Virus record (IMG/VR): IMGVR_UViG_3300008267_006639
Span: 1 to 25,543 of that record
Direction: 5' to 3' (one strand)
Origin: a virus
DNA: 25,543 bases
Below, piece by piece: positions 1 to 25,543 of this stretch (positions are counted from its first letter, which is position 1; the number at the start of each line of letters is the position of its first letter). The notes under the pieces are model-generated. The model was given only the letters and a program-made list of their open reading frames with translations. It made no database searches and was not told the DNA's origin. The position numbers and the translations under genes were made by a program.

Positions 1-711
1 ATCGGTGTTGTTCTGATAGAAGCTAAGACCAAACACACCGAGTGATGTCTTGTTTGCGTCAAGGCGAGCAAGGGTTTCTGTATAGTCGCCATCGATGTCG
101 ACAGATGCGCCATCTGTACGAACATTAACACAAGCTTTCTTCTGGTCGTCGTCTAGCTTCTCAACACTAAGAACTTCTTTACAACCAGCTTCCATAACCT
201 TTACGTCGAATACTTCGCGTGTTCCATGCTTAGTACCTGGAATATAAGCAAGAATCTCTACTGCTGGAAGAGAAGGATCTACATCGCTCCAAAGCTTTGC
301 AGTGCTGTCGGCATGTAGTGCGGTATACAATTGTGCTACTGTTAGGTCCTTGATACCAAGCTGACCGATATTCGAAGCAAATACAATGCCATCATAACCA
401 ATACGAACTTCGGTAACCTCACCGATTACTTCTTCACACTTGGCCCATTCTTCATCTTTCATCTTTGATGAACTATTAGCAATATCAACTGTATTCTCAC
501 CAACGCCTTCGCAAAGTTTTTTGCGACCGGCACCAGAACCACCACCTTCTACAACAGGCGAAGGAAAGTCAAAGTTTTCACCAAATGCTTCTGCTACAAT
601 GGTTGCATATGGTAGGACTGTAGATGAGCCAGTTACTTGGACGTTATCTCTTGCAAATGCAGTCGATGCTACGGCCAAAGCTAATGTAGTGCTAAGTAAA
701 AGTACTTTCAT
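1..711 (-). CDS. pstS: PstS-like periplasmic phosphate-binding protein (3' part beyond left edge)
   Basis: Open frame of 237 codons running off the left edge. Translation begins MKVLLLSTTLALAVASTAFA, a signal peptide with an AFA cleavage site. The mature protein starts with VTGSSTVLPYA and continues with VEGGGSGAGRKKLCEGV and VDIANSSSKM, which are the phosphate-contacting loops of PstS-type substrate-binding proteins. It should bind inorganic phosphate in the periplasm and feed the host PstCAB transporter. PstS genes are known auxiliary genes of marine cyanophages and other T4-like phages. The ATG is preceded by a good GGAG site. A promoter candidate lies 43-71 nt upstream and a terminator of the preceding gene lies just before that, so the gene appears to be its own transcription unit. 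The C-terminal part is not in this window. Confidence 0.9.
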   Translation of the reverse strand, partial: MKVLLLSTTLALAVASTAFARDNVQVTGSSTVLPYATIVAEAFGENFDFPSPVVEGGGSGAGRKKLCEGVGENTVDIANSSSKMKDEEWAKCEEVIGEVTEVRIGYDGIVFASNIGQLGIKDLTVAQLYTALHADSTAKLWSDVDPSLPAVEILAYIPGTKHGTREVFDVKVMEAGCKEVLSVEKLDDDQKKACVNVRTDGASVDIDGDYTETLARLDANKTSLGVFGLSFYQNNTD

Positions 712-753
712 TCAATTTCTCCACAACGAGAGGCTTGCGGTTTGCTTCCTCAC

Positions 754-782
754 ATGATAAATTTATACCATGAATGTAACAA
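754..782 (-). promoter_or_regulatory. Promoter candidate for pstS
   Basis: On the minus strand TTGTTA, 17 bp, then TATCAT (4/6 and 5/6 to the sigma70 boxes), about 43 nt before the pstS ATG. Three 7-mers spaced 11 bp apart (TTGTTAC, ATGGTAT, TTATCAT) overlap it. They resemble a degenerate Pho-box arrangement (CTGTCAT half-sites), but each matches only 4-5 of 7 bases, so PhoB control is a weak inference. Confidence 0.35.
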
Positions 783-810
783 TTGGATTAAATCTGTATT
801 ATTGTTTTGT

Positions 811-837
811 AAAAAGTGGAGCTAACCATGGCTCCAC
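811..837 (-). terminator. Rho-independent terminator after the outer-membrane-like gene
   Basis: On the minus strand the stem GTGGAGC/GCTCCAC (7 bp, 8-nt loop) is followed directly by TTTTT. It sits between the stop at 875 and the pstS promoter, separating the two transcription units. Confidence 0.8.
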
Positions 838-874
838 ACGGGTTTATTACGTAACCACCCGATATTAATGTAAA

Positions 875-1264
875 TTAGAAGCTAAGCGATACACCAACGA
901 TGCTGTCGATATACTCGAAGCTACCGTCGAAGTTGTTCTCGAGATATGCTTCTACGCCTACCTTACCAAGGCCAAAGCTTGGTACGTATGCTGCACCAAG
1001 AACTGCACCTTCAAAAGCGCTACTATCAAAGCTAATAAAATCTGAACCATCATAGATAGCAAGATCGGTTTCAGCCCAGACAGAAAGTCCTTCAATTGGA
1101 GCGTATCCAAGAGTTGGGGTCAATACAGAGGTAGCGGTTGTGGTATCAGTATTATACTCAGTGACAAGCTCGACGTCAAGAGCAAGACCGTTGCCAAAGT
1201 CAAGGGCAGAAGCGGTGGAAGTCATAGCGACAAGAGCGGCAGTAGCCATCAGAAATTTCATCAT
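875..1264 (-). CDS. Small outer-membrane beta-barrel-like protein with signal peptide
   Basis: 129 aa. The N-terminus MMKFLMATAALVAMTSTASA is a Sec signal peptide; the mature part starts LDFGNG. The body alternates polar and hydrophobic residues in short strands separated by Asp/Gly/Thr turns (for example LDVELVTEY, GLSVWAETDLAIY, KVGVEAYLEN). The protein ends VGVSLSF with a C-terminal Phe, the usual BAM recognition signature of outer-membrane barrels. This suggests a small barrel, perhaps 6-8 strands, delivered to the host outer membrane during infection; the target and role are unknown. An AAGGAG site lies 7 nt upstream of the first ATG. It follows the 86-aa gene by about 11 nt and ends at a strong terminator, so it is the last gene of the unit starting at the tmRNA promoter. 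A periplasmic beta-protein is an alternative. Confidence 0.75.
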   Translation of the reverse strand: MMKFLMATAALVAMTSTASALDFGNGLALDVELVTEYNTDTTTATSVLTPTLGYAPIEGLSVWAETDLAIYDGSDFISFDSSAFEGAVLGAAYVPSFGLGKVGVEAYLENNFDGSFEYIDSIVGVSLSF

Positions 1265-1275
1265 TTATATTCTCC

Positions 1276-1536
1276 TTAGGATTTGTTTGTGGTGGAGTTA
1301 TTAACAAAGGCGTACAATGCAGTAGAGCGGTTCACCAGTTCGCTCTCGTTGTACATCTTCGGTTGGTTTTCGTCGATGAATTTATTTATTACATCGACGT
1401 TGCTATTCGAGGTTCTAAGTGTATCAAGCTTCGCAAAAAATGCTTCCTGTTTCATTTGTGTCTCGCGGTCAAGCATTTCTTGTGCCATCTTCATGATATC
1501 AAGACGAACTTCGTACGGGTTCTTATTTCCCTGCAT
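1276..1536 (-). CDS. Conserved T4-like phage protein of unknown function (86 aa)
   Basis: Starts MQGNKNPYEVRLDIMKMAQEM and is rich in Glu, Lys, Asn and Met with a predicted all-helical middle. The NPYEVRLDxxKMAQE-type opening recalls small proteins in many T4-like marine phages, whose function I do not know. I chose the ATG at 1536 because AGGTG lies 6 nt upstream; an in-frame GTG at 1545 is possible. It overlaps the end of the upstream VWA gene by about 14 nt, suggesting translational coupling. No signal peptide, membrane segment or catalytic motif is visible. Confidence 0.75.
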   Translation of the reverse strand: MQGNKNPYEVRLDIMKMAQEMLDRETQMKQEAFFAKLDTLRTSNSNVDVINKFIDENQPKMYNESELVNRSTALYAFVNNSTTNKS

Positions 1537-2377
1537 CTTTGTCACCTACAGCGGCTTTACGCTCAGCGTCGTTGAATGCCGATACAGTGTAAGAATCCAT
1601 AGTGGCCATACCAGAAGCATAGTCACCCTTCATACGAGAAGTCATTGCAGAGGCTGAACGGAAAGTCTCAGCAGCATTAGCAGTCGAAAACTGCATTGTA
1701 TTGTTATTGTTGAAACCCATAGCTGCACCGGCATGGAATGCATCGATGTTTGCACCAAGGAACATGAAGCCCCAGTTCTTACCTTCTGCCTTTTCGACCA
1801 TCACTTTGATGTCTTCGTTACGGAAAGTGCGAGACTGATTCTCTTCGCCGTCAGTCAGAATCGTAATGATCACCGATTCACGATCTGCTTTCTTCTTTTC
1901 AGCGAGAAGAGTGGTGATCTTCATCATGACGCCACCCATAGCGTCAAGAAGGTTGGTGCCACCGCTTGGGCGATAGCTGGATTTGTCGAGGGGTTGAACC
2001 TCACCTACGTCTTGACGATCAAAGATCGCCCGAACGTCGTGGCCGTTGAACTTGTAGAGAGAGACCAGAGTCTTGATGCCGGTCTTTTCAGCGTCTTCTT
2101 TCTGAGCCTTCAGATATTCGTTGTAGCCAGAGATGGTTTGTTCCCAGCAGGACGACATCGAAGAGGATTCGTCAAGGACGAAGATGATGTGCGAGAGATT
2201 CGGATTCTTGCCGGCACGTTTCGGTTTGAAAGCTTGGCCGAGATTTGCTGGTTGAGCGATTGGCTGAGTCAATCCCATCGTAACAGTTCCAGGAAGTACA
2301 GAAGTAGGTTGAACGTATCCACCGATGTATGTTGGGATAACGGATGCTTGCGCAGTAATGCGACGCGAATTTGCCAT
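1523..2377 (-). CDS. VWA (von Willebrand factor A) domain protein
   Basis: 284 aa. After a low-complexity N-terminal 50 residues comes a VWA domain. HIIFVLDESSSMSS (about 63-76) holds the MIDAS DxSxS motif at D69/S71/S73, GGTNLLDAMGG supplies the metal-binding Thr, and ILTDGEEN supplies the conserved Asp. The MIDAS looks intact, so it should bind a divalent metal and a protein partner. The C-terminal 80 residues are Ala/Met/Ser rich. A separate CobT-like VWA protein and a CobS-like ATPase are encoded at 5.0-8.3 kb, and VWA proteins usually work with such AAA ATPases, so a link is plausible but only inferred. A GAGG site precedes the ATG by 7 nt. It lies directly downstream of the tmRNA gene and is probably read from that promoter. 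Confidence 0.85.
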   Translation of the reverse strand: MANSRRITAQASVIPTYIGGYVQPTSVLPGTVTMGLTQPIAQPANLGQAFKPKRAGKNPNLSHIIFVLDESSSMSSCWEQTISGYNEYLKAQKEDAEKTGIKTLVSLYKFNGHDVRAIFDRQDVGEVQPLDKSSYRPSGGTNLLDAMGGVMMKITTLLAEKKKADRESVIITILTDGEENQSRTFRNEDIKVMVEKAEGKNWGFMFLGANIDAFHAGAAMGFNNNNTMQFSTANAAETFRSASAMTSRMKGDYASGMATMDSYTVSAFNDAERKAAVGDKDAGK

Positions 2378-2424
2378 GTAAATGCCTCGTGTGTAAATGT
2401 GTGTTGTGTGTAAGCGAGCCCGTT

Positions 2425-2750
2425 CTGTTTCTAGGTGGTGCCCATACCCACAGGATTATGCGGCTAGCGCGTAAGCCTTAGGAGCAAAGTTTTCGTTTGC
2501 AGTTGTAATTTTCTTGCGTTAACCGAGCTTGCGCCGAGTAGCTCCATCCTGCCTAGTCCGCCTGTCGATCCTATTTCGAGCCCATCAAAGATACACTCGG
2601 ATAATCCTAATGTGCTGGCAGGATTTTACAGGATAGCCAGCACCCTCTATTGGTATAGCCAAGTGAAACTTGGAACCTAACCGAGTGTATCTATGGTGGA
2701 CCCGCTGGGTACCGCCCCCAGGTCCAGAACGTGTTCAGTGAATATCATCA
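2425..2750 (-). ncRNA. ssrA: Circularly permuted (two-piece) tmRNA gene
   Basis: Reading the minus strand, the acceptor piece comes first. T-stem CTGGG (2721-2717), 7-nt loop GGCGGTA and CCCAG (2709-2705) are followed by acceptor strand CGGGTCC (2704-2698) and encoded ACCA (2697-2694). A 110-nt intervening segment (2693-2584) follows. The coding piece then starts at 2583 with GGGCTCG, which pairs all 7 bp with CGGGTCC, including a G3-U70 type wobble, the alanine identity signal of tmRNA. The typical GGATCGACAGG follows. The tag frame runs from GCA at 2500 to TAA at 2456 and encodes ANENFAPKAYALAA. The 3'-before-5' order is the permuted form known from Alphaproteobacteria, some cyanobacteria and betaproteobacteria. 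Outer ends are approximate. tmRNA rescues stalled ribosomes with SmpB; I see no smpB here. Confidence 0.93.
2584..2693 (-). other. Intervening segment of the permuted tmRNA precursor
   Basis: Lies between the encoded CCA and the first base of the coding piece, so it should be removed during maturation. It is closed by a perfect 12-bp stem (2589-2600 with 2681-2692, AGATACACTCGG and its complement), stacked almost directly on the acceptor stem. Inside are an 8-bp hairpin (2612-2619 with 2636-2643, GTGCTGGC/GCCAGCAC, 16-nt loop) and a 6-bp hairpin (2659-2664 with 2668-2673, CCAAGT/ACTTGG). Confidence 0.85.
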
Positions 2751-2761
2751 CTACAAGTCTA

Positions 2762-2790
2762 TTTATATACTATTTACTCGTTAATGTCAA
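2762..2790 (-). promoter_or_regulatory. Promoter of the tmRNA unit
   Basis: Perfect TTGACA, 17-bp spacer, TATAAA on the minus strand, just upstream of the acceptor piece. The predicted start is near 2754, so the RNA begins close to the AGTGA/TCACT hairpin before the T-arm. Downstream genes (VWA, 86 aa, barrel) have no promoter of their own that I can see. Confidence 0.8.
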
Positions 2791-2798
2791 CAAAAAAG

Positions 2799-3401
2799 TT
2801 AGTTATGCTTTTCTAAAACGTTTGCCATGCCATGGTTTACATTAGCATGACCCTGTTCATCTTCTCTTACACGAATGACTACATCACGAAGAGTCGACTC
2901 TTCAGGCAAATCATAATAGTCAATTGCGATTTTTGGTGCTGGGATGTTTGCAATTCTGCCAGAATCAATCTCTTCAAGATACTGTGTATAACTCACGACG
3001 GCTTGATCTTCAAAATACCCGATCATGCGATGAGCAGTCTTTGGAAAGAACACGTAGAGAACAAAGTAGAAATGCCAAAAGACAAACTGTGCGAAGGCAA
3101 CAAGCGTTCTTTCAAATAAGCTAGGTTTAGCAATCTCAATAAAGATCATGAGATGCATTCGTTCGTTCTCTGCTTCTTCTAACAGAGTTTTAATCCAGCC
3201 CCGCTTATCCGGTTCCATCTTCCGCAGACTACGAAGATGCTGCCACATGCCGGCAACCATTCCAGGCACGCCTGCGACAGTCTCAAGTACTACTGCTCTG
3301 TGACCGTAACGCTTTGCAAAAAACGTATCTGCAAACCAACGAAATGATGCAGTTAAGCCATAAGCTACCTGATCTGAAATATTACTTGGTTTTACTGGCA
3401 T
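2799..3401 (-). CDS. aox: Alternative oxidase (di-iron ubiquinol oxidase)
   Basis: 200 aa. All six di-iron ligands of the AOX family are present: E40 in LETVAGVPGM, E80 and H83 in EEAENERMH, E131 in RMIGYFEDQAVVSY, and E182 and H185 in EDEQGHANVNH. Tyr138, the conserved redox-active tyrosine, is also kept. The middle (about 98-120) is a hydrophobic patch fitting the family's monotopic membrane binding. It should oxidise ubiquinol and reduce O2 to water without proton pumping, at the inner membrane. Related plastoquinol oxidases (PTOX) are known in cyanophages; this sequence looks closer to bacterial ubiquinol AOX. It is slightly short for the family but complete. No strong Shine-Dalgarno; it overlaps a tiny upstream ORF by 10 nt. 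It ends just before the tmRNA promoter. Confidence 0.93.
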   Translation of the reverse strand: MPVKPSNISDQVAYGLTASFRWFADTFFAKRYGHRAVVLETVAGVPGMVAGMWQHLRSLRKMEPDKRGWIKTLLEEAENERMHLMIFIEIAKPSLFERTLVAFAQFVFWHFYFVLYVFFPKTAHRMIGYFEDQAVVSYTQYLEEIDSGRIANIPAPKIAIDYYDLPEESTLRDVVIRVREDEQGHANVNHGMANVLEKHN

Positions 3402-3490
3402 AGGTCTTCATACTTTGTATGGTACATGCGATGTGTACTTCTGTCGCCGCTGTACGTGCTGTATGCGAAAATCATCATTAAATACTTCAT
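3392..3490 (-). CDS. Tiny ORF upstream of the alternative oxidase (32 aa)
   Basis: Starts MKYLMMIFAYSTY and ends EDLCQ. AAGGGA lies 6 nt before the ATG, at the stop of the preceding tiny ORF, and its end overlaps the oxidase start by 10 nt, as expected for coupled translation. The first 13 residues are hydrophobic. No homology is evident. It may be a real microprotein or a leader that couples translation into the oxidase gene. Confidence 0.4.
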   Translation of the reverse strand: MKYLMMIFAYSTYSGDRSTHRMYHTKYEDLCQ

Positions 3491-3492
3491 AG

Positions 3493-3582
3493 CTATCCCT
3501 TATCATATCGGCGTTGTTTCTCGAGGTATTCTTCGTGTCTAGGCGTAGATGGAGCTTCTTTTTGTTCTTCTTGTTTCTCCAT
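3493..3582 (-). CDS. Tiny charged ORF (29 aa)
   Basis: Translates as MEKQEEQKEAPSTPRHEEYL followed by a basic tail, ending in TAG. GAGG lies 6 nt before the ATG and overlaps the stop of the 88-aa gene. It fills the gap between the 88-aa gene and the next tiny ORF. The highly charged composition and lack of hydrophobic core suggest a disordered peptide. Support comes from the ribosome site and gene packing only. Confidence 0.4.
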   Translation of the reverse strand: MEKQEEQKEAPSTPRHEEYLEKQRRYDKG

Positions 3583-3590
3583 CGGCTGCC

Positions 3591-3857
3591 TCAGACGTCT
3601 GGGTGCTGATAAATATGAGAAGCTCTACCTTCATTAAATGCGGTTCCAACATAGATCGAGTGTTCTGGAACAACACCTCCTGTTGGGACTACAGTGAACG
3701 TCACGTCAACTGGCACTACAGGCTTCTCGAGTGTTTCGTACCAAACGGTGGGAATGCCTTCTCGTTCATGTGCTGTAAGAACTTTGAATGCACCTACAGA
3801 TGTTCGGATAGTTGCACTATCACCAGTAATCTGTACCCTTTGTACAACTCGAGTCAT
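3591..3857 (-). CDS. DUF7352-like small phage protein (88 aa)
   Basis: Starts MTRVVQRVQITGDSATIRTS and ends with HSIYVGTAFNEGRASHIYQH. The shape (short beta strands, a central VWYETLEKP stretch, then P..HSIYVGT...G...HIY) matches a family of about 90-aa phage proteins I know as DUF7352, whose function is unknown. AAGGAG lies 6 nt before the ATG. It follows the SleB-type lysin gene by about 10 nt and probably shares its transcript. The family call is from motif memory. Confidence 0.7.
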   Translation of the reverse strand: MTRVVQRVQITGDSATIRTSVGAFKVLTAHEREGIPTVWYETLEKPVVPVDVTFTVVPTGGVVPEHSIYVGTAFNEGRASHIYQHPDV

Positions 3858-3867
3858 GCGTTACTCC

Positions 3868-4395
3868 TTAGCGATAAAAGATGTGATTTTCGATCTGAGT
3901 AGTCTCTTCAAACGATTTACGCCACTTCGGTTTAACTGAGTCAGCGTGATACATAGTTGCACCCATCGTCGGGTCAAATGAAGAACCATACGTATTTATA
4001 ACAACAGTCGCGACTAGTAATGCTTGTTGGTACGATTCTTTATTTTCAATTTCATCTGATTTGCCATCACAATACCAAGAGAACTGGCATTGGTTACGAC
4101 GAGGCTGCCCATCTTTTCCAAGCCGGGCTTGCTTGACTACATCGCAAATGTCTTCTGGATAGCGATCATCGTTTGCTCGGTTAAGAGTTACATATGCAAC
4201 AGCTCTTTGACCAAGTTCAGATTCACCCTTTGCTTCGTGATAAATGTTAAGAGCTAAGCATTCACGCTGCTCATTATAATTTTCGATGGCTGGAACATCA
4301 AAGTCTGGGTTATATGATGATGCTACGGCATGTGGCAAAAAGGAGATTATGGCTGCAGCCACTAAGGCTGAGCTTACGTTTACTAAAAATTTCAA
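3868..4395 (-). CDS. SleB/CwlJ-type cell wall hydrolase (secreted lysin)
   Basis: 175 aa. Residues 1-25 (MKFLVNVSSALVAAAIISFL...AVA) form a signal peptide. The rest is a Hydrolase_2 (SleB/CwlJ) domain: CLALNIYHEAKGE carries the catalytic Glu (E54), followed by RAVAYVTLNR, CQFSWYCDG and GATMYHADSVKPKW. The enzyme should cleave peptidoglycan as a lytic transglycosylase or amidase in the periplasm. Its signal peptide implies Sec export, so release need not depend on a pore-forming holin. The start codon is TTG, with AGAGG about 10 nt upstream; no internal Met offers an alternative. A promoter candidate lies about 40 nt upstream. The next gene upstream encodes a multi-pass membrane protein. Confidence 0.87.
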   Translation of the reverse strand: MKFLVNVSSALVAAAIISFLPHAVASSYNPDFDVPAIENYNEQRECLALNIYHEAKGESELGQRAVAYVTLNRANDDRYPEDICDVVKQARLGKDGQPRRNQCQFSWYCDGKSDEIENKESYQQALLVATVVINTYGSSFDPTMGATMYHADSVKPKWRKSFEETTQIENHIFYR

Positions 4396-4433
4396 GGGGA
4401 AATTACCTCTGTTGTTTCTTACTTTGGTAAGAA

Positions 4434-4462
4434 TATTTATTCCACCGAAGTCATTGTGTCAA
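4434..4462 (-). promoter_or_regulatory. Promoter candidate for the lysin unit
   Basis: Perfect TTGACA, 17-bp spacer, then a poor TAAATA box (3/6). The start would fall about 30 nt before the lysin TTG codon. The -35 matches the phage's other promoters, but the weak -10 leaves doubt. Confidence 0.45.
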
Positions 4463-4492
4463 CATTTAATTCTGCAACGAGCAGAATTCTGC

Positions 4493-4837
4493 TCATTCCT
4501 TATCTTCAATCCCGATGATGTCGAACTTAACAAGAAGAGAAAGAACGTTTGCATAACCTTGGATGATAAGCCATGGCAGAGCTACAAAGGCAACATAGGA
4601 ATACGGACTCATGAATACAAGTACTGTCATAGTCACGTAGATCATGTAAACCATCAAGAGATGCAAGACATCGAAGTCAATCGAAAGCGCAGCTTGAGAT
4701 AACCCGGTGAACAGTCGACCGGCTATGAAATAGAACATTGAAGCGAGAATAGCAAGTAGAATGGCGGTAAATTCAATCGCCCATTCTACTCCATAAGTGG
4801 CAGCCAAAGCAGCTGCCACTCCAAGATACTTAATCAC
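4493..4837 (-). CDS. Small integral membrane protein (holin candidate)
   Basis: 114 aa with three to four hydrophobic segments: about 4-16, 19-42 (FTAILLAILASMFYFIAG), 58-78 (LLMVYMIYVTMTVLVFM) and 82-106. A short acidic tail ends GIEDKE. Position directly upstream of a secreted lysin and the multi-pass topology fit a holin or other lysis accessory, but no family motif proves it. It starts with GTG, overlapping the previous stop (GTGA). The stop overlaps a 16-bp perfect palindrome at 4479-4494. Confidence 0.65.
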   Translation of the reverse strand: MIKYLGVAAALAATYGVEWAIEFTAILLAILASMFYFIAGRLFTGLSQAALSIDFDVLHLLMVYMIYVTMTVLVFMSPYSYVAFVALPWLIIQGYANVLSLLVKFDIIGIEDKE

Positions 4838-4989
4838 TTCTTTACAGCCTTTCTCAATTCACCACCTTCGAAGTTATCCATTTCGAGGTAGTGTTGCAAT
4901 ACAGGATTGTCTGGTTGTAGCTTGTGTAACTCACGTGCAAACTTTTCAATCATGTCGTAGTCTAGCTGAGTCTTAATGTGTTTACCCAT
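4834..4989 (-). CDS. Small hypothetical protein (51 aa)
   Basis: Starts MGKHIKTQLDYDMIEKFARE and ends LRKAVKK; predicted helical and soluble. The ATG at 4989 is preceded by GAGG 8 nt upstream, right at the stop of the CobS-like gene. A longer in-frame extension to 5244 would run inside the CobS-like gene and is not believable. The stop overlaps the GTG of the membrane protein gene. No recognised family. Confidence 0.7.
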   Translation of the reverse strand: MGKHIKTQLDYDMIEKFARELHKLQPDNPVLQHYLEMDNFEGGELRKAVKK

Positions 4990-4999
4990 GTTATTTACC

Positions 5000-6127
5000 T
5001 CAGAAGGGTGATTCGTTGCGGTAGTCGTCGTCAGGATTAGTAGTGATATGAGTCTTACCGCTCGGAGCCGTAGCAGCTGCATCGATCTTCGTGTAGAGAT
5101 CGACGAAGGCAGCTCGAGTATCTTCATCGAAGCGAGAGACACAGAGGTCGATCGACTTCTTACGATCTTTGAAGATCGCGAAGGTCTGAGCAATATGGCA
5201 CAGTCGACGAGTCGAGATGATCTCGTCAATACCACCATCATCAAAGGTCTTGCGAATAGCAGACGACCACTTCGTCAGGTTCTCAGCGAAGTCATCGTCG
5301 ACTTGGCCAAAGAGTTCCATGTGCTTGACGACGATCTTCTTCTCAACAGGAGCAGTAGGGTAGGGTTGTTCCATCGTGATAGTGAAGCGCTCAAGGAAAG
5401 CTTCGTCGATGATAGTGGCAGCAATGAAGCGGCCATCCTCGGAACCTTTACCCTTCGTGTTCGAAGTCGCGATGATGTTGAAGCCAGCAGCAGGAGTCAC
5501 AAGCTCGCCGGTCTTCTTGATCAAGACCGGCTTACCTTCGAGAACACCTTGAAGAGCCATCAGCTTGTTCGAACCACGGTCGATCTCGTCGACCAGCAGG
5601 ATAGCGCCGGCTTCCATCGCTTTGATGACCGGACCCTTCGAGAAGACAGTCTCGCCATTCACCAGACGGAAGCCACCAATCAGGTCGTCTTCGTCAGTCT
5701 CAGGGGTGATCTGGACACGGATGTATTCCCGGTTAGCTTCGGCACAAGCCTGTTCAACCATCATGGTCTTACCGTTACCCGACAGGCCAGTGAGATAGAC
5801 AGGATAGAACATCTTCGAATCGATGATGGTCGAGATGTCTTTGAAGTGGCCCCACTTCACGTAGGTTTTGACACGCTTCGGAATGTAGGTGCCTTCTTCG
5901 GAGAGGACGATCGTCGGCTGGACCGTGGCAGCGGTGTTCAACGGAATAATTTTTGCCGAGAAGTCGACAACGCCACGTTTGGCCGGAACGGACTTGATAG
6001 CTTCCCAGACCGTTTTTGGGCGGAAGCCGTTTTCTTTGCCGAACTCGAGAAGTTCTTTACGAGTGTAGGTGTCTTTACCACCATTAGCAGCACGAACAGT
6101 ATTGATGAAGTTTTGAGCGTCAGACAT
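5000..6127 (-). CDS. cobS-like: CobS/MoxR-like AAA+ ATPase
   Basis: 375 aa. An N-terminal region of about 100 residues is followed by an AAA+ domain: Walker A GLSGNGKT (114-121), EDDLIGGFRLVNGET, Walker B AILLVDEID (D180/E181), then IIATSNTKGKGSEDGRF near sensor 1 and a second GRF...FLERF block. This is the CobS/MoxR type, which usually works with a CobT-like VWA partner; that partner is encoded immediately upstream. CobS-like genes are common in T4-like cyanophages, but here the substrate need not be cobaltochelatase. I place the start at 6127 (MSDAQNF) because GGAG lies 6 nt before it; an ATG at 6139 lacks a site. It has its own promoter at 6161-6189. Confidence 0.9.
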   Translation of the reverse strand: MSDAQNFINTVRAANGGKDTYTRKELLEFGKENGFRPKTVWEAIKSVPAKRGVVDFSAKIIPLNTAATVQPTIVLSEEGTYIPKRVKTYVKWGHFKDISTIIDSKMFYPVYLTGLSGNGKTMMVEQACAEANREYIRVQITPETDEDDLIGGFRLVNGETVFSKGPVIKAMEAGAILLVDEIDRGSNKLMALQGVLEGKPVLIKKTGELVTPAAGFNIIATSNTKGKGSEDGRFIAATIIDEAFLERFTITMEQPYPTAPVEKKIVVKHMELFGQVDDDFAENLTKWSSAIRKTFDDGGIDEIISTRRLCHIAQTFAIFKDRKKSIDLCVSRFDEDTRAAFVDLYTKIDAAATAPSGKTHITTNPDDDYRNESPF

Positions 6128-6160
6128 GAGAGTCTCCATAATTTAGCCATTCACTTATTC

Positions 6161-6189
6161 TATATAAGTCAGTTAAGAGGAAATGTCAA
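6161..6189 (-). promoter_or_regulatory. Promoter of the CobS-like unit
   Basis: Minus-strand TTGACATTT -35, 17-bp spacer, TATATA -10, placed in the 66-nt gap between the CobT-like stop and the CobS-like start. It matches the other promoters in this window closely. Confidence 0.75.
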
Positions 6190-6193
6190 CCCC

Positions 6194-8335
6194 TTAACTC
6201 ACAATTTCTGCAAATTTTGCAGCGATCAGTCGACCCTGCTTGCGCTTGAAAGCCTTGTTAGTAAAGGCCGAAGCAATCTCGCGAGTGTCTTCGCTCAGAT
6301 CATCTTCACTGTCTTCATCCTTTGAGAGAGAAGTGCCACCAAGAACAGTGAAGATCTGACGGTCGTAACCGTTGCTACGATCAAGAACTAGACATCCATC
6401 TTTGTTGACTTGAGCAAGAGCGTCAGCCAATTTTTGAGGATCACGCGCACCAAGCTGATATTTGATATCACTAGTGGAAACCAAATGGTAGTTCATAGTG
6501 CGCACACCCATGTTACGAAGACCATTCAGAATACTAGGAGTAGCAGCGCCATAGCCATAGTCGACGGTGATCTTCTGACCCATGATATCGATCACTCTAT
6601 TCTTGAACCCGCTACGAGTGTTCTTGCTGCCAAGGTCGATACCATTCTCGATGCCGATACCATCACCTTGGCCATCCGTCAGCGTGATGAAGTTCATCTT
6701 TTGGACATTGTGCTTGACCCTGAAGTCAGCAATGTGGTGATACATAGCAAGGATGGCAGTGTCGAGGGGAGTGCCACCCATTGTTTCAAGAGCGCCCATC
6801 CATTGACGACGGTTTGAGCAGGTCTGAGCAAAGAGAGACTTGAAAGCTTCTTCGTAAACTTTCTTTGCCATCGACGAGTCGATAAGCTTGAACACATGTG
6901 TGTTGCTCATGCTAACTGCAGTCAAGTCGGCTTTAGCTGCAAGAACTCTACGCTGATAGTCAGATCCTACGCCGTAGGGGTTCGTGAAGCCATAGACTTC
7001 GAAGGGGATATTAACCCGCTTGCAGAAGGCAGAAAGAATGAGAACTTGTTTGATCACCTTTGGCAGGATAGACGACATCGAACCAGAATAGTCAATCAAC
7101 ATCACCATGCCATGCGACTGGTCGTCGTCAAGGTGAGTCACCTGCTTGAAGAGGTTGTCCTCGTACTTGTACTTGTGAAGAACGTTGACGTCAAGCGAAC
7201 CTTTCGTCGAGGTCCGAGCCCGAGCGAAGCGACGAGCAGTCTTGCGCATCTCGAACTCTTTCACCATCACAGCGACAGAGTCTTTGATGTCAGAAATAAA
7301 GCGAATGTACTGCTTGGTAGGAAAGTCAACCGAGTCGACTTTCTTATAGCGGCCCTTCTTCACAGCTTCGTACTGAGAAGTGATCGCATTGGCCAAAGCT
7401 TTGCTCGGGCCTTTGGCGTAGAGAGTCGATCCTCCAGCATTGAGTGAGTCGACTAGCGAGCGAGCGATAGCGGAACGGAAGAGGGCGTCAGTTTCAACAC
7501 CTTCGATATTGTCTTCGGCATCAACGGTGACGGGAATATCAATGTCTTCTTCATTCTTTTCTTCTTGTTCTTCTTTGAAGCTTTCGGTGTCAACTTCGAT
7601 CTCAACATCGCCGTTAAGGATAGCTTCCTTCAGCTCTTCCGACATTGGCTCAGACTTTTCGCCAGAATTTCCATTACCTCTGCTAACGATGATCTTCGAA
7701 GGAATACCCATGGGAGGCTTAATACCAGCCTTCTTCATAGCTTCTTCCAGCTCTTGTTGAGCTTTGATAGCAGCGTCGAGTTCATCTTTCATGAAAGCAT
7801 AGAGTTCACGGCAAGAAGCAATAACATCATCCCAAGTCTCAACGGCCATAGCGCGATCAACGTATGGTTGTTCTTTCTTGGAGAACTTGACTTTCACCAA
7901 CCCACGGCTTTTCGAGAAGATGTTGAGCCGGTTCATAAACGAGAGTTTGTTAACGTTTTCGTTTTTGATGCCAAAGAAGTCACGATCAAGAAGATCTTGG
8001 TAACCGCGCATGAAGGACCCATAAAGACCAGGGAACTCACGAAGCACTAGCTTTTCGATGCGGATATCTTCGACGATGTTAATATACGAGCGAGGGCATC
8101 CAGGAATTTCGCTAGTCGACTCGTGCCAACCAGCGGCAGGAGTATGCAGAGCGTGACCAATCTCGTGACCAACGAGCAAATCGTAGAGGTCGTTCCCAAC
8201 GTCCTTCCAATAAGGAAGACCAAGGATACGACGCTCTACGTCAAAGAATGCGGTGTGATGGTTAGTCTGTTCGACCGTGATATTTTCACGTGCAAGAAGA
8301 CGAGCGAGGATAGACTTTTTGGCAATGTTTGTCAT
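6194..8335 (-). CDS. cobT-like: CobT-like protein: zinc-metallopeptidase-type motif plus VWA domain
   Basis: 713 aa. Residues 45-95 carry LLVGHEIGHALHTP (HEIGH, 57-61) and INIVEDIRIEKL (E90/D91), the usual pattern of gluzincin-like HExxH proteins with a downstream Glu. The middle is highly acidic (about 245-285) as in CobT. The C-terminal VWA domain has a MIDAS at LIDYSGSMSS (D415/S417/S419), then GGTPLDTA and LTDGQG. VWA proteins of this kind pair with CobS/MoxR ATPases, encoded next door. T4-like marine phages carry such pairs, with unknown role; remodelling or cleaving a host or virion protein is one idea. AAAGGA lies 7 nt before the ATG. It has its own promoter and ends TAA just before the CobS promoter. 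Confidence 0.88.
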   Translation of the reverse strand: MTNIAKKSILARLLARENITVEQTNHHTAFFDVERRILGLPYWKDVGNDLYDLLVGHEIGHALHTPAAGWHESTSEIPGCPRSYINIVEDIRIEKLVLREFPGLYGSFMRGYQDLLDRDFFGIKNENVNKLSFMNRLNIFSKSRGLVKVKFSKKEQPYVDRAMAVETWDDVIASCRELYAFMKDELDAAIKAQQELEEAMKKAGIKPPMGIPSKIIVSRGNGNSGEKSEPMSEELKEAILNGDVEIEVDTESFKEEQEEKNEEDIDIPVTVDAEDNIEGVETDALFRSAIARSLVDSLNAGGSTLYAKGPSKALANAITSQYEAVKKGRYKKVDSVDFPTKQYIRFISDIKDSVAVMVKEFEMRKTARRFARARTSTKGSLDVNVLHKYKYEDNLFKQVTHLDDDQSHGMVMLIDYSGSMSSILPKVIKQVLILSAFCKRVNIPFEVYGFTNPYGVGSDYQRRVLAAKADLTAVSMSNTHVFKLIDSSMAKKVYEEAFKSLFAQTCSNRRQWMGALETMGGTPLDTAILAMYHHIADFRVKHNVQKMNFITLTDGQGDGIGIENGIDLGSKNTRSGFKNRVIDIMGQKITVDYGYGAATPSILNGLRNMGVRTMNYHLVSTSDIKYQLGARDPQKLADALAQVNKDGCLVLDRSNGYDRQIFTVLGGTSLSKDEDSEDDLSEDTREIASAFTNKAFKRKQGRLIAAKFAEIVS

Positions 8336-8356
8336 GTCAGGTTCCTTTCTGAAACC

Positions 8357-8385
8357 AGTCTATACTGTTTATCCAGAGATGTCAA
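8357..8385 (-). promoter_or_regulatory. Promoter of the CobT-like gene
   Basis: Perfect TTGACA, 17 bp, TAGACT (alternative TATAGA at 15 bp). The -35 begins two bases after the T-run of the upstream terminator, so terminator and promoter are fused back to back. Confidence 0.7.
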
Positions 8386-8386
8386 C

Positions 8387-8414
8387 AAAAAAGTGCAGGT
8401 TATTTCACCTGCAC
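8387..8414 (-). terminator. Rho-independent terminator overlapping the LPD29-like stop codon
   Basis: Minus-strand stem GTGCAGG/CCTGCAC (7 bp, 8-nt loop) followed by TTTTTT. The 5' arm is inside the last codons of the 116-aa gene, and its TAA lies in the loop. Confidence 0.88.
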
Positions 8415-8750
8415 GTAAGCTTTGTTCCAGTCACCAACCGACAGCGAGAAGTAGTAGGCGGTATGAAAGTAGTCGACCATCGAGTCTGAGTGATCGAACC
8501 AATCTTGACTCTTGATGATGTCGAACATCTTCGAGAACATCGACTCAAATTTGCCAGACAAGTAGAGGTGATAGTGGTTCACCTGAAAGTGGCCGTTAGT
8601 CGTGATCTCAGAAAAGTCGATCGGACCTTTCAGAATGTTGACGTCAACACTCGTGTGATGGCTTTTACGAACAGAGAACTTGAAACCTGGAAACTCAGCT
8701 TTGAGACGATCGCGAATGTTCTTCACTTCTTCAGTCGAGATGTAGGCCAT
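8400..8750 (-). CDS. LPD29-like domain protein (116 aa)
   Basis: Opens MAYISTEEVKNIRDRLKAEF, then GFKFSVRKSHHTSVDVNIL, a PIDF motif, GHFQVNHYHL, and a C-terminal helix with MFDIIKSQDWFDHSD. This is the pattern of the LPD29 domain, a small alpha/beta unit first described in large polyvalent proteins of mobile elements and often free-standing in phages; biochemical role unknown. It has its own promoter at 8780-8808, a GAAAGG-type site before the ATG, and a terminator overlapping its stop, so it is a single-gene unit. Confidence 0.8.
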   Translation of the reverse strand: MAYISTEEVKNIRDRLKAEFPGFKFSVRKSHHTSVDVNILKGPIDFSEITTNGHFQVNHYHLYLSGKFESMFSKMFDIIKSQDWFDHSDSMVDYFHTAYYFSLSVGDWNKAYVQVK

Positions 8751-8779
8751 GATGGCACCTTTCTGTTGCTTACTATATA

Positions 8780-8808
8780 GATATAAGCACTCACTCGCTA
8801 AATGTCAA
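8780..8808 (-). promoter_or_regulatory. Promoter of the LPD29-like gene
   Basis: TTGACATTT -35, 17-bp spacer, TATATC -10. Bases 8766-8788 are identical to those at 9386-9408 and include a GCTTA...TAAGC inverted repeat around the -10 and start region. The -35 lies 9 nt after the preceding gene's stop. Confidence 0.82.
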
Positions 8809-8814
8809 TAGGCT

Positions 8815-9030
8815 TTAGCCGTTATTTTCTTCTTTCGGCAAACAAACTGCGTAGACTCGAGCGTATCCTCTGTTGGCAATAGTGTAGTCGATCGAGTAAA
8901 GATTTTCGAGTTCTTTCGCAGCGTACTTACACATCGTATGAGTCTCGAACTCTTGAGTGGTCATCTCTACTTGTGCGGCTCCACTGAAGATAGTGAGAAA
9001 GAGTACAAATACTCCTGCAGAGTCCATCAT
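8815..9030 (-). CDS. Small secreted/periplasmic protein (71 aa)
   Basis: The first about 20 residues (MMDSAGVFVLFLTIFSGAAQ) are hydrophobic and resemble a signal peptide. The mature part has two Cys (C34 in HTMCKYAAKEL and C63 in YAVCLPKEEN) that could form a disulfide in the periplasm. No recognised family. The ATG overlaps the previous stop (TAATG), so it is coupled to the 114-aa gene. Confidence 0.65.
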   Translation of the reverse strand: MMDSAGVFVLFLTIFSGAAQVEMTTQEFETHTMCKYAAKELENLYSIDYTIANRGYARVYAVCLPKEENNG

Positions 9031-9374
9031 TAGTTCAGCCCTTCGTATTTACCCATAGCGACCCAACCAAAGTTGTCGCAGAAGTAGCAGACGCCATCCT
9101 TCACTGCGATATCACCAACAGAAGTACTCGAGCCACGGCGAACGCGAGTCACGAGATTATCATTCCAGAGGTTAGTCGACTCGAAGGCTTGTTCAAGATC
9201 GTCAGTGTCGACTTCGTACGCCTTCGTAAAAAGTTTAGCGTATTCAGCTTTCCACTTTTTAAACCCAAGCATGAGCGAGGTCTTTGCGAAGACGTTGGGA
9301 ACGGCGTCAAAGCCACGGGCATTTGCACTGATGACGTCGTTGTCAGAGAGGGCAATCTGGTAGATAGCGATCAT
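9030..9374 (-). CDS. Conserved phage protein of unknown function (114 aa)
   Basis: Starts MIAIYQIALSDNDVISANAR and contains DTDDLEQAFESTNLWND, then RRGSSTSVGDIAV and a C-terminal CYFCDNFGW. The DTDDLE.AFELTNLWN...SSSVGD pattern recurs in many phage proteins that I recognise without a known function. AAGGAG lies 7 nt before the ATG. First gene after the promoter at 9400-9428. Confidence 0.75.
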   Translation of the reverse strand: MIAIYQIALSDNDVISANARGFDAVPNVFAKTSLMLGFKKWKAEYAKLFTKAYEVDTDDLEQAFESTNLWNDNLVTRVRRGSSTSVGDIAVKDGVCYFCDNFGWVAMGKYEGLN

Positions 9375-9399
9375 GAGAAGCTCCTTTGCTTACTATATA

Positions 9400-9428
9400 G
9401 ATATAAGCATTCATCCTGCAAATGTCAA
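9400..9428 (-). promoter_or_regulatory. Promoter of the 114-aa/71-aa gene pair
   Basis: TTGACATTT -35, 17-bp spacer, TATATC -10, followed by TATATAGTAAGCAA as at 8766. The TGA stop of the 70-aa gene lies inside the TTGACA box. Confidence 0.82.
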
Positions 9429-9637
9429 TACCTTTCGATCAAAATACGCACAATTTTTTGAATATCTTCAAGAGTGCCAGACTCGATGAGCGTTACCATT
9501 TCAGCCTTTTTCTTATCGTGGTAGATGTTCATGAAGTGCTTCTTCGCTTCCATCATGCTACACCCAGTTTCATCTCGATAACGAAACACATCGGCAGCAC
9601 TAAATCCCCATTCGTTCTTCTCAGCGCTGTAGTTCAT
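9425..9637 (-). CDS. Small phage protein (70 aa)
   Basis: Sequence MNYSAEKNEWGFSAADVFRY then RDETGCSMMEAKKHFMNIY and a C-terminal helix ending IVRILIERY. The V..YRDETGCSMMEAKKHF helix-turn-helix-like stretch loosely resembles the TG...EAK segment of L7/L12 C-terminal and EF-Ts N-terminal folds, a resemblance also seen in other phage small proteins. That is a hint, not an assignment. Start overlaps the upstream stop (ATGA). Its TGA stop is embedded in the -35 of the next promoter. Confidence 0.7.
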   Translation of the reverse strand: MNYSAEKNEWGFSAADVFRYRDETGCSMMEAKKHFMNIYHDKKKAEMVTLIESGTLEDIQKIVRILIERY

Positions 9638-10191
9638 GCTGCCACCTTAAACCATTCTGGAATTGAGCGCTTTGACCAAGCCATCTTGAATCGAGCCTGT
9701 TTGGTCTGGTAGAACTCACGATACGAACGAACAGGATCATTCTGGTGCATACACTCGGGATTCGCTTTCATCGCCAAGGGCTGCTGAGTGAGATACCCAA
9801 CTGGAATATTACGAGGAAGCTGTTTTAGCTTCTCACGAAGAAGAGTATCGGTAGCATGAACTTTGCCATAGCGATAAGTGTACTCGTCGCAGAGAGCAGC
9901 AAAGTGAACCCAGTGCCATGTGTAGTTGTTGTTTGACACCATCGTCCAGACGGTACACGGATGGCCGACATGTACCGCTTTGTACAGCACATCTTCGCGA
10001 TCATCTGGAAGTGTCCAGTGCTTCGACATAGTCTTACCGGACTTTGAAGGAGCACGCTTAAGAACACCGTCGAGCATACGATGAGCAGTTGAGAGCATTT
10101 GAGCAGACTCGACAATCATCTTAACGACGTGCTTGTCGCATTGAAGTTGTGCTGCAAGAACTGGATCTTTATCCAGGATGAAGAGATTCAT
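9634..10191 (-). CDS. Conserved virus/phage protein with CDKHVVKM motif (185 aa)
   Basis: Starts MNLFILDKDPVLAAQLQCDK, then HVVKMIVESAQMLSTAHRML, HPCTVWTMVSNNNYTW, a CDEYTYRYGKVH segment, PECMHQNDPVRSYREFYQ, and a KRSIPEWF end. I recognise this arrangement from many phages and some giant viruses. No biochemical role is established that I know of; a resemblance to pyrimidine-dimer glycosylase-like small folds has crossed my mind but I cannot support it. Start overlaps the SWIM gene stop (ATGA), and its own stop overlaps the next start, so it sits mid-operon under the promoter at 10874. Confidence 0.82.
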   Translation of the reverse strand: MNLFILDKDPVLAAQLQCDKHVVKMIVESAQMLSTAHRMLDGVLKRAPSKSGKTMSKHWTLPDDREDVLYKAVHVGHPCTVWTMVSNNNYTWHWVHFAALCDEYTYRYGKVHATDTLLREKLKQLPRNIPVGYLTQQPLAMKANPECMHQNDPVRSYREFYQTKQARFKMAWSKRSIPEWFKVAA

Positions 10192-10388
10192 TTGTGGTAT
10201 ACCTGATTTACGCCGAGAAGGCCTAGCTGTACAGATTTAATATGATAACAGACACATGTCAACCGCTTTTTGCAGTTACAGACAAAGCCATCATCGTGCA
10301 TAACAACTTCGCAACCACGAAATGGCCAAGCAGTGCCGACAAGATAAGAGCCTCGAGTCGTGATCTTACTATGTTGAAAGTATGTCAT
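10188..10388 (-). CDS. Small SWIM-type zinc-finger protein (66 aa)
   Basis: The stretch FVCNCKKRLTCVCYHIKSV fits the SWIM pattern CxC-x(n)-CxH with C37, C39, C47 and H49. A short beta hairpin region (SYLVGTAWPFRGCEVVMHDD) precedes it, as usual for SWIM domains. SWIM fingers bind nucleic acid or proteins. No Shine-Dalgarno is evident, but the ATG overlaps the stop of the 38-aa membrane gene (ATGA) and its stop overlaps the next start, so translation is probably coupled. It is shorter than most SWIM proteins. Confidence 0.72.
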   Translation of the reverse strand: MTYFQHSKITTRGSYLVGTAWPFRGCEVVMHDDGFVCNCKKRLTCVCYHIKSVQLGLLGVNQVYHK

Positions 10389-10501
10389 GATAAAGTATAG
10401 ACCATGATAAAGACTAGCACACCTAAACCAGCGCCTAAAAAGATGCTGGCGATAAGTCCCCAGATAATTGCGTTGAGCAGGTCATCATCACTTAGTCGCA
10501 T
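10385..10501 (-). CDS. Single-pass membrane microprotein (38 aa)
   Basis: Translation starts MRLSDDDLLNAIIWGLIASI and continues FLGAGLGVLVFIMVYTLS. A short acidic N-terminus is followed by about 28 uninterrupted hydrophobic residues with small-residue GxGLG packing motifs, i.e. one membrane helix. The start overlaps the end of the 64-aa gene and the TGA overlaps the ATG of the SWIM gene (ATGA), so it fits the operon exactly. No clear ribosome site of its own. Function unknown; small phage membrane proteins can act on lysis timing or superinfection, but nothing here shows that. Confidence 0.65.
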   Translation of the reverse strand: MRLSDDDLLNAIIWGLIASIFLGAGLGVLVFIMVYTLS

Positions 10502-10682
10502 GGTAGTACGCGATCAGTTGTTTGTCTGCTGCCGTCAATTTCGAAAGCTCGCTTTTGTCTTTCAAGCGAGTCAGACGATCCGACAACGAAGCAAGAGCGT
10601 TGCTGATCGTGTCGTTCTTGTGAGTAGCGGCCATTGCCGACATACCGTGCGAAAGTTCGAAAAGAGTACGTTCGAAATTCAT
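10488..10682 (-). CDS. Small helical phage protein (64 aa)
   Basis: Starts MNFERTLFELSHGMSAMAAT, followed by a helical SNALASLSDRLTRLKDKSEL segment and an ADKQLIAYYHATK end. No recognised family; size and amphipathic helices fit an early regulatory or inhibitor protein, but this is a guess. AAGGAG lies 6 nt before the ATG and itself overlaps the stop of the 51-aa gene. Second gene of the unit from the promoter at 10874. Confidence 0.72.
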   Translation of the reverse strand: MNFERTLFELSHGMSAMAATHKNDTISNALASLSDRLTRLKDKSELSKLTAADKQLIAYYHATK

Positions 10683-10692
10683 GCTATTCTCC

Positions 10693-10848
10693 TTAAAGGT
10701 CAGCCATGGTCATGAGACGGTCGAGGCGAAGTTCGAGGTTCTTCATCTTCATAGTTGCAACATCTTTCTCGACGATAGTCGAGGCTTTCATCAGGTCTTC
10801 TTTGGCTTTGATGAGAAGGTCGGTGAGGATCGTGACGATGTCAGACAT
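10693..10848 (-). CDS. Small coiled-coil-like protein (51 aa)
   Basis: Starts MSDIVTILTDLLIKAKEDLM and ends LELRLDRLMTMADL. Leu/Ile/Met recur at heptad-like spacing throughout, suggesting a single long helix or coiled coil. CGGAG lies 6 nt before the ATG, directly after the promoter. The TAA stop is part of the next gene's AAGGAG. First gene of a six-gene early-type operon (51, 64, 38, 66, 185, 70 aa). No family recognised. Confidence 0.72.
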   Translation of the reverse strand: MSDIVTILTDLLIKAKEDLMKASTIVEKDVATMKMKNLELRLDRLMTMADL

Positions 10849-10873
10849 GTTCTACTCCGTTGCTTACTAGTTA

Positions 10874-10902
10874 GATATAGTACTTAGCGACGGAAATGTC
10901 AA
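10874..10902 (-). promoter_or_regulatory. Promoter of the six-gene small-protein operon
   Basis: TTGACATTT -35, 17-bp spacer, TATATC -10, followed by TAACTAGTAAGCAA, a variant of the block at 8766 and 9386. It lies 26 nt before the first ATG. Confidence 0.82.
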
Positions 10903-10937
10903 CCAGTAAAATGCATTTTTTGCAAATTATTTTCTTG

Positions 10938-10965
10938 TTGACAACTTTGGCAGGTTGTGTATAAT
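10938..10965 (+). promoter_or_regulatory. Consensus plus-strand promoter (antisense to the exonuclease gene)
   Basis: TTGACA, 16 bp, TATAAT: a perfect sigma70 match, and the only strong promoter on the plus strand that I found. No plausible plus-strand gene follows. The predicted start is near 10972. A 6-bp hairpin AGATAC/GTATCT at 10997-11011 is followed by CTTTGTATTT, which may end a roughly 50-nt RNA that overlaps the 3' end of the exonuclease gene. Confidence 0.7.
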
Positions 10966-10994
10966 ACCTATAAGGTCTTCAGAATACTCTGATA

Positions 10995-11663
10995 TTAGAT
11001 ACTGTGTATCTCTTTGTATTTGGCTCTTAGCTGTAGGAAGCCTGGTAGCCAGTTCAGTGGCTGTTCCACAAAGATCTGTGGTTGTTCATCGTCAACCATG
11101 ACGAGAGTAACAATCTGTTTGATGGGTATACCAGTCAACTCATAGAAGGCTGCAGCATAGAATGCTTCTTGCATAAAGTATCCATGGATCCATTCCGCCT
11201 TCTTCGGCTTTCGAGAAGTCTTGAAGTCAATAATGGATAGTTGACCATCAAACTCTGCAATCAAGTCGACTCGACCAGCAGTCTTAATCTTTCTTGAGTA
11301 CAAAGGTGCTTCTTGAAAGTAGATATTGTCGACTCGAGCATCGAGCACTGGCTTCAGAGTGTTGAATGTCATGATATTAATCGGCATACGTCCTTTGCCA
11401 TAGTCGACTTCGTTGTTGAGATAGTTCTCAGCGATAAGGTGTACATCAGATCCACGATTCGCTGCTTGTGTACTGATGCGCTTCGCTTCTTCTTCACCCA
11501 CTCGTGCCTTCCATGCTTCGAGGCCGGATTTATCTTGGACTCCTAGCACTGTTGTGACTGAGGGAAACTTCTCACCCGTAGGTGGAAAGTAGAAACGCCC
11601 AGTTGGAGTAGTATCACAACCGAGCTGATCGAGTACGATTCCATGGTTTACATGGTTAAACAT
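10995..11663 (-). CDS. PD-(D/E)XK exonuclease (RecB/Cas4-like)
   Basis: 222 aa. FPSVTTVLG near the N-terminus, ANRGSDVHLIAE (H75), then the nuclease core: AGRVDLIAEFDG (D133), IIDFKTSRK (D146, K148), and the QEAFYAAAFYE motif (Q165). This is the catalytic pattern of RecB-family nucleases with metal-dependent exonuclease action on DNA. It is of the size and type carried by many T4-like marine phages. I place the start at 11663 (MFNHVNHG), overlapping the end of the beta-helix gene by 8 nt; an ATG at 11747 would overlap that gene by about 90 nt. The likely role is in phage recombination or host DNA degradation. Its 3' end faces the antisense promoter at 10938. Confidence 0.87.
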   Translation of the reverse strand: MFNHVNHGIVLDQLGCDTTPTGRFYFPPTGEKFPSVTTVLGVQDKSGLEAWKARVGEEEAKRISTQAANRGSDVHLIAENYLNNEVDYGKGRMPINIMTFNTLKPVLDARVDNIYFQEAPLYSRKIKTAGRVDLIAEFDGQLSIIDFKTSRKPKKAEWIHGYFMQEAFYAAAFYELTGIPIKQIVTLVMVDDEQPQIFVEQPLNWLPGFLQLRAKYKEIHSI

Positions 11664-12366
11664 TAGATTGGTTCTTTCGATATTTGGAAACAAGGAACTC
11701 AAGCGTATCTGGAATATGCTTGAAGAATCGAAGTCCTTCTTTACCATTCATTGCAAATGCTTCTTCACGAGTGACATGCCGCCACTCATCAAACGTCTTG
11801 GTCTGACAATCAATACTTATATGTTCGTCCATGATGGTTACATCATACGTAAAGCCAGTGAGCACGATGGGCTTCTGTGTAGTCTTACGAGTGATGTTGG
11901 CATATCCATCAATTACAAAATCACCATACACCCAGGCGTCATCATGCACCTTTGAGTGTCCTAAGATTTCAATTTTACCGAACACCTGAGCATTGCCATA
12001 CACTGCTGTAATCCCATCGACGATGGCTTCATCATATACCATGGCATTTTGAAAGACACTTGATTGGCCTGTGACGAGCGCATCATCTGATATCTTTGCG
12101 CTGTCGTATACGTTCGCTTGATCTTTTACTCTTGCGTTTCGGTCGACTCGTGCTTTATCGTATACAAGTGCGCTATCATATATCCAGCAATCACCTTCGT
12201 GCGAAAGGTTGGCTTCACTTTCAACGAAGCCGCCAATATCACCATCACTTACATCTGCAAAGTCTCGAAGTGCTTGAACTGCGTATAGTTTCTTTTGGCC
12301 AACTCGAATGTCGATATCACGATTGAGTTTGTACTTAGGTTGATGCATCATCCACTTTAATTTCAT
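11656..12366 (-). CDS. Hexapeptide left-handed beta-helix (YdcK/polymer-forming-like) protein
   Basis: About 236 aa. Residues 50-160 consist of six-residue repeats such as CWIYDSALVYDKARVDRNAR and AQVFGKIEILGHSKV, with hydrophobic residues every sixth position, which forms a left-handed beta-helix. No acyltransferase catalytic His pattern is clear. The C-terminal region (ITRKTTQKPIVL...WRHVTREEAF) is globular. Such proteins occur in phages, often near tail fibre genes, and may be structural or act as scaffolds. The start is uncertain: ATG at 12366, or ATGs at 12351 and 12348, all inside the end of the Acb1-like gene. It overlaps the exonuclease start by 8 nt. Confidence 0.78.
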   Translation of the reverse strand: MKLKWMMHQPKYKLNRDIDIRVGQKKLYAVQALRDFADVSDGDIGGFVESEANLSHEGDCWIYDSALVYDKARVDRNARVKDQANVYDSAKISDDALVTGQSSVFQNAMVYDEAIVDGITAVYGNAQVFGKIEILGHSKVHDDAWVYGDFVIDGYANITRKTTQKPIVLTGFTYDVTIMDEHISIDCQTKTFDEWRHVTREEAFAMNGKEGLRFFKHIPDTLEFLVSKYRKNQSNV

Positions 12367-12826
12367 TAAACGTTAATTCAAACGTTGGGAGTTTCACTTT
12401 TTTCATATCAGGCAAATCTTTCGAATACGAAATAGATACGTGTGGTTCGTATTCTGGCCATGCATCTTTCATGTCATAGGTATCTTCATAGTATTTTCTG
12501 AGTCTCGATATCGCTAGTGACTCTACCTTCAATACCGGTATGTCATTATTAGCTCCAAGCATCATAATGTCAACTACTTTTGCGCTGTTCGGAGGCGCAA
12601 TTGTGTGTTTACGATTCGGTATATCATGCTTTGAAGTAGTAAAGAAGATTGTTGTATGAAAGTCGAAGTCTTCTTCGTCCTGCTTTGTGCCATCGTACTT
12701 TGTTGTCAGATCAAAGCCGTTTTCTTTTGCCCACTTTCGAAGCTTACGTTGAGTTGCTTCGTCGTATTGTACAGCAACGTATTTTTCTACTGGAGCCTTT
12801 TCCATAAAATCCTTAAATTTAATCAT
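12335..12826 (-). CDS. acb1: Acb1-like anti-CBASS 2H phosphoesterase
   Basis: 163 aa. KYVAVQYDE opens the domain; the two 2H motifs are FDFHTTIFFT (H57-x-T59) and YEPHVSISYS (H129-x-S131), separated by about 70 residues. This layout, the opening YVAV strand and the WPEYEPHVSISY stretch match the T4 gp57B/Acb1 family. Those enzymes hydrolyse the cyclic oligonucleotide signals made by bacterial CBASS defence and so block abortive infection. Acb1 activity here is inferred from family motifs. In T4 the gene lies near tail-fibre assembly genes; here it follows the tail fibre gene, overlapping its stop by 8 nt. A looser alternative is an RNA 2',3'-cyclic phosphodiesterase. Confidence 0.8.
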   Translation of the reverse strand: MIKFKDFMEKAPVEKYVAVQYDEATQRKLRKWAKENGFDLTTKYDGTKQDEEDFDFHTTIFFTTSKHDIPNRKHTIAPPNSAKVVDIMMLGANNDIPVLKVESLAISRLRKYYEDTYDMKDAWPEYEPHVSISYSKDLPDMKKVKLPTFELTFNEIKVDDAST

Positions 12827-14516
12827 AATAAGTTTTTCCTGATTTCACTTCATCGAGTTCTTTCTTTAGCTCTATGATTGCTTCTATCAACAACGGAACT
12901 AATCTTTCATATCTAACTGTTAAATATTTCTCGTCGATTGGAGCAGGAGCAACAATCTCGGGCATAATACGCTGAACCTCTTGAGCAGAGACACCAACCT
13001 CACGTTTGACTTCGTATCCTAAAGCTTGTGCTGTTTCATTTGCTTCATAATAAAACCCAGACAGCGTCATAACCTTATCAAGCGCGTTCTCAATATATCC
13101 AAGCTTATTTTTCAACCTATCATCTGAGTAATAGGCAGTAATATTGTTTGTTGCTCGAATTTCTCCAGAAACACCTGATGCTGCAGTGCCTACACCTAGA
13201 CTATCTACTTGATAATCGTTTGCTGTGTTTAGAGCGTTGGCTGTAGTCGCAGTTGTAGCGGTAGTCGCAGTGTTCGCATTGCCACTAATAGAAATATTCC
13301 AAGTACCTGAAGCTCCAGTACCAGTTTTAGAAGGAGCGTCATTAGCAATTTCTGCATTTACAAATGCCGTTGTAGCTATTTGAGTAGTACTCGTTCCAAC
13401 CGCTGCTGTTGGAGCAGCGGGTATACCGGTAAATATAGGGGACGCAAGAGGGGATTTTGAATCTAACTGCGTCTGAATACTTGATGTTACACCGTCAGAA
13501 TAATTTAATTCAGTTACAGTTGCAGTAAGTCCAGATAAAGTACTGACAGTCGATGCAGTTGTAGCGCTTGTCGCTGTTGCAGCATTGCCACTAATAGAAA
13601 TTGCCCAAGTGCCAGAGGCTCCTGTCCCAGTGAGTGTTGGCGCATATGAGTTATAATTTAAGCTATCTAGATTCAATCTCCAAGCATACCAAGTACCATT
13701 ATAATAGGCTCGAGAGTATATTTGGCCACTATTGTATATTGTATATCTTTGATATACCATGACCCCGTCAGCTAGAACTTCTAACATACCTGCTGCAGCG
13801 GCAGGATAATTTGTGCCACTGCTAGCATTCGCATTTGTGTTTTGGTGATAAAATCCTACAGTAGTATATGTGTTTAAGTCGACTGATCCACCGATATCGG
13901 CGCCCTTTGTGAAGGTATCTGTTGCTGGAGCTTTCGAGTTTAATTGTGTCTGAATACTTGATGTTACACCGTCAGAATAATTTAATTCTGTAATTGTTGC
14001 TGTTAAGTTGGTCAGTGTTACTGCTGTATCTGCGCTTGAAGCATTTGTGGCTGTCGATGCGTTGCCAATAAGATTTGCAGTAATCGTGTTTGCTGCAAAG
14101 TTACGAGATGCATCTCTTACTACGACCTTACTAGCAGTCGATGCATCTGTAGCATCAACCGCCCATGTAGTAGCCGTACCACCATTAAAATTTGAACCAG
14201 TTAAGTAACTTCCGCGAGTAAGTGTTTGTGTAGTATTCGCAGTAAGAGTAATGTTGGCCGAACCGTTAAATGAAACACCATTGATCGTGCGGGCATTTAA
14301 AAATTGAGATGTAGTTGTAGAATTTCCTACTACATTTGCAGTAATCGTATTTGCAGTAAAATTACCAGACGAATCACGAACAACAACTGTACTATTATTT
14401 GCAACTTGAATATTATCAATTGCATATGCAAGTTTATAAAAATTGTCATCTAGTTCTGCAAATGTTAAAGCAGAACCTTTTTCATTTCTATAAAGAATAT
14501 CGTCAACAGTTGCCAT
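12819..14516 (-). CDS. Tail fibre protein with receptor-binding knob and S74 chaperone domain
   Basis: 565 aa. The N-terminus MATVDDILYRNEKGSALTFA with ELDDNFYKL is a baseplate/fibre attachment type seen in marine T4-like fibres. The shaft is built of Ala/Thr/Asn repeats (ANTITANVVGN and ATVTELNYSDGVTS types). A knob-like domain around TTVGFYHQNTN...YYNGTWYAWRLN occupies the middle. The C-terminal about 100 residues form a Peptidase_S74 intramolecular chaperone: YYSDDRLKNKLGYI holds the Ser-Asp cleavage dyad, followed by GVSAQEVQRIMPEIV and a coiled-coil tail. It should trimerise, self-cleave and bind the host surface. A 41-bp direct repeat flanks the knob. Start overlaps the previous stop (TAATG). 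Confidence 0.93.
   Translation of the reverse strand: MATVDDILYRNEKGSALTFAELDDNFYKLAYAIDNIQVANNSTVVVRDSSGNFTANTITANVVGNSTTTSQFLNARTINGVSFNGSANITLTANTTQTLTRGSYLTGSNFNGGTATTWAVDATDASTASKVVVRDASRNFAANTITANLIGNASTATNASSADTAVTLTNLTATITELNYSDGVTSSIQTQLNSKAPATDTFTKGADIGGSVDLNTYTTVGFYHQNTNANASSGTNYPAAAAGMLEVLADGVMVYQRYTIYNSGQIYSRAYYNGTWYAWRLNLDSLNYNSYAPTLTGTGASGTWAISISGNAATATSATTASTVSTLSGLTATVTELNYSDGVTSSIQTQLDSKSPLASPIFTGIPAAPTAAVGTSTTQIATTAFVNAEIANDAPSKTGTGASGTWNISISGNANTATTATTATTANALNTANDYQVDSLGVGTAASGVSGEIRATNNITAYYSDDRLKNKLGYIENALDKVMTLSGFYYEANETAQALGYEVKREVGVSAQEVQRIMPEIVAPAPIDEKYLTVRYERLVPLLIEAIIELKKELDEVKSGKTYYD
13471..13511. repeat. 41-bp perfect direct repeat in the fibre gene, copy 1
   Basis: Identical to 13948-13988. 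It encodes part of the TELNYSDGVTSSIQTQL shaft repeat. The offset between copies is 477 bp, a multiple of three, so recombination would stay in frame. Confidence 0.9.
13948..13988. repeat. 41-bp perfect direct repeat in the fibre gene, copy 2
   Basis: Second copy of the repeat at 13471-13511. The codons between the copies include the knob-like domain. Confidence 0.9.
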
Positions 14517-14869
14517 TAGGTAATATCTCCATTTGGGCCGTAATATTTCCCTACATATGAAACGTAGGTATTACCAGAATAACCCGGGTTATTCTCTATA
14601 TATCCTGATTTGACATAATCAAAAATAGTTTTTTCGGCATCACTTAATAATTCTACAAACAAATAAATTTGAGCCGATAACGCAGTCCTTATAGATGTAT
14701 TAGATTCTCTTGTTTGTAATTGTAAAAGAGTTTCGTAATCAGGATTTCCTTCTCTCAATACGTCTAAATCGTTGATAAGCGCAAGTTTATTTTCAGGCAG
14801 ATTAGTAGTGTTATACTCATCTACAAGCATTTGTACTGCTGTTTCGTATGTGTAATTCGGTATATTCAT
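14516..14869 (-). CDS. Small protein between PAAR tip and tail fibre (117 aa)
   Basis: Helical N-terminal two-thirds (YETAVQMLVDEYNTTNLP, LLQLQTRESNTS, LFVELLSDAEKTIFDYV) and a Gly/Tyr-rich tail ending KYYGPNGDIT. No recognised family. Start overlaps the PAAR stop (ATGA) and its stop overlaps the fibre start, so it belongs to the tail module and could be a fibre connector, assembly factor or baseplate component. The tail composition fits a structural protein. Confidence 0.72.
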   Translation of the reverse strand: MNIPNYTYETAVQMLVDEYNTTNLPENKLALINDLDVLREGNPDYETLLQLQTRESNTSIRTALSAQIYLFVELLSDAEKTIFDYVKSGYIENNPGYSGNTYVSYVGKYYGPNGDIT

Positions 14870-15174
14870 CCAACAAACACGCTCGTTGAAGCTTCTCCTG
14901 CAGCATTTGGAAACCAGTCTTCACCGCAACTATCAGTACCGTGGCCGCCAGTAGCATCTCCAAGTCTATGAACAGCTATACCATTAAAGAAAACTGTTCC
15001 GGATCCTGCAACAGCAGGATCACCGCATGCGGTCGTGTCTCCCACAACAATAGCGAGTTCGCCATTAATATACACACTTGTGTTTAGTCCTGACACATAC
15101 GCAGTTTGATGAAACGGATCACAAGGCGAGGCGTGACCGATATGTTTATCACCGTTACGAACTACTGCCGGCAT
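14866..15174 (-). CDS. PAAR-domain spike tip protein
   Basis: 102 aa. MPAVVRNGDKHIGHASPCDP opens the domain, with a second GELAIVVGDTTACGDP repeat, then GSGTVFFNGIAVHRLGDATG and GHGTDSCG. His and Cys at the usual PAAR positions can bind a metal at the cone tip. PAAR proteins (gp5.4 in T4) sharpen the central spike that punctures the outer membrane. AAGGA lies 9 nt before the ATG, inside the end of the AbrB-like gene. The downstream neighbours are tail proteins. Confidence 0.9.
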   Translation of the reverse strand: MPAVVRNGDKHIGHASPCDPFHQTAYVSGLNTSVYINGELAIVVGDTTACGDPAVAGSGTVFFNGIAVHRLGDATGGHGTDSCGEDWFPNAAGEASTSVFVG

Positions 15175-15334
15175 CGTCTTTCTTCCTTATGACTGCCATG
15201 TTACCCATGATTTCCCATTCAAGAAGAGTTTGATCATCCCAGCCCATTTGTTTCATAAGCGCTGCGTTAAATTCAATGTAAGGCTCGCCGTGTTCATCTT
15301 CTTTTACTGTTGATACACCAATGATGTCTGCCAT
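15155..15334 (-). CDS. AbrB/MazE-like small protein (59 aa)
   Basis: Starts MADIIGVSTVKEDEHGEPYI and has EFNAALMKQMGW, then LLEWEIMGNMAVIRKK. The pattern [DE]GEPYIEF...LMKQMGW..GD.LEWE....IRK matches a swapped-hairpin AbrB fold, common as small phage proteins of this size that may bind DNA. AGGA lies 8 nt upstream of the ATG. It follows the PhoH-like stop by two nt and its end overlaps the PAAR start by 20 nt. The DNA-binding role is inferred. Confidence 0.72.
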   Translation of the reverse strand: MADIIGVSTVKEDEHGEPYIEFNAALMKQMGWDDQTLLEWEIMGNMAVIRKKDDAGSSS

Positions 15335-15336
15335 AT

Positions 15337-16083
15337 TTATAGTCCTAATCTGTCACGTTCGATGATATAAGACTTGACTAACTTTGATCTTACGATGTCT
15401 TCTACTTGGAAGTCGACGAATTCAAACTCTTTCATTCGTTCAATAATTCTCATAAAGTCACGGAGACCTGATAGTTCTTTCTTACGCTCTGAGGTAAGAT
15501 CGTCTTGCTTTACATCGCCACAAAAGATGATTCTGCAATTCTCACCAACACGAGTCATAACTGTATGAAGTTCACCGTCTCCCATGTTCTGAACTTCGTC
15601 AACAAGAAGAATACAATCATCGAACGTCTCACCACGAAGATATGATGTAGTAATAAAATCTACGTAACCTTTGCCCTTGAGTACCTCGTATGCATCGCCT
15701 CTACCAAAAAGTTTAGTAGCAATAGGAACGTATGGTGCTTCAAATACTTTTGCTTTATCTTTCGGCGATCCCGGTAAGAATCCCTGATCACGTGTTGATA
15801 CAGTCGACCGAACAATATAGACTTTCTTATACGGCGAATTTGTCTTGAGTACTTCTTTGAGAGCAAAATGTAGACCCAGAAATGTTTTACCTGTACCAGC
15901 GATACCGTGAAGCATCATGTTGTATCCATCATCCCAACGATCAAATGCAAGTCTTTGATTCTCTGTCATTGGTGATATATCAGACTTCATAGTAAACATT
16001 TTTGCTTCAATTGAGTCTTGTGTGCCGTCTTGCTTTAAGATTCTTTTTTGCCGCTTTGTTAGTCTTTGTTGTTGTAGGGGCAT
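15337..16083 (-). CDS. phoH: PhoH-like ATPase
   Basis: 248 aa. Walker A GIAGTGKT (60-67), VYIVRSTVSTRDQGFLPG and Walker B CILLVDEVQNMG (D162/E163), then IIFCGDVKQDD. These are the hallmark blocks of PhoH family P-loop ATPases related to the RNA helicase/RNase superfamily. PhoH is widespread in marine T4-like phages and often used as a marker gene; despite the name, its link to phosphate stress in phages is unproved. AGGA precedes the ATG. Downstream are the AbrB-like and PAAR genes in the same direction. Confidence 0.95.
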   Translation of the reverse strand: MPLQQQRLTKRQKRILKQDGTQDSIEAKMFTMKSDISPMTENQRLAFDRWDDGYNMMLHGIAGTGKTFLGLHFALKEVLKTNSPYKKVYIVRSTVSTRDQGFLPGSPKDKAKVFEAPYVPIATKLFGRGDAYEVLKGKGYVDFITTSYLRGETFDDCILLVDEVQNMGDGELHTVMTRVGENCRIIFCGDVKQDDLTSERKKELSGLRDFMRIIERMKEFEFVDFQVEDIVRSKLVKSYIIERDRLGL

Positions 16084-16097
16084 TATTGGTCCTTGTA

Positions 16098-16331
16098 TTA
16101 AAGAGTATCAATCGTAGAATACTTGTGCGCTGACTTAGCTTTTATAAGGACGTCGTTGAAGCTCTTGTCGATTTTGCGCACACCCATGCGCACCGGATCA
16201 GCAAAGCCCGGTGTTGCTAGATTCTGCTTGATATGAGGGTTGTTTGTAAGAAATTCATCTCTCTCAGCGAAAGACATCATCTCGGTGAAAACTTCTTCAG
16301 TTTCAGTGTTGGTAAAGGTGTAGGTTGGCAT
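16098..16331 (-). CDS. Conserved T4-like phage protein (77 aa)
   Basis: Starts MPTYTFTNTETEEVFTEMMS, then ERDEFLTNNPHIKQNL, DPVRMGVRK and a C-terminal KSAHKYSTIDTL. I recognise the MPTYxF.N..T.E.F...M...ERE.FL..NPHI...DPVRLG pattern from T4-like marine phages, where it commonly sits beside phoH. Its opening resembles FmdB-type proteins, but no zinc Cys are present. The ATG at 16331 has CGGAG 5 nt upstream; a longer frame to 16400 would run through the terminator. Confidence 0.85.
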   Translation of the reverse strand: MPTYTFTNTETEEVFTEMMSFAERDEFLTNNPHIKQNLATPGFADPVRMGVRKIDKSFNDVLIKAKSAHKYSTIDTL

Positions 16332-16343
16332 AATAACTCCGAT

Positions 16344-16372
16344 AAAAGAAAAGGGTCCCATGATAGGGACCC
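16344..16372 (-). terminator. Rho-independent terminator after the HAD gene
   Basis: Stem GGGTCCC/GGGACCC (7 bp, 6-nt loop) followed by TTTTCTTTT on the minus strand, in the 72-nt gap between the HAD stop and the 77-aa start. No promoter is obvious between it and the 77-aa gene, so some read-through may be needed for phoH. Confidence 0.88.
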
Positions 16373-16403
16373 GTTCACTACCACAATAGTATTTATTCAA
16401 TAC

Positions 16404-16985
16404 TTAAGTGATCAGTTCATAAATGTGACGCCAATTTTGCACACGAGTAACATCGGCATGATGCTGGTGTCTATTATGGCCGTGGTCAAGAAGCAAAGAA
16501 TTTAGACCAGTATTCAGTCCTGTAATTGCGTTCTCGAACTTATCTTCAACCCAGATACAGCCGCTGTCTTTGTACTCAGCAAGAGCTTCGTCTTTGTCAG
16601 CACCGGTGTCGAGACACAAGATTTTTTCAAAAGCGGTTTCACCGAACAAGCGATGAATGTTACGTTTACGTAGTTCACCAGCGTAAGGATCTTTACTCAA
16701 AGACGTAATACAATGAAACACATATCCATGTTCTTCATGTAACTTTCGAACGTACTTAATCGCATCTCTGAAAGGAGGAAGGTGTTCGATTCGAGCACTC
16801 TCGTTAAAGTGCCGAGCGAGAGCTTTTGCTTTCTCTTTCGTAATGTCGAACGATTTTTCGATTTGGTATTCATCGTTCTTCGCGATTGGATATCCGTGAA
16901 ACTTCATCCATTCAGTAAAAGAGTAGAACCAATCGAGTAGTACCCCGTCAGCGTCGACGAGGATTAGTTTGTCACGCAGTTTCAT
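16404..16985 (-). CDS. HAD-superfamily phosphatase (5'-nucleotidase-like)
   Basis: 193 aa. LILVDADGVLLDW holds the nucleophile and acid (D11-x-D13), CITSL is the motif-II Ser/Thr block, ADKDEAL supplies the motif-III Lys, and CIWVEDKFENA gives the acidic motif IV. The helical cap region (residues about 20-80) is the C1 type of 5'(3')-deoxyribonucleotidases. It may dephosphorylate nucleotides or a sugar phosphate in the cytoplasm; exact substrate unknown. AAGGAAAGG precedes the ATG. It has its own promoter at 17010-17037 and ends at a terminator, so it is a single-gene unit. Confidence 0.83.
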   Translation of the reverse strand: MKLRDKLILVDADGVLLDWFYSFTEWMKFHGYPIAKNDEYQIEKSFDITKEKAKALARHFNESARIEHLPPFRDAIKYVRKLHEEHGYVFHCITSLSKDPYAGELRKRNIHRLFGETAFEKILCLDTGADKDEALAEYKDSGCIWVEDKFENAITGLNTGLNSLLLDHGHNRHQHHADVTRVQNWRHIYELIT

Positions 16986-17009
16986 ATTAAAACCTTTCCT
17001 TACATGATC

Positions 17010-17037
17010 AATATAATCACTAGCAGAAAAATGTCAA
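17010..17037 (-). promoter_or_regulatory. Promoter of the HAD gene
   Basis: TTGACATTTTT -35, 16-bp spacer, TATATT -10. The TGA stop of the 57-aa gene is inside the TTGACA box. Confidence 0.75.
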
Positions 17038-17207
17038 TGGCTAATATCACTTTCGAAGAAACTATTTTTTCGTAGTGACTTCTGTTCGCGCTGCTGTTTC
17101 ACAAACTCTTTCTTTGGATTATAGCGCTTACCATCTTTTTTAATGTCATCAGACGATTCCCATTCGTCGTCATGCCAATCTTTAAACTTCTTCTGCTTTT
17201 TAGCCAT
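17034..17207 (-). CDS. Small charged protein (57 aa)
   Basis: MAKKQKKFKDWHDDEWESSD then DIKKDGKRYNPKKEFVKQQR and FFESDISH. Very rich in Lys, Asp and Glu and likely disordered. The ATG overlaps the end of the DUF6433-like gene (7 nt shared) and the TGA stop is within the next promoter's -35. No family recognised; the tight packing argues that it is real. Confidence 0.62.
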   Translation of the reverse strand: MAKKQKKFKDWHDDEWESSDDIKKDGKRYNPKKEFVKQQREQKSLRKNSFFESDISH

Positions 17208-17667
17208 TTTTTGGCTTACGTCCTCTTTTAGGTTGTTCTGCGATAACTGGTAGATTTAGACCTAGGCCTTCGTTGATTACATCAGCTGTTAGACCTTTTG
17301 GCGGTGTTTGTAGAAGAACAAGCTCCATGAGCTTAGCATCTTCTTTGTCAATGCTTTCAAGCAACTCGATGAATAAAAACTCTCTTCGGTACTGCCCGAG
17401 CTTGTCACCATCGTAACCTTTGATAAAATACCGAAGCTTACGGGTTTGACGATATAACATACCTTGTGACTCAACGTGAGGCGAAGGCTTGTATGGTGGA
17501 ACGCTATCAGATGGAATATTCCATTTGAAGTTTTCTTTGTCAAACATTACCGTCATGATAGTACGAAGAGACTGACTATTGTTTCTTTTTAGAAAGTCGA
17601 CTTTTTCTTCACGTGTCGGTAATGTTGATGTTTTGTTCACAATCTCAGATAATGAAAGTGTTGCCAA
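17200..17667 (-). CDS. DUF6433-like T4-like phage protein (155 aa)
   Basis: Contains LSEIVNKTSTLPTREEKVDF and LKRNNSQSLRTIMTVMFD, then PPYKPSPHVESQGMLY, RKLRYFIKG, REFLFIELLESIDKEDAKLM and PPKGLTADVINEGLGL. This order matches a protein conserved in T4-like phages next to RNase H that I know as DUF6433; its biochemical role is unknown. The start is TTG with GGAG 7 nt upstream; the next Met is about 36 residues in and would cut the conserved N-terminus. It lies 23 nt downstream of the RNase H stop, in the same transcript. Confidence 0.83.
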   Translation of the reverse strand: MATLSLSEIVNKTSTLPTREEKVDFLKRNNSQSLRTIMTVMFDKENFKWNIPSDSVPPYKPSPHVESQGMLYRQTRKLRYFIKGYDGDKLGQYRREFLFIELLESIDKEDAKLMELVLLQTPPKGLTADVINEGLGLNLPVIAEQPKRGRKPKNG

Positions 17668-17690
17668 TATGGTTCTCCGTTCGAGCTCCC

Positions 17691-18545
17691 TCAGAACTCG
17701 TTTAGAGACTCGGTGAGCAGTTTAAGACGATTTTTGATAAAGTAGTTAAGAAGTTGCGAACGATCTTTCGTATTTTCTTTGTTATATTCTTCAAGAATAC
17801 GCTCTTTAAGATGAGCAGGAACTTGAGAAAGATCAATAAGTGATTGATTTCGAGCATAGTTTCGCTTAACTTCTGAACTCATTTTATTTATATCAATCCA
17901 TTCTTCCAACCGTTTCTTAGTAACTGGCTTCTGACGGATGTTCATGACGAAAGAATTGTCGACTGAGAGGATGTTTGGAATACCGTCTCCAGCATCACCT
18001 TTTACAATATGCTCATACAAATACTGTTCTGGATTCGAATGAGAAACCCACTTCTTCATTACAGGGTTGTACTGCTTTACATTTGCATACTTGTGCAGCT
18101 GAATGTAGTCCTTATCACCAGATAGGATAAGAAACTTCTCGCCAGTATTCAACTCACGACCTTCTTGGTGGATGATAGTACCAATGATGTCGTCAGCCTC
18201 ACAAGCATCGATTTGAATTACTTTATACGGAAAGATCGTTTTCAGCTCTTCACGGATCTTGTTCAATGCGTTGAAGATAGCAGTCCAGTCGAGTTCAGAC
18301 TCTTCACGATTCTTACGACGAGATGCTTTGTAGTAGGGAAACTGCGTCCGGCGCCAGTAGTTTTTGTCGTCGGCACAGATGATGAGTTCTCCGAATTCTT
18401 CTTTGAACTTCATACGGTTGAAGCGGATAGAGTTGAGAACCATATGACGAATCATGTTCTCATCTACTTCTGCGTTGTGGTGATTGCCAATCTGCATCAT
18501 AAGATTGGCAATCATAACTTGATTGAGGTCGACCAAGATGGCCAT
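17691..18545 (-). CDS. rnh: T4-type RNase H (5'-3' flap exonuclease family)
   Basis: 284 aa. Acidic metal-binding motifs of the FEN/T4 RNase H family are in place: MAILVDLNQV (D6), IICADDKNYWRR, DACEADDIIG, LILSGDKDYIQL and GDAGDGIPN. A C-terminal helical part (ERILEEYNKENTKDRS...) follows. It should remove RNA primers from lagging-strand fragments, working with phage polymerase and ssDNA-binding protein. AGGAG lies 8 nt before the ATG. A promoter with a perfect -10 lies 29-56 nt upstream. The downstream DUF6433-like neighbour is conserved in related phages. Confidence 0.92.
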   Translation of the reverse strand: MAILVDLNQVMIANLMMQIGNHHNAEVDENMIRHMVLNSIRFNRMKFKEEFGELIICADDKNYWRRTQFPYYKASRRKNREESELDWTAIFNALNKIREELKTIFPYKVIQIDACEADDIIGTIIHQEGRELNTGEKFLILSGDKDYIQLHKYANVKQYNPVMKKWVSHSNPEQYLYEHIVKGDAGDGIPNILSVDNSFVMNIRQKPVTKKRLEEWIDINKMSSEVKRNYARNQSLIDLSQVPAHLKERILEEYNKENTKDRSQLLNYFIKNRLKLLTESLNEF

Positions 18546-18573
18546 TGTGTTTACTCCTGTTTCATACTATAAA

Positions 18574-18601
18574 ATTATATATCAACTTCGGAGAATGTCA
18601 A
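18574..18601 (-). promoter_or_regulatory. Promoter of the RNase H unit
   Basis: Perfect TTGACA, 16 bp, perfect TATAAT on the minus strand. The TGA of the upstream 400-aa gene lies inside the TTGACA box. Confidence 0.85.
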
Positions 18602-19800
18602 CGGTAAACTTTCAAAATGATAGTTTCTTCGTTGAGTCGACCATTTGCTTGTGCTGGCTTTGTCTTCAGATCAAGGAAGATCTTCGCCGCACGAGATTTT
18701 GTTGTGGCACCGATATCTTTCAATACGTCTTCGGGCTTTCGCAAAGTCTTTTTCAAACAGGACTCTTCTCTCATATTTGTAATGGTTGTACCTTTCACCG
18801 AGAAGCCATCCACTGATGCTGCGATAAGCTGCACCAATTGGCGATACTTGGTATTAAAGAGATACACCTCAGACGCCCCTACAAGGGCTGAAGGGTCGAC
18901 TGAAGTAAGCTTATACTCAGCACTCTCTTTCTGATACTTAACCTTTGCAATCAGTTTTTCAACTGGCACTTTCTTCTTTGCACGGGGCTTACGAACAGCT
19001 TGAACTTTCGATGCAGTTGCTGCGTTGATAAACTTCTGGCAGTCATCGATGATGTTCTTGATGAAAGCCAAATAGTCTTTCTTGTCTTTCGCCGTCTTAA
19101 GATGCTTGTAACCTTCAACAAGATCCGGAGTCTTTTGCGTTACAAGCTCTTCAATCTCGTCGTGCAGAGGCTTATAGTAGTCGTACACCTTTTGAGCAAG
19201 AGGCTTAGGCGCATTGATCTTCTTCAGTTCATTGAAGACTGAGTAGTTCTCAGCATCAAAGATTACTGTTTTGTCGTGGTACTCATCGATCACACCTTCA
19301 ACATCAGCGATGAAGTCACTCGTCTTTTCAGACAAGATATCTGCAGCTGTCCTTACTGTGGCTGGCTTTGCCGAATCACTTACAAGACGATTCTTACGGC
19401 CAGCGTCGATAGCTTCTTGCAACTTACCGTTCAACCAAGCCATTCGCTTTTCACTGAAGTGAGCACCTGCTGAAAGCATCTTGCACAACCCACCAATCGC
19501 AGTGTTAATACGCCACTCTTCAGCTGCTTTAAAGTCGACTAGATCTTGTGTGCGGTTCTTCTTGATCCAAGACTCTGCCCATTTGTAGGCATCTTTGTAA
19601 TCATAGAAATAGTTGTAGTGCTTAAGGTTCTGGTACAGTACAACTTCAGCATCTGGAATATTTGTGAAGTTCGTAATCTCGGCACCAATGTGCTTCTCTT
19701 CAAGAAGCTTTGAGGCACTTGACTTACGTTGCGGAACTGGCTTCAATTCAGGCTTTTTCTTTTTGGTAGTAAGCTTCTTCAGCGCAGCAGTTTTTACCAT
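18598..19800 (-). CDS. Lysine-rich phage protein of unknown function (400 aa)
   Basis: N-terminal 30 residues are basic and low-complexity (AALKKLTTKKKKPELKPVPQ). The central part is helical (DILSEKTSDFIADVEGVIDE, KPLAQKVYDYYKPLHDEIEE). A second basic linker KPRAKKKVPVEKLIAK leads to a C-terminal beta-rich domain of about 110 residues, including VYLFNTKYRQLVQLIAAS and GFSVKGTTITN and ending LNEETIILKVYR. I recall similarly built proteins in marine T4-like phages but no function. The basic ends suggest nucleic acid binding. AAGGAG lies 7 nt before the ATG; strong promoter upstream. Confidence 0.78.
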   Translation of the reverse strand: MVKTAALKKLTTKKKKPELKPVPQRKSSASKLLEEKHIGAEITNFTNIPDAEVVLYQNLKHYNYFYDYKDAYKWAESWIKKNRTQDLVDFKAAEEWRINTAIGGLCKMLSAGAHFSEKRMAWLNGKLQEAIDAGRKNRLVSDSAKPATVRTAADILSEKTSDFIADVEGVIDEYHDKTVIFDAENYSVFNELKKINAPKPLAQKVYDYYKPLHDEIEELVTQKTPDLVEGYKHLKTAKDKKDYLAFIKNIIDDCQKFINAATASKVQAVRKPRAKKKVPVEKLIAKVKYQKESAEYKLTSVDPSALVGASEVYLFNTKYRQLVQLIAASVDGFSVKGTTITNMREESCLKKTLRKPEDVLKDIGATTKSRAAKIFLDLKTKPAQANGRLNEETIILKVYR

Positions 19801-19820
19801 GAGAGGTCTCCTTTGAGAAC

Positions 19821-19849
19821 AGTATATACTATCACAGGAGTGATGTCAA
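19821..19849 (-). promoter_or_regulatory. Promoter of the 400-aa gene
   Basis: Perfect TTGACA, 17 bp, TATACT. The -35 lies in the last codons of the glycosyltransferase gene (encoding Leu-Thr). Confidence 0.82.
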
Positions 19850-20740
19850 CAGTTCTTTCCACTGCCATTGCCTATTTTCCCATGAATATGTATCATTGAG
19901 GAAGTCGACTCGATCTTCTGACATCTCATCGCCATTCAACACATCGGTAATAGCATCACGAAGGTTGGCTTCGAAGCGAGTCATGTGATGGTCTACATTT
20001 TCGGTATAGCCATACATATAGGTAGAGCCCATGGCTGTCTCTGGCAGGGCAGCCAGTGACGAGTGCACACATACCAAGCCTGCACATAATGCTTCAATCA
20101 TAACTAAACACGATGTCTCTTGCCAGATCGACGGGTATGCTAGGATGTGAGAGCGCTTCAACTCTTCTCGAATTACGTCATTTGATACAGATTTCGAGTA
20201 GTTAATGCCAGGATGTGCTCTTAACTTTTCGAACAGCAGTTCATACGGCTTATCTCGAACATGCCATCCGTAAAGATCAAATGATGAATACACATTGAGT
20301 TCGATCTTATCACCAAACTCTTTGTATAAATTACCGTACGTTGGATACAGCAGCTCGAGACCTCGATGAGGAGTCGAGAAGTACATTAGCCTTACCTTAT
20401 CTTGAGGCTTCTTATGCTTCTCAATAGGGTTGATAGCATTCTGTAGAACGATACCAGCTTCAAATGGGACGCCTAGATAAGCGTTGTACATCTGTTGCTG
20501 CCAATGGCTTACAAATACAAGCTTATCAAATCGTTTCCACCCGTCGTTCTTTAGGTGCTGAACTTCAGGATCACCTGGTAGATCATGCAATACTAATATC
20601 TTACGCTTCGAATGATCGAGTTCACGTACTCGAGAGTGAATAATTTGAAACGGCGAAAGTAACTCAGGCGGAAGGGAATTAATCCGATCCGCCATAAGCT
20701 CAGTTCCGCCTCGAGCGGTGTTAGACAAAGACTGCTCCAT
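19832..20740 (-). CDS. Glycosyltransferase, GT-B fold family 1/4 type
   Basis: 302 aa. N-terminal ARGGTELMADRI, then KILVLHDLPGDPEV and KLVFVSHWQQQMY of the acceptor domain. The donor domain has MYFSTPHRGLELLYPTYGNL, ELKRSHILAYPSIWQETSCL and VMIEALCAGLVCVHSSLAAL with the conserved Glu pair region (E....C.VMIEAL.AG) of GT4 enzymes. It would transfer a sugar from a nucleotide donor. In phages the target may be modified DNA bases, host lipopolysaccharide or a virion protein; nothing here decides. No base-modifying enzyme is visible in the window. The start overlaps the SH3-like gene by 20 nt. Confidence 0.83.
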   Translation of the reverse strand: MEQSLSNTARGGTELMADRINSLPPELLSPFQIIHSRVRELDHSKRKILVLHDLPGDPEVQHLKNDGWKRFDKLVFVSHWQQQMYNAYLGVPFEAGIVLQNAINPIEKHKKPQDKVRLMYFSTPHRGLELLYPTYGNLYKEFGDKIELNVYSSFDLYGWHVRDKPYELLFEKLRAHPGINYSKSVSNDVIREELKRSHILAYPSIWQETSCLVMIEALCAGLVCVHSSLAALPETAMGSTYMYGYTENVDHHMTRFEANLRDAITDVLNGDEMSEDRVDFLNDTYSWENRQWQWKELLTSLL

Positions 20741-20978
20741 TCACTCGCTTAAGACTATCCCAACGGAAAGAACGCCATCCTTGATTAATTACATCAAAGA
20801 CTGCAACTACATCCGGATTCGGAGTCTTCTTTTGAACTACTTCTTCAAGGTCGACTTGCTTAGGAAGAGAATCCTCCTTAAGAGTACAAGTCATAACACG
20901 AGTAGTACCATCCTTCTTTACAAACTCGATATCGACAACTTCATTCCGTAATAGGATGAGAACGTCAGATTTTTCCAT
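20721..20978 (-). CDS. Small beta-fold phage protein, DUF2693-like (85 aa)
   Basis: MEKSDVLILLRNEVVDIEFV then KKDGTTRVMTCTL, and after a linker NPDVVAVFDVINQGWRSFRW and DSLKRV. The layout (short strand pair with KKDGT.R.M.CTL, then V.DV....WRSFR...V) matches DUF2693-type SH3/Sm-like proteins seen in T4-like phages, function unknown. The ATG at 20978 is preceded by GGAGG 8 nt upstream; an ATG at 21005 lies inside the glutaredoxin gene and lacks a site. It overlaps the glutaredoxin stop by about 14 nt. Confidence 0.78.
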   Translation of the reverse strand: MEKSDVLILLRNEVVDIEFVKKDGTTRVMTCTLKEDSLPKQVDLEEVVQKKTPNPDVVAVFDVINQGWRSFRWDSLKRVNGAVFV

Positions 20979-21219
20979 CACCAAAACCTCCAGCGGTGTT
21001 TTCAATTTCGCTCATAAACGCATCATAGCCGCCAACATGGCGATCGTGCCAGAAAATCTGTGGAATCTTAGTAGTTCCTTCTGGCACTTTACTTTTCATT
21101 TCGTCAAAGACTTCAAGATTTTCGACGTTCTTCCACACATATGGAAGATCTCGACTCTCTGCTAAAGACTTTGCTTCTTTACACCATTTACACCAATTAG
21201 CGCCGTAAATGACGATCAT
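20965..21219 (-). CDS. Glutaredoxin
   Basis: 84 aa with a thioredoxin fold: IVIYGANWCKWCKEAKSL holds the active-site CxxC (C10, C13), TTKIPQIFWHD has the cis-proline loop, and VGGYDAF is the glutathione-binding GG motif. It should reduce disulfides, classically feeding electrons to ribonucleotide reductase, as in T4 NrdC. No reductase subunit is in this window. The start overlaps the previous stop (ATGA). The active-site pair CKWC differs from the usual CPYC. Confidence 0.9.
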   Translation of the reverse strand: MIVIYGANWCKWCKEAKSLAESRDLPYVWKNVENLEVFDEMKSKVPEGTTKIPQIFWHDRHVGGYDAFMSEIENTAGGFGDGKI

Positions 21220-21503
21220 TCGCCATCTGCCTTCTTTGCAGATCTATTCCAATCCTTCAGACGCGCAACATACTCACGACCAGACACTTTCACTTTAATG
21301 AAGCGCTTATGAGTCTGTTCTTTGTTTGGATTCGCAATCGTCATGACGACGTCTTTGCCTTGCTTCAAAGCACGAAGCTGATTAGCCAGTCGCTCACTCG
21401 ACTGAAGATATTCAGAGCGCATAGCGTTCACGATCTTACGATCAACGTTGCTGTGCTTGCCTTGCGAGATAAAGCCTTTCGACTTACCACCTTTTTTACC
21501 CAC
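21216..21503 (-). CDS. Basic conserved phage protein (95 aa)
   Basis: MGKKGGKSKGFISQGKHSNV then RKIVNAMRSEYLQSSERLAN and a QLRALKQGKDVVMTIANPNK stretch, NKEQTHKRFIKVKVSG. Very basic. I recognise the HSNV.RK..NA.R..Y..S..RL.NQ..A...GK.VM.TI.NPN...T..RFI pattern from T4-like phages; function unknown, RNA or DNA binding plausible. The start is GTG, with AGGAG 7 nt upstream. Confidence 0.82.
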   Translation of the reverse strand: MGKKGGKSKGFISQGKHSNVDRKIVNAMRSEYLQSSERLANQLRALKQGKDVVMTIANPNKEQTHKRFIKVKVSGREYVARLKDWNRSAKKADGE

Positions 21504-21708
21504 GGTCTTTCTCCTTCATTTCATATTGGACATCTTTGCGCAAGAACCAGTATAGCCAACTAGTCATGCAATGATCAGCATCCCAGAAAAACACTTTATC
21601 GAGAAGCCAAACGATATTCGGCTTGCCTTCTTTCTTTAAAGCATAATTTCTAGCGCTGAGTGTTTGATTGCTTGATCCACCAAGGATCACATTTAGTAGT
21701 ACAGACAT
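21496..21708 (-). CDS. Conserved T4-like phage protein (70 aa)
   Basis: MSVLLNVILGGSSNQTLSAR then NYALKKEGKPNIVWLLDKVF and FWDADHCMTSWLYWFL. A strongly conserved small protein I know from many T4-like and other large phages without a function. The hydrophobic NIVWLLDKVFFWD stretch could touch the membrane. I place the start at 21708: a longer frame from 21753 would begin upstream of the promoter's -10. Its end overlaps the next gene's GTG. Confidence 0.82.
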   Translation of the reverse strand: MSVLLNVILGGSSNQTLSARNYALKKEGKPNIVWLLDKVFFWDADHCMTSWLYWFLRKDVQYEMKEKDRG

Positions 21709-21733
21709 CGCTGTACCTACTCTTAAAAAATAT

Positions 21734-21760
21734 CTTATAACAAGATTTGTCAAATGTCAA
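21734..21760 (-). promoter_or_regulatory. Promoter of the 70-aa/glutaredoxin/glycosyltransferase unit
   Basis: TTGACATTT -35, 15-bp spacer to TATAAG (or 17 bp to TAAGAT). It should drive 21708 through 19832 (five overlapping genes). Confidence 0.68.
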
Positions 21761-21790
21761 CTCCATAATGAAACCACTATAGAATATATA

Positions 21791-22282
21791 TCAAATCTCT
21801 TCGTCGATAGATCGTCTCATTTCTTCTAGAAGATCATTGTACGATTCAACCATCTTGATACTATATCGATCACATACCATCTTTACGTTACCGTAACGGT
21901 AGAACTCTTTCGGGCAACACACGATTACGTTGAATGGTCCGGGTCCTAGACCTCGGCCGAAGATACCAAGCTCAAGTAGAGTAATAGGAGCCTTTGAATC
22001 CGCAGCAAAGTAGTACACGATCATGCTTGCGTCTTCTTGCTGCTCAAGCTCCCAGTCGACTTGCTCATAGAACTGAGTGCCGGGTGTGGGGTCTTGAATC
22101 CAAGAAGAATCCCAATCATCACGTCGAGGATTCACAAGAATCAAATCATCATTATAATCTGCTAGATCTTTCGACAGCCTATCTTGCCAGTTCTCAGCCG
22201 CACCCATATCGATCGATCCACCAAGAAAGACTGAAAACTTTCCGGATGGAACTGGATGAGGCGCCTTAATTACTTGAGTCAT
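21791..22282 (-). CDS. Nucleoside 2-deoxyribosyltransferase-like protein
   Basis: 163 aa. FSVFLGGSIDMGAAENWQ near the N-terminus, then LVNPRRDDWDSSW, QVDWELEQQEDASMIVYYFA and SKAPITLLELGIFG. This is the Rossmann-like pattern of the Nuc_deoxyri_tr2 family: GSID nucleotide loop, RRDDWD and the LLELG segment with the likely catalytic Glu. It may swap or cleave bases of (deoxy)nucleosides, a nucleotide salvage role. Start at 22282 (MTQVIKAP) with GGGAG 8 nt upstream; it overlaps the previous stop (ATGA). Confidence 0.83.
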   Translation of the reverse strand: MTQVIKAPHPVPSGKFSVFLGGSIDMGAAENWQDRLSKDLADYNDDLILVNPRRDDWDSSWIQDPTPGTQFYEQVDWELEQQEDASMIVYYFAADSKAPITLLELGIFGRGLGPGPFNVIVCCPKEFYRYGNVKMVCDRYSIKMVESYNDLLEEMRRSIDEEI

Positions 22283-22590
22283 ACACGTTTCTCCCAACAA
22301 TCTCGAATCCACTCGATTTTCTTTTCAGCTGTCCATCCAGACAGATAATCATTATCACCATCAAAAAGATCAAGAACTTCTTTTTCGTTCATTGTGACCG
22401 TATCGATGATATTTTCTCCAACATGCAATTGAGAAAATTCTTTAGCCTCATTACAAGTAACGCAGTCCAGAGCCCAAGCAGTATCTACTGTAGCTTCTGT
22501 ATTGAGTGCTTGTAGTTTATCTTTCGGCATAACATATCGATGACGAAACGTTGAAATTGTCGTTACGACTACATATTCATTATCACTCAT
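22279..22590 (-). CDS. Conserved phage protein (103 aa)
   Basis: MSDNEYVVVTTISTFRHRYV then AWALDCVTCNEAKEFSQLHV, GENIIDTVTMNEKEVLDLFD and NDYLSGWTAEKKIEWI. The YVVV.TISTFRHRYV...WALD.V....KEFSQ.H.GE.I.DT pattern is one I know from many T4-like phages; function unknown. AGG lies 6 nt before the ATG. It follows the CCA enzyme by 21 nt. Confidence 0.83.
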   Translation of the reverse strand: MSDNEYVVVTTISTFRHRYVMPKDKLQALNTEATVDTAWALDCVTCNEAKEFSQLHVGENIIDTVTMNEKEVLDLFDGDNDYLSGWTAEKKIEWIRDCWEKRV

Positions 22591-22604
22591 TTGATACCTA
22601 TTTG

Positions 22605-22635
22605 TTAAAGTTCAGGCGGACTTAACCGCCTGAAC
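22605..22635 (-). terminator. Strong hairpin across the end of the CCA-enzyme gene
   Basis: Perfect 10-bp stem GTTCAGGCGG/CCGCCTGAAC with a 6-nt loop; the gene's TGA lies in the 3' arm. Only a short TTT follows, so it could attenuate or protect the mRNA 3' end and not fully terminate. The next gene (22590) has no visible promoter of its own. Confidence 0.6.
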
Positions 22636-23859
22636 ACGTGCCTTAAACATACCTTCTTTGATCTTTGTAGTGTTCTTCTCACCGTTTGGAAATACATCAG
22701 CAAACTTAACAGCGCGAACACGATCAAAGACCCACCGTACTTTCATCAGATGCTCGGTAGGATCATCCTCAGAACCCAGTCGGCCATTCTCATCACAAAC
22801 ACCGACAGCCCACAGCAGCAGCACAACCTCAGGATCGCGGAAAGCATCCATATCCTCGAACATATGAACCCAAGTTTTCGGGTTCAGAGTGTCCAGCTTG
22901 TGCATATGCATGTGAAACCGAGTCGTCTTCATCACTCGACTCCGCATTTTTGCAGGAACAGTCAGACGGTTACAGAAGTCACGAGCAACTACAACACCAG
23001 TGACTTCGTGCCCATAGTGCTTAGGCAGTTGATCACGAGGAGTCAGGCCTTTTCCGAAGTCATGTACCAGGCAAGCCAGTCGAGTCTCCAGATCAAAGTT
23101 GCTCTCAACAGCTTGAGTCAGAACCAGCATGGTGTGCTCGTAAGCATCACCTTCAGGGTGCCAACGCCGAGCTTCCAGAGCAGTCTTCAGGCGATACACT
23201 TCTGGGAACAGAACATGCAGTGCATCACACTCCAGCAGAGTGTCGAAGAACAGACGAGCATGATCTTCCATCAGAGCTCGGCTCAGTTCTTTCCAAACAC
23301 GCTCAGCAGTCAGCTCGTTCAGAACACCCCGCTTTGCCATCTGAGAAACCAGAGCAACAGTTTCTGAAGCAACTGTCCATTCCGGACCAAAGCGAGCGCG
23401 GAAACGAGCCAGCCGCAGAACACGAACAGGATCATCAGCGAAAGCATCAGAAGTGTGCCGCAGCACCTTGTTCTTCATATCTTCTTGACCATTGAAAGGA
23501 TCAACAATATCCATGATACGAGTCTTAGCATCGTCGAAGAACTCTATCGCCATCGCATTGATCGTTAGATCGCGACGAGACAGATCTTCTTCGATCGTCA
23601 CTTCAGGACCAAATTCAACATCGAAGCCATGGTAACCTTTACCCGACTTACGTTCACGACGTGCCAGAGCCCATTCATCACCCTGATCGCTCATGAACAC
23701 TGGGAACTCAGCACCAACTTTGGTGAACGACTTAATGTAAAACGGAGGGTTCGCCATTAGCTCAGCTTCAGTTGCACCGGTAACAACCCAGTCGACATCT
23801 TGAGAGCTAACGCTCATAAGATAATCGCGGACATATCCGCCGACTTTGTAAAATCTCAT
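22612..23859 (-). CDS. cca: tRNA nucleotidyltransferase (CCA-adding enzyme) with HD domain
   Basis: 415 aa. MRFYKVGGYVRDYLM with SQDVDWVV gives the class II nucleotidyltransferase core (GG..RD..M...DxD). EDLSRRDLTINAMAIEF and DPVRVLRLARFRARF are the conserved tRNA-binding and nucleotide-selection motifs. LVHDFGKGLTP with GHEVTG is the HD phosphohydrolase domain, as in E. coli-type enzymes. It adds or repairs CCA at tRNA 3' ends. Start at 23859 has AAGGTG 6 nt upstream; an ATG at 23877 sits at the predicted transcript start. No tRNA gene is in the window. The codon choice here looks richer in C and G than some neighbours, which could mean later acquisition. Confidence 0.92.
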   Translation of the reverse strand: MRFYKVGGYVRDYLMSVSSQDVDWVVTGATEAELMANPPFYIKSFTKVGAEFPVFMSDQGDEWALARRERKSGKGYHGFDVEFGPEVTIEEDLSRRDLTINAMAIEFFDDAKTRIMDIVDPFNGQEDMKNKVLRHTSDAFADDPVRVLRLARFRARFGPEWTVASETVALVSQMAKRGVLNELTAERVWKELSRALMEDHARLFFDTLLECDALHVLFPEVYRLKTALEARRWHPEGDAYEHTMLVLTQAVESNFDLETRLACLVHDFGKGLTPRDQLPKHYGHEVTGVVVARDFCNRLTVPAKMRSRVMKTTRFHMHMHKLDTLNPKTWVHMFEDMDAFRDPEVVLLLWAVGVCDENGRLGSEDDPTEHLMKVRWVFDRVRAVKFADVFPNGEKNTTKIKEGMFKARVQAVKSA

Positions 23860-23883
23860 GTTGTTCACCTTGTTCATAGATAT

Positions 23884-23912
23884 AGTCTACACTAAGTGTA
23901 AACAGATGTCAA
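23884..23912 (-). promoter_or_regulatory. Promoter of the CCA-enzyme unit
   Basis: TTGACATCT -35, 17 bp, TAGACT -10, the same -10 as the CobT-like gene's promoter. Confidence 0.7.
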
Positions 23913-23918
23913 CAACTA

Positions 23919-24116
23919 TTATTCGAATTCACACTGAAGTTCTTCTTCGTAATAGTAGCAGTCGTCGACATACTCGGGATCGTATCCATGTTCGATTGCT
24001 TGCTGAACATGATACTGGTGTCGAGCAAAATCTGCTTCAGCTTCAAGATGTGCTTGAAGTTCAGGATCTGCACAAGCCGACAAGAGTGCGACCGAGATAA
24101 GAACGAGATATTTCAT
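23919..24116 (-). CDS. Small lipoprotein (65 aa)
   Basis: MKYLVLISVALLSACADPEL: signal peptide ending in a clear lipobox LSAC, with Cys15 as the lipidation site. Asp follows two residues later (C-A-D), so +2 is Ala and outer-membrane sorting is expected in Gram-negative hosts. The mature part is acidic (EAEADFARHQYHVQQAIEHG, DDCYYYEEELQCEFE) with two further Cys. AAGGAG lies 6 nt before the ATG. Function unknown; not near a lysis cassette, so an Rz1 role is unlikely. Phage lipoproteins often mediate superinfection exclusion. Confidence 0.8.
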   Translation of the reverse strand: MKYLVLISVALLSACADPELQAHLEAEADFARHQYHVQQAIEHGYDPEYVDDCYYYEEELQCEFE

Positions 24117-24139
24117 GTTGAGCTCCTTGCTATATGAAC

Positions 24140-24168
24140 AGCTTATCATGTTGCAAAACTAATGTCAA
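24140..24168 (-). promoter_or_regulatory. Promoter candidate for the lipoprotein
   Basis: Perfect TTGACATTA -35; the -10 is poor (TAAGCT at 17 bp, or GATAAG at 15 bp). The TGA of the upstream gene lies inside the TTGACA box. Confidence 0.5.
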
Positions 24169-24638
24169 CCGTAAAAGTGCTCTTTTTCTAAAGAAAATGT
24201 GAAACTTGCACGAGGTGAATTTGGCATAGCACAGTGAAGAAGTTCATTGTCGATGTACAGCATTTCGTTCTCATGCAGCACAAATTGCTCGTTCTCTACT
24301 TGCCAAGGTGTGCTACCTATTACTTGCCAGATCCACAGGTATTGTCCTGGGTCACTATGAAGATCAAATGACTTAGAAGTAGCAGTAGTGCTGCAGAACA
24401 ATTGCGCTCGTGGCTGATAATCAGGCTTCAGCTCTTTCATGTATGATAGAACTTCTGGAAAGAATCTCTCAAAACCCCAGCAAGCAAATCCCCCGTCACC
24501 AAGTGGTTTATACCTGCGGGGATTCTCTTCGGCTATGTTAATAGCACATTTAGAAATTTTGTCCCAGTCCCAGTCGTTTCCTAGGCTGTGAGCCACTTTG
24601 CCGAAAGTACTCTTATCAATTAGTTCTGAGCTTAGCAC
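24165..24638 (-). CDS. JmjC/cupin-like (HxD...H) Fe(II) oxygenase candidate (157 aa)
   Basis: FDLHSDPGQYLWIWQVIGST holds HxD (H94, D96 from the GTG start), and a third ligand H135 lies in NELLHCAMPN, followed by R143 in NSPRASFTFSL. The spacing, the W.V.G...W.....LH..EMLYID beta segment and the final strand match cupin/JmjC-type double-stranded beta-helix 2-oxoglutarate oxygenases. N-terminal helices (DWDWDKISKCAINIAEE) precede it. The substrate is unknown; a ribosomal or virion protein side chain is possible. Start ambiguity: GTG at 24638 (GGGA 6 nt upstream, chosen) or TTG at 24650 overlapping the previous gene. It could also be a metal-binding cupin without catalysis. Confidence 0.68.
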   Translation of the reverse strand: MLSSELIDKSTFGKVAHSLGNDWDWDKISKCAINIAEENPRRYKPLGDGGFACWGFERFFPEVLSYMKELKPDYQPRAQLFCSTTATSKSFDLHSDPGQYLWIWQVIGSTPWQVENEQFVLHENEMLYIDNELLHCAMPNSPRASFTFSLEKEHFYG

Positions 24639-24640
24639 GG

Positions 24641-25297
24641 TTAATCCCAAAGTCCAAAGTAATATTTTGCAAAGAGGCGAAGACCGTTTTTGATTCGATC
24701 ATAGTGAGCTTTCTGTCCTACTTCATCAACCTCAAATGTATGATTCGGGCCATGACCCATACGATAGAGTTCGCTATCTTCTTCCTTATCAAACTTCAAG
24801 TCGACTTCGCCAGAGTAGAATTGTTCATCGCCCTTATCATCCTTGGCACATTGTTCAAATGCCCAGATCATCTCGTCAAGCACCCATTCCCAACGAGCAT
24901 GAAGACTATTATCATGATCAGGATCGTCTGTGACAGGATGTTGAAGATGCTCGGGAACATCAATATTATCAACGTAAGGCGAACCATGCTTCTTTGATTT
25001 TAGTTTTAAAAGAATAGGATGAACAACCAGAGCAATAGTATGATCCGCACCCCAAACATCGTAGTCATCAATATGGATCTTGATCATACGTTCGTTTTTG
25101 TCAAGGTGTTTATTGATGGTCTTGTTGAGAACATCCATCATAGCGTCAGTGACTTTCTCAACTACACGATCATACCAAGTGTAGTCTGCCTCGCTGTAGT
25201 CATAGTTAAACTTACCAAAGCGCTTTGCAAAATACCAATCTTGCAGTTGAAGCGGTATAGAGATTCGATCGTGATAAGGTCCGATATAAGCTTTCAT
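24641..25297 (-). CDS. Conserved large-phage protein (218 aa)
   Basis: MKAYIGPYHDRISIPLQLQD, then KIHIDDYDVWGADHTIALVV and HPILLKLKSKKHGSPYVDNI followed by DVPEHL, WEWVLDEMIWAFEQ and, near the end, a FAKYYFGLWD tail. I recognise the IDDYDVWGADHTLA.I..P.L..LK..KHG.P.VD..DVP pattern from many T4-like and other large phages; no function is known to me. The ATG at 25297 overlaps the previous stop (ATGA) and has GGA 8-9 nt upstream, so I prefer it to an ATG at 25309. Confidence 0.84.
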   Translation of the reverse strand: MKAYIGPYHDRISIPLQLQDWYFAKRFGKFNYDYSEADYTWYDRVVEKVTDAMMDVLNKTINKHLDKNERMIKIHIDDYDVWGADHTIALVVHPILLKLKSKKHGSPYVDNIDVPEHLQHPVTDDPDHDNSLHARWEWVLDEMIWAFEQCAKDDKGDEQFYSGEVDLKFDKEEDSELYRMGHGPNHTFEVDEVGQKAHYDRIKNGLRLFAKYYFGLWD

Positions 25298-25543
25298 ATT
25301 GTAATCCAATCTGTGTTCATCCAGTCTGTATCTTCTGGCATCATTTCAACTTTGTCGCTGTGCAGTTCTTGCAATTGCGACCAAATGTGAGCGTTGTTCT
25401 TACGAAGACAATACCCAGTCTTTCTGCACTGATAGCATGAGCCGCTGGTCCCATAAAAGTAGAAGTAGTGCTCGTCTTCCTCTACATGTGTAACGCCACT
25501 GTTCATACGCCAAGAGTCACCAGTAGTATAACCACCAGACCAA
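25294..25543 (-). CDS. Phage protein of unknown function (5' end beyond right edge)
   Basis: The frame is open to the right edge and reads WSGGYTTGDSWRMNSGVTHV before EEDEHYFYFYGTSGSCYQCR and KTGYCLRKNNAH. The WSGGYTTG.SWR.NSG stretch upstream of the first in-frame ATG (25506) looks coding and resembles a small family in T4-like phages, so the gene probably begins outside the window. SCYQCRKTGYC has three Cys that might bind zinc. Function unknown. Confidence 0.68.
   Translation of the reverse strand, partial: WSGGYTTGDSWRMNSGVTHVEEDEHYFYFYGTSGSCYQCRKTGYCLRKNNAHIWSQLQELHSDKVEMMPEDTDWMNTDWITI

Follow-up and report, generated by a model that had tools for sequence, protein, structure and literature searches.

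The window analysed here, a whole IMG/VR virus record of 25,543 bases, carries on its minus strand a tmRNA gene that is circularly permuted: the acceptor piece lies upstream and is followed by an intervening segment and then by the coding piece (Table 1). This order had been proposed in the first-pass annotation and is borne out by the sequence and by both Rfam models of permuted tmRNAs, whose application had been suggested as a check and which both score well above threshold. In a cmscan of the window, RF01849 (alpha_tmRNA) matched at 2794-2413 (-) with 105.4 bits (E=3.8e-28; gathering score 50) and RF04321 (tmRNA_permuted) at 2755-2456 (-) with 101.3 bits (E=5.6e-19; threshold 47), the full model being covered in each case. 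ARAGORN, which does detect the tmRNAs of several relatives, did not report the gene when run on the window. The acceptor piece comprises a helix strand that pairs with the coding piece, the T-arm CUGGG GGCGGUA CCCAG, the 3' strand of the acceptor stem and the ACCA 3' end; the coding piece comprises the 5' acceptor strand, the D-loop region, a helix strand, the tag reading frame and a conserved 3' end. The identity of the gene, its two pieces, its tag, a promoter-like motif and covariation can thus be read from the sequence. All seven pairs of the acceptor stem predicted earlier form between the two pieces, the G3-U70 wobble and the encoded CCA are present, and the two predicted ends, a GGG start at 2583 and a CCA end at 2694, are exact to the base. 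Only the extent required correction: the earlier span of 2425-2750 marks the right gene and is slightly short, leaving outside the promoter and 5' acceptor part (2750-2790) as well as the conserved 3' end (~2413-2430). The assignment to a T4-like phage likewise holds, given the PhoH, T4 RNase H, tail-fibre and PAAR genes of the window and a T4-type late sigma factor encoded by the relative G006 (phrog_12791, E=5.3e-81).

Table 1. Features of the tmRNA locus, of the window and of related virus contigs (L numbers).
Feature	Position	Strand	Basis or remark
Alternative oxidase (AOX) gene	2799..3401	-	PF01786, E=5.5e-79; directly upstream of tmRNA
-35 element TTGACA	2785..2790	-	TTGAC 18 bases before TATAAATA in all 15 octamer-bearing phage copies
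-10 element TATAAATA	2760..2767	-	Motif; sigma-70-like, also matching T4-type late promoter core ATAAATA
Acceptor piece	2694..2755	-	RF01849 and RF04321 alignments, sequence; 5' end (~2755) inferred from promoter
Acceptor 3' strand CGGGUCC	2704-2698	-	Sequence
Discriminator A	2697	-	Sequence
Encoded CCA	2696-2694	-	Sequence
Intervening segment, 110 nt	2584..2693	-	Sequence; predicted long hairpin extending acceptor stem
Coding piece	2413..2583	-	RF01849 alignment to model position 355; 3' end approximate
Acceptor 5' strand GGGCUCG	2583-2577	-	Sequence
Tag reading frame GCA...UAA, tag ANENFAPKAYALAA	2456..2500	-	Sequence
Resume codon GCA	2500-2498	-	Sequence
Tag stop codon UAA	2458-2456	-	Sequence
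CCA-adding enzyme (tRNA nucleotidyltransferase) gene	22612..23877	-	PF01743/PF12627/HD; phrog_2244, E=1.1e-113
Split tmRNA + complete tmRNA	L016:1199-2904		Inserted GIY-YIG/NUMOD3 nuclease gene, 1304-2497
Split tmRNA + complete tmRNA	L045:3927-5517		GIY-YIG/NUMOD3 nuclease; different breakpoint near T-arm
Split tmRNA + complete tmRNA	L023:6209-7418		Truncated acceptor piece, inserted ORF, different tmRNA

Relatives of the locus were fetched via the neighbouring AOX protein, which is encoded by 116 virus contigs, 80 of which were kept. An alpha_tmRNA above threshold was found in 33 of these 80 AOX-bearing records (25 + 8; some are near duplicates of one another), a lower bound since many of the records are fragments, and in four isolated phages, Phosso, DSS3_MAL1, RpAliso and MD18. 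Together with the E-values, this recurrence excludes a chance match. The two-piece tmRNA is thus frequent in the T4-like phage group that is found via the alternative oxidase gene.

Upstream of the acceptor piece, the promoter of the window tmRNA reads TTGACA-N17-TATAAATA, and the arrangement TTGAC-N18-TATAAATA is common to 15 of 25 distinct phage tmRNA copies. The octamer precedes the CCA end by 73-75 bases in 14 of the 25 and by 99 bases in one more; across all relatives, the distance from TTGAC to a downstream TATAAATA shows a sharp peak at 18 bases (16/105), most other offsets being zero. The window promoter differs from that of the bacterial RF01849 copies, and none of 22 bacterial tmRNA promoters contains the octamer. 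Within the window TATAAATA occurs four times, always on the minus strand, compared with 0.67 expected. Two long relatives show no genome-wide enrichment (8 found vs 8.4 expected, 15 vs 18.5), nor is it enriched relative to octamers of the same composition, and its use as a genome-wide late promoter was rejected on these grounds. The late-promoter reading consequently draws on the shorter core ATAAATA and on position. Upstream of ORFs this core is strongly strand-biased (85 sense vs 19 antisense), and because of this bias and of the late sigma factor in G006 a compound early and late promoter for the tmRNA is plausible, if unproven: TTGAC-N18-TATAAATA fits use by sigma-70 and possibly also by the phage late sigma factor.

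The most serious competitor to a compound promoter is a working tmRNA that is transcribed early only, from a host sigma-70 promoter whose resemblance to a late promoter is accidental; we give it a little less than an even chance. TTGAC stands at the standard sigma-70 spacing in every octamer-bearing copy (15/15), the Melnitz tmRNA sits behind an early promoter (PMC9004378), and the octamer lacks genome-wide enrichment, all of which such a promoter would explain. It would leave unexplained, however, why the other promoter-like TTGAC-N18 sites mostly continue with TATACT, TATATT or TATAAT whereas in the tmRNA promoters TATAAATA is preserved in full, and it is at odds with the strand bias of ATAAATA and the late sigma factor of a relative. 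This promoter anatomy makes the timing of the tmRNA (early, late or both) directly testable. The motif is not a tmRNA-only promoter, a possibility that was rejected as TTGAC-N18-TATAAATA also precedes some phage hsp20-like genes. As a separate observation, the leaders of two hsp20-like genes, L065:7415-7478 (+) and L152:5934-5999 (-), resemble the ROSE RNA thermometer RF02523 with 32.5 bits each (E ~4e-5), which falls short of the gathering score (43); similar hsp20-like leaders occur in L012, L016, L017, L032, L046, L074 and L076, and a literature search found no phage ROSE elements.

The fold predicted for 2570-2720 has an energy of -62 kcal/mol (z=-4.9 vs shuffles) and joins acceptor stem and intervening segment into one long hairpin, an architecture that is also found in most relatives. 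Since the CCA end of the precursor sits in a largely paired region, processing would have to free it. The hairpin is not a phage-specific invention, as in several bacterial copies, too, the acceptor stem continues into the intervening segment. Phage intervening segments tend to be longer than bacterial ones, nearly half of the bacterial copies having failed the parser, and that of the window is longer than in most parsed bacterial copies. An unusually long intervening segment of 410 nt was noticed in the permuted tmRNA of Sinorhizobium phage Phosso (L113), a gene that is absent from the annotated features of its record.

Comparison of the acceptor stem across 24 distinct phage copies reveals compensatory change: pairs 4, 5 (5-68), 6 and 7 take 2, 5, 3 and 2 pair types, respectively, with both sides covarying, whereas G1-C72, G2-C71, G3-U70 and ACCA are invariant. 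Since only copies with seven pairs and an initial GG passed the stem parser, it is the variety of pair types and the constancy of G3-U70, and not the number of pairs, that counts as evidence. With G3-U70 and the ACCA end, the window copy possesses the identity features for alanine. Its tag frame is complete, having a resume codon, a stop codon and a degron-like C-terminus, and the tags of the relatives all begin with AN and mostly end in ALAA, AIAA or a similar degron while their middles differ. Judged by the constant first three pairs and ACCA, the covarying pairs 4-7 and the degron-like tags starting with AN, the window gene looks like a selected, chargeable tmRNA and not like a remnant or a decoy. 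Tags with a duplicated start, for example ANDNFANDNFEPAYATKVAMA, were seen in the bacterial loci L161-L163 and L165-L168 from alphaproteobacterial metagenome genomes.

A gene for SmpB was found in none of 29 phage records, which include complete genomes of 149-469 kb; in a control, the same search was positive for 10 of 14 known genomes. The window is a 25.5-kb fragment, so its phage may carry SmpB elsewhere in the genome. This absence predicts dependence on a host partner, presumably host SmpB. For maturation, charging, timing and benefit to the phage we infer the following course: The phage would transcribe one precursor from its own promoter at 2760-2790 (-), and host tRNA-processing enzymes would excise the 110-nt intervening hairpin, yielding an acceptor piece with its ACCA end at 2694 and, from GGG at 2583 on, a coding piece; the acceptor stem and a second helix would keep the two together. 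Charging through G3-U70 would fall to host alanyl-tRNA synthetase, and host SmpB and EF-Tu would deliver the molecule to stalled ribosomes, where addition of ANENFAPKAYALAA would free the ribosomes and mark the fragments for ClpXP-type proteases. For the phage, the advantage is probably that ribosome rescue and tagging are sustained while mRNAs are degraded during infection. The first-pass annotation had likewise suggested that host enzymes process the RNA and that it may rescue ribosomes stalled on degraded host mRNA, both of which would fit this course. Altogether, we regard it as very probable that the gene is a functional, circularly permuted tmRNA of the alphaproteobacterial type in a T4-like phage, matured and used with host partners as proposed.

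The alternative that the RNA serves mainly as a decoy, titrating SmpB or inhibiting host trans-translation, has a precedent in mycobacteriophage DS6A, whose tag-less, tRNA-like tmRNA, or a similar molecule, inhibits the endogenous tmRNA (PMC11915505, PMC4131195), and the phage records without their own SmpB would suit it. Yet while the DS6A form has no tag (PMC4131195), the window copy has one, with resume and stop codons intact, and degron-like ends are kept across diverged phages, which a decoy would not need; given these conserved tags, we judge a decoy quite improbable.

In sequence comparisons, most of the window gene is matched by phage copies, the best non-identical ones with ~67-71% identity over 345-380 nt, whereas sampled bacterial tmRNAs match only short stretches around the T-arm; since the bacterial sample was chosen partly by T-arm identity and partly as the best-scoring 30 of 115 genomes, a host tmRNA closer to the window copy is possible. 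By these alignments the window tmRNA appears to belong to a phage lineage of its own. A recently captured host gene without selected phage function, be it a passenger or an integration scar, is the least probable reading. In its favour, tmRNA genes often serve as integration sites (PMC11915505, PMC4383910), and the relatives L016, L045 and L023 hold truncated copies. Against it, the window copy is complete and is preceded by a promoter of its own, similarity among phage copies runs through most of the gene whereas that to sampled bacterial ones is confined to short stretches, and both the promoter motif and the stem have been conserved, the latter by compensatory change. The patterns of conservation instead indicate that the tmRNA is under selection in the AOX-linked T4-like phage group and, given its frequency there, these phages appear to provide ribosome rescue for themselves. 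The host is an alphaproteobacterium; exact T-arm matches led to diverse alphaproteobacteria and to no single host.

Among the closest known counterparts is the alphaproteobacterial two-piece tmRNA of RF01849, as in Caulobacter, which shares gene order, acceptor stem, T-arm type and tag frame with the window copy. The latter scores 105 bits against mostly 130-312 in sampled bacterial copies and is without the hairpin found in bacteria at the 5' end of the acceptor piece: model positions ~40-53 are deleted in the RF01849 alignment, while most sampled bacterial copies, examined by eye, have a hairpin preceding the first helix of this piece. The phage form is thus a trimmed variant, and the 5' hairpin is not required for membership in the permuted family. 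The roseophages DSS3_MAL1, MD18 and RpAliso and the Sinorhizobium phage Phosso, like the window, have a permuted alpha-type tmRNA above threshold, but they carry other tags and lack the TATAAATA promoter. Bacillus phage G and the mycobacteriophages Bxz1 and Wildcat, whose hosts lie outside the groups with permuted genes, have one-piece tmRNAs. These resemble the window copy in being phage-encoded (PMC4131195). The earlier view that a permuted tmRNA is uncommon in a T4-like phage stands as to permutation and phage type and not as to rarity: permuted alpha-type tmRNAs had already been published for the T4-like phage Melnitz and the SAR11 phage Mosig, 53 two-piece phage tmRNAs, 50 of them marine or aquatic, had been counted by 2021 (PMC9004378), and the tmRNA_permuted model appeared in 2025 (PMC11915505). 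In Melnitz the tmRNA is coupled to a glutamine riboswitch and an early promoter (PMC9004378), whereas the window has TTGACA-N17-TATAAATA and an adjacent AOX gene, and cmscan of the window found no riboswitch reaching the Rfam threshold. The two-piece phage tmRNA as such is known; the window gene has a trimmed 5' end and a distinct promoter, and what is added here is the resemblance among phage copies, the promoter they share, the lack of SmpB in the records searched and the split genes of relatives.

Three kinds of relatives have a tmRNA gene that is split in or near the T-arm by an inserted cassette, which also brings a complete new copy; two of the three cassettes carry homing-endonuclease genes. 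In L016, a tmRNA promoter with its acceptor piece breaks off in the T-arm, at GGACTCGG, and is followed by the nuclease gene and then by a whole tmRNA; over its 81 bases, the truncated part shares 97.5% identity with the start of the intact tmRNA in L032. The arrangement in L023 is shared with its near copies, and its inserted ORF matched no Pfam or PHROG family. In L109 a NUMOD3 gene lies on the other side; the window's tmRNA itself showed no homing cassette. T4 SegB is one known example of homing in the neighbourhood of phage tRNA genes, which these arrangements parallel. The nuclease cassettes suggest a route for the exchange of tmRNA alleles between phages. We tentatively propose, as a possibility just short of probable, that in this T4-like phage group the tmRNA is old, phage-adapted and mobile, that it is made throughout infection from a compound promoter for host sigma-70 and the phage late sigma factor, and that it spreads between phages on homing-endonuclease cassettes that cut the resident tmRNA gene in the T-arm and replace it with a complete copy of their own.

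Elsewhere in the window, the CCA-adding enzyme could maintain CCA ends; despite its gene, ARAGORN found no tRNA genes in the window. The AOX protein had no match in PHROG and a single one in 50,697 phage records (58%, phage C48C1, annotated as hypothetical). The gene is thus nearly absent from annotated phage records, compared with relatives in 116 IMG/VR contigs, and the literature found to mention alternative oxidase together with myoviruses is on cyanophages.
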